A stretch of DNA of 37,281 bases, taken from a virus. Below are positions 1 to 37,281 of this stretch, one piece after another; the first letter of the stretch is position 1, and each line of letters opens with the position of its first letter. The position numbers were made by a program, and so were the translations under genes. Location: positions 1 through 37,281 of IMG/VR virus record IMGVR_UViG_3300044615_001326. One strand, 5' to 3'. Under the pieces are notes generated by a model. That model made no database searches. It had not been told where the DNA came from and was given only the letters and a program-made list of their open reading frames with translations.

Positions 1-508
1 AACAACGAAGCCTCCATCTCCATCTCCATCTCCACCAGAAGAAACAACACTCCCTTCGGGTGTGTGTGTTTCTTCTCCGCGCACACACACACGCGAGGCA
101 GGATGGGCAGCGAAGGAGTGGGACGCGTTCGTCGCGGTCTGGAACGCGACGAAGCGGGCCACCCCGTGGACGCACCTGACGGCACCGCAAGGGTGGGCCG
201 ATGTCGCGGCGACTCCTGGGTGGATCGACCGAGCCCGTGCCGCGATGGCTCATCTGCCCCGCTGCGAGTTCTTCACGACGCCGCTGGCGGTGACGCGGTT
301 CATGGGCGAGGGGTTCGTCGATCGCATCCTGGCGGGCGAGTTCGACAACCCGAAGCCCGCAGCGGGGAGCCATCGCGTCAACGGGCAACCCGACCCAAGC
401 CCGCGTGATCCCGCGAAACGCCGCTGGTGGCGTCCTGAAGCGGGCGAAAGCATGACCGATTCCGAGTTCGCCGCATGGGCGGCCCAACGTCGAGGAGGAG
501 CCCGATGA
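1..508 (+). CDS. DUF1376-type phage replication protein, C-terminal part (continues from the right end)
   Basis: The frame is open from base 1 and continues in frame from the gene that starts at 36869, because the window length is a multiple of three. It opens with a Thr/Pro/Ser linker (bases 1-60, DNA hexamer repeat CTCCAT) and then a compact domain with W-x-AFVAVWN, a PW patch and the block LPRCEFFTTP, MGEGFVDRILAGEFD. That block is typical of the C-terminal end of phage primosome/helicase-loader-like proteins that carry DUF1376 at the N terminus. The joined protein is 306 residues. A GTG at 62 could start a separate 148-residue protein, but it lacks a Shine-Dalgarno sequence and would cut the domain off from its partner. 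The stop overlaps the next ATG by four bases. Role by family: replication initiation or helicase loading. Confidence 0.85.
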   Translation, partial: TTKPPSPSPSPPEETTLPSGVCVSSPRTHTREAGWAAKEWDAFVAVWNATKRATPWTHLTAPQGWADVAATPGWIDRARAAMAHLPRCEFFTTPLAVTRFMGEGFVDRILAGEFDNPKPAAGSHRVNGQPDPSPRDPAKRRWWRPEAGESMTDSEFAAWAAQRRGGAR

Positions 509-876
509 GACGATGCAACGTGAACACCGACCCCGCCCAGGAAGCCCGACTCGTCGAGGACTTCACCGCGGCGATCGACTCGTCGAAGCCCGAGGACTTC
601 GCGAAGATCGAGGGCATGGTTCTGGACAGGCTGGAGCGGGGGCTGTCGTCCGCGGCGGCGCTGCGGCTCCTCATGCACGCTCGCGCGGTGCTGCTGGGGC
701 AGACCGGCCCAGGGCTCTCCCGCGTGACGCACGCGGGCGATCTGACGCCGATGCTGCCGCTGGCCGATCGACGGGCCGATCGGCCCGCAGAGCCCACGCC
801 AGAGCCCCAGGCGTCGCGTCTGCCCGCACCCGAGCGGACGCAAGTCGTCGCGAGCGTGGACGGAGGGGAATGGTGA
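505..876 (+). CDS. Unknown protein of the replication operon
   Basis: 123 residues from ATG 505, which overlaps the previous stop as ATGA and has GAGGAGG just upstream; earlier in-frame starts lack this. The N-terminal half (about residues 8-65) is helical and acidic/basic mixed (EARLVEDFTAAIDSSKPEDF, then a Leu/Ala-rich helix). The C-terminal half is rich in Pro and Arg and probably disordered. I recognise no domain. Its place between the DUF1376 protein and RusA suggests an accessory early function. It ends with a GTGA overlap into the next gene, so the two are translationally coupled. Confidence 0.7.
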   Translation: MRRCNVNTDPAQEARLVEDFTAAIDSSKPEDFAKIEGMVLDRLERGLSSAAALRLLMHARAVLLGQTGPGLSRVTHAGDLTPMLPLADRRADRPAEPTPEPQASRLPAPERTQVVASVDGGEW

Positions 877-1475
877 GCCGCACCCGCGAGGATCAACGCT
901 GGGGCACCTGGCTTCGCGTCTGCCGCCCGATTCTCACGATATCGGGTGTTGTGACGATTCCGGCCCGTCGGGCCGCAGCGGGCTTCGTAGGGGCTCTGAC
1001 GACGATTCGGCTTTTGGCGTCGATCGCGGGCTGGCTCGCGATGTTCGGCGCTCTGTTTTGGGTCTGGCTCTGGCTGGTGGCTGTTCGCGCCGTGCTTCGA
1101 CGGCGGGCGGCTGGCCGGTGCGGTACGCGTTTCGTGGGTGTTTTCCATCAACCAACGGAGGGTCGAATGGAAGATCGCAGTCGCGAGGAGATCGAACGGG
1201 AGTTCTCGGCACTGGTCGATGTCGCTTTTGCGGGCACAAGCGACGAGCCGATCATCGCGTGGACGGATAATCTGGACGACCACTGCTTCGTTCGTGCCCG
1301 CTTCGACGGCAGAGTGACCGCCGACACGCGCCGCAGGATGCGGTATCTGCGGGACATGGTGAAGCAGATGGCGGGCGGGAAGTGGACTGCGATCGCGTAC
1401 CCAGGTGAGTTCGAATGGGACTACGTGGCGAAAATGACCGCGAGACTTCAGGCCCGCGGGGAGTGGAGTCGGTGA
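873..1475 (+). CDS. Putative membrane-anchored early protein with an internal start
   Basis: From GTG 873 (GTGA overlap, GGAGGGG upstream) the frame runs 200 residues. Residues about 35-70 form a long hydrophobic stretch (LLASIAGWLAMFGALFWVWLW) ending in an Arg-rich patch, so one or two membrane segments are likely. Residues about 99-200 are soluble and charged. An internal ATG at 1167 has its own strong site (GGAGGG, five bases away) and would give the soluble 102-residue part alone. Codon choice before 1167 is less biased than after it, so the upstream part is the less certain one. Either two products come from one frame, or only the short one is real. The function is unknown. Confidence 0.6.
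   Translation: MSRTREDQRWGTWLRVCRPILTISGVVTIPARRAAAGFVGALTTIRLLASIAGWLAMFGALFWVWLWLVAVRAVLRRRAAGRCGTRFVGVFHQPTEGRMEDRSREEIEREFSALVDVAFAGTSDEPIIAWTDNLDDHCFVRARFDGRVTADTRRRMRYLRDMVKQMAGGKWTAIAYPGEFEWDYVAKMTARLQARGEWSR
1156..1169 (+). promoter_or_regulatory. Internal Shine-Dalgarno and ATG
   Basis: GGAGGG followed by TCGA and ATG 1167 lies inside the longer frame that starts at 873. It is as good a ribosome-binding site as any in the genome and supports a second, shorter product lacking the hydrophobic N terminus. Confidence 0.55.
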
Positions 1476-1654
1476 ATCAACCGCGTGGGCGGCCACAACC
1501 CCGTAACGGTGTAGACCAATCCCCCCAATCCCCGAGTCGGGAGGTGATCGCGAGGCTCTGCAACCGCTGCAACTCGCGAACGGACGGCGTTTGCCTGGTG
1601 TGCGGGTGCCCCGAATACCGGCTGGTGAGCGACCCACAGTTGCGTTTGTTCTGA
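1472..1654 (+). CDS. Small zinc-ribbon protein
   Basis: 60 residues from GTG 1472, overlapping the previous stop as GTGA. The N-terminal 25 residues are polar and Pro/Gln/Arg-rich. The C-terminal half has CNRC, nine residues, then CLVCGC, a treble-clef or ribbon-like metal site. Such proteins are common beside phage replication genes, and their roles are usually not known. The stop is followed by a class I promoter for rusA, so this is the last gene of its operon. Confidence 0.65.
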   Translation: MNQPRGRPQPRNGVDQSPQSPSREVIARLCNRCNSRTDGVCLVCGCPEYRLVSDPQLRLF

Positions 1655-1667
1655 CACAGAGCGGGCG

Positions 1668-1703
1668 TTGCCCGTTTTCACGGTGTCGGTACAACCGTTC
1701 GGC
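1668..1703 (+). promoter_or_regulatory. Class I promoter, leaderless for the RusA gene
   Basis: TTGCCC (1668-1673), a 16-base spacer GTTTTCACGGTGTCGG and TACAAC (1690-1695). Eight bases later comes ATG 1704 with no Shine-Dalgarno, so the transcript should begin at or next to the start codon. The spacer sequence itself recurs at 7827, 12812 and 32913. Confidence 0.6.
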
Positions 1704-2129
1704 ATGACGCCCGCGACGTTCACCGTTTCCGGCCAGCCGATCGCCCAGCCGCGACCGCGTGTCGTGACCATCCACGGGCGGTCGATGTCGTTCGTGCCAA
1801 AGTCGCACCCGATCCACGCGTATCGGCAGGCGATCGCGTTGACGGGTGCCGCGGCGGGCCTGAAGCCCCATGGCGGGCCGGTCTTCGTCTGGATGGAGTT
1901 CGTCGTCGCCCGCCCCAAGTCTCACTGGCGGAAAAACGGGCTGGCGAGCGACGCGCCGCTGCTCCTCACGGGGAAGCCCGACGGGGACAATCTCCAGAAG
2001 GGCGTCCTCGACGCGTTGATCGGAGTCGCATACACGGACGACTCGCAAGCGGTCGAGTGGGGCGGGAAAAAGCGGTACGCGGAGCGTGACGAATCGCCCC
2101 ATACGCGAATCACCGTGAGGGCTCTGTAG
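1704..2129 (+). CDS. rusA: RusA-family Holliday junction resolvase
   Basis: 141 residues. The family hallmarks are visible: an N-terminal strand with PIAQPRPRVV, an aromatic/basic middle section, and the metal-binding stretch GKPDGDNLQKGVLDAL followed by YTDDSQAVEW and a conserved KK. The Asp residues of PDGDN and DD are the usual catalytic carboxylates. RusA dimers cut four-way junctions, which in phages resolve recombination and replication intermediates before packaging. The start at 1704 rather than GTG 1668 is chosen because the protein family begins there and the class I promoter ends just before it. It overlaps the next gene by one base. Confidence 0.88.
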   Translation: MTPATFTVSGQPIAQPRPRVVTIHGRSMSFVPKSHPIHAYRQAIALTGAAAGLKPHGGPVFVWMEFVVARPKSHWRKNGLASDAPLLLTGKPDGDNLQKGVLDALIGVAYTDDSQAVEWGGKKRYAERDESPHTRITVRAL

Positions 2130-2404
2130 TGCCCCCGCGTCACCGGCTCACCAAAGACCAGGTGAAGACCGTGCGCCGCCTGTGGCGTGAAGGCGTCTCG
2201 CAGCAGGAAATCGCGAGGGCCGTCGGCGTGCCGTTCGATCGGTTCCGCGCGAGGCTCCGCGATCAACTCCACGGGCTCCCGCCCAGGCCGCGCCGCGTGA
2301 ACTCTGGACGACGCGTCAGCGACCCGACCGAGTCGGAGATCGAAGCCGAGTGCCTCGCGATACGTTCGAAGTGGAGCGACGCCGAACGCGAAGCCCATCT
2401 GTGA
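2129..2404 (+). CDS. Small helix-turn-helix DNA-binding protein
   Basis: 91 residues from GTG 2129, which shares one base with the rusA stop. Residues about 6-45 form a resolvase/sigma-like helix-turn-helix (KTVRRLWREGVSQQEIARAVGVPFDRFRARL). The C terminus (ESEIEAECLAIRSKWSDAERE) is an acidic helix seen in small phage HTH proteins. It sits at the junction between early genes and the first class II promoter, so it is a reasonable candidate for a switch to late transcription. That role is inference from position only. Confidence 0.75.
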   Translation: MPPRHRLTKDQVKTVRRLWREGVSQQEIARAVGVPFDRFRARLRDQLHGLPPRPRRVNSGRRVSDPTESEIEAECLAIRSKWSDAEREAHL

Positions 2405-2409
2405 GTGTG

Positions 2410-2464
2410 CTGCCGTAGAGCGAAAGACGTTCAAGGGATGCGCGGTCGTCGATAGGCTCCCGCC
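2410..2464 (+). promoter_or_regulatory. Class II promoter, leaderless for the first tail-fibre gene
   Basis: GACGTTCAAGG (2426-2436), 16 bases, TAGGCT (2453-2458), six bases, then ATG 2465 with no Shine-Dalgarno. Positions 2410-2437 match 19923-19950, upstream of the capsid gene, at 26 of 28 bases, so the two promoters are duplicates. A third copy lies at 15441. Confidence 0.65.
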
Positions 2465-2830
2465 ATGGTCGCCTTCGCTTATGACTCCACCGCTGCGCGA
2501 CTGACCCTCCGAGTGACGCATGGAAAGCCCTTCCGCGCACCCGTTGCGGTGACGTTGCGTCCAACCGGCGAGCCCTACCCGATCACCGCCGACGAGGTGC
2601 GGGCGTTCGTCACGCTCTACCCGAACGGTGATCGCGTGCTGGACTTCACCGTCCTTCCGATCGACGGCCACGAATCCGGTTGCTTCATGCTCACCGCGTC
2701 GAAAGACGAAATGGCGAAACTCGTCGAGGGTTCCTACTGGTGGGAGATGGAGCATGACGACGACGACGGCTCGGTGATCCCGCTCGTCGAGGGCGTCTTC
2801 GAAGTCGTGAATCGGGGGCGAAACCCGTGA
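2465..2830 (+). CDS. Putative receptor-binding or baseplate-upper protein
   Basis: 121 residues, read as a leaderless mRNA from ATG 2465. The protein is mostly beta, beginning with a short strand region then RPTGEPYPITADEVRAFV, GDRVLDFTV and SYWWEMEHDDDDG, and ends in VIPLVEGVFEV. This pattern fits the small beta-sandwich proteins (BppU N-terminal-like) that precede fibre genes in siphophages. The following collagen-like gene overlaps it by four bases (GTGA), which supports a role in the same fibre complex. I cannot assign it firmly. Confidence 0.65.
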   Translation: MVAFAYDSTAARLTLRVTHGKPFRAPVAVTLRPTGEPYPITADEVRAFVTLYPNGDRVLDFTVLPIDGHESGCFMLTASKDEMAKLVEGSYWWEMEHDDDDGSVIPLVEGVFEVVNRGRNP

Positions 2831-3642
2831 ACGAACCGCAGCCGCCGATCGCAGCCCGCAGAGCGGGCGAGTGGATCGAGGTCACTTTCGCCAGCGGTCT
2901 GCCAGGCCCAGCAGGCCCAGCCGGTGCCGACGGCACCGCTGGAGCGGACGGTGCGTCTGTCTCGGTGTTCAAGGGCGGCACGCAGCCGACCGCTGAACGC
3001 GAAGGCGACCTGTGGCTGAAGCCCGTCACACTCGACGACGGTTCCCCTGGCGTGCAGTTGAACGTATGGGACGGTGACGCGTGGCTCTCTGTCAGCGGCG
3101 CGAGCGGTGCCGACGTTGATCTGACCGGCGTGGTGTTTCGCGACACTTCGACGACGCTCGCCCGCTTGACGGTGTCGAGTCCGTCGTGGGAGGCGGGCAA
3201 CGTCTACGGCGACGGAAACGTGGTGTCGCAGGGCGGGTACTTCGGCGAACTCTGGTACGGGGCTCTCATCGCTCGCGATGGCAAGGCGACCACGCAGGGC
3301 TACGCGATGCCCACGCCGACCGGCGAGGGCTATCTGCGAAGCGACACCGACCCCGATACGGGCTGGTATTTCGCGGAGCCCGTGATCGTGTCGGACACCG
3401 AGCCTCCCGCACCGACCGGCGGCGGCGCGGTGTGGATCGACCCGACCGGCGACGCGCCGCCCGATGGCTTCACGAACGCCGCGCCGCTGGTCTACGCGGA
3501 GGCTCCCGCGACCACGCAAACAAGCGGCCAGCCGATCGGGCTCTCGCCTGACGGCATGACGTTCCACCAGCCCGACATCGTCGGTGGAATCCCCGTCGTC
3601 GTGAACGGTAAGCGGTATCTGATCCCGATCATCGAGGAGTGA
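2827..3642 (+). CDS. Collagen-like tail fibre protein
   Basis: 271 residues from GTG 2827 (GTGA overlap). After a short N-terminal strand, residues about 24-45 are Gly-X-Y triplets (GLPGPAGPAGADGTAGADG), which normally form a trimeric collagen-like rod. Then comes the motif ASVSVFKGGTQP...EGDLWLKP, which recurs in two neighbouring fibre genes. The rest is Gly/Asp/Pro-rich beta sequence with WFAEP and AVWIDP patches. The last 20 residues (GGIPVVVNGKRYLIPIIEE) are nearly repeated at the end of the next protein, so the C-terminal module has been duplicated. Likely a virion fibre shaft and tip. Confidence 0.82.
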   Translation: MNEPQPPIAARRAGEWIEVTFASGLPGPAGPAGADGTAGADGASVSVFKGGTQPTAEREGDLWLKPVTLDDGSPGVQLNVWDGDAWLSVSGASGADVDLTGVVFRDTSTTLARLTVSSPSWEAGNVYGDGNVVSQGGYFGELWYGALIARDGKATTQGYAMPTPTGEGYLRSDTDPDTGWYFAEPVIVSDTEPPAPTGGGAVWIDPTGDAPPDGFTNAAPLVYAEAPATTQTSGQPIGLSPDGMTFHQPDIVGGIPVVVNGKRYLIPIIEE

Positions 3643-3644
3643 TC

Positions 3645-3908
3645 ATGCCCGTCGATCCAAAACTCCGTCGCGGCATCGGCCTGGGGAACATCTACACCGA
3701 CCTGGAGGTGGATCAACTCATCGCCAACGCCCAGGCAGGCATCCCCGTGGCGGGATTCTCCGACTTGAACCCGCTCACGTACCAGACTCCAGCCACGACG
3801 ACCGTCGGAGGCGAACGTCTGGAGGAAATCGTTCCGAACATCGTCGCGGGCCTGCCGGTGATGGTGAACGGACGCCGTTATCTTCTTGCCCTCATGCCAG
3901 CGGAGTGA
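3645..3908 (+). CDS. Short fibre-associated protein
   Basis: 87 residues from ATG 3645, with GAGGAG six bases before it; a GTG at 3639 is less well placed. It is built from the ends of its neighbours: the start (RRGIGLGNIYTDLEVDQLIA) resembles the start of the 3912 fibre (GLWGYYTDAEVDALLAA), and the end (GLPVMVNGRRYLLALMPAE) resembles the end of the 2827 fibre. It may be an adaptor or a remnant of fibre-gene shuffling. Confidence 0.7.
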   Translation: MPVDPKLRRGIGLGNIYTDLEVDQLIANAQAGIPVAGFSDLNPLTYQTPATTTVGGERLEEIVPNIVAGLPVMVNGRRYLLALMPAE

Positions 3909-3911
3909 CCC

Positions 3912-5582
3912 ATGCCTGCCCCTGACCGCGATATGCCGAAGCAGCGATTCACGACGAGCATCGACATCCCGAAGGGGTTGTGGGGCTACTACACCGACGC
4001 CGAGGTGGACGCTCTGCTCGCGGCCCTGCCGACCGGCGGCGGGCTCCAGACCGTTGACCTGTCGGCCTACGCGACGACGGCATACGTGGATGGGAAGATC
4101 GCAACGGTCTACACGAAGGCCGAGGTGGACGCAGCCATCAAAGCGTCTCGGGACGAGGGTGCCCTCGACCTCGATGCCGTTCAGACGCAGGTGCTGTTCG
4201 CAGCCACCGAGATCGGCAGGCAGTTGGGTGAGCGGATCGACGCGAAGGCCGACCAGATCACGACCTACACCAAGGACGAGGTCGATGCCGCGATCGCAGC
4301 GGCGGCGACCGGCGACGTTGACCTGTCAGCATACGCCACGGTGCAGTACGTGGACGATGCCAAGACGGAGATCATGGACGCCGCGACGGATGCTTTCCGA
4401 GAGCGGTACACCAAGCAGGAGGTCGATGGGCTGTTCGTGCAGAAGGTGGACATGGTCGCGCCGCCAACCCTCGACGGGTACGCCACCGAGCAGTATGTCG
4501 ATGATTCGATCGCCCGCATCCCCGCGACCGATCTGTCGGGCATCGCGTCCGATGTCGCCAACTTGCAGGGGATCGTCGGCACCTATCAATCGGCAACCGA
4601 CAACAGCCTCGCGCTGCTCAATCAGGGGTTTGCCACCGTCGCCCAGAAACCGGACGTTGACGCGGCCCTCGCCTTGAAGGCCGATAAAACGACCACGACG
4701 CTCATCACCACGCAGTTGCAAGCGGTCTTTGATTCGATCTACACGCGGCCCGAGGCGGATGACCGCTACGCCAAGCGGCAGGAAAACACGCAAGCGATCC
4801 TGACCAAGACCATCACGGCATCGGCATACGGGTTTGGCGACACGCTGGTGCCGCCCGCTGCTCTCGCGTACATCGACACGGGCGAAGGCTACGGCGCGCG
4901 GCTGGTGCTGAACGTCGGCGTGGAAAACGATTTCGTGGTGATGAAGTCTGATCTCGAATCGCTCAACGCGCTGCTGCCGCGGATCGAAGCGATGGAGAAT
5001 AAAACGTCGGCGGCCCTCGATCTGTCTTCGTATGCGACGAAGGGCGACCTGGCCCCGTATGTCACCACGACCGTGCTCAACACGATGATGAGCACGATGG
5101 CGACCACGAACTACGTGGACGCCAAGATCACGGCACTCAACCCGACCGGCGCGGTGAGCATCAACGATCCCGCGCTGGCCGACTTCAAGAAGTCAGTCCT
5201 TGACGAGGTGAAGCGGATGATGGCGGGTGGGACGAAGATGCCGCCGACCGATATTGATTGGACATGGATGATACGCATGGATGGGTCGAAGGAGTCTGTC
5301 TCCACCGAGATTCAAGCGCGGATGCTCGGCGGGTTCATCGAACTGAAGGGGACTCTGTCATTCAATGCTGGCAGCGGTGCGTGGGTTCCCCTGCGGCTTC
5401 CTCCGCAGTTCCCTGTTGCCGACATAGACGCGAGTTACCCGCTGGCGATGCGGCTCGTCGGCTCTGCCGTGACCTACGGCTACTGCTCGGTGAGCAGCAA
5501 GAACCGCGACATCTCTTGTAGTCCAGGCGCGAGGTCGAGCGAGGCGAACTTCTCGGGCATCCGCTGGAAGGCCGCCTACTGA
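3912..5582 (+). CDS. Large tail fibre with repeated YTKxEVD / YATxxYVD units
   Basis: 556 residues from ATG 3912, GCGGAG upstream. Residues about 20-420 repeat the units YT(D/K)xEVDA and LSxYATxxYVDxK (seen at least seven times), a helical/stem repeat known from many phage side-fibre proteins. The last 110 residues (from DIDWTWMIRMDG) form a different, beta-rich end with LGGFIELKGTLSF, a likely receptor-binding or trimerisation tip. Length and repeats fit a trimeric tail fibre. The gene lies before the terminase genes, not after the tape measure as in most siphophages. Confidence 0.85.
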   Translation: MPAPDRDMPKQRFTTSIDIPKGLWGYYTDAEVDALLAALPTGGGLQTVDLSAYATTAYVDGKIATVYTKAEVDAAIKASRDEGALDLDAVQTQVLFAATEIGRQLGERIDAKADQITTYTKDEVDAAIAAAATGDVDLSAYATVQYVDDAKTEIMDAATDAFRERYTKQEVDGLFVQKVDMVAPPTLDGYATEQYVDDSIARIPATDLSGIASDVANLQGIVGTYQSATDNSLALLNQGFATVAQKPDVDAALALKADKTTTTLITTQLQAVFDSIYTRPEADDRYAKRQENTQAILTKTITASAYGFGDTLVPPAALAYIDTGEGYGARLVLNVGVENDFVVMKSDLESLNALLPRIEAMENKTSAALDLSSYATKGDLAPYVTTTVLNTMMSTMATTNYVDAKITALNPTGAVSINDPALADFKKSVLDEVKRMMAGGTKMPPTDIDWTWMIRMDGSKESVSTEIQARMLGGFIELKGTLSFNAGSGAWVPLRLPPQFPVADIDASYPLAMRLVGSAVTYGYCSVSSKNRDISCSPGARSSEANFSGIRWKAAY

Positions 5583-5584
5583 CC

Positions 5585-5791
5585 ATGCCAACCATCAACT
5601 ACTGGAACGGCACGAAGTGGGTGCGCATCGCCGCGGGCGAAGGCGGCACCCCTGTCCCTGGCCCGCAAGGCCCGCCAGGGAAAGACGGAACCGACGGCAA
5701 GGATGGCCGATCGGTATCGGTGACTGTCTCGCAAAACGCACCCGCAAGCCCGCTCGCGGGTGATGTCTGGATCACGACCCCTACCCCCTGA
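5585..5791 (+). CDS. Mini collagen-like fibre protein
   Basis: 68 residues. The start has YWNGTKWVRI, the middle (residues about 24-40) is GPQGPPGKDGTDGKDGRS, and the end has SVSVTVSQNAPASPLAGDVWI. All three modules recur in the next fibre gene, so this looks like a trimmed paralogue. No good Shine-Dalgarno is visible and the gene starts two bases after the previous stop, which suggests coupled translation. Confidence 0.7.
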   Translation: MPTINYWNGTKWVRIAAGEGGTPVPGPQGPPGKDGTDGKDGRSVSVTVSQNAPASPLAGDVWITTPTP

Positions 5792-5804
5792 CGAGGAGAA
5801 GACG

Positions 5805-6419
5805 ATGGCCGATGCACGTATTTGGGACGGTTCGAAGTGGATCAGCATCATGGGGCCGCAAGGCCCGCAGGGCGAACCAGGCAAGGACGGGAGCGGCGTC
5901 ACGATCCAGGGCACCGCGACCACGTGGCCGCCTGCGGCATCGCCCGCGCAGGGCGATATGTACCTTCTCGGTGATCCCGTTCCGGCTGGCGCACCCGCGG
6001 GCTCGCAGCCTGGTGATGGTGTCGTCTGGACGGGCACGGCGTGGCAGAACGTCGGCAGCATCCGCGGCCCGAAGGGCGACAAGGGCGATGCGGGTACGGA
6101 CGGGAGCCCTGGCGTCGATGGTGCCCCTGGTGCCCCTGGTGCCGACGGCACGGGCTTCACGTTCCGCGGTGAGTTCGACGCGGGAGCCGAGTACGACAAC
6201 AACGATGTCGTGACGTTCGGCGGCGAAACGTACCTCGTCACCGGCCTGACGCGGGCGAGCCTCATCGGCCCTGGCGACCTGGTGCTGCTCGCCAAAAAGG
6301 GAGTGGACGGGACGATCGGTGCCGACGGTGCGGACGGCAAGAGCATCGAGGTCTACGTGCAGGCCACGCAGCCCGCAGCGGCGTCGAAGGGCGATATCTG
6401 GATCGACAACACCCCGTAA
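5805..6419 (+). CDS. Collagen-like tail fibre protein with a carbohydrate-binding-like segment
   Basis: 204 residues from ATG 5805 (GAGGAGAAG upstream); an earlier ATG at 5760 lies inside the preceding gene. Order: an ARIWDGSKWISI start module, collagen triplets at about 18-28, a beta segment with GDGVVWTGTAWQNV, a second collagen run at about 87-118 (GPKGDKGDAGTDGSPGVDG), then FRGEFDAGAEYDNNDVVTFGGETYLV, which resembles short chitin/carbohydrate-binding modules found in fibres. It ends with the shared SIEVYVQATQP...KGDIWID module. Probably part of the host-recognition fibre. Confidence 0.8.
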   Translation: MADARIWDGSKWISIMGPQGPQGEPGKDGSGVTIQGTATTWPPAASPAQGDMYLLGDPVPAGAPAGSQPGDGVVWTGTAWQNVGSIRGPKGDKGDAGTDGSPGVDGAPGAPGADGTGFTFRGEFDAGAEYDNNDVVTFGGETYLVTGLTRASLIGPGDLVLLAKKGVDGTIGADGADGKSIEVYVQATQPAAASKGDIWIDNTP

Positions 6420-6433
6420 CCCACTCGCGCTGT

Positions 6434-6459
6434 CGCGGGCGTCAGGGAGGACGCTCGCG
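6434..6459 (+). terminator. Intergenic hairpin between fibre genes
   Basis: CGCGGGCGTC (6434-6443) can pair with GACGCTCGCG (6450-6459), ten base pairs with one G-U pair and a six-base loop. There is no T-run, so it may attenuate or stabilise the mRNA rather than terminate. It fills the only real gap inside the fibre operon. Confidence 0.4.
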
Positions 6460-6479
6460 GCATCGCGTGAAGGACGACC

Positions 6480-7004
6480 ATGAAAAACGCAAGCATCTTC
6501 GACGGCACCGCGTGGCAGTCTCTCGTCGGCCCGCCTGGCCCGTCGGAGCCAAGCAAAGACGCGGGCAACATCCTCACGGTCGGCAGCGATGGGCTGCTGA
6601 TGCTGAAGGGCGACACGCAGTTCAGCGGGGTGTGGACTCCCGCCGTGTCCGATAACGTCGGCGGCGCGGTTGGCGAGGTCGAGGGGTACTGGACTCGTGC
6701 TGGTCGTGCGGTGACCTTGCTTGTTCGGTGTGCCCTTTTGACGAAGATCGAGGCTGGCGAACGACTCCCGTTTGTCCTATCTGGCTTGCCGTTCTCGTTG
6801 TCCGAATACAACGACGCCAACCTATCGACGGACTTGTCGGTTTCTGCTGCTCCGCTGGTTCACTACGAACAAGGAACGATTGGCTGGGTGTATGCTCTGG
6901 GTCTGTACGCTGACACCATCAACATCGAATCACGCGGCGAGTTTGACCCTGGACAAGCCACGTTCACGCTGACCTACCTCACAGACGACGCGAGGCTCGG
7001 ATGA
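6480..7004 (+). CDS. Tail fibre tip-like protein
   Basis: 174 residues. The start module (SIFDGTAWQSLVGPPGP) matches those of the two preceding fibres, but the collagen part is reduced to one short run. From residue about 45 the sequence reads GVWTPAVSDNVGG..EGYWTRAGRAVTLLV...LPFVLSGLPFSLSE, a beta-jellyroll-like pattern common at the C-terminal ends of phage fibres. AAGGACG lies upstream of ATG 6480. Probably a receptor-binding tip used in trans or as an alternative fibre end. Confidence 0.75.
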   Translation: MKNASIFDGTAWQSLVGPPGPSEPSKDAGNILTVGSDGLLMLKGDTQFSGVWTPAVSDNVGGAVGEVEGYWTRAGRAVTLLVRCALLTKIEAGERLPFVLSGLPFSLSEYNDANLSTDLSVSAAPLVHYEQGTIGWVYALGLYADTINIESRGEFDPGQATFTLTYLTDDARLG

Positions 7005-7204
7005 ACGTCACCCTCCAAAAGAACATGACCATCGGGTGGATCGAGGATCGCGGTGGCACCCTATGGGCTCGCAACTACCACCCTGCCCGACCGCTGCCCG
7101 ATGACGCCCCGCAGCCCGTGAAGGACATGGCGGCCCAGCACTGGACGCCCGAAGTGATCCAGTTCGCCAAGGATCGGCTGGCTGGCGCGAAGCCGAAGGG
7201 CTGA
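7001..7204 (+). CDS. Small unknown protein at the end of the fibre operon
   Basis: 67 residues, ATGA overlap with the fibre gene before it. The sequence has a short beta start (NVTLQKNMTIGWIEDRGGTLWARN) and a helical end (QHWTPEVIQFAKDRLAGAK). Position just after the tip gene fits a fibre chaperone or assembly factor, but nothing in the sequence proves it. Confidence 0.6.
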   Translation: MNVTLQKNMTIGWIEDRGGTLWARNYHPARPLPDDAPQPVKDMAAQHWTPEVIQFAKDRLAGAKPKG

Positions 7205-7206
7205 CC

Positions 7207-7497
7207 ATGCCCTACGACGTACCGAACCACCGGCCCCCGCGGCTGCGATTGCGGCGACCGTCCGCGGTCTTCTACGCGTCACCGCAGTGGCTCGCGTTGC
7301 GTCGCGCTGCGTTGCTGCGTGACGGGTATCGGTGTGCGGTGTGCGGTCGCATCGTCGATGGCCGCGAGGCCCACGTGGATCACATTCAACCGCGGTTGCA
7401 CGGTGGAACCGACACGCTGGACAACCTTCAGACGCTATGTCGGGCTCATCACGGTGAGAAGACCCGCGACGAGCAACGTCAACGCGGGCACCTCTGA
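7207..7497 (+). CDS. HNH endonuclease
   Basis: 96 residues. The HNH/treble-clef core is complete: CAVCG at about 46-50, HVDHIQPRLHGG with the catalytic DH pair, then TLDNLQTLCRAHH, ending in EKTRDEQ. In HK97-type phages a small HNH protein helps terminase cut at cos and is usually next to the terminase genes. Here it is about 6 kb upstream of TerS, with the accessory cassette and structured non-coding DNA in between. It may still serve packaging; a stand-alone nicking or homing role is the alternative. Confidence 0.88.
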   Translation: MPYDVPNHRPPRLRLRRPSAVFYASPQWLALRRAALLRDGYRCAVCGRIVDGREAHVDHIQPRLHGGTDTLDNLQTLCRAHHGEKTRDEQRQRGHL

Positions 7498-7530
7498 CCG
7501 CTACAGGTCGGGCTCGAGCGGTTGTCGAAG

Positions 7531-7556
7531 CACCGCTGAACCGCACCGCTGAACCG
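7531..7556 (+). repeat. Tandem 13-base repeat
   Basis: CACCGCTGAACCG occurs twice head to tail (7531-7543 and 7544-7556) without mismatch, in non-coding DNA. It could be a protein-binding pair or a recent slippage duplication. Confidence 0.6.
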
Positions 7557-7565
7557 TCGGCGGTT

Positions 7566-7617
7566 GTTCGCGGGAGCCCTCCGAAGGTGTCAACGCCCCC
7601 CAGGGGGGGGTCGCGAA
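7566..7617. repeat. Compound palindrome with C6/G7 core
   Basis: Outer arms GTTCGCG (7566-7572) and CGCGAAC (7611-7617) enclose the core CCCCCCA-GGGGGGG (7596-7609). It is 69 bases past the HNH stop. It may be a terminator for the fibre/HNH transcript or a terminase recognition element. Confidence 0.5.
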
Positions 7618-7820
7618 CGAAAACGCCCCGCCTTCATGATCTCGCCCCGTCCGCGCGTGCGCCGCCGCAGATTGCGTCACAGGGGGAATCGACGGCCCGC
7701 CGACTCGCGAGCCGCCCCGCCCCGCGATCACCCGCCAGACGCGTCCCTGGGGCGTCTGCGAGCGTGCCCGCGGCCCCCCGCCCGCCCCGCGAGCCGCGGC
7801 CAATCGACCCGCGGCCCACG

Positions 7821-7854
7821 TTGCACGTTTTCCCGATCGCGGTAGAACCGTGGC
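7821..7854 (+). promoter_or_regulatory. Class I promoter, leaderless for the ParB-like gene
   Basis: TTGCAC (7821-7826), 16-base spacer, TAGAAC (7843-7848), six bases, ATG 7855. No Shine-Dalgarno is present. The stretch 7821-7853 is almost identical to 12806-12838, so the accessory cassette is bracketed by two direct promoter repeats. Confidence 0.68.
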
Positions 7855-8409
7855 ATGATCATCCGCGACCGCATCCGCGAACTGCGACGCGTGCCCGCGT
7901 CCGACCTCGTCCCGAACCCGCGGAACTGGCGAACGCACCCCGAGTCGCAAGCGAACGCGCTCCGCGGGATTCTCTCCGAAGTCGGGTACGCCCAGGCGCT
8001 CCTCGCCCGCGAACTGCCCGACGGTTCTCTGATGCTCATCGACGGGCATCTCCGCGCAGAGACGACACCCGATCAACAGGTGCCGGTGCTGGTGCTGGAT
8101 GTCACCGAGGAGGAAGCCGACAAACTCCTCGCGACGGTTGACCCGCTCGCGGCGCTGGCCGACGCGAACGCGGAAGCCCTCGACGAGTTGCTGCGCCGCA
8201 TCGACACGGGCAGCGATGCCCTGCAAGAGATGTATGCCGACCTCGCGGAGTCCGTGGGCCTGGTGCCGAAGGACACGACCGACGAGCCCGATGCGGTGCC
8301 GAAGACGGGCTGGGAAGTCGTCGTCACGTGCGCGAACGAAGACCAGCAGCGCGAGGTGTTCGAACGTCTTCACGCGGAGGGGCTTGCGTGCCGCGTGCTG
8401 ACATACTGA
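7855..8409 (+). CDS. ParB/Srx-fold protein
   Basis: 184 residues. Residues about 12-75 form a ParB N-terminal-type domain: RVPASDLVPNPRNWRTHP, then ALRGILSEVGY and LIDGHLRAE, the DGH-x-R version of the nucleotide-binding motif seen in phage ParB-like proteins rather than the GERRxR of chromosomal ParB. A helical stretch (TEEEADKLLATVDPLAAL) follows, and a C-terminal strand-helix unit (WEVVVTCANEDQQREVFERL) ends the protein. ParB-fold phage proteins can be CTPases, nucleases or partners of base-modifying enzymes. It overlaps the ABC/GNAT gene by 22 bases, so the two are co-translated and probably act together. Confidence 0.82.
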   Translation: MIIRDRIRELRRVPASDLVPNPRNWRTHPESQANALRGILSEVGYAQALLARELPDGSLMLIDGHLRAETTPDQQVPVLVLDVTEEEADKLLATVDPLAALADANAEALDELLRRIDTGSDALQEMYADLAESVGLVPKDTTDEPDAVPKTGWEVVVTCANEDQQREVFERLHAEGLACRVLTY

Positions 8410-9632
8410 TCGAATCGCCCATCGCGTCGTCGTTCCGCGTCGAGCAAGTGCGGGGAATGTTCGACGTTCCGACGGCGAAGACGGTGCGACACGAATGGCA
8501 CGTAGACCTCCCGATCGAAGAAAAGCCCTGGACGATCGGGCTCATCGTCGGCCCGTCGGGCAGCGGGAAGACGACGATCGGTCGTCGCCTGTTCCCCGAT
8601 GCCCTGTTTCACGAAGGGTACGAATGGCCCGCGAAAGCCGCGATCGTTGACGGGTTCCCGTCCCATCTCGACGGAACGGAGATCACGACCGCGCTCTCCA
8701 GTGTGGGCTTTTCGTCACCGCCTCACTGGCTGAAGCGGTACTCGCATCTCAGCAACGGGCAGCGGTTCCGGTGCGAACTCGCGCGGCTCATGCTGGAAGA
8801 CGCGAAGACGGTCGTCTTCGACGAGTTCACCAGCGTGGTGGATCGCGACGCCGCGAAGGTGTCGTCGGCTGCGATCGCGAAGGCGTTGCGGCGGCGCGGG
8901 AGCCCGCGGCTCGTCGCGTTGTCGTGCCACTTCGACATCATCGAATGGCTCGACCCCGATTGGGTCTACAACGTGGCGACCGGCGAGTTCACGTGGAGGT
9001 GCCTTCAAGGAAGACCGCCCATCGAACTGCGAATCCACGAAGCAACCCCTGCCGCTTGGCGTCTGTTTGGGGGGCACCACTATCTGACCGCCGATATCAA
9101 CCGCGGTTCGCGATGCTTCGTCGCCACCTGGAACGGGAGCCCTGTCGCGTTCACTTCGTATCTGCCCTTCGTTCACGCGAAGGTGCGGGGCAAGAAACGC
9201 GAGCATCGCACCGTCGTGTTGCCCGACTACCAGGGCGTGGGCATCGGCAACGCGGTGAGTGAATGGCTCGGAGGGTATCTGCGATCGCTCGGGTGGGGGT
9301 TTCTCTCGACGACATCGCACCCCGCGATGATTCACCACCGGCATCGGAGCCCGCTCTGGCGAGTGCGCCGCATCGGCCACGCGTCCCCTGTGGGCAAGAC
9401 CGCGACCCGTATTCGCGACTCGTCGTGCAGTCGCGTCACCGCCGGATGCGAGTACGTAGGGCCACCCGTTGAACCGCTTGCGGCATCGTCCAGAGAGAGG
9501 AATATCCGCGGCACGGGATCGGCTTCACCGCCCGCGGCTTCTCCAGCACCCAGCACCACGGGCCGGTCGCGTAGTCTTGCGAAGCGACTTCGCGCAGCGG
9601 CACGACATCGACGAGTTCGACGCACCCGATGA
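8388..9632 (+). CDS. ABC-type ATPase fused to a GNAT acetyltransferase-like domain (COG2401-like)
   Basis: 414 residues from GTG 8388, with GGAGG seven bases upstream. The ATPase half has Walker A GPSGSGKTT (55-63), signature LSNGQ (121-125), Walker B TVVFDEF (141-147) and H-loop SCH (179-181). There are no membrane segments, so it is not a transporter subunit. Residues about 212-360 are GNAT-like, with VAFTSYLP and the acyl-CoA-loop-like LPDYQGVGIGNAVSEWLG (279-296), ending near CEYVG. The last 55 residues are low-complexity and Arg/Ser-rich and lie on top of the convergent ASCH gene; they look like read-through past the normal end. The phage Mu Mom DNA-modification enzyme also has a GNAT fold, so a DNA-directed acyltransfer role is possible, not shown. 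Confidence 0.83.
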   Translation: MPRADILIESPIASSFRVEQVRGMFDVPTAKTVRHEWHVDLPIEEKPWTIGLIVGPSGSGKTTIGRRLFPDALFHEGYEWPAKAAIVDGFPSHLDGTEITTALSSVGFSSPPHWLKRYSHLSNGQRFRCELARLMLEDAKTVVFDEFTSVVDRDAAKVSSAAIAKALRRRGSPRLVALSCHFDIIEWLDPDWVYNVATGEFTWRCLQGRPPIELRIHEATPAAWRLFGGHHYLTADINRGSRCFVATWNGSPVAFTSYLPFVHAKVRGKKREHRTVVLPDYQGVGIGNAVSEWLGGYLRSLGWGFLSTTSHPAMIHHRHRSPLWRVRRIGHASPVGKTATRIRDSSCSRVTAGCEYVGPPVEPLAASSRERNIRGTGSASPPAASPAPSTTGRSRSLAKRLRAAARHRRVRRTR

Positions 9633-9831
9633 TCGCGCTCGATTGCACGGCAAGCGGGATTCGGTGCTGAATCAACGTCGCAAACTCGGGTTCCGTCGGC
9701 GCTCTGTCCCTGCCAGAATGAATCCACAAGCGACCGCGGTAGTTCGTGAACCACGTGCGGTTTTCGATTCGCTTGTCGCCGTGAATGATCGCCCATCCCC
9801 AGTACGGATACACCGTCAAACATCGTTCCAT
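9436..9831 (-). CDS. ASCH-domain protein
   Basis: 131 residues on the minus strand. It has the ASCH pattern: CLTVYPYWGWAIIHGDKRIENR contains the G-x-K-xx-E-x-R signature, then YRGRLWIHSG and a strand-rich middle (AIIGCVELVDVVPL). The fold is PUA-like and binds RNA or DNA; one bacterial member (YqfB) hydrolyses N4-acetylcytidine. Beside a GNAT-fusion gene it is a natural candidate for a reader or eraser of a modified base. ATG 9831 is chosen because GGAG lies six bases upstream. Its 3' end overlaps the ABC/GNAT gene by 197 bases, tail to tail. Confidence 0.82.
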   Translation of the reverse strand: MERCLTVYPYWGWAIIHGDKRIENRTWFTNYRGRLWIHSGRDRAPTEPEFATLIQHRIPLAVQSSAIIGCVELVDVVPLREVASQDYATGPWCWVLEKPRAVKPIPCRGYSSLWTMPQAVQRVALRTRIRR

Positions 9832-10057
9832 GGACATCTCCACTTATCACTGCCCGAAGTGTAGTCGCCTTCTCCACGTGAGCGGCGTAATGGACTTCGG
9901 CCCCGAGCCCGTCGCGATCTTTCAATGCGACGAGTGTCTCCAGACGACGACGATGATGGGCGAGCCCATCGAAGTCGCGTTCACGTTCGCAGTTCGTCCC
10001 GACGGATCGTGGTTCGACCCGAAGGAAGACGACGACGAGGGCGGCGGCGTCCCGTAG
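9830..10057 (+). CDS. Small zinc-ribbon protein
   Basis: 75 residues from ATG 9830. CPKC at about 8-11 and CDEC at about 34-37 form a zinc ribbon; the C terminus is acidic (DPKEDDDEGGG). No clear Shine-Dalgarno is seen. The start codon shares the palindrome CCATGG (9828-9833) with the divergent ASCH start, so the two genes start back to back on opposite strands. The stop lies inside a strong hairpin. The role is unknown; it may be a small DNA- or RNA-binding partner of the cassette. Confidence 0.68.
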   Translation: MDISTYHCPKCSRLLHVSGVMDFGPEPVAIFQCDECLQTTTMMGEPIEVAFTFAVRPDGSWFDPKEDDDEGGGVP

Positions 10058-10070
10058 GACACCGCCGCCC
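10039..10070. terminator. Strong hairpin between convergent genes
   Basis: A 14-base arm (10039-10052) pairs with 10057-10070 with one mismatch, around a CGTA loop. It covers the zinc-ribbon stop codon and lies before the end of the leftward operon. Without a T-run on either side it may be a bidirectional transcription barrier of intrinsic or factor-assisted type. Confidence 0.6.
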
Positions 10071-10085
10071 CGTGTCGCGAGCCGA

Positions 10086-10580
10086 TCACATTCCCGCCGC
10101 GTCGGCTTCGTCGCTCATCGAGGGAGCGATGTCGCCACGCCGCAGCAGGAACGGCCCGCTGGTGTCGAGCCCTGCGAACGATCGCGGAAAAAACCGCTTC
10201 ATGATGTTCGCGGCCCACCGCATCCGGCCCCAGTGACCGGCGAGCCGCCGATCGTAGGGCGTCATGGCACCCGCGTACAGGTAGAGCAACGTCGTTGCCG
10301 ACAGTTTGCCCACCATCACGATCACGGGCTTCTCCTCGCCACCGCTCCAATCGACATACGAATGGAGCGACGTTGACTCGTCGTGCCCGTCCTCGACGCG
10401 GAACCCGACGTTCATCTCCAGCCCTTCATTCAGCAGAGCGACCGTCGCTTCGAACTTCGCGGCGCGTTCCGCGTACTCGCCGCGGAACGGCTTCGACTTC
10501 GCGAAACGATTCGCGGCCACGCAAACCGCCCGCGGGAACTTCGGGCTCTCGACGAGGACATCAGCGACACATTCAAACAT
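10086..10580 (-). CDS. Unknown protein, last gene of the amidoligase operon
   Basis: 164 residues from ATG 10580 (GGAGG five bases upstream); longer in-frame starts lack such a site. The N terminus reads MFECVADVLVESPKFPRAVCVAANRFAKSKPFRGEYAERAAKFE; a middle region has SYVDWSGGEEKPVIVMVGKL, and an RMRWAANIMKRFF helix follows. I recognise no family. It is 61 bases downstream of the ribbon-helix-helix gene and in the same orientation, so it is likely co-transcribed. It may supply or recognise the substrate of the amidoligase pair, but that is a guess. Confidence 0.65.
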   Translation of the reverse strand: MFECVADVLVESPKFPRAVCVAANRFAKSKPFRGEYAERAAKFEATVALLNEGLEMNVGFRVEDGHDESTSLHSYVDWSGGEEKPVIVMVGKLSATTLLYLYAGAMTPYDRRLAGHWGRMRWAANIMKRFFPRSFAGLDTSGPFLLRRGDIAPSMSDEADAAGM

Positions 10581-10641
10581 GGGAACCTCCACGTGATGAA
10601 ACCTTCGATCATTGACCGCCGCTGCACGTTGCTGCGGCTCG

Positions 10642-10848
10642 TCACTCTGCACCCTTCCTGACTCGACGCGCCGCCCGCTTGGCGTCCGCGTCGTTTTCGA
10701 TCCAGTAGTCCAGAGCCCGCCGAATCAACTCGACTCGCTCCAGACCCAGGTCGCGGGCTATCGCGTCGAGAATCTCGACTTGCCCGATCGTGAACCGAAC
10801 ACCGATCACCGCATCGCGGGTCGGCTTTTCTCCCCTTGCGAACGTCAT
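10642..10848 (-). CDS. Ribbon-helix-helix protein
   Basis: 68 residues from ATG 10848, which overlaps the stop of the upstream gene by four bases. DAVIGVRFTIGQVEILDAIA gives the N-terminal strand and first helix, and GLERVELIRRALDYWIE the second helix, the usual CopG/Arc layout. The C terminus is basic (KRAARRVRKG). Such proteins bind DNA as dimers and often repress their own operon; here it may control the leftward promoter at 12530-12559. An antitoxin role is less likely because no toxin-like gene is next to it. Confidence 0.72.
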   Translation of the reverse strand: MTFARGEKPTRDAVIGVRFTIGQVEILDAIARDLGLERVELIRRALDYWIENDADAKRAARRVRKGAE

Positions 10849-11492
10849 GACACCTTCTCCTCGCCCCACTGGCGAACTTCACCGGCACGGAACCGCTGGA
10901 CTTGCCCTGGCAACGCACCAGGCAGCGACCCGAGATAGTAGGACAGACGAGTCTCGCCCACGTGAAGGGGTTGCCCGTTGTCCGCGGCTGCGACGAGGGA
11001 ATCCCGCCAGAGCCCGAGCATCACGATCGGGCTGTTCCCGCGGCAGACCTTCACCGCCTTCGCGCATCTGTCGATGATCGTCCCGCGATTCCGTTCGACG
11101 AGTAGCCCGAGGACTTCGGAGTCGCAGTCGGTGACAGTGTGAAGCCCGTGCCGCTCCGCGATGTCGTCGTGACGATGGATCACCCCGTTGTGGACGATCC
11201 ATCCGCCGTCACTGGGGTGCGGGTGGTTGTTCAGATTGTTCGACGGGCTCCCGTGAGTGGCGTATCGGCAGTGCCCGATGAGCATCACCGCATCCTGCGC
11301 CATCGCGAGCAGCGGGCGAGCGTCAACGATCCGGCCCGTCTGCTTGAACATGCGGAGCCGCCCGTCTTTCGTCACCCATGCCATGCCCCACGCGTGCGGG
11401 CCGCGGCTCATCGTCACCTCCGCGACTTCGGACAGAATCTCAAGATCGACCGTGTTGTCCTTCTTCGCAACGAACCCGAAAACGCCGCACAT
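10845..11492 (-). CDS. Class II glutamine amidotransferase (Ntn hydrolase)
   Basis: 215 residues. ATG 11492 is chosen because it puts Cys at position 2 (MCGVFGFVAKKD), the N-terminal nucleophile after Met removal, and because AGGAG lies seven bases before it. Other family residues: GHCRYATHGSPSNN (73-86, substrate Arg), VHNGV (oxyanion Asn102/Gly103) and CDSEVL (Asp124). It should release ammonia, or cut a gamma-glutamyl amide, from glutamine or a similar substrate. Class II GATases of this kind are known neighbours of Amidoligase_2 genes, as here. The protein is short and lacks a synthetase domain, so it must work with a partner. Confidence 0.88.
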   Translation of the reverse strand: MCGVFGFVAKKDNTVDLEILSEVAEVTMSRGPHAWGMAWVTKDGRLRMFKQTGRIVDARPLLAMAQDAVMLIGHCRYATHGSPSNNLNNHPHPSDGGWIVHNGVIHRHDDIAERHGLHTVTDCDSEVLGLLVERNRGTIIDRCAKAVKVCRGNSPIVMLGLWRDSLVAAADNGQPLHVGETRLSYYLGSLPGALPGQVQRFRAGEVRQWGEEKVS

Positions 11493-11546
11493 AGTTCCGC
11501 TCCTGTTGAAAGTGAAAAGCCTCGTCAGGCACCGCCTCACGGTGCG

Positions 11547-11609
11547 ACGATCGGGCGGGCTTGCGGGACATTACTGCGGCGGTGCCGCAACCCTGTCCCG
11601 CCCGATCGT
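11547..11609 (-). other. Nested inverted repeats between amidoligase and amidotransferase genes
   Basis: The outer arms, 11547-11559 and 11597-11609, are 13 bases and perfectly complementary. Inside, TGCGGC (11575-11580) pairs with GCCGCA (11584-11589), and TTGCGG (11561-11566) could pair instead with CCGCAA (11585-11590). This permits two alternative folds in the mRNA between the two cistrons, a layout that could tune their relative expression. Confidence 0.55.
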
Positions 11610-11626
11610 TTCGGCTTGTCGGCCCG

Positions 11627-12472
11627 CTACCCCTCGTCGCGGGCATCGTACTTGCGGGCGAGCCGCATCAACTCGCGCTTCACGGACTTGAGCGTCGGGC
11701 CACCCTCGACGAACAGGTTCCCGTGAACGTGCGACTCGCGGCCCTTGATCCATCCGATCCCGTAAAACAGGCGGCAGAGCGCCGTCTGGCCCTCACCCTT
11801 GCGAGCGATCGGGCTGGAGTCCTTCACCGGCTTCGCGGTGAACTTCGCAGTCCGGCCCATGCGGAGCGTCTTCTCGACGAGGGCCACGCAGGTCAACACG
11901 TGGCCCACAATCTTGTCCGCGTTCAGAGTCGCGCCGAAAGCCCGAAACTCCACGGTCGGCTTGTCGGTGATCGTGTTGAGAACCTTGTACCGCGTGTCGC
12001 GGCGGCGGGCCATCGCGTTTTCCAGCGACCCGTGCCGCTGGATCGACTCGCACCACCGGCCATTCTCGCGGGTGCGGGTTCCCGTCTGGGCGTAGATAGC
12101 CTTTTCGAAGTTTGCGACGACCGCGACAAGCCGACGGAGCGTAGCATCGTCGGTCTTGTCGAAGCCCACGTGAACGTGGAGCCCGCACGAACTGTTGACC
12201 TTGCCACCCTTCTCGACGATGAGCCGAACGGCGTCAAGCAGTTTGCGGATTCCTTCGCGGCCCTTCAGCACCGGCGACACAAACTCGCAAGCCTGAAAGC
12301 CCGCTTCGGGCCGGATCGACGGATCGGCGTCGGCCTTCCAGCCGCGGGGGAGCCACTCGACCTGAGCGCCGCGGCCATGGCCGCCGACGCGGGCGACAGC
12401 ACCGTAGGGCAGGCTGGTTTCAATCTCGACGCCGAAGGTCATTTCTTCAACATTCACGGTCGTGGCGGGCAT
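11627..12472 (-). CDS. Putative amidoligase (Amidoligase_2 family)
   Basis: 281 residues, first gene of the leftward operon. The family pattern is clear: FGVEIET near the start (Glu16 and Glu18, metal/ATP ligands), W-K-ADADPSI followed by CEFVSPVLKG, then VNSSCGLHVHVGF (His99 and His101), and late TVEFRAFGATLN. These are the glutamine-synthetase-like active-site elements. The family is predicted to make ATP-dependent amide bonds between a carboxylate and an amine; natural substrates are unknown for phage members. The next gene can supply ammonia or trim the product. AAGGA lies upstream of ATG 12472, and a near-consensus promoter at 12530-12559. Confidence 0.87.
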   Translation of the reverse strand: MPATTVNVEEMTFGVEIETSLPYGAVARVGGHGRGAQVEWLPRGWKADADPSIRPEAGFQACEFVSPVLKGREGIRKLLDAVRLIVEKGGKVNSSCGLHVHVGFDKTDDATLRRLVAVVANFEKAIYAQTGTRTRENGRWCESIQRHGSLENAMARRRDTRYKVLNTITDKPTVEFRAFGATLNADKIVGHVLTCVALVEKTLRMGRTAKFTAKPVKDSSPIARKGEGQTALCRLFYGIGWIKGRESHVHGNLFVEGGPTLKSVKRELMRLARKYDARDEG

Positions 12473-12529
12473 CGTTCGTTTCCTTGCTTGGGGTTTTCTT
12501 CGCGACGCTCATCGTTGCGTCGTCTGCAT

Positions 12530-12559
12530 ATCATACGCGTTACCCGTCGCGTTGTTCAA
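12530..12559 (-). promoter_or_regulatory. Sigma70-like promoter of the leftward operon
   Basis: Read leftward: TTGAAC (12559-12554), 18 bases, TATGAT (12535-12530). It is closer to the bacterial consensus than the class I and II phage promoters and would leave a leader of about 50 bases before the amidoligase ATG. This fits expression in the lysogen by host polymerase. Confidence 0.62.
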
Positions 12560-12570
12560 GCGAAAAAACG

Positions 12571-12631
12571 GGATTTTTTCGGATTGTCCCGAACCCCTTG
12601 CGGGACAAGGACTACCGAGGGGAAAAAATCC
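12571..12631. repeat. 61-base compound palindrome
   Basis: Outer arms GGATTTTTTC (12571-12580) and GAAAAAATCC (12622-12631) are perfect; inner arms TTGTCCCG (12584-12591) and CGGGACAA (12601-12608) are also perfect, with a nine-base loop. The A/T-rich outer arms stand out in this GC-rich genome. No gene runs into it from the left, so a simple terminator role is not obvious; a replication origin, insulator or recombination site is possible. Confidence 0.6.
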
Positions 12632-12805
12632 AGGGATTCGCGAGGGACACGCGGCCCCGCGTCCCCCCGACGCCCCCCGCGGCGGCTTGCCAGACGCCCC
12701 CCGCGGCGCGGCCCTCTATCTATAGAACGTCTCGACGCGTCCCCCGCGGCTCGCGCCAGGGGAAGCCCGTTCAGTAGGGCACGCCGGTACAGGCCGCGAC
12801 ACGTG
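12632..12805. other. Non-coding, C-rich stretch upstream of the packaging genes
   Basis: No gene is visible. GACGCCCCCCGCGGCG occurs twice (12669-12684 and 12693-12708), a related C-run lies near 12740, and there is a small TCTATAGA palindrome near 12719-12726. It lies about 600 bases before the small terminase gene, the usual place for cos or pac, so it is the stronger of the two packaging-site candidates. Confidence 0.45.
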
Positions 12806-12839
12806 TTGCACGTTCTCACGATTGCGGTAGAACCGTGGG
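12806..12839 (+). promoter_or_regulatory. Class I promoter of the packaging operon
   Basis: TTGCAC (12806-12811), 16-base spacer, TAGAAC (12828-12833). It is the twin of the promoter at 7821. Here the transcript has a leader of about 28 bases that carries CGGAG before GTG 12868, so this copy is not leaderless. Confidence 0.62.
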
Positions 12840-12867
12840 AGAGACAACCGCCCCGCGGAGTCGCAAC

Positions 12868-13065
12868 GTGAGCAGACGACACGCACCGATCCCCGTGATC
12901 CAAAAGCCCGCGCCGGAACGCGAGCCGATCGACTACGGTTTCATGCTCTTGACCTTCATGGCTCTTGGGCCATTCATCCTCGCGTGGTCGATCTTCGGCT
13001 GCGCGTGCGTGATCAAAGCCGCGCGGCTTCTCTACGATGTCGCGGTTTCGTGGGGTGCGGCGTGA
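12868..13065 (+). CDS. Small single-span membrane protein
   Basis: 65 residues from GTG 12868 (CGGAG seven bases before it). Residues about 24-50 are hydrophobic (FMLLTFMALGPFILAWSIFGCACVI), preceded by a polar, basic N terminus and followed by a short amphipathic tail. Size and topology would suit a holin or pinholin, but its position at the start of the packaging operon rather than next to an endolysin leaves this open. It overlaps the next gene by four bases. Confidence 0.55.
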   Translation: MSRRHAPIPVIQKPAPEREPIDYGFMLLTFMALGPFILAWSIFGCACVIKAARLLYDVAVSWGAA

Positions 13066-13373
13066 GAAACGAATGGCCCAACCGACTGCGTTCGTGGGTC
13101 GCCAACGAATCGCAGGAGCCCGACCCCGCGGCCACGATCACCGCGGCGGCTGCGGAGATCGAACGGCTCCTGACCGTGATCGACGCCTACGCGGCATCGA
13201 GCGCGGCTGCGTGTCGCGAGATCGCTTCTCTCCGCGAGTCACGCGACCTGTGGATCGCCCGATCAAACGATCACGCGATGCGTGCCGACCGCCACCGCAC
13301 CGAGATTGTGAATCTGAAGGGCACCCTATGGCAGATGGAAATATCCGCTCGCGAGTCGCGGGCGGATTCGTGA
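13062..13373 (+). CDS. Small coiled-coil protein
   Basis: 103 residues from GTG 13062, GTGA overlap. From about residue 25 it is almost wholly helical, with heptad-like spacing (AAAEIERLLTVIDAYAASSAAACREIASLRESRDLWIARSND). It resembles spanin- or Rz-like coiled coils in shape but has no membrane segment of its own; the preceding gene supplies one. I do not recognise a family. It is 13 bases before the TerS start. Confidence 0.55.
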   Translation: MRNEWPNRLRSWVANESQEPDPAATITAAAAEIERLLTVIDAYAASSAAACREIASLRESRDLWIARSNDHAMRADRHRTEIVNLKGTLWQMEISARESRADS

Positions 13374-13386
13374 TGGAGAACCAGTG

Positions 13387-13872
13387 ATGGCTCGCCCTGG
13401 CCCGCGGAAGCAACCGACGAATCTCCGCATCCTTCGTGGCAACCCCGCGAAGCGACCGCTCCCGTCAAACGAACCGAAGCCCGAGTCCGATCAACTCGAC
13501 CCGCCCGAGTGGGTCACGGGCGATGCTCTTGTGAAGTACGAGGAGGTCGCGAGCCGCCTACTGAAGATGGGCATCCTGACGAACGTGGACGTTGACGCCC
13601 TCGCGCGGTACGCGGTCACGTTCGTCGAGTGGAAAAAGCATCTGGCGATATGCCAGCGCGGCGGCGACGTTCTGGTGGTCAAGGACGAGGCGGGCAAACT
13701 GCGGTACGCCAGCGTCGCGCCATCGGCCACGCTGGTCGCGAAGCACGGGCAGACGCTGCTGCGGCTCGCGCAGGAGTTCGGCATGACGCCGTCGGCCCGC
13801 ACCGCTCTTGCGACGAAGGGGGACACCAAGCCGAATGACCCGCTCGCGGCGTGGCTCCAGAAAAACGCCTGA
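13387..13872 (+). CDS. terS: Terminase small subunit, P27 family
   Basis: 161 residues. The start (MARPGPRKQPTNLRILRGNPAKRPLP) is the usual P27-family opening, followed by PPEW, KYEEVASRLLKMGILTNVDVDALARYAVTFVEWKKHL, and a C-terminal GMTPSARTAL. P27 proteins form the DNA-recognition ring of HK97-type packaging motors. ATG 13387 has GGAG upstream; the GTG at 13384 is adjacent. The large-subunit gene starts inside its last 38 bases, so the two are coupled. Confidence 0.88.
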   Translation: MARPGPRKQPTNLRILRGNPAKRPLPSNEPKPESDQLDPPEWVTGDALVKYEEVASRLLKMGILTNVDVDALARYAVTFVEWKKHLAICQRGGDVLVVKDEAGKLRYASVAPSATLVAKHGQTLLRLAQEFGMTPSARTALATKGDTKPNDPLAAWLQKNA

Positions 13873-15442
13873 CCGCCCCGAAGCGGTTGCGGGCTTCACG
13901 TTCGATCCAGCGCGGGCCGCGCGAGTGATCGACTTCATCGAAACCTTCTGCGTGATGTCGAAGGGACGGCAGTGGGCTGGAAAGCCCATGCAACTCATGG
14001 AGTGGCAGAAGGAAGACATTCTCGCGCCGCTGTTCGGATGGGTGGACGACAAGGGGCACCGTCGATACCGCACCGCTGCGATCTTCACTCCCAAAAAGCA
14101 AGGGAAGTCAACGCTCCTCGCAGCGCTCGCGCTCTACTTCCTGGTGGCAGACGGGGAGCCAGGGTGCGAGGTGTGGGGCTGCGCGACCGACCGGCAATCC
14201 GCGGGCATCATCTACCGCGAAGCCGCGGCCATGGTTCGATCATCGCCCGCTCTGTCGCAGGCGATCGAGATCATCGACTCGCGAAACACGCTGGTGCATC
14301 GCGCGAGCAACTCGCGGTATTCGGTGCTGTCCAGCGACGCGCCGCGGGCCGAGGGCGTCAACGCTCACGCGGTGCTTGCGGACGAGATTCATGCGATGCG
14401 TGACCGCCGTTTGCTCGACGCACTCCGCTACGCGGGCTCTGCGCGAACCCAGCCGATGCTCATCGGCATCTCGACCGCGGGCTACGAACGCGGGAAGTCG
14501 GTGGCGTGGGAGTGGTGGCAAGACGCGGAGAGGGTGACCGCCGACCCCGCATCGAACCCGACATTCTTCGGGAAAATCTACGCGGCTCCCGAGCAACCGA
14601 ACGTGTCGGACTACTTCACGCCGAAACTCTGGAAGATCGCCAACCCGAGCCTGGGCGTGACCGTGTCGGAGAAGTCCTTCGCAGCCGATGCGATGGAGGC
14701 CCGCACGAACCCCGCGAAAACGTCCGCGTGGTTGCGGTATCGGATGAATGTCTGGCAGTCCGCAGACACCCGCTATTTCACTCCCGAGTCCTGGGCTTCC
14801 TGCGGTGGCGACCCCGTTGAACCGCTGGAGGGACGCGAGTGCTACGCGGGCATGGACTTGGCTTCGACGCGTGACCTGACGAGCGTGGTGTTCTGCTTCC
14901 CCGACGGCCAGGGCGGCTACGACCTCGACCCCTACTTTTTCATCCCGCGGGACACCGCCGCGGAGCGATCGCAGAAGGATCGCGTCCCGTATCTGGAGTG
15001 GATTCGTGATGGGCTCATCATCGCGACAGACGGGAATCGGTGCGACTACGGGGTGGTCGAGCAGTTCGTGATCGAATACGCGGAGCGCCATCGGCTGGTG
15101 AAACTCGCGGGCGACCGATGGAACGCGGCATCGACGTTCACCAAACTCCAGCAGGCAGGCATCGCGGTCGAGGGGTTTTCGCAGGCGATTGGGTCGATGT
15201 CGGCCCCGACGAAACTCCTCGACACGCTGATCGCCGCGAAGAAAATCCGCCACCGCAACCACCCCGTCCTGTCGTGGTGCGCGTCGAACGTCGCGGTGAG
15301 AACCGACCCCAACGGGAACATCGCCCCCTGCAAGGTGCGAAGCACCGAGCGGATCGACGGGGTGGTGGCCGCGATCATGTCCCTGGGGCTCGCGTCCACC
15401 GCCGCCACCCCCGAATCGTCCTGGGAAATAGTCGAACTGTGA
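13835..15442 (+). CDS. terL: Terminase large subunit
   Basis: 535 residues from ATG 13835. ATPase domain: Walker A TPKKQGKST (85-93), Walker B AVLADEIH (179-186) with Asp183/Glu184, and the coupling-type motif GISTAGYE (211-218). Nuclease domain: GMDLASTRDLT with Asp341, and further acidic residues near the C terminus. It packages DNA into the prohead and cuts it. Sequence style is that of the Terminase_1/HK97 group, which usually cuts at cos. Its stop overlaps the start of the promoter for the portal gene. Confidence 0.95.
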   Translation: MTRSRRGSRKTPDRPEAVAGFTFDPARAARVIDFIETFCVMSKGRQWAGKPMQLMEWQKEDILAPLFGWVDDKGHRRYRTAAIFTPKKQGKSTLLAALALYFLVADGEPGCEVWGCATDRQSAGIIYREAAAMVRSSPALSQAIEIIDSRNTLVHRASNSRYSVLSSDAPRAEGVNAHAVLADEIHAMRDRRLLDALRYAGSARTQPMLIGISTAGYERGKSVAWEWWQDAERVTADPASNPTFFGKIYAAPEQPNVSDYFTPKLWKIANPSLGVTVSEKSFAADAMEARTNPAKTSAWLRYRMNVWQSADTRYFTPESWASCGGDPVEPLEGRECYAGMDLASTRDLTSVVFCFPDGQGGYDLDPYFFIPRDTAAERSQKDRVPYLEWIRDGLIIATDGNRCDYGVVEQFVIEYAERHRLVKLAGDRWNAASTFTKLQQAGIAVEGFSQAIGSMSAPTKLLDTLIAAKKIRHRNHPVLSWCASNVAVRTDPNGNIAPCKVRSTERIDGVVAAIMSLGLASTAATPESSWEIVEL

Positions 15443-15479
15443 CGTTCAAGGATTACCCCTTACGGAGTAGCGTGGCCCC
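15441..15479 (+). promoter_or_regulatory. Class II promoter, leaderless for portal
   Basis: GACGTTCAAGG (15441-15451), 16 bases, TAGCGT (15468-15473), six bases, ATG 15480. No Shine-Dalgarno. It begins on the terL stop codon, so this gap of 37 bases is just large enough to hold the promoter. Confidence 0.65.
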
Positions 15480-17048
15480 ATGATCAGAGCCGCCGAACAG
15501 GATTACGAAGTGCGAAGCGTCGCCTTCGAAACACCGACGAACGCGCTGCCGCCGATTCGATGGGTGGACACGACGCCCACCAGCATCGACATCGGCCAGG
15601 CGCTGACCGTGACCGCGATCTATGCGTGCGTGCGGTTCCTGTCGGAAACCCTCGCGTCGATGCCGATGCACCTCTATCGGCGTCTGCCGAAGGGCGACCG
15701 CGAGATTCTCTCCGATCACCCGATGCACCACGTTCTATGCGTGAGCCCGAATCACTGGCAGAGCGTTTACGAATACACCGAGCAGCAGATTTACCACACC
15801 GCTCTGTGGGGCAACTCCTATTCGCTCATCGTCCCTGGTGAAGTGAAGGGGCGAAAGACCTGGTGCGCCGAACTGTGGCCGCTGCACCCAAGCCGGATGC
15901 GTGTCGATCGCGCCGAGAACGGGTCGATTCGATACCGCTACTGGCACCCGAACGGCGACGAGATGGTCTACCAGGCCGATCAGATTTTCCATCTGCGCGG
16001 TCTGTCGGACGACGGGCTTGTGGGCATGATGCCCGCGGAACTCTGCAAGACGAGCGTGAATCTCGCCCGCACGCTGGACATCGCCGCGATGTCCTACTGG
16101 GAAAACAACGCCCGCCCAAACGTGCTGCTGAAGCCCTCGTCGCCGCTGAACGACGGCGCGATGCAGAAACTCCGCGACACGTGGCGGCGCGTGTTCGGTG
16201 GAGCGAAGAACACGGGGCAGGCAGCGGTTCTCCCGCACGGGATCGAAGCGACCATCATGGACGCGGCGAGCCGCGAGGGCTCGCAGTTCATGGACTTGCG
16301 GAACGCGGTCGTGACCGAAGTCGCGCGGGCCTTCCGCATCGGGCCGACGCTCATCGGGCAACTCGACCACGGCACGTATTCGAACGTGGAGATGGAGCAG
16401 ATCGGTGCCCAGGTCTTCACGCTGATGCCCTGGCAGCGTCGCCGCGAGCAGTCGATCTACCGGCAACTGTTGTCGTTCTACGAAGACGAAGACCTCTACG
16501 TGCTGATGGACTCGCGCGGTCTGATGCGCGGGGACTCGCAGGCCCGATCGTCCTACTTCAACACGCTATTCCAACTCGGGGCTCTGAGCCCGAACGACGT
16601 TCGACGGTTGGAAGATATGGATCCCATCGACGATCCAGCCGCGGACGAATACTACGTGCAGTTGAACATGGCACCGCTTTCGCAAGCCGCGAACACCGCG
16701 GTGGCGACCGATCCCGAGAAGCCCGCCGAAGCACCGTCGGAGCCGGTGGCCGCGGGTGCGGAAGCACCGACCGGCGAGACGCTGAACGGTGCCCAGATCA
16801 GCAGTCTGCTGGAGGTTCTCGCGAACGTGTCTGGCGGGCTCATCACGCCCGACGGTGCGAGGGCGATCATCACCGCCGCGTTCCCCATGCTCACCGCCGA
16901 CCAGGTCAGCGGCATCGTGAGCGGCGTGATTCCTGGCGTTGCGGTCGCCGCCACCGAAGCGATGCCGCAACAGGACACCGCGCCGCCGCCCGAGCCCGCG
17001 AACGAACAGCCCGCCAAGCGATCGACCCCGAGGAGGCCCAAGCGATGA
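15480..17048 (+). CDS. Portal protein, HK97 family
   Basis: 522 residues. Family blocks in order: AIYACVRFLSETLASMPMHLYR (about 42-63), DHPMHHVLCVSPN, GNSYSLIV, ELWPLHPSRMRV, IFHLRGLSDDGLVG, ARPNVLLK, the helical stem ATIMDAASREGSQFMDLRN, VARAFRIGPTLIG and the clip/crown region. The last 110 residues are Ala/Pro/Glu-rich and include an extra helical segment before a basic tail. Twelve copies form the DNA channel and the site of tail attachment. The first gene of the head operon, read without a leader. ATGA overlap with the protease. Confidence 0.95.
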   Translation: MIRAAEQDYEVRSVAFETPTNALPPIRWVDTTPTSIDIGQALTVTAIYACVRFLSETLASMPMHLYRRLPKGDREILSDHPMHHVLCVSPNHWQSVYEYTEQQIYHTALWGNSYSLIVPGEVKGRKTWCAELWPLHPSRMRVDRAENGSIRYRYWHPNGDEMVYQADQIFHLRGLSDDGLVGMMPAELCKTSVNLARTLDIAAMSYWENNARPNVLLKPSSPLNDGAMQKLRDTWRRVFGGAKNTGQAAVLPHGIEATIMDAASREGSQFMDLRNAVVTEVARAFRIGPTLIGQLDHGTYSNVEMEQIGAQVFTLMPWQRRREQSIYRQLLSFYEDEDLYVLMDSRGLMRGDSQARSSYFNTLFQLGALSPNDVRRLEDMDPIDDPAADEYYVQLNMAPLSQAANTAVATDPEKPAEAPSEPVAAGAEAPTGETLNGAQISSLLEVLANVSGGLITPDGARAIITAAFPMLTADQVSGIVSGVIPGVAVAATEAMPQQDTAPPPEPANEQPAKRSTPRRPKR

Positions 17049-17767
17049 GCATGACCGCCGACGATGTTCGCGAGCGAATCGAGGAGCCGATGGAGTGGCA
17101 GGACATTCCCGTCCGTCGGTTCGTCGGTGCCGAAGACGCCGCGAGTCTGCGACCCACGCTCGACACCGACGGCAGCGGTCGTCAGGTGCTTCGCGGGCTG
17201 GGCATCCCGTATGACTCCGTGAGTCGCGTGGTGGGCCGCTTGAAGGGCACGCCGGTGCGGGAAGTGATCCGCGCGGGTGCGTTCACCGAGGTGCTGCGGC
17301 GTCAGGCCGAGCAGAAGGTGGACATCGTGTCGTTCTACAACCACGACGAGAACATGATCCTCGCGCGGCAGTCAGCGGGCACGCTGATTCTCGACGAGTC
17401 GGAGCGGGGCGTGGGCTACACCATCACGCTCGCGCGAACGTCATACGCGACCGACCTTGCGGAGAACGTCGCGGTCGGGAACGTGGCCGGTGCTTCGTTC
17501 ATGTTCGCGGCCCGCTCCCCTGGTCTGATCGTCACGAAGCAATCGGGCGTCTACATGCGGGACGTTCAGCGTGCATCGGCGCTGCTGGAGATCGGGCCGG
17601 TCGTCTCGCCCGCCTACGCCGCCACCAACTGCGAAGTGGCGGTGCGATCCGTGCAAGAACTTTTGGGAGGAATGGTCGTCGTCCCCAAGGGTGCCAGCGT
17701 CAACACCCGCGCCATTCGTTCCCGTCTGGCCGTTGCGAGGATGAAAGCCTATGCCGTCGCCCGTTGA
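17045..17767 (+). CDS. HK97-type prohead protease
   Basis: 240 residues from ATG 17045. After about 40 residues of N-terminal leader come VLRGLGIPYDSVS, EVIRAGAFTEVL, VSFYNHDENMILAR with the catalytic His, an ERGVGYTITL strand, GASFMFA with the catalytic Ser, and VSPAYAAT. This is the S78/U35 serine protease that matures the capsid by removing the scaffold domain of the major capsid protein. The capsid gene has an N-terminal coiled-coil delta region, which fits. In most HK97-like phages protease and capsid are adjacent; here five small genes lie between them. Confidence 0.93.
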   Translation: MSMTADDVRERIEEPMEWQDIPVRRFVGAEDAASLRPTLDTDGSGRQVLRGLGIPYDSVSRVVGRLKGTPVREVIRAGAFTEVLRRQAEQKVDIVSFYNHDENMILARQSAGTLILDESERGVGYTITLARTSYATDLAENVAVGNVAGASFMFAARSPGLIVTKQSGVYMRDVQRASALLEIGPVVSPAYAATNCEVAVRSVQELLGGMVVVPKGASVNTRAIRSRLAVARMKAYAVAR

Positions 17768-17933
17768 ATGTTCGTGCGGCTGTCGGATGCGGTGCGAGAG
17801 TTCGCGCCGCTGCGGTGATACCCAGGTGCAGTACGTGAAATGCCGCAACTGCGGCGCGACGAAAAGCCGCGTCGTCGCAGCGTCCGAGGTCTGGCGTCGC
17901 AAGACGCCCGCAGATGAAAGAGGTGCCCGATGA
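17751..17933 (+). CDS. Small Cys-rich zinc-ribbon protein
   Basis: 60 residues, starting 17 bases before the protease stop, with GAGGA about nine bases before the ATG. CSCGC, C, C and CRNCG occur within residues 8-34, enough for one or two metal sites; the rest is basic. It looks like a tiny DNA-binding ribbon of the kind used as late activators (Ogr/Delta-like) but is too short to assign. ATGA overlap with the next gene. Confidence 0.6.
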   Translation: MPSPVECSCGCRMRCESSRRCGDTQVQYVKCRNCGATKSRVVAASEVWRRKTPADERGAR

Positions 17934-18190
17934 GCGAATGGATCACCACGCCGAACGTGATTCTGGTCGTCGGCGTCCTGCTGCTGGTCGCACCGTATCT
18001 GAATCGACTGCTGGGCGTCTGGCTCACCAGCGTGATCTACCCGCAGTCGGCGCGAACGGACTTCGAAAAGCGAACCGCGAGCGAACTCATCGACCTGAAA
18101 AATCAACTCGACAAGGAAGGCCACGAAAAGGCGTCGCATATCTGTCGCGACCTCATCGTGGCCCTGCTCTACGGGGAGAAGAAACCGTGA
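17930..18190 (+). CDS. Small membrane protein
   Basis: 86 residues. Residues about 8-24 form one membrane helix (NVILVVGVLLLVAPYL), followed by an amphipathic second segment (GVWLTSVIYP) and a charged helical tail (FEKRTASELIDLKNQLDKEGHEKASHICRDLIVAL). Next to a secreted CAP protein and other exported proteins, it is a holin-like candidate. AGAGG lies upstream of ATG 17930. GTGA overlap with the CAP gene. Confidence 0.6.
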   Translation: MSEWITTPNVILVVGVLLLVAPYLNRLLGVWLTSVIYPQSARTDFEKRTASELIDLKNQLDKEGHEKASHICRDLIVALLYGEKKP

Positions 18191-18666
18191 ACGCCAAAAC
18201 CGTGGTGGCCTTCGTGCTGGTGGTGTACGCGATCCTCGCAACCGTGCCGTCGTCTCCGTGCGGCGGTCAACAAGCGAAGGCGGATGGCCCTGTCGCTTCC
18301 ATCGTGAAGCGCGCGCCGGTCGTTCGTCGATTCGTCGGCAGTGCCCAGGAAAACGAGGTCGTGCGGCTCGTCAACGTGGAACGTCAGCGCCGCGGACTTC
18401 GCCCACTGTCGGTGAACCCCAAGATGATGGCCGACGCGCGGCAGTGGTCGGAGGTTCAAGCATCGCGGGGGCGCATGTATCACAGTCGCATGGGCTACGC
18501 CGAGAACGTGGCATACGGTCAGACCACGCCGCAGGAAGTGGTTCGCACGTGGATGAACTCCCCTGGTCACAGGCGGAACATTCTCGCGGCGAATCGCTCA
18601 CAGATCGGCGTGGGTCTGGCGTATGGCAACGGCGGTCGCCCGTACTGGTCGCAAGTGTTCATGTAG
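18187..18666 (+). CDS. Secreted CAP (SCP/PR1) domain protein
   Basis: 159 residues from GTG 18187. Residues 1-24 are a signal sequence or anchor (TVVAFVLVVYAILATV). Residues about 53-159 are a CAP domain: ENEVVRLVNVERQRRGLRPL, MYHSRMGYAENV with the conserved His and Glu, VVRTWMNSPGHRRNIL with the second His, and IGVGLAY. Bacterial CAP proteins act outside the cell; roles include binding lipids and peptidoglycan-associated functions, mostly unproven. Finding one between prohead protease and capsid is odd and suggests a role in lysis, adsorption or superinfection at the envelope. Confidence 0.88.
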   Translation: MNAKTVVAFVLVVYAILATVPSSPCGGQQAKADGPVASIVKRAPVVRRFVGSAQENEVVRLVNVERQRRGLRPLSVNPKMMADARQWSEVQASRGRMYHSRMGYAENVAYGQTTPQEVVRTWMNSPGHRRNILAANRSQIGVGLAYGNGGRPYWSQVFM

Positions 18667-18689
18667 TCCCACCCCGAGGAGTCCCGCCC

Positions 18690-19121
18690 ATGAAGTCGTT
18701 CGTCGCTGCCGTCTGCGTGTCCGTCGTCGCGTGCCTGGTGGCAGCGTCGGCCCACGCCGGTTCGTGCCACGGCACGCCGCCGATGCAGACCGCACCCGTT
18801 CAGGAATCGACTCCGGTCGAGCCGACCCACGTGGGCGTCTCGGTCGATGTCGAAACCCCGTCCCCCGCGGGCGTGGCAACCGCTGTCGTCGTCAACGGTC
18901 AGGAAGTCACCGCTTCCCCGACCGGCGAGGTGCCCCGCGCGGGTGCCGCTGGCGGTGGCGATGTCAGTCTCGGGGCGGCGGTTCGCAACGCTCGTCGCGA
19001 GAAGCGGGCCACGATCCGCGAAGCCGCCGACCAACGGCGGGCTGGGCGGTTCAGCCGCAAGGCGTCCGAAGCCGCAGCCGAAGCCGCGGTCAACGACCGC
19101 GTTCGGCGGGCCTACGAATGA
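18690..19121 (+). CDS. Secreted protein of unknown function
   Basis: 143 residues from ATG 18690 (GAGGAG upstream). A clear signal peptide (MKSFVAAVCVSVVACLVAASAHA) ends in AHA-G, a signal peptidase I site. The mature protein has a Pro/Thr/Val region (APVQESTPVEPTHVGVSVDVETPSPAG), a Gly/Ala patch, and a basic helical tail (NARREKRATIREAADQRRAG). No domain recognised. It probably works in the periplasm with its exported neighbours. Confidence 0.65.
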   Translation: MKSFVAAVCVSVVACLVAASAHAGSCHGTPPMQTAPVQESTPVEPTHVGVSVDVETPSPAGVATAVVVNGQEVTASPTGEVPRAGAAGGGDVSLGAAVRNARREKRATIREAADQRRAGRFSRKASEAAAEAAVNDRVRRAYE

Positions 19122-19136
19122 TCGACGGGGGCGGTC

Positions 19137-19931
19137 ATGCCCAAGCCCGCCCCCTCGCTCACCGCGTTCCTGGCCCTCGCGGCGCTGATAATCGGGGCCG
19201 CTCTCGCAGCGATGCGGGAGCGGCCCCGTCTCCAGACGCGGAGCCCGAAGCCCGAGCGGCTGCGGGTGCTTCCTGCGGGCAAGCAAGTGGCGGGCACTAT
19301 CACCGATGCCCCGAAGCCTGATCCGGCTTCTCGGGCGATTCTGGTGGGTCTGGCTGCGAATCTCGCCCCGCCCGTCCGCAGCCCGCCCGACGGGGTTCCC
19401 CCCGTGCTTCGCGATCTTCTGGCCCGCGTTCCGCGGCCCGACTACTGGCGCGACCCCATCGACCCGTCGTGCCCCGTGACCTGGGCTCACGAAGCCACCC
19501 ACGGCATGACCGCCGAACTGTCGCGGGGCGGTGGCCGGTGGGTGATGTATCTCCTCGACGGGCGGGCGGTCGTGTTCAAGTCGCAACCCGCGGTGACGAT
19601 CGGCCAGGTGGCGGCTACCGTCCCCGCTCATCAGCGCGGCCCCATCTTCGACCTGTATCTGGTGAAGCAGCGAAAGGACTGGGATCGGGAGCCGCTGTAT
19701 CTCCTCGACGAATGGAACTGCTATGTCCACGGCACGGTCGCACGACGACAAGCGGGCCTGAAGACGCGGAAAGAGACGGAGCAATACGCCGCGGAGATGG
19801 AGCGTTACTGCCGCGCGATGCTCGCGCTGGTGGAGGATCGGGAGCCCGACTATCCCGACATGAGCGTCCTTCGGTCGTTCATCGAATGGCAGTCCTCCCG
19901 CTTCGATGATCTGACCGGCGTTCTGCCGTAG
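19137..19931 (+). CDS. Membrane-anchored putative zinc metallopeptidase
   Basis: 264 residues. Residues about 8-25 are an N-terminal anchor or signal (LTAFLALAALIIGAALAAM). A Pro/Arg linker follows. The core carries WAHEATHGM with HEATH (118-122), an HExxH zinc motif flanked by bulky residues as in true zincins; a third ligand might be the Glu or Asp of LLDEWNCYVHG about 75 residues later. The C-terminal part is helical. Substrate unknown; as the only hydrolase-like exported protein in the genome it could be the phage lysin or a virion-borne envelope peptidase. Those roles are inference. Confidence 0.7.
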   Translation: MPKPAPSLTAFLALAALIIGAALAAMRERPRLQTRSPKPERLRVLPAGKQVAGTITDAPKPDPASRAILVGLAANLAPPVRSPPDGVPPVLRDLLARVPRPDYWRDPIDPSCPVTWAHEATHGMTAELSRGGGRWVMYLLDGRAVVFKSQPAVTIGQVAATVPAHQRGPIFDLYLVKQRKDWDREPLYLLDEWNCYVHGTVARRQAGLKTRKETEQYAAEMERYCRAMLALVEDREPDYPDMSVLRSFIEWQSSRFDDLTGVLP

Positions 19932-19971
19932 GCCGAAAGACGTTCAAGGGTATTGGGTGCGGGTCTACCCT
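19923..19971 (+). promoter_or_regulatory. Class II promoter of the major capsid gene
   Basis: GACGTTCAAGG (19939-19949), 16 bases, TACCCT (19966-19971). Upstream it shares 26 of 28 bases with 2410-2437. Unlike the other two copies it is followed by a leader of about 33 bases with a CAGGAG site before GTG 20010, as expected for the most highly made protein. Confidence 0.66.
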
Positions 19972-20009
19972 TGTCGTCGTTCACTTTCCCCCGCACAGGA
20001 GTTCAGCCC

Positions 20010-21272
20010 GTGGACGTTCTCACCCGCAAACTTCACGACCAGGTCGCAGAGATCGAGCAGCGCATGGCCGACCTCGACGCCGCTGCCGCCACGACCGAGG
20101 AAGGGTCGGAGCAGATGAAGCAGATCACGGACGAGCAGGCCGCGCTTGCCGAGAAGGCGGGTGTGGTGGCCGATCAACTCGGTGCGCGAAACACGATCAA
20201 CGAGAAGATCGCGAAGATGCGGGCGGGCGTGAACGTCTGCCAGCCGATGGGCACCGTGGCCCGCGCCGCCAGCGTGGAGTCCGCAATCGCTGCGATCGAC
20301 GACACGCCGATCCGCGACATTCCCCGCGAGTCGCGTCGTGCCGCCGGCCTTCTCCTCCGCAGTCTCCAGCGGGGCGAGATCACCGAGATTCGCGGCATCG
20401 GCGTCGGTGCCACCGAGGAGCCCAACAGCCACGGCGAACTCACGCCCACCTACGACGGTCGGAACAGCGAACTGGTGATCGCTGACTTCTACCGCACGGT
20501 GATGGGCATCCTGCTCTACAACTCCGTCGCGTTCCAGGTCGCCACTCGCGTGACCACGAACACGAATCGGATCACGATCCCGCGATCGGACGAGGATGTC
20601 GAAGCCGATCTGTACCTGGAGAACTGCGAGATCAAGCCGGTCACGATCAAGACGACCGGCATGACGATCAACGTCGAGAAGATCGGCGCGCGTGCCCAGG
20701 TGTCGAACGAACTGCTGTCCGACGCCGTGGTGTCGGTGCCGCAACTCGTCGCGACGAAGTTCGGCAACGCGTTCGCGAAGAAGATCGACAAACTGTGGCT
20801 GGAAGGCGATGCCACCGCGGGCATCGTCGGCCTGCTCGACGCCGTCACCGAGTCGGTGGACATCAGCGGGAAGAACATGACCGCCGTTCACGTGGCCGAG
20901 GTGGTGAGCAAGGTTCACCCCTACGCGTCGAATCCGGTGTGGGTGCTGTCGCAGGCGGGCATCGCTCACGTGATGCAGGCCGCAGCGTCCGCGATCGGGA
21001 AAGACCTCACGCAGCCCGTCGGGATCACGCTGTTCGGGATGCCGGTCTACCGCTGCCTCGCGCTGCCCGACGGCGTGCTGGGCTTCTTCGGTGACCTCAA
21101 GCAGACCTCGATGATCGTCGATCGCTCCAACGGTCTGACGATCAACGCCAGCCGCGAGCGGGCGATCGAGTTCGATCAGACGGTCTTCGTCGGAACGCAG
21201 CGGCTCGGGGTCGCGACGCATGGCCCCGCCTACTGCGTCAAACTCCTGGGCACCCCGCCGAAGGGCACCTGA
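20010..21272 (+). CDS. Major capsid protein, HK97 fold
   Basis: 420 residues from GTG 20010 (CAGGAG upstream); a longer frame to 19953 would start before the likely transcript. Residues 1-105 are coiled coil (KLHDQVAEIEQRMADLDAAAATTEEG, then LAEKAGVVADQLGARN), the delta domain removed by the prohead protease. The rest is the HK97 fold: SELVIADFYRTVMG, VATRVTTNTNRITIP, E-loop-like DVEADLYLENCEIKPVTIKTTGM, the long spine-helix region SVPQLVATKFGNAFAKKIDKLWLEG, P-domain and A-loop segments to the end. Followed by a strong terminator. Confidence 0.93.
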   Translation: MDVLTRKLHDQVAEIEQRMADLDAAAATTEEGSEQMKQITDEQAALAEKAGVVADQLGARNTINEKIAKMRAGVNVCQPMGTVARAASVESAIAAIDDTPIRDIPRESRRAAGLLLRSLQRGEITEIRGIGVGATEEPNSHGELTPTYDGRNSELVIADFYRTVMGILLYNSVAFQVATRVTTNTNRITIPRSDEDVEADLYLENCEIKPVTIKTTGMTINVEKIGARAQVSNELLSDAVVSVPQLVATKFGNAFAKKIDKLWLEGDATAGIVGLLDAVTESVDISGKNMTAVHVAEVVSKVHPYASNPVWVLSQAGIAHVMQAAASAIGKDLTQPVGITLFGMPVYRCLALPDGVLGFFGDLKQTSMIVDRSNGLTINASRERAIEFDQTVFVGTQRLGVATHGPAYCVKLLGTPPKGT

Positions 21273-21294
21273 CGAAAACCACCGCGTCCAGCGG

Positions 21295-21330
21295 ACGGGG
21301 GGCGCGGCACAACTGCCGTGCCCCCCGTTT
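21295..21330 (+). terminator. Rho-independent terminator after the capsid gene
   Basis: A 15-base arm (21295-21309) pairs with 21314-21328 with a single G-U pair, around a CAAC loop, followed by TT. The stem is mostly G and C. It separates the capsid transcript from the connector and tail genes and would keep capsid mRNA abundant. Confidence 0.8.
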
Positions 21331-21347
21331 CGTATGAGGGCTGACCC

Positions 21348-21974
21348 ATGCACATGACCTTCGGACGCAGTTGCGGCGGTGGATCGCTGCGTCCCCGCAC
21401 CGTCGTGGTTGCCCAGCCGCCGCGAGTGGAGCCGATCACGCTGACCGAAGCGAAGGAACACCTTCGCATTTTCCCCGAGTACGCCGAGGACGATCCCTAC
21501 GTGCAAGGGCTCATCACTGCGGCGCGGCGCGTGGCCGAGGAAAGCATCGGCATCGCATGGGCGTTGAAGCAGTACCGCGCGAAGGTGTGCGGGTGCATCG
21601 GATGCTCCTGCTCTTGCGGGTGCAACGACGCGGGCATCGAACTGCCCCATCCGCCGGTGCTTGTGGACGACGATCACCCCGTGACCGTCGAGACGCCCGA
21701 CGGCTTCGTTCCGCCCGAGGACTTCGCGGTTGACGCCGACAGGTTTCCCGCGGTGCTGGTGCCGCTTCGCGGGTGGCGTGGCCCCGCGACGATTCACTAC
21801 TGGGCGGGCGTGCTGCCTGGTGTGCAGGCGTTCGAAATGGCCCGCACGGGATGCCTGCAACTCATCGGCCACTGGTATCGCAACCGCGAAAGCGTCAGCG
21901 AACAACCGCTCGCGAAGGTGCCGCAGTCCGTGGATTACCTCTTTGGCCTGGAACGCCAGGCATGGAGGCTGTGA
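21348..21974 (+). CDS. Head-tail connector (gp6-like) with a Cys-rich insert
   Basis: 208 residues. The start PITLTEAKEHLRIFPEYAEDDPYVQGLITAARRVAEESIGIAW is the usual helical core of Phage_gp6-type connectors, which sit under the portal. Then, in place of the normal beta hairpin, comes CGCIGCSCSCGC, seven cysteines in twelve residues, before PPVLVDDDHPVTVE and the strand YWAGVL. C-terminal helix (FEMARTGCLQLIGHWYRNRE) fits the family. The Cys cluster suggests metal binding or disulphide locking of the ring, but could be a variable loop. Confidence 0.85.
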   Translation: MHMTFGRSCGGGSLRPRTVVVAQPPRVEPITLTEAKEHLRIFPEYAEDDPYVQGLITAARRVAEESIGIAWALKQYRAKVCGCIGCSCSCGCNDAGIELPHPPVLVDDDHPVTVETPDGFVPPEDFAVDADRFPAVLVPLRGWRGPATIHYWAGVLPGVQAFEMARTGCLQLIGHWYRNRESVSEQPLAKVPQSVDYLFGLERQAWRL

Positions 21975-22309
21975 TGGCGGTCGATGCCGGTGTTCTCCGC
22001 GAGACGGTGGCGATCGAAGCACCGCGGTACGAACGGAACGCGGTTGGCGAAATGATCCCTGTCGAACCGTGGGAGGTCGTCGCGCGACGCCGCGCGAAGA
22101 TCGAAGCGGTTGCCTACAACGAACAGCGGCAGTTGAACCAGATGGGCGGTTCCGCGTCGCACCTGGTCACGATGCGGTATTTCGAAGGGCTGACCGGAGG
22201 GATGCGGCTGCGGTGGGTGAGCCGCCGCGACCGGCTTCTCTACGTGTCCAGCGTCGTCGAGACGGGCGACCGCGAAGGGCTTGAAGTCTACGCCGAGGAG
22301 CGAGCGTAA
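21974..22309 (+). CDS. Head-tail joining (adaptor) protein
   Basis: 111 residues from ATG 21974, one base into the previous stop, GGAGG upstream. LRETVAIEAPRYERNAVGEMIPVEPWEVVARRRAKIEA, HLVTMRYFEGLTGGMRLRW and DRLLYVSSVVETGDREGLEVYA are typical of the SPP1 gp16 / phage head-tail joining family, a small beta barrel that plugs the portal exit. TAATG overlap with the next gene. Confidence 0.85.
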   Translation: MAVDAGVLRETVAIEAPRYERNAVGEMIPVEPWEVVARRRAKIEAVAYNEQRQLNQMGGSASHLVTMRYFEGLTGGMRLRWVSRRDRLLYVSSVVETGDREGLEVYAEERA

Positions 22310-22809
22310 TGGCCCGAGCCCGCTTCGTGACGTTCAACGCGTCCGACCTCATTCACGACCTCGATATGCTGCGGCGCGGCTTCGCGGAACTCCCGCCTGG
22401 TCTGGCTCGCGTCCACATTCGCGCCGCTATGAAGCGGGCCATGGCACCGTTGATGCCCATGTTTCGCGCCGCTGCACCGCGTCGATCCGGTCGGCTTCGT
22501 CGGAGCGTGACGACGATCACGAAGTTTGACGGGTCGAGTGGCCGGTTCTATTCGGCGGTCGGGTTCGGTCGGAGCAAGACGAAGAAGGGGCATCACGCGA
22601 TTCTGGTGGCCGACGGCACGAAGCCGCGATACACGCGGAAGCGAAAGCGCTGCGGGCTTATTCGGCCCAATCCCTCCATGGCCGCGCTTGCCGCCCAGGT
22701 GCGGGCGTCCGCTCCACCGGAGTTCGAAATGCAACTGGCGGTCGCTCTGGAGCGGGCCATCCGAGCGCTGCCCATCTACACCGCCCGCAGCCGCGCGGGG
22801 AGGGGATGA
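22309..22809 (+). CDS. HK97 gp10-like tail component
   Basis: 166 residues. N-terminal helix LIHDLDMLRRGFAELPPGLARVHIRAAMKRAM, then AAPRRSGRLRRSVTT and a KTKKGHHAILVADGTKPRY region, the pattern of the HK97 gp10 / minor tail family (neck protein joining connector and tail tube). The C-terminal 60 residues are basic then helical. The position between the adaptor and tail terminator agrees. Confidence 0.78.
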   Translation: MARARFVTFNASDLIHDLDMLRRGFAELPPGLARVHIRAAMKRAMAPLMPMFRAAAPRRSGRLRRSVTTITKFDGSSGRFYSAVGFGRSKTKKGHHAILVADGTKPRYTRKRKRCGLIRPNPSMAALAAQVRASAPPEFEMQLAVALERAIRALPIYTARSRAGRG

Positions 22810-23210
22810 TGCTCGCTCCCGAAGCATGGCTCTGGAAGGCGATCGAAACCGCGACGGGCGTACCGACGCACCCCGCCTACGTGCCGCGTGGTGCGGTGCC
22901 GCCCTACGTGGTCTTCGCGCGCGGCGGCACGCTTCGCGAGCGTCACGTGCGGGGGAACGCTGGTGTGCCCATCGCGTCGATCACCGCGATGGCGGTCGCG
23001 CCGAACTATCTGGACGCCAAGCAACTCGCGAACCGTGTTCGGCTGGCGGTCGATGGCAAGACCGTTGCAACCGAAGACGGTAGCCCATGGATCATGAGCG
23101 TGGCCCTCACCGACGAGGCCGACGCTGACCCTGAACTGTATGCGGGGGACGATCATCCCACGTATGCCGTGAATCTCACGTTCGACGTTCGCTTCACCGA
23201 GGAGGTATGA
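22806..23210 (+). CDS. Tail terminator / tail completion protein
   Basis: 134 residues, ATGA overlap. Begins with a helix (APEAWLWKAIETATGVPTHPAYVPRGAVPPYVVFA) and continues with strands IASITAMAVAPNYLDAKQLANRVRLAV, ending in AVNLTFDVRFTEE. This is the layout of DUF3168 or gpU-like tail terminators, which stop tube growth and join the head. ATG 22806 and 22809 are both possible. Confidence 0.75.
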   Translation: MMLAPEAWLWKAIETATGVPTHPAYVPRGAVPPYVVFARGGTLRERHVRGNAGVPIASITAMAVAPNYLDAKQLANRVRLAVDGKTVATEDGSPWIMSVALTDEADADPELYAGDDHPTYAVNLTFDVRFTEEV

Positions 23211-23212
23211 CG

Positions 23213-23626
23213 ATGGCCGCTTACACGATCACCGATTCCCAGGGCACGGAGATGTCCTTCGACGGCGTGAAGTTTCTCGCCACGAAGATCAGCGTCCAGC
23301 GCGGCGGCGGTTCGTCCGGCGGTGGCGACACCAATCGCATCGACGTTTCGCACCTGGGCCTTCCAAGCGGGAGCCAGAAGGTGTACCAGGCACCGCCGTT
23401 GAACGAGCCCGAGGACACCAGCGCGAACGGCGTCGTGGCGACCGTGACCGTGGACTTCCTCGACCTTCAGAAGCCCACCCGCAACGTCGAAAAGGCGATC
23501 GACCTGGGTGACAAACTGAAGATCACCGGCATGGCGAAATGCACCGAATACACGCTCGACGCGAACACGAACGATGTCATTCGCGGTCAGGCGAAGTTCG
23601 AAATGACCACGATCACGGACGGCTGA
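23213..23626 (+). CDS. Major tail (tube) protein candidate
   Basis: 137 residues from ATG 23213, with GAGGAGG seven bases upstream; the ATG at 23207 is too close to that site. Strand-rich: SQGTEMSFDGVKFLATKISVQRGG, a Gly/Ser loop, DTNRIDVSHLGLP, ATVTVDFLDLQKP and the ending AKFEMTTITDG. This fits the tail-tube fold shared by lambda gpV-like proteins. A second tube-like gene follows, so one may be the main tube subunit and the other a minor or decorating one. Confidence 0.72.
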   Translation: MAAYTITDSQGTEMSFDGVKFLATKISVQRGGGSSGGGDTNRIDVSHLGLPSGSQKVYQAPPLNEPEDTSANGVVATVTVDFLDLQKPTRNVEKAIDLGDKLKITGMAKCTEYTLDANTNDVIRGQAKFEMTTITDG

Positions 23627-23629
23627 CCC

Positions 23630-24109
23630 ATGCCGGTCGTCTGCTGGAAATGCGGTGGCACCGGCCAGATCACACCGCCACTGTCGTCCTCGATCCAGTG
23701 CCCGCAGTGCTTCGGCAACGGGCAACTGGTCGAGGACGCGCAGGGCTTACAGGTGGCGTGGGGCGGCGTCTACCTGGGCAGTCTGACCGGCGTCACCACG
23801 CAGTCGCCCACCGTGAGTATCGAAGATGTCACCGGACTGAACTCTCCGCTGGTGTCGTTTGGCACGCACACCGGAATGGTGAGGCAACTCATGTCAGGCG
23901 ACATCACACCTGGCACGGTGACGATCAACTTCATCGGCTTCAACGGGCTACGTGACGGCATGGTCGGACAGCGGGCCACGCTTACGGTGACGCATCCTTC
24001 CGGCAGTTTCGTGGGCGGCGTGAGTGCGATCCTTTTGAAATACACGTTCAACTTGGAACGAAACGCTCCCGCGTCGGGCAGCGCTGAGTTCCAGTTCACA
24101 GGAGTGTGA
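23630..24109 (+). CDS. Tail-tube-like protein with an N-terminal DnaJ-type zinc finger
   Basis: 159 residues. The first 35 residues are two CxxCxGxG units, CWKCGGTGQI and CPQCFGNGQL, separated by a short loop, as in the central zinc domain of DnaJ. The rest (from VAWGGVYLGSLTGVTT to SAEFQFTGV) is a strand-rich tail-tube-like domain with VTGLNSPLV, GTVTINFIGFNG and LKYTFNLERN. The join of a chaperone-type zinc finger to a virion tube domain is unusual. It may help folding, substrate recognition or crosslinking of the tube. Confidence 0.72.
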   Translation: MPVVCWKCGGTGQITPPLSSSIQCPQCFGNGQLVEDAQGLQVAWGGVYLGSLTGVTTQSPTVSIEDVTGLNSPLVSFGTHTGMVRQLMSGDITPGTVTINFIGFNGLRDGMVGQRATLTVTHPSGSFVGGVSAILLKYTFNLERNAPASGSAEFQFTGV

Positions 24110-24110
24110 G

Positions 24111-24458
24111 ATGCTTTCCAAAGATCAGATTCGCAACATGAAGCCGAGCCGCGGGCCGGTCGAGGTCAACGTGCCAGGGTGGGACGATACGGTTCTCCTT
24201 CGGTATCCGACGTTCAAGGAATGGATGGACTTGGTGCGTGACGCCAAGGCCAGCGAGGGCAGCGCGCCGTCTGCGGAGCAGATCGCCCGCGTCGTCGCGG
24301 TGTGCCTCGCGAACGAAGACGGGTCGCGCATGTTCAAGGCTGGCGAGGTCAGCGATCTACTCGACCAGGGCCACGAAGTGATGATGCACCTCCATAACGT
24401 CTGCTGGACGACGGTGCTGAAGGCCGACGGCATGGTGGAGCAAGCGGGAAAAAACTAA
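24111..24458 (+). CDS. Tail assembly chaperone G-like protein
   Basis: 115 residues. RYPTFKEWMDLVRDAKAS, VVAVCLANEDGSRMF and VMMHLHNVCWTTVL fit lambda gpG-type chaperones that coat the tape measure protein. The last codons run GGA AAA AAC TAA and contain A-AAA-AAC, the best known -1 slippery heptamer; a share of ribosomes should slip and read on into the T-like frame. Located directly before the tape measure gene, as always for this pair. Confidence 0.85.
   Translation: MLSKDQIRNMKPSRGPVEVNVPGWDDTVLLRYPTFKEWMDLVRDAKASEGSAPSAEQIARVVAVCLANEDGSRMFKAGEVSDLLDQGHEVMMHLHNVCWTTVLKADGMVEQAGKN
24449..24455 (+). promoter_or_regulatory. Programmed -1 ribosomal frameshift site
   Basis: A-AAA-AAC in the G reading frame, directly before the stop TAA at 24456. 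After a -1 slip the frame is CTA AGC GAC GAG CCG ATG, open to 24790. The fusion is 226 residues (115 from G, 111 from T). The same arrangement makes gpG-T in lambda. Confidence 0.88.
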
Positions 24459-24469
24459 GCGACGAGCCG

Positions 24470-24790
24470 ATGCGGCTGTTCCTGTATCGGCTCGCCCTGG
24501 AAATGCGGGAGATCGACCCCGATGAGATGGCGGAACGGATGCCGCTGCCGCTGGTGTGGGAGTGGATCGCGTTCTATCAGATGGAACCGTTCGGAGATGC
24601 GTGGCGTCGGACAGGGCGACTCGCGTCGATCGTGGCCGCGGCATCGGGTGCGAAGGTCGAGGGTTCGATGGAAGACCTGTTCATGCCTGGTGGTGGAAAG
24701 TATCGCGGCATGAATCAGACGGAGATGCAGATGCTCGAGGAGTTGCGAAAGATTCCCGCCCTGCGCGAGCAGATCGACCGAAGGAAATAG
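24470..24790 (+). CDS. Tail assembly chaperone T-like part (read by -1 frameshift)
   Basis: The frame continues from the slip at 24449-24455; its own ATG 24470 has no Shine-Dalgarno and is probably not used. MRLFLYRLALEMREIDPDEMAERMPLPLVWEWIAFYQMEPFGDAW is the typical T-domain sequence (helical, with W-EWIAFYQ-EPFGD). The end (MNQTEMQMLEELRKIPALREQ) is a helix that may contact tape measure or tube. It is expected only as part of the G-T fusion. Confidence 0.85.
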   Translation: MRLFLYRLALEMREIDPDEMAERMPLPLVWEWIAFYQMEPFGDAWRRTGRLASIVAAASGAKVEGSMEDLFMPGGGKYRGMNQTEMQMLEELRKIPALREQIDRRK

Positions 24791-24793
24791 CCC

Positions 24794-27223
24794 ATGGCGA
24801 TGTCACGAATCTCCGCGGTGTTCGACGCCGACACCGCGGGGCTCACGGCGGGATCGAAAGCGGCGGCGGCTGCGTTCCGATCACTGAGCGGAGACATCGC
24901 GTCACTCGACTCGACGTTTCGTCGTCTCGACGGATTTGCCCAGCAAGGTTTCTCGGGCATCGGCCCCGCCGCCGACGCGGCCCGCGAAGCAACCACGCGG
25001 CTGTTCAGTCAGGCATCGCTTCTGAATCTGGAGTGGCAAAACGGAGCGCTGACCATCGGGCAATACCGCGCGGCTCTCGACGGGCTCGCGGTCGAGGCGG
25101 CTAGGGTCGCTGATCTTGCGTCCCGCGGTGCCGCAATCGAGCGCCGCTTCGCAACGCCCGAATCGACCGTGATGGCGGCGCTGAGCGAATACAACGAACT
25201 GCTGGAAGCGGGCGTGTTGTCCGCGGGGGCTCACGCTCGCGCGGTTGCCGAGGCGACCGCCACGCTCACCCAATCCTCGGTCGTGACCGACGCGCTGGCT
25301 CAAAGCGCCAGGGAACGCGCCGCGATGGAGCAGCGTGCCCAGCAAGTGATTCGCGGGTCGCTATCCGCGGAGCAGCAATATGCCGCCGCGATTCGTGAAC
25401 TGGACGATCTTCGAACCGAAGGGCTACTGACCACGCAGCAATACGCTGCGGCGGTGGCCCAGGCTGACGAGCGGCTCCGCGAAACCTCTGGCGCGGCTCG
25501 CGCCGCCGCTGAAGCCGAAAGAGCCCGAAACGCGGTGCTTCAGCAGGGTGCCCAGGTCACGCGACAGGTGGCGACCGCCCAGGAAGCGTATCGCGAACGC
25601 GTGTCCGAACTTCGCGGGCTATTGCAGGCAGGAGCCATCACGCAACGCGCATTCGGTCGGGCTGTGGACGCGGCTCGCAAGGAAATGCGGGAAGCGGGCA
25701 ACGCGGCGACCGAATACCGCAGCAAGGCCAGCGGCCTGAACGCGGTGCTGGGGCGGCTGAACACCATCATCGCCCTTCAGGCCACGCAACTGTTCATCCA
25801 GTTGACCAGCGCGATCAGTCAGGCGGTGCGTGGCATCGTCAACATGGGCAACCAATCGCGTGAAGCAATCGACAAGATCGACCTTCTCGCAAAGCGAACC
25901 GGCCAGAGCCGCCAAGCCCTCGCGTCGCTGGAGTTCGTCGGTCGTCAGGCGGGCGTGGGGATCGAGCAACTCGCGACCGCCACCGCGAGGGCCGATCGTC
26001 TGTTCGTGCAGGCGCAGAACGGAAGCAAGCAGGCCGCAAACTCATTCAAGGCGATCGGGCTGTCCGTCGAGGAACTCGCGGGGCTGTCGCCCGAGGATCG
26101 CTTCAACGCGATTGCCGAAGCGATCGCACAGTTGCCCACGCAAGCCCAGCAGTCGGCGGCAGCGATCGCGATCTTCGGTCGGGCCGGTGCCGAACTGGTG
26201 CCGATGTTTCAGGATATGCAGGGCCAAATGGCCGCGGCTCGCGAGCAAGCCGAGCGGCTCGGGCTCGTGCTGACCGATCAACAGGTCGCGGGCGTCGATG
26301 CGATGAATGATTCCCTCGATGTCGCGTATGCGGCGTTCGAAGGGATCGTCCGTCAGGTGACGGCGGAACTGGCTCCAGCGATCAAAGCAGTTGCCGACCT
26401 GTGGACGGGCTTCGTCGCGGCGACCGGCGGTGCGAACATCGGAGCGGGCGTGGTGTCGCTGCTTCTCGACGGTGCCGAACTGGTGGCCCGCATCTTCGAT
26501 TACGCGGTAGCGGTGTTCACTCCGGTGTGGGACTACGCGAAGGCGGTGGTCAACGAACTGGGCGGTGTGGCGAACGTCTGGCAGGGTGTGATGGTTCTGT
26601 TTCAGTCCATCACGTTCGCGTTTCAGGGAGTGCTTCAGGGGCTGGTGTCCGTCGGTTCCGCGGTCGCTTCCGGCATCTACAAAGTGATGAAGTACGTATT
26701 CGACGGTGCCGCGTTCGTCGCGAAGCGGCTCGGGTATGACGAACTCTCCAAGTCACTGGAGGGAATGGCTGCGGCGTCGGATCAGTTTTCGGCGCAGGCG
26801 TATGAAAACATGATTCAAGCGGGCACCGCGGCAGGCGAAAACTTCACCGCAGCGGTCGATACGTTCTGGAAACCCGAAGACTACGGATTCAGGATGGGCG
26901 ACGCCGCAGCGGGCACGCTGGAGAACGGCATCGAGGAGTTCCGCAACCGCCTCCGACAAGGGCAGGCCGAAGCGGGCGAAGCGGTGAAGAAAGCCGGTGA
27001 CGGTGTCGCCGCGGGCGTCGCTGTCGCGGTGTCGGAGAAACTCGCGGGGGCTCTCGACGCCCGAAGCAAGGAAGGCAACGCGGAACTCCTGCGGCTCATG
27101 TACGGCAGCAACGTCAACCGCGTCGCGGAAAAGCAGTTGCAAGTGCAGGAGCAGATCGCGGAGGGCATCGACGAACTCAACGGGAACATCGACAACCTGG
27201 GGATGGAGGCGTTCGCGTTCTGA
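24794..27223 (+). CDS. Tape measure protein
   Basis: 809 residues, the longest gene. Long helical stretches rich in Ala, Gln, Arg and Glu fill residues 1-320 (repeated AQVTRQVATAQEAYRERV-like units). Residues about 350-520 carry NQSREAIDKIDLLAKRTGQSRQALASLEFVGRQAG, a phage-tape core. Residues about 530-650 are hydrophobic (SLLLDGAELVARIFDYAVAVF, QSITFAFQGVLQGLV), the part that may enter the host membrane. By the usual 1.5 angstrom per residue the tail would be near 120 nm, so the virion is a siphovirus. Starts right after the T frame. Confidence 0.9.
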   Translation: MAMSRISAVFDADTAGLTAGSKAAAAAFRSLSGDIASLDSTFRRLDGFAQQGFSGIGPAADAAREATTRLFSQASLLNLEWQNGALTIGQYRAALDGLAVEAARVADLASRGAAIERRFATPESTVMAALSEYNELLEAGVLSAGAHARAVAEATATLTQSSVVTDALAQSARERAAMEQRAQQVIRGSLSAEQQYAAAIRELDDLRTEGLLTTQQYAAAVAQADERLRETSGAARAAAEAERARNAVLQQGAQVTRQVATAQEAYRERVSELRGLLQAGAITQRAFGRAVDAARKEMREAGNAATEYRSKASGLNAVLGRLNTIIALQATQLFIQLTSAISQAVRGIVNMGNQSREAIDKIDLLAKRTGQSRQALASLEFVGRQAGVGIEQLATATARADRLFVQAQNGSKQAANSFKAIGLSVEELAGLSPEDRFNAIAEAIAQLPTQAQQSAAAIAIFGRAGAELVPMFQDMQGQMAAAREQAERLGLVLTDQQVAGVDAMNDSLDVAYAAFEGIVRQVTAELAPAIKAVADLWTGFVAATGGANIGAGVVSLLLDGAELVARIFDYAVAVFTPVWDYAKAVVNELGGVANVWQGVMVLFQSITFAFQGVLQGLVSVGSAVASGIYKVMKYVFDGAAFVAKRLGYDELSKSLEGMAAASDQFSAQAYENMIQAGTAAGENFTAAVDTFWKPEDYGFRMGDAAAGTLENGIEEFRNRLRQGQAEAGEAVKKAGDGVAAGVAVAVSEKLAGALDARSKEGNAELLRLMYGSNVNRVAEKQLQVQEQIAEGIDELNGNIDNLGMEAFAF

Positions 27224-28164
27224 TGGGCATCATCGCATGGAACGAAAGCGTGGCGTCGCGGGCGATGACCGTCGCTGTGGGCGAGGGTCTGGAGTTCACG
27301 CGTTCATTCACGGTGCAGGTGGACACGCCGACCACGCCGCTGATTCAGATCGTCAACGCGATCGGGATCGGGCTGTGGGCATCCCATCCCGAGGACTACT
27401 TCAGCCGCGCGCAGAAGTTCGATGTCAAGCCGCGAGGCTCGTCGCTTCTCCTGTACGAAGTCACCGTCCACTACAAGAAGGTGGACGAGAAGAACGAAGA
27501 CCGGCAGGAGCAAAAGCCAGGCGAGCCGCCGAAGCCCGAGACGGAGCCCGCGATCATGCCGAAGCCGGTGTGGTCGGGCGGAACCACCAGCAGCACGCAG
27601 CCGTTCACGGTGGACGCGAATGGAAAGCCCGTCACCAACTCCGCGGGCGTCCCGTTCCCCGACGCAGAGAAAAAAGTACCGACGCCCACGCTGTCGTTGG
27701 TGCGGCCCTACCCGTCATACAAAGCGATGAACACCGCGGTGGGCCGCATCGTGGGTCGCGTCAACTCCGCACCGTGGGCGGGCGGCGACATCGGTGAATG
27801 GCTATGCGAGTCCACGCGGTGGTCATGGAAGTCCGAGGGCCAGGGCAACGAGCAGTTGCGTTACGTGGAATGTCAGTTCGACTTCGCGTTTCAGGAAGAC
27901 GGCTGGGCGCAGAAACTTCTCGACGTTGGATACCAGCAGAAGGTGGACGACGAGGGCAACCCGTCGCCAAGCGGCGGCGAACTCGCGCCGATTCTCGGGC
28001 AGGACGGTAAGCCGGTGAAGGAGCCCGTGGGGCTGAACGGCCAGGGCGTGGCAATGAGCCCGCCGCCGTCGCCAACGAATCCCCCGCTGGTGATCAACAA
28101 CGGGAAGGGGGCGATGCCCTACAAATCCGCGAACTTCTCCAGCATCGTCGGAAGCCCATCGTAA
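27223..28164 (+). CDS. Distal tail protein (planctomycete-phage type)
   Basis: 313 residues, ATG shares one base with the tape measure stop. ASRAMTVAVGEGLEFTRSFTVQVDTPTTPLIQIVNAIGIGLWASHP, then FDVKPRGSSLLLYEVTVHYKK, a Lys/Glu/Pro-rich linker, WSGGTTSSTQPFTVDANG and VECQFDFAFQEDGWAQKLLDVGYQQK. It is beta-rich and sits where lambda M/L or Dit-type proteins are found. The sequence style recalls tail proteins of planctomycete prophages. The linker may be disordered. TAATG overlap with the Ser-rich protein. Confidence 0.65.
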   Translation: MGIIAWNESVASRAMTVAVGEGLEFTRSFTVQVDTPTTPLIQIVNAIGIGLWASHPEDYFSRAQKFDVKPRGSSLLLYEVTVHYKKVDEKNEDRQEQKPGEPPKPETEPAIMPKPVWSGGTTSSTQPFTVDANGKPVTNSAGVPFPDAEKKVPTPTLSLVRPYPSYKAMNTAVGRIVGRVNSAPWAGGDIGEWLCESTRWSWKSEGQGNEQLRYVECQFDFAFQEDGWAQKLLDVGYQQKVDDEGNPSPSGGELAPILGQDGKPVKEPVGLNGQGVAMSPPPSPTNPPLVINNGKGAMPYKSANFSSIVGSPS

Positions 28165-29081
28165 TGGCAAAGCCCGTCGGCTTTACCCGTGAGGCGGCGC
28201 AGCGAGTCGCAAGCGCGGTGCGCCGCGTGGAGGGCGGCGAGGGTGCCGGTGCGGGATGGCACGCGTACCGCAGCGATGAAGCCGAGACGGTTTTCCTGCG
28301 GCTGACGGGGCCGCTCGCGAACTGCGGCAGCGCGCAGGCGGTGCCGGTCAAACTGGGCTCCGCATCATCGCGATGCCCTGAGTTCGTGGACGGCAAGGGC
28401 AAGGAAGCACCTGTCCGCGACATCGGCAACGTCGTCCGAACGTACCGCTTCGCGATGGACGAGGAGCCGAATCAACCGCTCGAGCCTGGGACGGTTGTCG
28501 AGTGCGACTACCGCAAGCCGACAAGCAAGGGCGAAAAGGGCTTCTGGCGGTTGGTGCGGGTGTTGGACTGCGATTGCGGTTCAGAGTCGTCGTCGTCGAG
28601 TTCATCGGCATCCAGTTCATCGGCGTCCAGTAGTTCGCACTCGTCGAGTTCGCACTATTCGTCGTCGTCGAGTTCGCATCCTTCATCGTCGAGCAGTTGG
28701 CACCCGTCGTCGTCCTCGTCGAGCAGTTGGCACCCATCATCGTCGAGCAGTTGGAGCGAGTCGTCGAGCGAATCGTCGAGCGAATCGTCGGGCTCCAGCG
28801 GCAGCAACTCCAGCGGGTCGAGCGGCTCGGGCGGTTCAAGCGGGTCGAGTGGCTCGGGCGGCTCGGGCTCCAGCGGCTCGGGCAGCGGTGATCCCGATCC
28901 CTGCGCGACGGTCGATCCGGCAACGCTGCGCCGCGTGGCACCGACCGTCCGCATGGTCAACGGCAGAGCGACCGTCGAGGGCGTGACGCTGTTCGGCTTC
29001 GATTCGTCTGGCGACCTGGTGCGTGTCGATGTCGGTGATCTTGTGGCGGCGGTGCTGGAAGCGGTCGGAGTGAAACCGTGA
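28164..29081 (+). CDS. Tail protein with a long Ser-rich linker
   Basis: 305 residues. Residues 1-138 form a folded part (GFTREAAQRVASAVRRVEG, then VVRTYRFAMDEEPNQPLEPGTVVECDYRK and FWRLVRVLDCDCG). Residues about 140-241 are almost only Ser, later Ser/Gly, with inserted Ala, His-Ser, Tyr, HPS, WHPS, WSE and GSSG units. The last 60 residues (PATLRRVAPTVRMVNGRATVEGVTLFGFDSSGDLVRV) are folded again. Ser-rich virion linkers can be glycosylated, and two glycosyltransferases follow two genes downstream. Function in adsorption or as a flexible spacer is inferred. Confidence 0.78.
   Translation: MAKPVGFTREAAQRVASAVRRVEGGEGAGAGWHAYRSDEAETVFLRLTGPLANCGSAQAVPVKLGSASSRCPEFVDGKGKEAPVRDIGNVVRTYRFAMDEEPNQPLEPGTVVECDYRKPTSKGEKGFWRLVRVLDCDCGSESSSSSSSASSSSASSSSHSSSSHYSSSSSSHPSSSSSWHPSSSSSSSWHPSSSSSWSESSSESSSESSGSSGSNSSGSSGSGGSSGSSGSGGSGSSGSGSGDPDPCATVDPATLRRVAPTVRMVNGRATVEGVTLFGFDSSGDLVRVDVGDLVAAVLEAVGVKP
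28580..28890 (+). repeat. Degenerate Ser-codon repeat tract
   Basis: About 310 bases of TCG/TCA/AGC/AGT codon repeats. GTCGAGCAGTTGG occurs three times (near 28688, 28719 and 28742), so part of the tract grew by direct duplication. Mixed Ser codons in the rest argue for selection on the protein, not only for slippage. Confidence 0.75.
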
Positions 29082-29797
29082 GGCTATCGACCACGCTCGG
29101 GAAACTGCGGCTGTCGTTTGGTCGCCTCGTCCGCGGCGATCGCTCGCCCGATTGCTGCTGCGGTTGCAAGGAAACCGGAGACTGCCCCGCTCCCGACGGG
29201 CATTTCGCGGTGTGCTGCAACGGCACGTGCAAGAACACCCGCGACGATACCGGCGAGTGCATCCGACCGGACGGCTCGACGTTTCAGTCCACCTATGACG
29301 AGTGCGGTCGCGACGACCAATCGAACACGTTCCTTCTCTGCCCGTGCAACGATCGCACCTTGAACAAGGTCGAGCCCGATGGGGACGATTGGTGCAAGCA
29401 ATGCCAGGACAGCGGCGGCACGTGCTGCCCCGATGGATGCTGCCCCGAACCCAACTGGGTGTGCTGCAAGGATCAAACCACCTTCTGCGCCGCGACATCG
29501 TGCGACTGCCCACCGGAGGGGAGCCCGCCACCGCTGCCATACGGCCCAGGCACCGAACTCAAACGGCTCCTGTACCGCGTCGGAATACGGCCCACCAGCA
29601 AGTGCAAGTGCAACGCTCGCGCCGCGGAGATGGATCGCATGGAAGCCGCCGACCCTGGATGGTGCGAGCGGAACATCGACACGATCGTGGGGTGGCTCCG
29701 AGAGGAAGCCGAGAAGCGGCGTCTGCCGTTCGTCGATGCCGTCGGTCGCATGATCGTGCGGCGAGCGATTGCCCGCTACCGGAGGATGGCCGAGTGA
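29078..29797 (+). CDS. Cys-rich tail-associated protein
   Basis: 239 residues from GTG 29078 (GTGA overlap). Residues about 25-150 hold some 26 cysteines in patterns such as CCCGCKETGDC, CCNGTCKN, GGTCCPDGCCPEPNWVCC, which resembles granulin-like disulphide stacks. Residues about 152-239 (GPGTELKRLLYRVGIRP, CKCNARAAEMDRMEAADPGWCERNIDTIVGWLREEAEKR) form a helical domain I recall from planctomycete phage-related proteins that often stands before glycosyltransferase genes. Likely outside the cell or on the virion. The function is unknown. Confidence 0.7.
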   Translation: MRLSTTLGKLRLSFGRLVRGDRSPDCCCGCKETGDCPAPDGHFAVCCNGTCKNTRDDTGECIRPDGSTFQSTYDECGRDDQSNTFLLCPCNDRTLNKVEPDGDDWCKQCQDSGGTCCPDGCCPEPNWVCCKDQTTFCAATSCDCPPEGSPPPLPYGPGTELKRLLYRVGIRPTSKCKCNARAAEMDRMEAADPGWCERNIDTIVGWLREEAEKRRLPFVDAVGRMIVRRAIARYRRMAE

Positions 29798-31098
29798 AGT
29801 TCGATCGCGTCGTCGTCGTGAATCTGGCACGCCGCCCCGACCGGCTCGCGGACTTTCGATCGCGAGTGCCGCAGGGGTTCCCGTTCGGTGAAGTCGAGGC
29901 GGTGGACGCGATCGACGGAAAGCGTGTTCGTCACCCCGCTTGGTGGCGACAAGGAGGAGGGGCGTGGGGATGCTACCGAACCCATCTGCGAATCATCGAA
30001 GACGCACTACAACGCGGACAAGAAAAGGTGCTGATCTTCGAAGACGACGCAACCTTCTGCGACGGCTTCAACGCAAAAGCCCTCGCGTACTTCGACGCTC
30101 TCCCCCGCGGCTGGCTCCAAGCGTACCTGGGCGGTCAGCATCTGCGGCGACCGGAAGCGATCAAGGAAAGCCCGCTGGTGCTACGGGCGACGAACATCAA
30201 CCGCACGCACGCGTATGCGGTCAACGGTCGCGAAGGGCTTCTCGCGCTGTATCGGCATCTGACGGACACGACCGATTGGATGCACGGGCACCATATCGAC
30301 CATCACTTCGGGCGGCTTCATCGCAAAAGCCCGACGGGCTTCTACACGCCGCGTGAGTGGCTCTGCGGGCAGGCGAGCGGGACGAGTGATGTCGCGTGCA
30401 AGCCGGTCGAGGAGCGGTGGTGGACGCGAACGCGGGAGCCCGTGTCGTCGGAGTCTGGCACGTTCGTGGCGGTTGTCGGCCTGCACCGCTCGGGGTCTTC
30501 AGCGGTTGCCATGATGCTCCACAAGTTGGGCGTGAGCATGGGCGACCGGCTGGGCGGTTACGAAGACGGCAACGGTGGCGGCGGCGAGGCGGTCGGTCTG
30601 GCGGGCATCTGCGAGTGGGCCGCGAGATTCCCGACGGTGGGGATCGCGAGGCCGCGCGACGAGGTGCAGCGGCGGCTTTCGCGGTGGATCGAGGGCCGAT
30701 TGACCGATCGTCGAATCGCGGGCGGCAAGTACCCGCATCTGTGCGCCATGGGCCGCGAGTTGCTCGCGGCCTGCGGCGACCGGCTCCGCGTGATTGTCTG
30801 CGACCGGCCCCTGGAGGAGTCGATCGAAAGCCTGCAACGTCGCAGCCGGAAGTCCCGCGGGTGGCTGGCAGTCACCGACACGCAAGCCGACGCGGTGCAG
30901 CGGTGGCTCTGGCGGGAGCGCGAGGATTTTCTGGCCCAGGTTCCTGGCGACCGCGTGCTGCGGCTCCCGTGGAACCGCACGCAAGCCGACCCCGCCGCGG
31001 CGGTCGCGGACATCGTCGAGTTCCTGGGGATAGAGCCGACGCCCGACCAGGTGGCGGCGGCTGTCGGGCACATTCACGCGAGGGAGGTTGCGGCATGA
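29794..31098 (+). CDS. GT25 glycosyltransferase fused to a sulfotransferase-like domain
   Basis: 434 residues from GTG 29794. Residues 1-215 follow GT family 25: VVVVNLARRPDRLADFRSRV, EVEAVDAIDGK, GAWGCYRTHLRIIEDAL and VLIFEDDATF (82-88, acidic metal/donor site). From about 222 a second enzyme begins: FVAVVGLHRSGSSAVAMMLHKLGVSMG is a PAPS-binding loop as in sulfotransferases (GLHRSGSS, 229-236), with YPHLCAMGREL, RVIVCDRPLEESIESLQRRSRK and LRLPWNRTQ behind it. It might add a sugar and then a sulfate to one acceptor. Very probable acceptor: a virion or host surface molecule. Confidence 0.85.
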   Translation: MKFDRVVVVNLARRPDRLADFRSRVPQGFPFGEVEAVDAIDGKRVRHPAWWRQGGGAWGCYRTHLRIIEDALQRGQEKVLIFEDDATFCDGFNAKALAYFDALPRGWLQAYLGGQHLRRPEAIKESPLVLRATNINRTHAYAVNGREGLLALYRHLTDTTDWMHGHHIDHHFGRLHRKSPTGFYTPREWLCGQASGTSDVACKPVEERWWTRTREPVSSESGTFVAVVGLHRSGSSAVAMMLHKLGVSMGDRLGGYEDGNGGGGEAVGLAGICEWAARFPTVGIARPRDEVQRRLSRWIEGRLTDRRIAGGKYPHLCAMGRELLAACGDRLRVIVCDRPLEESIESLQRRSRKSRGWLAVTDTQADAVQRWLWREREDFLAQVPGDRVLRLPWNRTQADPAAAVADIVEFLGIEPTPDQVAAAVGHIHAREVAA

Positions 31099-31793
31099 AT
31101 CTCACCGTGGTGGTCAAGACGTTCCGCCGACCTGGTGCGTGCGTGGCGGTCGTGCGGTCGTGGCTCGCGGTCGCGCCGGACATCCCGATCATCGTGGTGG
31201 ACGACGGCGGTGATGTCTCGCCCGATCTGTCGGGGTTCCCGACCGTGAATCACATTCGCACCGAGTTCGACATCGGGCTTTCCGCGGGCCGCAACGTCGG
31301 CGTGGCTGCGGCTTCGACGCGGTACGTTCTCATCGCGGACGACGACAACGGATGCACCAGGGATTCCGATCTGGCGGGTGCCGTCGCCCAGTTGCAAGCC
31401 GAGCGCGTCGGCATCCTGGGGGTGGGAGCGTATCGGTTCGTCGAGTCGGACGGGATGCTATGGCTCCCTGGTGTGCCGCGCGTCACTGAGTTCACGCGGT
31501 GCGACGGTGTGCTGAATCACTTCGTGGGCGACCGCGAGGCGATGCCGCAGTGGGACGCCGCGATCAAACTCGCGGGCGAACACGTGGACTATTTTCTGGA
31601 GTGCCGCAAGCGCGGCGTGGCGGTCGCGGCCACCCCGCTGCTCGCGTTCTACCGGACACGGCACGCTGTCCGCACCACCACCGCCCCCGACTACGCGAGG
31701 TTCCGGCGGCGTTCGTTCCGTCGGGCGGTGCGTGCGAAGTGGGGCTACCGTGCGATCAGTCCGTGGGGCCGATCGCCCGTGGCGGCGACATGA
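31095..31793 (+). CDS. GT2-type glycosyltransferase
   Basis: 232 residues, ATGA overlap with the preceding fusion gene. NLTVVVKTFRRPGACVAVVRSWLAV, IIVVDDGG, DIGLSAGRNVGVAAASTRYVLIADDDN (the DxD donor-metal motif) and a later acceptor-side ...GEHVDYFLECRKRGV are classical GT-A features. There are no membrane segments. Its last 38 bases overlap the convergent integrase gene. Together with the GT25-sulfotransferase it may build a short sulfated glycan. Confidence 0.87.
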   Translation: MNLTVVVKTFRRPGACVAVVRSWLAVAPDIPIIVVDDGGDVSPDLSGFPTVNHIRTEFDIGLSAGRNVGVAAASTRYVLIADDDNGCTRDSDLAGAVAQLQAERVGILGVGAYRFVESDGMLWLPGVPRVTEFTRCDGVLNHFVGDREAMPQWDAAIKLAGEHVDYFLECRKRGVAVAATPLLAFYRTRHAVRTTTAPDYARFRRRSFRRAVRAKWGYRAISPWGRSPVAAT

Positions 31794-32664
31794 TCGGCGT
31801 GTCGATGCGTGGCAGCACCTGGGCGGGGCGCAGCGCGTGGTCTGCGATCCTGGGGTCGAGATACCAGCGGCGAGTGAGCCGCGGGCTGGAGTGATCCAGC
31901 GCCGCGGTGGCGTCACCACCCTGCGCCGCGAAGTGGCTCGCGGTGCTGCGGCGAATCGCGTGGAATCGAAAGCCGCGACCGGCGTCGAGCCCTGCGTCGC
32001 GGACGATCTTCCGCATCCGTTGCCAGAGATACGTGGACGCGTGCGGCCACTGGAACAGGAGCCCCGCGCCCTGGCAGATTCGGTCAAGGCGATCGCACGT
32101 GGAGTCGGTCAGAAGGTAGACGCGATCGCGTTTCGCCCCCTTCCTCGCAGACGCGGGGACAAGCAAGTGTGGTCGGGAGTAACCGCTGGCGGGCGTCTGC
32201 ATCACCGCTGAGATGCGTTCGCCCGTCTCAAAAAGCACCAGCAACAGGCACGGCCAGTATTCGCGGGCCAGCACTGTGCCGACGTTGCCCGTCATGGTGC
32301 CCGCCGCCGCGATCAGCGACGACAGTTGCTCGACCGTCCACGCGACGGGCACTTTCTCTGGAAGCGGCCCCTGCGGAACGATCGGAAGAAACCTGACGAG
32401 GCCACGCTGGTGGGCGACTTTCGCCAGGGCCACAAGCCCGCTGCGCTCACGCTCCACCGAGTAGGGGGACAAGCCGCTCGCGGCTCTCGCGTCGAGGTAT
32501 CTGGCAATCGTCAACTCGTCGCCAACGTCCTCGACCGTGGCGGGTCGTTCCAGATGGCGATCAAAAGCCCGCATAAGGCACCCGTATATGCGGGTGGTGT
32601 TGGCGGATCGACCGCGTAAACGGAGCGGGCGGTAGATCGTGTTGAAGAACTCGTCGAGTCGCAT
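31756..32664 (-). CDS. int: Tyrosine integrase
   Basis: 302 residues from ATG 32664 (AAGGAC upstream); longer frames lack a site. N-terminal SAM-like domain LRGRSANTTRIYGCLMRAFDRHLE and LSPYSVERERSGLVALAKVAHQRG. Catalytic domain: ETGERISAV with the first Arg, KGAKRDRVYLL with the Lys strand, FHAIRRSTASHFA (His-x-x-Arg), and LDHSSPRLTRRWYLD with His and the nucleophile Tyr. It integrates and, with a directionality factor, excises the phage at attP/attB. The HTH protein at 32942 might be that factor. The gene is convergent with and overlaps the GT2 gene by 38 bases. Confidence 0.92.
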   Translation of the reverse strand: MRLDEFFNTIYRPLRLRGRSANTTRIYGCLMRAFDRHLERPATVEDVGDELTIARYLDARAASGLSPYSVERERSGLVALAKVAHQRGLVRFLPIVPQGPLPEKVPVAWTVEQLSSLIAAAGTMTGNVGTVLAREYWPCLLLVLFETGERISAVMQTPASGYSRPHLLVPASARKGAKRDRVYLLTDSTCDRLDRICQGAGLLFQWPHASTYLWQRMRKIVRDAGLDAGRGFRFHAIRRSTASHFAAQGGDATAALDHSSPRLTRRWYLDPRIADHALRPAQVLPRIDTPIMSPPRAIGPTD

Positions 32665-32802
32665 AGTTGTGTCCTTTTTTGAATAGGCCACGCATCCATG
32701 CCGTGCGATCCCCGCACCAAAAATTCTGATGGCGATGGAGTCGCGACGATTGCGCCGCCTGTATCGCCCGTGCCGACAAGCACCGGAAAAACAGGTGGCG
32801 AG

Positions 32803-32826
32803 GCCGCGAGTCCTACCCCCGCCATT
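32803..32826. other. Candidate attP core resembling a tRNA 3' end
   Basis: The stretch reads GCGAGTCCTACCCCCGCCA and then TTCGA. It resembles the T-loop 3' part, T-stem and acceptor strand of a tRNA ending in a discriminator A. It lies about 140 bases upstream of the integrase start, in non-coding DNA, where attP is usual. Weak evidence, since the T-loop start is not fully conserved. Confidence 0.3.
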
Positions 32827-32857
32827 CGACACCGCGTCCCTCAAGGGCGGGGTGTCG
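32827..32857. repeat. Inverted repeat next to the attP candidate
   Basis: CGACACC (32827-32833) pairs with GGTGTCG (32851-32857); an inner CCCT/AGGG can pair too. It may be an integrase arm site or a terminator. Confidence 0.45.
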
Positions 32858-32869
32858 TCCACCAGAATA

Positions 32870-32898
32870 GGCCGCTAGGGCTCGCGAGTCCAGCGGCC
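32870..32898. repeat. Imperfect palindrome between attP candidate and HTH promoter
   Basis: GGCCGCT (32870-32876) and AGCGGCC (32892-32898) flank the perfect eight-base palindrome CTCGCGAG (32881-32888). It lies just before the class I promoter of the HTH gene, a good place for an operator or for Xis/Int binding. Confidence 0.5.
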
Positions 32899-32906
32899 TT
32901 CCTGGG

Positions 32907-32941
32907 TTGCGTGTTTTCCCGATACGGATACCCTCGGAGGC
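32907..32941 (+). promoter_or_regulatory. Class I promoter, leaderless for the HTH gene
   Basis: TTGCGT (32907-32912), spacer GTTTTCCCGATACGGA (16), TACCCT (32929-32934), seven bases, ATG 32942. GGAGG (32936-32940) is one base from this ATG and seven from GTG 32948; it lies upstream of the predicted transcript start, so ATG 32942 without a leader is preferred. The -10 box is of the class II type, making this a hybrid. Confidence 0.55.
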
Positions 32942-33178
32942 ATGAACGTGCGAACGATCCGACAAAGCGAGTTCTTCCCCGTGAACTGCTCGACCGACCA
33001 GGCAGCGAAGATTCTCGGTGTCACGCGTTCCCGTATCCGCCAACTGACGGCAAACGGTCAGATCGGATGCGTCGAAATGAGCCCGCGATCGGTGGTTCTG
33101 AATCATGCCGACGTTATGCGGTTGGCGCGAGCGAAGCGAACCACTGGCCGAACACGGGGCGGGCTGGTACTGGACTGA
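32942..33178 (+). CDS. Small helix-turn-helix protein (excisionase- or MerR-like)
   Basis: 78 residues. CSTDQAAKILGVTRSRIRQLTANGQIGCVEMSPRSVVLNHADVMRLARAK shows a winged-helix DNA-binding domain as in excisionases and MerR-like HTH_17 proteins. It is the first rightward gene after the integrase, divergent from it, and is read from a class I promoter. Likely jobs are control of excision or of early transcription. No other repressor-like gene is visible in the genome, so it may also be part of the lysis-lysogeny switch. A GTG start at 32948 is possible. Confidence 0.75.
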   Translation: MNVRTIRQSEFFPVNCSTDQAAKILGVTRSRIRQLTANGQIGCVEMSPRSVVLNHADVMRLARAKRTTGRTRGGLVLD

Positions 33179-33183
33179 ACACT

Positions 33184-33201
33184 CGCGGAAAAAAATCCGC
33201 G
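33184..33201 (+). terminator. Short hairpin after the HTH gene
   Basis: CGCGGA (33184-33189), six A, TCCGCG (33196-33201). Six base pairs and no T-run, so perhaps a weak terminator or a mirror-type operator in front of the next promoter. Confidence 0.4.
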
Positions 33202-33207
33202 TGATGC

Positions 33208-33237
33208 TTGCGTGACGTTCTCACGATAGTGTAGAGT
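33208..33237 (+). promoter_or_regulatory. Class I variant promoter for the early operon
   Basis: TTGCGT (33208-33213), an 18-base spacer with ACGTTCTCACGAT, and TAGAGT (33232-33237). It is followed by a leader of about 60 bases with AAGGAGG before ATG 33304. Spacer core is shared with the other class I sites, but two bases longer. Confidence 0.5.
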
Positions 33238-33303
33238 CCTGTCCGTTGCGTTCGGCGTGAGTGCCGACGCGAGGGATCGGATCGCACTTCAAGGAGGAAC
33301 GTC

Positions 33304-33561
33304 ATGCAGACACGCCCCGACTCCATGCCTGGTGATCGCGAGGCTCTGGCCGCGATCACGTGGATGAATCACGACCAGTACGGTCGCCCCCTCATCGCTG
33401 GCGACCGAATCACGTATCGGCTCCCAGGCATGAGCGATGCGTCCAGCGAATCGGGCTTCATCCGATTCGTCACGCGGAACTACATGGTCGTCGAAGTCGA
33501 GGACGATCGCGACAGCGGGCTCCTGCGGGCTGTGCCGTTCGACTGCGTCCTCCCCTTCTGA
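33304..33561 (+). CDS. Small unknown early protein
   Basis: 85 residues from ATG 33304, with one of the strongest ribosome-binding sites in the genome (AAGGAGG). Sequence: a helix (GDREALAAITWMNHDQYG), then strands (GDRITYRLPG, SGFIRFVTRNYMVVEVEDDRDSG). SH3-like barrel is possible. The third gene downstream (33804) has a related strand pattern. First gene of the early operon, so made early and in quantity. Confidence 0.62.
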   Translation: MQTRPDSMPGDREALAAITWMNHDQYGRPLIAGDRITYRLPGMSDASSESGFIRFVTRNYMVVEVEDDRDSGLLRAVPFDCVLPF

Positions 33562-33573
33562 CGAGGCGCACCC

Positions 33574-33807
33574 ATGGCGAAGTCTCCGTATCGAAAGCCG
33601 CTCTCTGCGCGGCAGAAGAACGAACAGCAAGCCGCGTGGTTTCAGGCGGCGGCGGTGCTGCTGTTCCGCGCGGCTGTTGAAGACATGGCAACACGCGTGC
33701 CCGTAGTGGGCGGCGTCGAGCGATACGATCGTGCCGCGAAACTCCGTCTGGCTCATCGGCTGGACGCGTTTCGGGCTCTGCTGCAAAGGCATGGGGTGAA
33801 AGCATGA
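33574..33807 (+). CDS. Small helical early protein
   Basis: 77 residues. Nearly all helical and basic (ARQKNEQQAAWFQAAAVLLFRAAVEDMAT, then DRAAKLRLAHRLDAFRALLQRH). I do not recognise it. ATGA overlap with the next gene shows it is part of the recT operon. Confidence 0.6.
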   Translation: MAKSPYRKPLSARQKNEQQAAWFQAAAVLLFRAAVEDMATRVPVVGGVERYDRAAKLRLAHRLDAFRALLQRHGVKA

Positions 33808-34031
33808 CAACGTCGGAGATTCCTGCGACGCACGTTCTCCCGATAGCGGGAGGCTGGCGGATGGTTTTCTGGATCGACACGACCACTGGACATCTGCGGA
33901 ACGGAGCGATCCTTCGGCAGACGGGTGACGAGTTGGTTGTGTGCTACACGCGCGGGCAATCGTTCACCGTGTTGGTGAGCGAACTGGTGCCCGTGCCGCG
34001 TTTCTTTCGTGGAGGAGAAGTCGATGAGTGA
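33804..34031 (+). CDS. Small strand-rich early protein
   Basis: 75 residues. THVLPIAGGWRMVFWIDTTTGHLRNGAILRQTGDELVVCYTRGQSFTVLVSELVPV is a run of short strands, compatible with a small barrel. The DNA at 33834-33849 matches the class I spacer motif, but has no -10 box. Overlaps the RecT-like gene by eight bases. Function unknown. Confidence 0.6.
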   Translation: MTTSEIPATHVLPIAGGWRMVFWIDTTTGHLRNGAILRQTGDELVVCYTRGQSFTVLVSELVPVPRFFRGGEVDE

Positions 34032-34944
34032 GATGATCGTTTCGCAGCCCCGTGGGCTGGCTCTGGTGACGATGCAGGACTACGCGACGTTCGGTCGCAT
34101 GGCCGCGAACTCGTCTTTCGTGCCGAAGGACTTTCGCGGTCGCCCCGAAGACTGTGCCCTCGCGGCCCAGTACGGGGGCGAACTGGGGTTGGGGCCGATG
34201 CAATCGCTCCAGTGCATCGCGGTGGTCAACGGGCGTCCGACGGTGTGGGGCGATATGGCGCTCGCGCTTGTGCGTGGCTCCAGCGTCTGCCTGGGCGTCG
34301 AGGAAGGCGTCGAGGGTGAAGGCGATGCACGCGCCGCCTATTGCCACGTGCATCGCAAGGGCGAGAAGCCGCAGCGACGGACGTTCAGCGTGGCCGACGC
34401 GAAGCGGGCGAAACTGTGGGGCAAAACGGGGCCATGGACGGACTACCCCGATCGGATGCTCCAGATGAGGGCGAGAGGCTTCGCGCTTCGCGATGTCTTC
34501 CCCGATGTCCTTCGTGGGATCGTGACGCGGGAGGAGGCCGCGGACTATCAGACCGTCGAGCAGGCCGCGCCGCGGCCCGTCAACCCCGAGAAGTCGGGCG
34601 GGCTCGCGGTCTATCACGTGCAGTCCTTCATCCCGTCTTCGAAGACCGTCGATCCCGACGACGACTTCGAACGGTTTCAGGCGACGGCAGACACCGCCAC
34701 CGAAGCGGTCGCTTCCGTCGAGACGACGCCGAAGGCCCGCGGGCTGGTGGCACGTGCGAAGGGTGCGATCGAAAAGGCGGCGACTCTCTCGGAGATCGAC
34801 GAGAACCGCCGCAAGATCGACACGCATCTGGAAGCCGGTCGTCTCACCGCGGACGAGGCGGGCGAACTCATCACGCTCTGCCACAAGCGGGCCGAGGTCG
34901 TGATCGCAGCCGAGGAGCAAGCGGCGAAGGAGGTTGCCGAATGA
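34024..34944 (+). CDS. RecT-like single-strand annealing protein
   Basis: 306 residues from ATG 34024 (GGAGGAGAAG upstream). MAANSSFVPKDFRGRPEDCALAAQYGGELGLGPMQSLQCIAVVNGRPTVWGDMALALVRGS is the recognised core of a RecT-like family in phages; RTFSVADAKRAKLWGKTGPWTDYPDRMLQMRARGFALRDVFPDVLRGI completes it. C-terminal 100 residues are acidic, helical and variable. RecT proteins anneal complementary strands and pair with a nuclease; a PD-(D/E)XK nuclease gene lies four genes on. Likely role: recombination-dependent replication and repair. Confidence 0.82.
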   Translation: MSEMIVSQPRGLALVTMQDYATFGRMAANSSFVPKDFRGRPEDCALAAQYGGELGLGPMQSLQCIAVVNGRPTVWGDMALALVRGSSVCLGVEEGVEGEGDARAAYCHVHRKGEKPQRRTFSVADAKRAKLWGKTGPWTDYPDRMLQMRARGFALRDVFPDVLRGIVTREEAADYQTVEQAAPRPVNPEKSGGLAVYHVQSFIPSSKTVDPDDDFERFQATADTATEAVASVETTPKARGLVARAKGAIEKAATLSEIDENRRKIDTHLEAGRLTADEAGELITLCHKRAEVVIAAEEQAAKEVAE

Positions 34945-35171
34945 CCGAGCCCTTCGTCGAGGAGTGTCGAGAGACTCGCGCGGGTGTCACGCATCGCGTT
35001 CGCACGTATGCGTCTGGCACTCGCGTGACGGTGATCACGATGGCGGATGGTGTGGAGCCCCGACCAACGCGTCAGCGGCTGCGGCTGTACGGCACCCCCG
35101 TGCATCGCATGACCGAAGACGAGATCACCGAAGCGGATCGAAACGAAGCATCACAGGAGGGCATGAAGTGA
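34941..35171 (+). CDS. Small unknown protein
   Basis: 76 residues, ATGA overlap with the RecT-like gene. HRVRTYASGTRVTVITMADG gives two strands; the end is polar and acidic (MTEDEITEADRNEASQEG). Nothing recognised. Confidence 0.58.
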   Translation: MTEPFVEECRETRAGVTHRVRTYASGTRVTVITMADGVEPRPTRQRLRLYGTPVHRMTEDEITEADRNEASQEGMK

Positions 35172-35476
35172 GAAGGCCACGCTACAACAAGCCCGCTGCG
35201 GGTGGTCATTCGATGTCGCACGATTGGCATCGCGATATGGAGCCGCTGCCGATCAAGGCGGCTGGCGTGGCAAGTTTCCTGCGAAGCAGCGGTCGCCCGC
35301 GGGCCGCTGAATGGGTGCAGGAGTTGGGTGGAAACTACGAAGCGGCGAACAAAACCATCTTCGAACTGCGAACGCAGGTGAACGAACTGCTGTCGCGGCT
35401 CGCGAAGTACGAGCCACGGAAGCAGGGTGATGGGCTGTCGCAGATACCCCACACCAACAAGAGCGAATGGGAGTGA
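35168..35476 (+). CDS. Small unknown helical protein
   Basis: 102 residues from GTG 35168, which overlaps the previous stop as GTGA and has AGGAGG seven bases before it. GVASFLRSSGRPRAAEWVQELGGNYEAANKTIFELRTQVNELLSRLAKYEP is helical with a C-terminal coiled-coil pattern. An inner ATG at 35213 is less well supported. Unknown function in the recombination operon. Confidence 0.6.
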   Translation: MRRPRYNKPAAGGHSMSHDWHRDMEPLPIKAAGVASFLRSSGRPRAAEWVQELGGNYEAANKTIFELRTQVNELLSRLAKYEPRKQGDGLSQIPHTNKSEWE

Positions 35477-35537
35477 CGCCGCCGCGCTGACCTTCACCCC
35501 GCGCGTGATCGGCACGCGGCTCGACCCTCCACGGGCT

Positions 35538-35577
35538 CTGACGTTCGACTCGTCAGGCGGGGTTTTCACGGTATCGG
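35538..35577 (+). promoter_or_regulatory. Hairpin plus class I-like element
   Basis: CTGACG (35538-35543) and CGTCAG (35551-35556) form a stem followed by GCGGGGTTTT, terminator-like. Overlapping it, GTTTTCACGGTATCGG (35562-35577) matches the class I spacer, but TTGC and TANAAC boxes are missing. It may be an operator or a decayed promoter before the MazF-like gene. The rest of the 122-base gap shows nothing. Confidence 0.4.
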
Positions 35578-35598
35578 GTCTTTTACCAAGGAGCAGAG

Positions 35599-35997
35599 AT
35601 GGCAATCGCATCACAGGAAGCGGGCGAGATTGTTTGGGCGACGTTCGGCAACTATCTGGAGAATCGAAGCGGCGATCGGAAGATGCGGCCCGCGGTGATT
35701 CTTCGCGTCGGCTCGCCGCAGCACTACATCGCGGGCATCACTTCGCAGCGGTTCTATAAGCACGACGGCAGCGAGCGAATCGCGGTGCCGTATTCGATCA
35801 CGGACAAGCAGTCCTATTTGTGGTCGCCCCGTATGGCGCGGCTGTGTCGGATCGACGTTCGCGATCACATCGGCTGGATCACTCTGCCCCTGCTGGAGTC
35901 GATCGCCCTCTACATGAATCTCCCGCGGGAGATGGTCATGCACTTGCGATCGGTGGCGATCGCTCATCGCGAGCGGCCCGAGTGGCTCAAGGGCTGA
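35599..35997 (+). CDS. PemK/MazF-fold protein
   Basis: 132 residues from ATG 35599 (AAGGAGC upstream). GEIVWATFGNYLENRSGDRKMRPAVILRVG matches the opening barrel of PemK/MazF toxins (G-x-IVW and RPAVIL), then AGITSQRFYK, AVPYSIT, ARLCRIDVRDHIGWI. MazF proteins are mRNA interferases, normally next to an antitoxin; no antitoxin is evident here, so it may be a toxin guarded by an unknown partner, or a non-toxic relative used in replication control. It lies between the recombination genes and the nuclease. Confidence 0.68.
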   Translation: MAIASQEAGEIVWATFGNYLENRSGDRKMRPAVILRVGSPQHYIAGITSQRFYKHDGSERIAVPYSITDKQSYLWSPRMARLCRIDVRDHIGWITLPLLESIALYMNLPREMVMHLRSVAIAHRERPEWLKG

Positions 35998-36000
35998 AAC

Positions 36001-36585
36001 GTGAAGTACGCGGCGCGACAGTATCGAACGGACGCGGACGGGCTGCGGGTCTTCTCGCAGCCGGAAGACCACGCTTCGGAGCGGGCTGTCGCTGATCGTC
36101 TGGAGCGGGAGTGGCGGTGCCGACTGCATCGCTACCCGCAGTTCACGGCGGTGGATTGGTACGCGGAGCGTGATGGCCGGATGGCTGGGCTCGTCGAACT
36201 GAAGACGCGATCGCATCGGGCGGGCCACTACCCGACGGTTTGGCTGAACGTGCGAAAGCATCTCGCCCTGTCGCTGGGCTCCCTTCACTACGGGGTTCCG
36301 GCGGTCTTCGTGGTCGCCTTCGAAGACGAGGTGCGATGGGTGCGAGTCGCAGACATCGACGCTCGCGGCCCTCGCATCGGCGGCTGTGCCGACTTCGTGA
36401 AGGCCCGAACGGATCGCGAGCCGGTGATCGACGTTCCGGTGGAACTGATGAACGTACTCCCACCCCACGGCGGCGAGGGTGGCGGGTCGAACGAACAGCC
36501 GCATGGAGGTGAGCGATGCGACGACGACGAAAGAAGCCGATCCGAGTGGAGCGATGCGAACTGTGCCGCGACACGGGAGTGGTAG
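36001..36585 (+). CDS. PD-(D/E)XK nuclease, probable RecT partner
   Basis: 194 residues from GTG 36001. EDHASERAVADRLEREW (Glu27), FTAVDWYAERDGR (Asp52), AGLVELKTRSH (Glu66-x-Lys68) and WLNVRKHLALSLG form the PD-(D/E)XK core of a small exonuclease or Holliday-type nuclease. C-terminal 40 residues are Gly/His/Asp-rich and overlap the next gene by 70 bases; the fold is complete before them. Paired with the RecT-like protein it may make the 3' ends that are annealed. Confidence 0.8.
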   Translation: MKYAARQYRTDADGLRVFSQPEDHASERAVADRLEREWRCRLHRYPQFTAVDWYAERDGRMAGLVELKTRSHRAGHYPTVWLNVRKHLALSLGSLHYGVPAVFVVAFEDEVRWVRVADIDARGPRIGGCADFVKARTDREPVIDVPVELMNVLPPHGGEGGGSNEQPHGGERCDDDERSRSEWSDANCAATREW

Positions 36586-36869
36586 GAATCTATAGCCCGA
36601 AGACGGTGAATACGGTGCTTCGGGATGGGCCGATTCGGCTCGCGCTTCGCGTGGCGTTGGCGTGTCGGTGCAAGGCCGCGGACGCGCGATTCAACCCGAT
36701 CGAACGTGAAGACGGCGTGACGCTGGAGCGATTCGATCCGTCGCAGCACTGTGCCCTCCCCTACCTGGGGTACGTGCCGAACGCGGGGACATCTCACGAC
36801 GACTACAGAGCGATCGTTCGGTGGGCGAACGCTCGGGCTGTGTCTGCAACCATCGGGGAGATCGAGTGA
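36516..36869 (+). CDS. Small Cys-motif protein upstream of the replication gene
   Basis: 117 residues from ATG 36516 (GGAGGT five bases before it). Basic start, then CELCRDTGVVG and, 35 residues on, ACRCKA, a split four-Cys zinc site of a kind found in phage replication accessory proteins. The rest is helical with GYVPNAGTSHDDYRAIVRWANARA. The stop shares one base with the next ATG. Confidence 0.65.
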   Translation: MRRRRKKPIRVERCELCRDTGVVGIYSPKTVNTVLRDGPIRLALRVALACRCKAADARFNPIEREDGVTLERFDPSQHCALPYLGYVPNAGTSHDDYRAIVRWANARAVSATIGEIE

Positions 36870-37281
36870 TGAGCGAGCGAGTGGATCACTGGATTCCCCT
36901 GTTCGGGCGGGACTTCCTCGCATCGACGATCGGATGGCCCGATGCGGCGGTCGGGGCGTATATCCGCCTGCTGATCGTCCAGTGGGATCAGGGCGGGCTA
37001 CCCGAGTCCATGGACGAACTGCGGGCCATCGCGGCCACCGTGTCGGATCACTGGGCTCGCCTGGGGCCGAAGTTCCCCGTCTGCGAAGACGGCAAGAGGC
37101 GGAACCCCCGCATGGAGGAGCATCGCGAGAAGTCCGTCGCGCTGAAGTCCGCGAGGTCGGAGGCGGGGCGGCGCGGCGGGCTCAGGTCGCAGTCGAATCG
37201 TCGGGGCTCGGTCAAGCAAGGCTTCGATTTTGCTTCAAGCAAAACCCAAGCAAACGGGCAAGCAAACGGGCAAGCAAAAAC
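36869..37281 (+). CDS. DUF1376-type phage replication protein, N-terminal part (runs off the window)
   Basis: 137 codons to the edge. DHWIPLFGRDFLASTIGWPDAAVGAYIRLLIVQWDQGGLPESMDELRAI is the DUF1376 domain (winged-helix-like, YdaU family), here with 'one-pass' core and the GRRGGLRSQ turn that usually follows it. The frame then enters a Gln/Asn/Ala-rich linker in which the 12-mer GCAAACGGGCAA is repeated in tandem, and continues in frame at base 1 (Thr-Thr-Thr-Lys-Pro). Together 306 residues. Family role: DNA replication initiation or helicase loading. Confidence 0.87.
   Translation, partial: MSERVDHWIPLFGRDFLASTIGWPDAAVGAYIRLLIVQWDQGGLPESMDELRAIAATVSDHWARLGPKFPVCEDGKRRNPRMEEHREKSVALKSARSEAGRRGGLRSQSNRRGSVKQGFDFASSKTQANGQANGQAK

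Follow-up and report, generated by a model that had tools for sequence, protein, structure and literature searches.

A phage ParB-like protein and its ABC-ATPase/GNAT partner form a predicted DNA-modification module with an enzyme-specific tail

What use does a virus have for a ParB-like protein, an ABC-type ATPase joined to a GNAT acyltransferase and an ASCH-domain protein when their three genes lie within about 2 kb of one another? The question is raised by the IMG/VR record IMGVR_UViG_3300044615_001326, a stretch of 37,281 nucleotides analysed here at its full length and referred to below as the window, in which the three occupy positions 7855-9831. Reading the letters alone, the original prediction saw in them the writer, the motor or specificity factor and the reader or eraser of a new system of nucleic-acid acylation. 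The coordinates, the Pfam and phrog matches and the fold models of the ParB and GNAT parts bear out the three genes themselves, which we judge to be genuine and no chance open reading frames (Table 1). Since the record also encodes terminase, portal, major head and tape-measure genes, its source is a tailed phage. The most likely answer, and one that we offer as a prediction, is that the ParB protein and the ABC-GNAT protein together attach a chemical group to the DNA of the virus.

Table 1. Positions of the features discussed in the text within the 37,281-nucleotide window
Feature	Position	Strand	Basis or remark
ParB/Srx-like adaptor, 184 aa (head, linker and tail)	7855-8409	+	phrog_620, E 1e-12; ParB-fold model
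ParB head, about residues 1-149	7855-8301	+	model match; GHxR motif IDGHLR at 8038
Partner-specific C-terminal tail GWEVVVTCANEDQQREVFERLHAEGLACRVLTY; proposed ABC-GNAT docking element	8308-8406	+	family tail consensus
Shine-Dalgarno-like GGAGGGG, 5 nt before GTG 8388	8376-8382	+	sequence
ABC-ATPase/GNAT fusion, 414 aa from GTG 8388	8388-9632	+	phrog_11143, E 4e-100; family alignments
ABC ATPase domain	8388-8987	+	motifs invariant or nearly so across family
Walker A	8550-8573	+	
Signature LSNGQ	8748-8762	+	
Walker B	8811-8828	+	
D-loop	8835-8846	+	
H-loop	8922-8936	+	
GNAT acyltransferase domain	8988-9482	+	HHYL motif 9075-9086; acyl-CoA loop QGVGIG 9231-9248
ABC-GNAT C-terminal extension, antisense to ASCH	9483-9632	+	homology in closest relatives only
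ASCH-domain protein, 135 aa, convergent; optional companion	9436-9843	-	Pfam ASCH 2e-5; phrog_3193 2e-30
Minus-strand gene group	10086-12472	-	possible accessory chemistry
Gene without assigned function	10086-10652	-	
RHH gene	10642-10869	-	
Class-II glutamine amidotransferase	10845-11540	-	
Amidoligase	11627-12472	-	
Terminase large subunit	13808-15442	+	phrog_9, E 4e-153; ParB/ABC-GNAT module upstream of packaging genes

The ABC-GNAT protein most likely begins at GTG 8388 rather than at 8328, because a Shine-Dalgarno-like element lies just upstream, the ParB gene overlaps this start by 22 nt and the family alignment begins there. Its match to phrog_11143 spans the whole length, and Pfam recognises both of its parts (ABC_tran, 6e-8; Acetyltransf_1, 2e-4). 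The set of ABC motifs (Walker A, signature, Walker B, D- and H-loops) is complete and conserved, and the AF2 model of the GNAT domain (pLDDT 91) has PDB entry 1y9k as its top match (Z 14.1 over 136 residues), with several CoA-bound GNATs among its structural matches. The acyl-CoA site, the loss of which the original prediction had named as a point that would tell against it, is intact both in the model and in the loop alignment, where QGVGIG fits the motif Q/RxxGxG/A, with at least 90% conservation of the motif residues Q, G and G among 107 relatives. Homology across the family stops near residue 360; the last 50 or so codons are antisense to the ASCH gene and are common to the closest relatives only, the last 197 nt of the frame being overlapped by ASCH on the opposite strand. 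Sequence matches to transporter ATPases, and the annotation of several records in the same sense, would make of this protein the ATPase of a transporter with a stray acetyltransferase attached. Such a reading is scarcely credible, as a simple hydropathy scan of the gene and of the genes around it in the window reaches at most 1.57 (Kyte-Doolittle) and shows no hydrophobic stretch, no permease appears among the recognised recurrent neighbours of ABC-GNAT loci, and in the majority of loci ABC and GNAT are fused in one gene.

Enzymes of the Mom family act on DNA by placing a group on adenine N6, and the original prediction had invoked Mu Mom as a GNAT-fold precedent for the enzyme in the window. 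As a statement of homology by sequence this is not supported (hhalign probability 2%, P 0.02): a divergent Mom is rejected by profile comparison, in which only a short HHY-containing stretch aligns with Mom (phrog_1384). No solved Mom structure was among the best 1000 Foldseek matches in the fold comparison.

The ParB protein can be divided into a head and a tail. Its AF2 model (pLDDT 94) has the fold of the ParB/sulfiredoxin N-domain, with Z 13.8 to 6sdk and 7bnr over residues 5-143, and of its 184 residues those beyond about 143 lie outside the structural match. The known ParB head fold is NTP-binding, and the arginine of the nucleotide pocket (GxxR) is present here as in 151 of about 184 heads, with G-H-x-R found in the majority of heads from ABC-GNAT and Mom loci alike. 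A chromosome-partition ParB would have a ParA partner and a parS-binding HTH domain; in a general list of the recurrent neighbours of ABC-GNAT loci we noticed no ParA. Our set of ABC-GNAT loci numbers 208 and draws on phages, viral contigs and genomes. Where 700 bases or more of upstream sequence were available (181 loci), ParB is present in 155, and in 69 of 74 non-redundant ones (near copies removed at 60% identity); the sample is one of related viral contigs, to which each scan contributes at most 80 loci and favours relatives of the query, and neighbouring genes were called mechanically. The survey does away with the fixed trio that had been envisaged: ParB is near-obligate, but no more than 12 of 89 non-redundant loci have an ASCH gene in the first 1 kb downstream.

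Most of these ParB genes overlap the start of ABC-GNAT, and although the family is diverse (mean column identity of 20% over the whole alignment of ABC-locus ParB proteins) a tail of about 33 residues, with the consensus f.viVeC.dE.eQ..LlerL..EGlkCRaL, is conserved despite the diverged heads. One locus (L191) carries a natural ParB-ABC-GNAT fusion, and two Mu-like phages encode the tail separately, as a gene of 42-49 aa in front of ABC-GNAT (L010, and more weakly L007). These stand-alone genes (L007 3873-4001 and L010 3852-4001) match the ParB tail in phrog_28816, the one in the Porphyromonas phage is annotated as an 'acr candidate', and their place before ABC-GNAT is that of Com before Mom in phage Mu. 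ParB and tail are both absent from a group of phages in which ABC and GNAT are separate genes and from a few large phages, and the head is therefore not strictly required. In L027-L049, phage contigs with separate ABC and GNAT genes and no ParB, other genes often lie between the two; 16 loci have a RecA/UvsX-like gene (cluster 17) upstream.

The wider company kept by the head was surveyed with two ParB heads, stripped of their tails, as queries and with at most 80 loci from each scan, so that all class counts are lower bounds. Fusions to N6/N4-methyltransferases were the most frequent, with at least 77, followed by Mom (at least 19), TET/JBP (at least 14), the TET-associated glycosyltransferase TAGT (at least 12), C5-methyltransferases (at least 10), PAPS-reductase-like proteins (at least 7), and TGT/DpdA-like and ABC-GNAT proteins (at least 4 each). 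The tail tells these partners apart better than the head does: the nearest tail predicted the partner rightly in 258 of 260 cases and the nearest head in 213 of 260, in trials that are not independent, the contigs being related. When the comparison is restricted to heads at most 50% identical, the tail is right for ABC-GNAT in 144 of 144, for Mom in 72 of 74 and for C5-methyltransferases in 11 of 11 cases, and for TAGT, TET, TGT and PAPS together in 0 of 31, classes sampled by a few near relatives only, among which there may just be no more distant member to compare with. Thirteen loci were at first unassigned, and 11 of them were then found to have a TET or C5-methyltransferase gene, as their tails implied; in the other two the following gene matches none of the modification enzymes tested. 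The ParB heads of these two (L415 1171-1797 and L417 2459-3088) have a distinct tail type, LIGIPVVRYGEIAQLLEQIGKLEGVTLLTVANDAQYEN, which may be the mark of a new enzyme. A PAPS-reductase-like gene with DUF3440 likewise follows a ParB head that has a distinct tail (L457 734-1903, L463, L466, L467, L472, L474 and L475), and by analogy a sulfur- or ATP-dependent DNA modification is possible there.

Head, tail and enzyme can also be compared in loci in which Mom takes the place of ABC-GNAT. The phages Appa and Shade have a ParB gene before Mom, with heads 57% identical to those of ABC-GNAT loci, and among the matches listed a ParB of the same family lies directly upstream in 79 of 82 Mom-family loci, in a set seeded by a single ParB-linked Mom protein and so biased towards ParB-linked Mom. 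All 79 tails carry CxxC and none is of the ABC type, again among the matches listed. In Mu itself, the gene upstream of Mom is Com and not ParB. Between ABC-GNAT and Mom loci the heads are up to 84% identical, and on a tree built from 119 heads the partner has to change 19 times, at least 8 of these changes being forced by starred branches. When L060 and L305 are compared as DNA, identity is 84% over the ParB head and 79% over the terminase region that follows, and the tail and enzyme between the two are unrelated; L060 with L307 and L074 with L275 repeat the pattern. Over the three contig pairs head and terminase region are 77-84% identical, with the ABC-type tail and ABC-GNAT in one member and a zinc tail and Mom in the other. 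Judged from these alignments, tail plus enzyme is a cassette that is swapped at one genomic place in related viral contigs.

Could the pairing be no more than a hot spot beside the terminase, with ParB serving partition or acting as a nuclease and ABC-GNAT unrelated to it? Several different cassettes do lie between head and terminase, and elsewhere ParB proteins are partition factors or nucleases (PMC5512222). We hold this to be very unlikely, for the tail tracks the enzyme and not the head or the place, the stop of ParB overlaps the start of ABC-GNAT, the two are fused in nature in one locus, and the two Mu-like phages have retained the tail as a gene by itself in front of ABC-GNAT. Instead, ABC-GNAT appears to be a plug-in of a ParB-adaptor module, because its heads are common to Mom and other DNA enzymes and the tail tracks the partner. 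That the ParB and ABC-GNAT proteins form a phage DNA-modification module, with ParB as the adaptor and its tail fitting ABC-GNAT, we regard as likely. On balance we also lean towards a broader reading, in which one interchangeable ParB head serves many DNA-modifying enzymes (N6/N4- and C5-methylases, Mom, ABC-GNAT, TET/JBP, TAGT, TGT/DpdA-like and PAPS-reductase-like proteins), a short enzyme-specific tail is the plug, cassettes of tail and enzyme are exchanged beside the terminase, and ABC-GNAT is one such plug. The match between tail and partner is compatible both with docking and with the mere co-inheritance of tail and enzyme.

In the module as we picture it, the ParB/Srx head would be the common part, used with many DNA-modifying enzymes, and would probably bring the enzyme to the DNA, the tail probably docking onto the ABC-GNAT protein. 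The ABC ATPase would spend ATP to engage, open or move along the DNA, and before packaging the GNAT domain would transfer the acyl group of acyl-CoA onto the amino group of a base, so that acylated virion DNA would be protected from restriction. The part of the original prediction that made ParB, ABC and GNAT a unit of nucleic-acid modification is thereby upheld by the intact acyl-CoA loop and by the swaps with Mom and other DNA-modifying enzymes, and it is from these swaps that we take DNA to be the target.

GNATs act mostly on proteins or small amines, and the best structural matches of this GNAT domain are protein and small-molecule N-acetyltransferases. A module that acylates a protein, such as the host RNA polymerase or a restriction enzyme, instead of DNA has therefore to be considered, all the more as a phage GNAT modifying host RNA polymerase is known in Rac (PMC7824862). 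Genomic association alone fits a DNA base or a DNA-bound protein as the acceptor alike. We nevertheless think a protein target unlikely, given that Mom replaces ABC-GNAT behind the same ParB head and at the same genomic place, and that this head is common to DNA methylases, TET, TAGT and TGT/DpdA-like genes.

A close relative of the predicted module has been put forward before. Iyer et al. in 2013 predicted an ABC-ATPase with a GNAT as a modifier of DNA bases by acylation, as restated in PMC7824862 for phage pT24, and what had been suggested for the window as a new system was in this respect partly anticipated. The pT24 proteins belong to the same family and have the same pair of domains (pT24, H40 and L013 in our sets, matches the ABC-GNAT of the window by tblastn at E 3e-45, and both of its genes match the family HMM); pT24 has separate ABC and GNAT genes with no ParB detected, whereas the window has the fusion and a ParB with a specific tail. 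The idea of DNA acylation by ABC and GNAT being already published, what is new here is the ParB context, that is the code between tail and partner and the exchange of Mom and ABC-GNAT cassettes. Neither was found in a literature search, the reach of which did not extend to Iyer et al. 2013, where ParB may be mentioned, and a search for COG2401 with phage and acetyltransferase gave no paper. The earlier prediction for ABC-GNAT is now tied to concrete cultured phages with DNA that can be analysed, among them the Gordonia phages Shatter and Axumite, the Rhodococcus phage Jace, the Arthrobacter phage EastWest and the Lactococcus phage P335.

Other systems share one part or another. The ParB-Mom operons of Appa, Shade and the Mu Mom family have the same family of ParB head (pairs 57-84% identical), and the overlap with the enzyme gene and the genomic slot are as in their ABC-GNAT sister phages; Mom differs in being without an ABC domain, in its GNAT sequence, unrelated by profile comparison, and in the zinc-knuckle tail of its ParB. 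Phage fusions of ParB with DNA methylases (phrog_498) have the same head, which the head of the window matches at E 8e-12, with the enzyme fused to it, whereas the window has a separate enzyme gene and a tail of the docking type. In the Dpd system the ParB-like ATPase DpdB works with the TGT DpdA in the insertion of deazaguanine into DNA (PMC12839542), a likeness in the pairing of a ParB-like protein with a base-modifying enzyme that is drawn from description and not from sequence, and with a different chemistry. ParBc genes also adjoin the proven phage DNA carboxymethyltransferase CmoX, where their precise function is stated as unknown (PMC12783734). The match of tail and enzyme offers a testable answer on the role of ParB, which would be an adaptor common to several enzymes with a tail that selects among them, and it makes the tail type a marker for finding DNA-modifying enzymes, in which new tails should mark new enzymes.

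The third gene had been cast as a possible eraser, on the model of N4-acetylcytidine hydrolases. Its ASCH domain is above the Pfam cutoff (PF04266), its start may be any of the methionine codons at 9843, 9837 and 9831, and its closest solved structure is human ASC-1 (E 5e-13) and not YqfB. In YqfB the nucleophile is Thr24, within the catalytic motif Lys-x-x-Thr-x-Arg (PMC6972931). The window protein has K-R-I-E-N-R, with Glu at the place of that Thr, as in 27 of the 30 relatives in which the motif was found by pattern, and on this residue the ac4C eraser is rejected as unsupported. ASCH genes are denser within 1 kb downstream of ABC-GNAT (0.143 per kb) than at 1-5 kb (0.026 per kb), with none upstream, and they are common in other phages, including many where ABC-GNAT was not found; the ASCH protein is an optional companion, and more likely a binder than an eraser. 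The domain has a PUA-like fold that is often RNA-binding (PMC7641849), and both TGT-like and GNAT enzymes are able to act on tRNA, from which one might argue that the GNAT and the PUA-like ASCH modify RNA or tRNA and lie near packaging genes by accident. This too is highly improbable, as DNA methylases, TET/JBP and Mom all figure among the interchangeable partners, and as ASCH is optional in ABC-GNAT loci. A small Cys-rich, zinc-ribbon-like protein (9830-10057, plus strand) divergently overlaps the start of the ASCH gene and is kept in six related loci.

Genes downstream of ABC-GNAT are often terminase and portal genes, and some others may bear on the chemistry of the DNA modification that we predict. 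The amidotransferase and amidoligase genes of the window lie on the minus strand between ABC-GNAT and terminase. Five other loci (L015, L016, L017, L050 and L131) have a class-II glutamine amidotransferase close to ABC-GNAT and six (the same five and L086) an amidoligase, and the pair could be a source of amide chemistry. In some clades other genes come directly after ABC-GNAT: a formyltransferase-like gene (phrog_9240) occurs there in L007 (5128-5601), L010 (5110-5727) and L011 (1805-2452), and is a possible clue to the transferred group; the hosts of these phages are Porphyromonas, Pseudomonas and Gordonia. Six further loci have an aspartate-decarboxylase (PanD)-like gene directly downstream (L002 5107-5532, L078, L102, L115, L148 and L149), and the formyltransferase-like and decarboxylase-like neighbours are possible sources of acyl chemistry.
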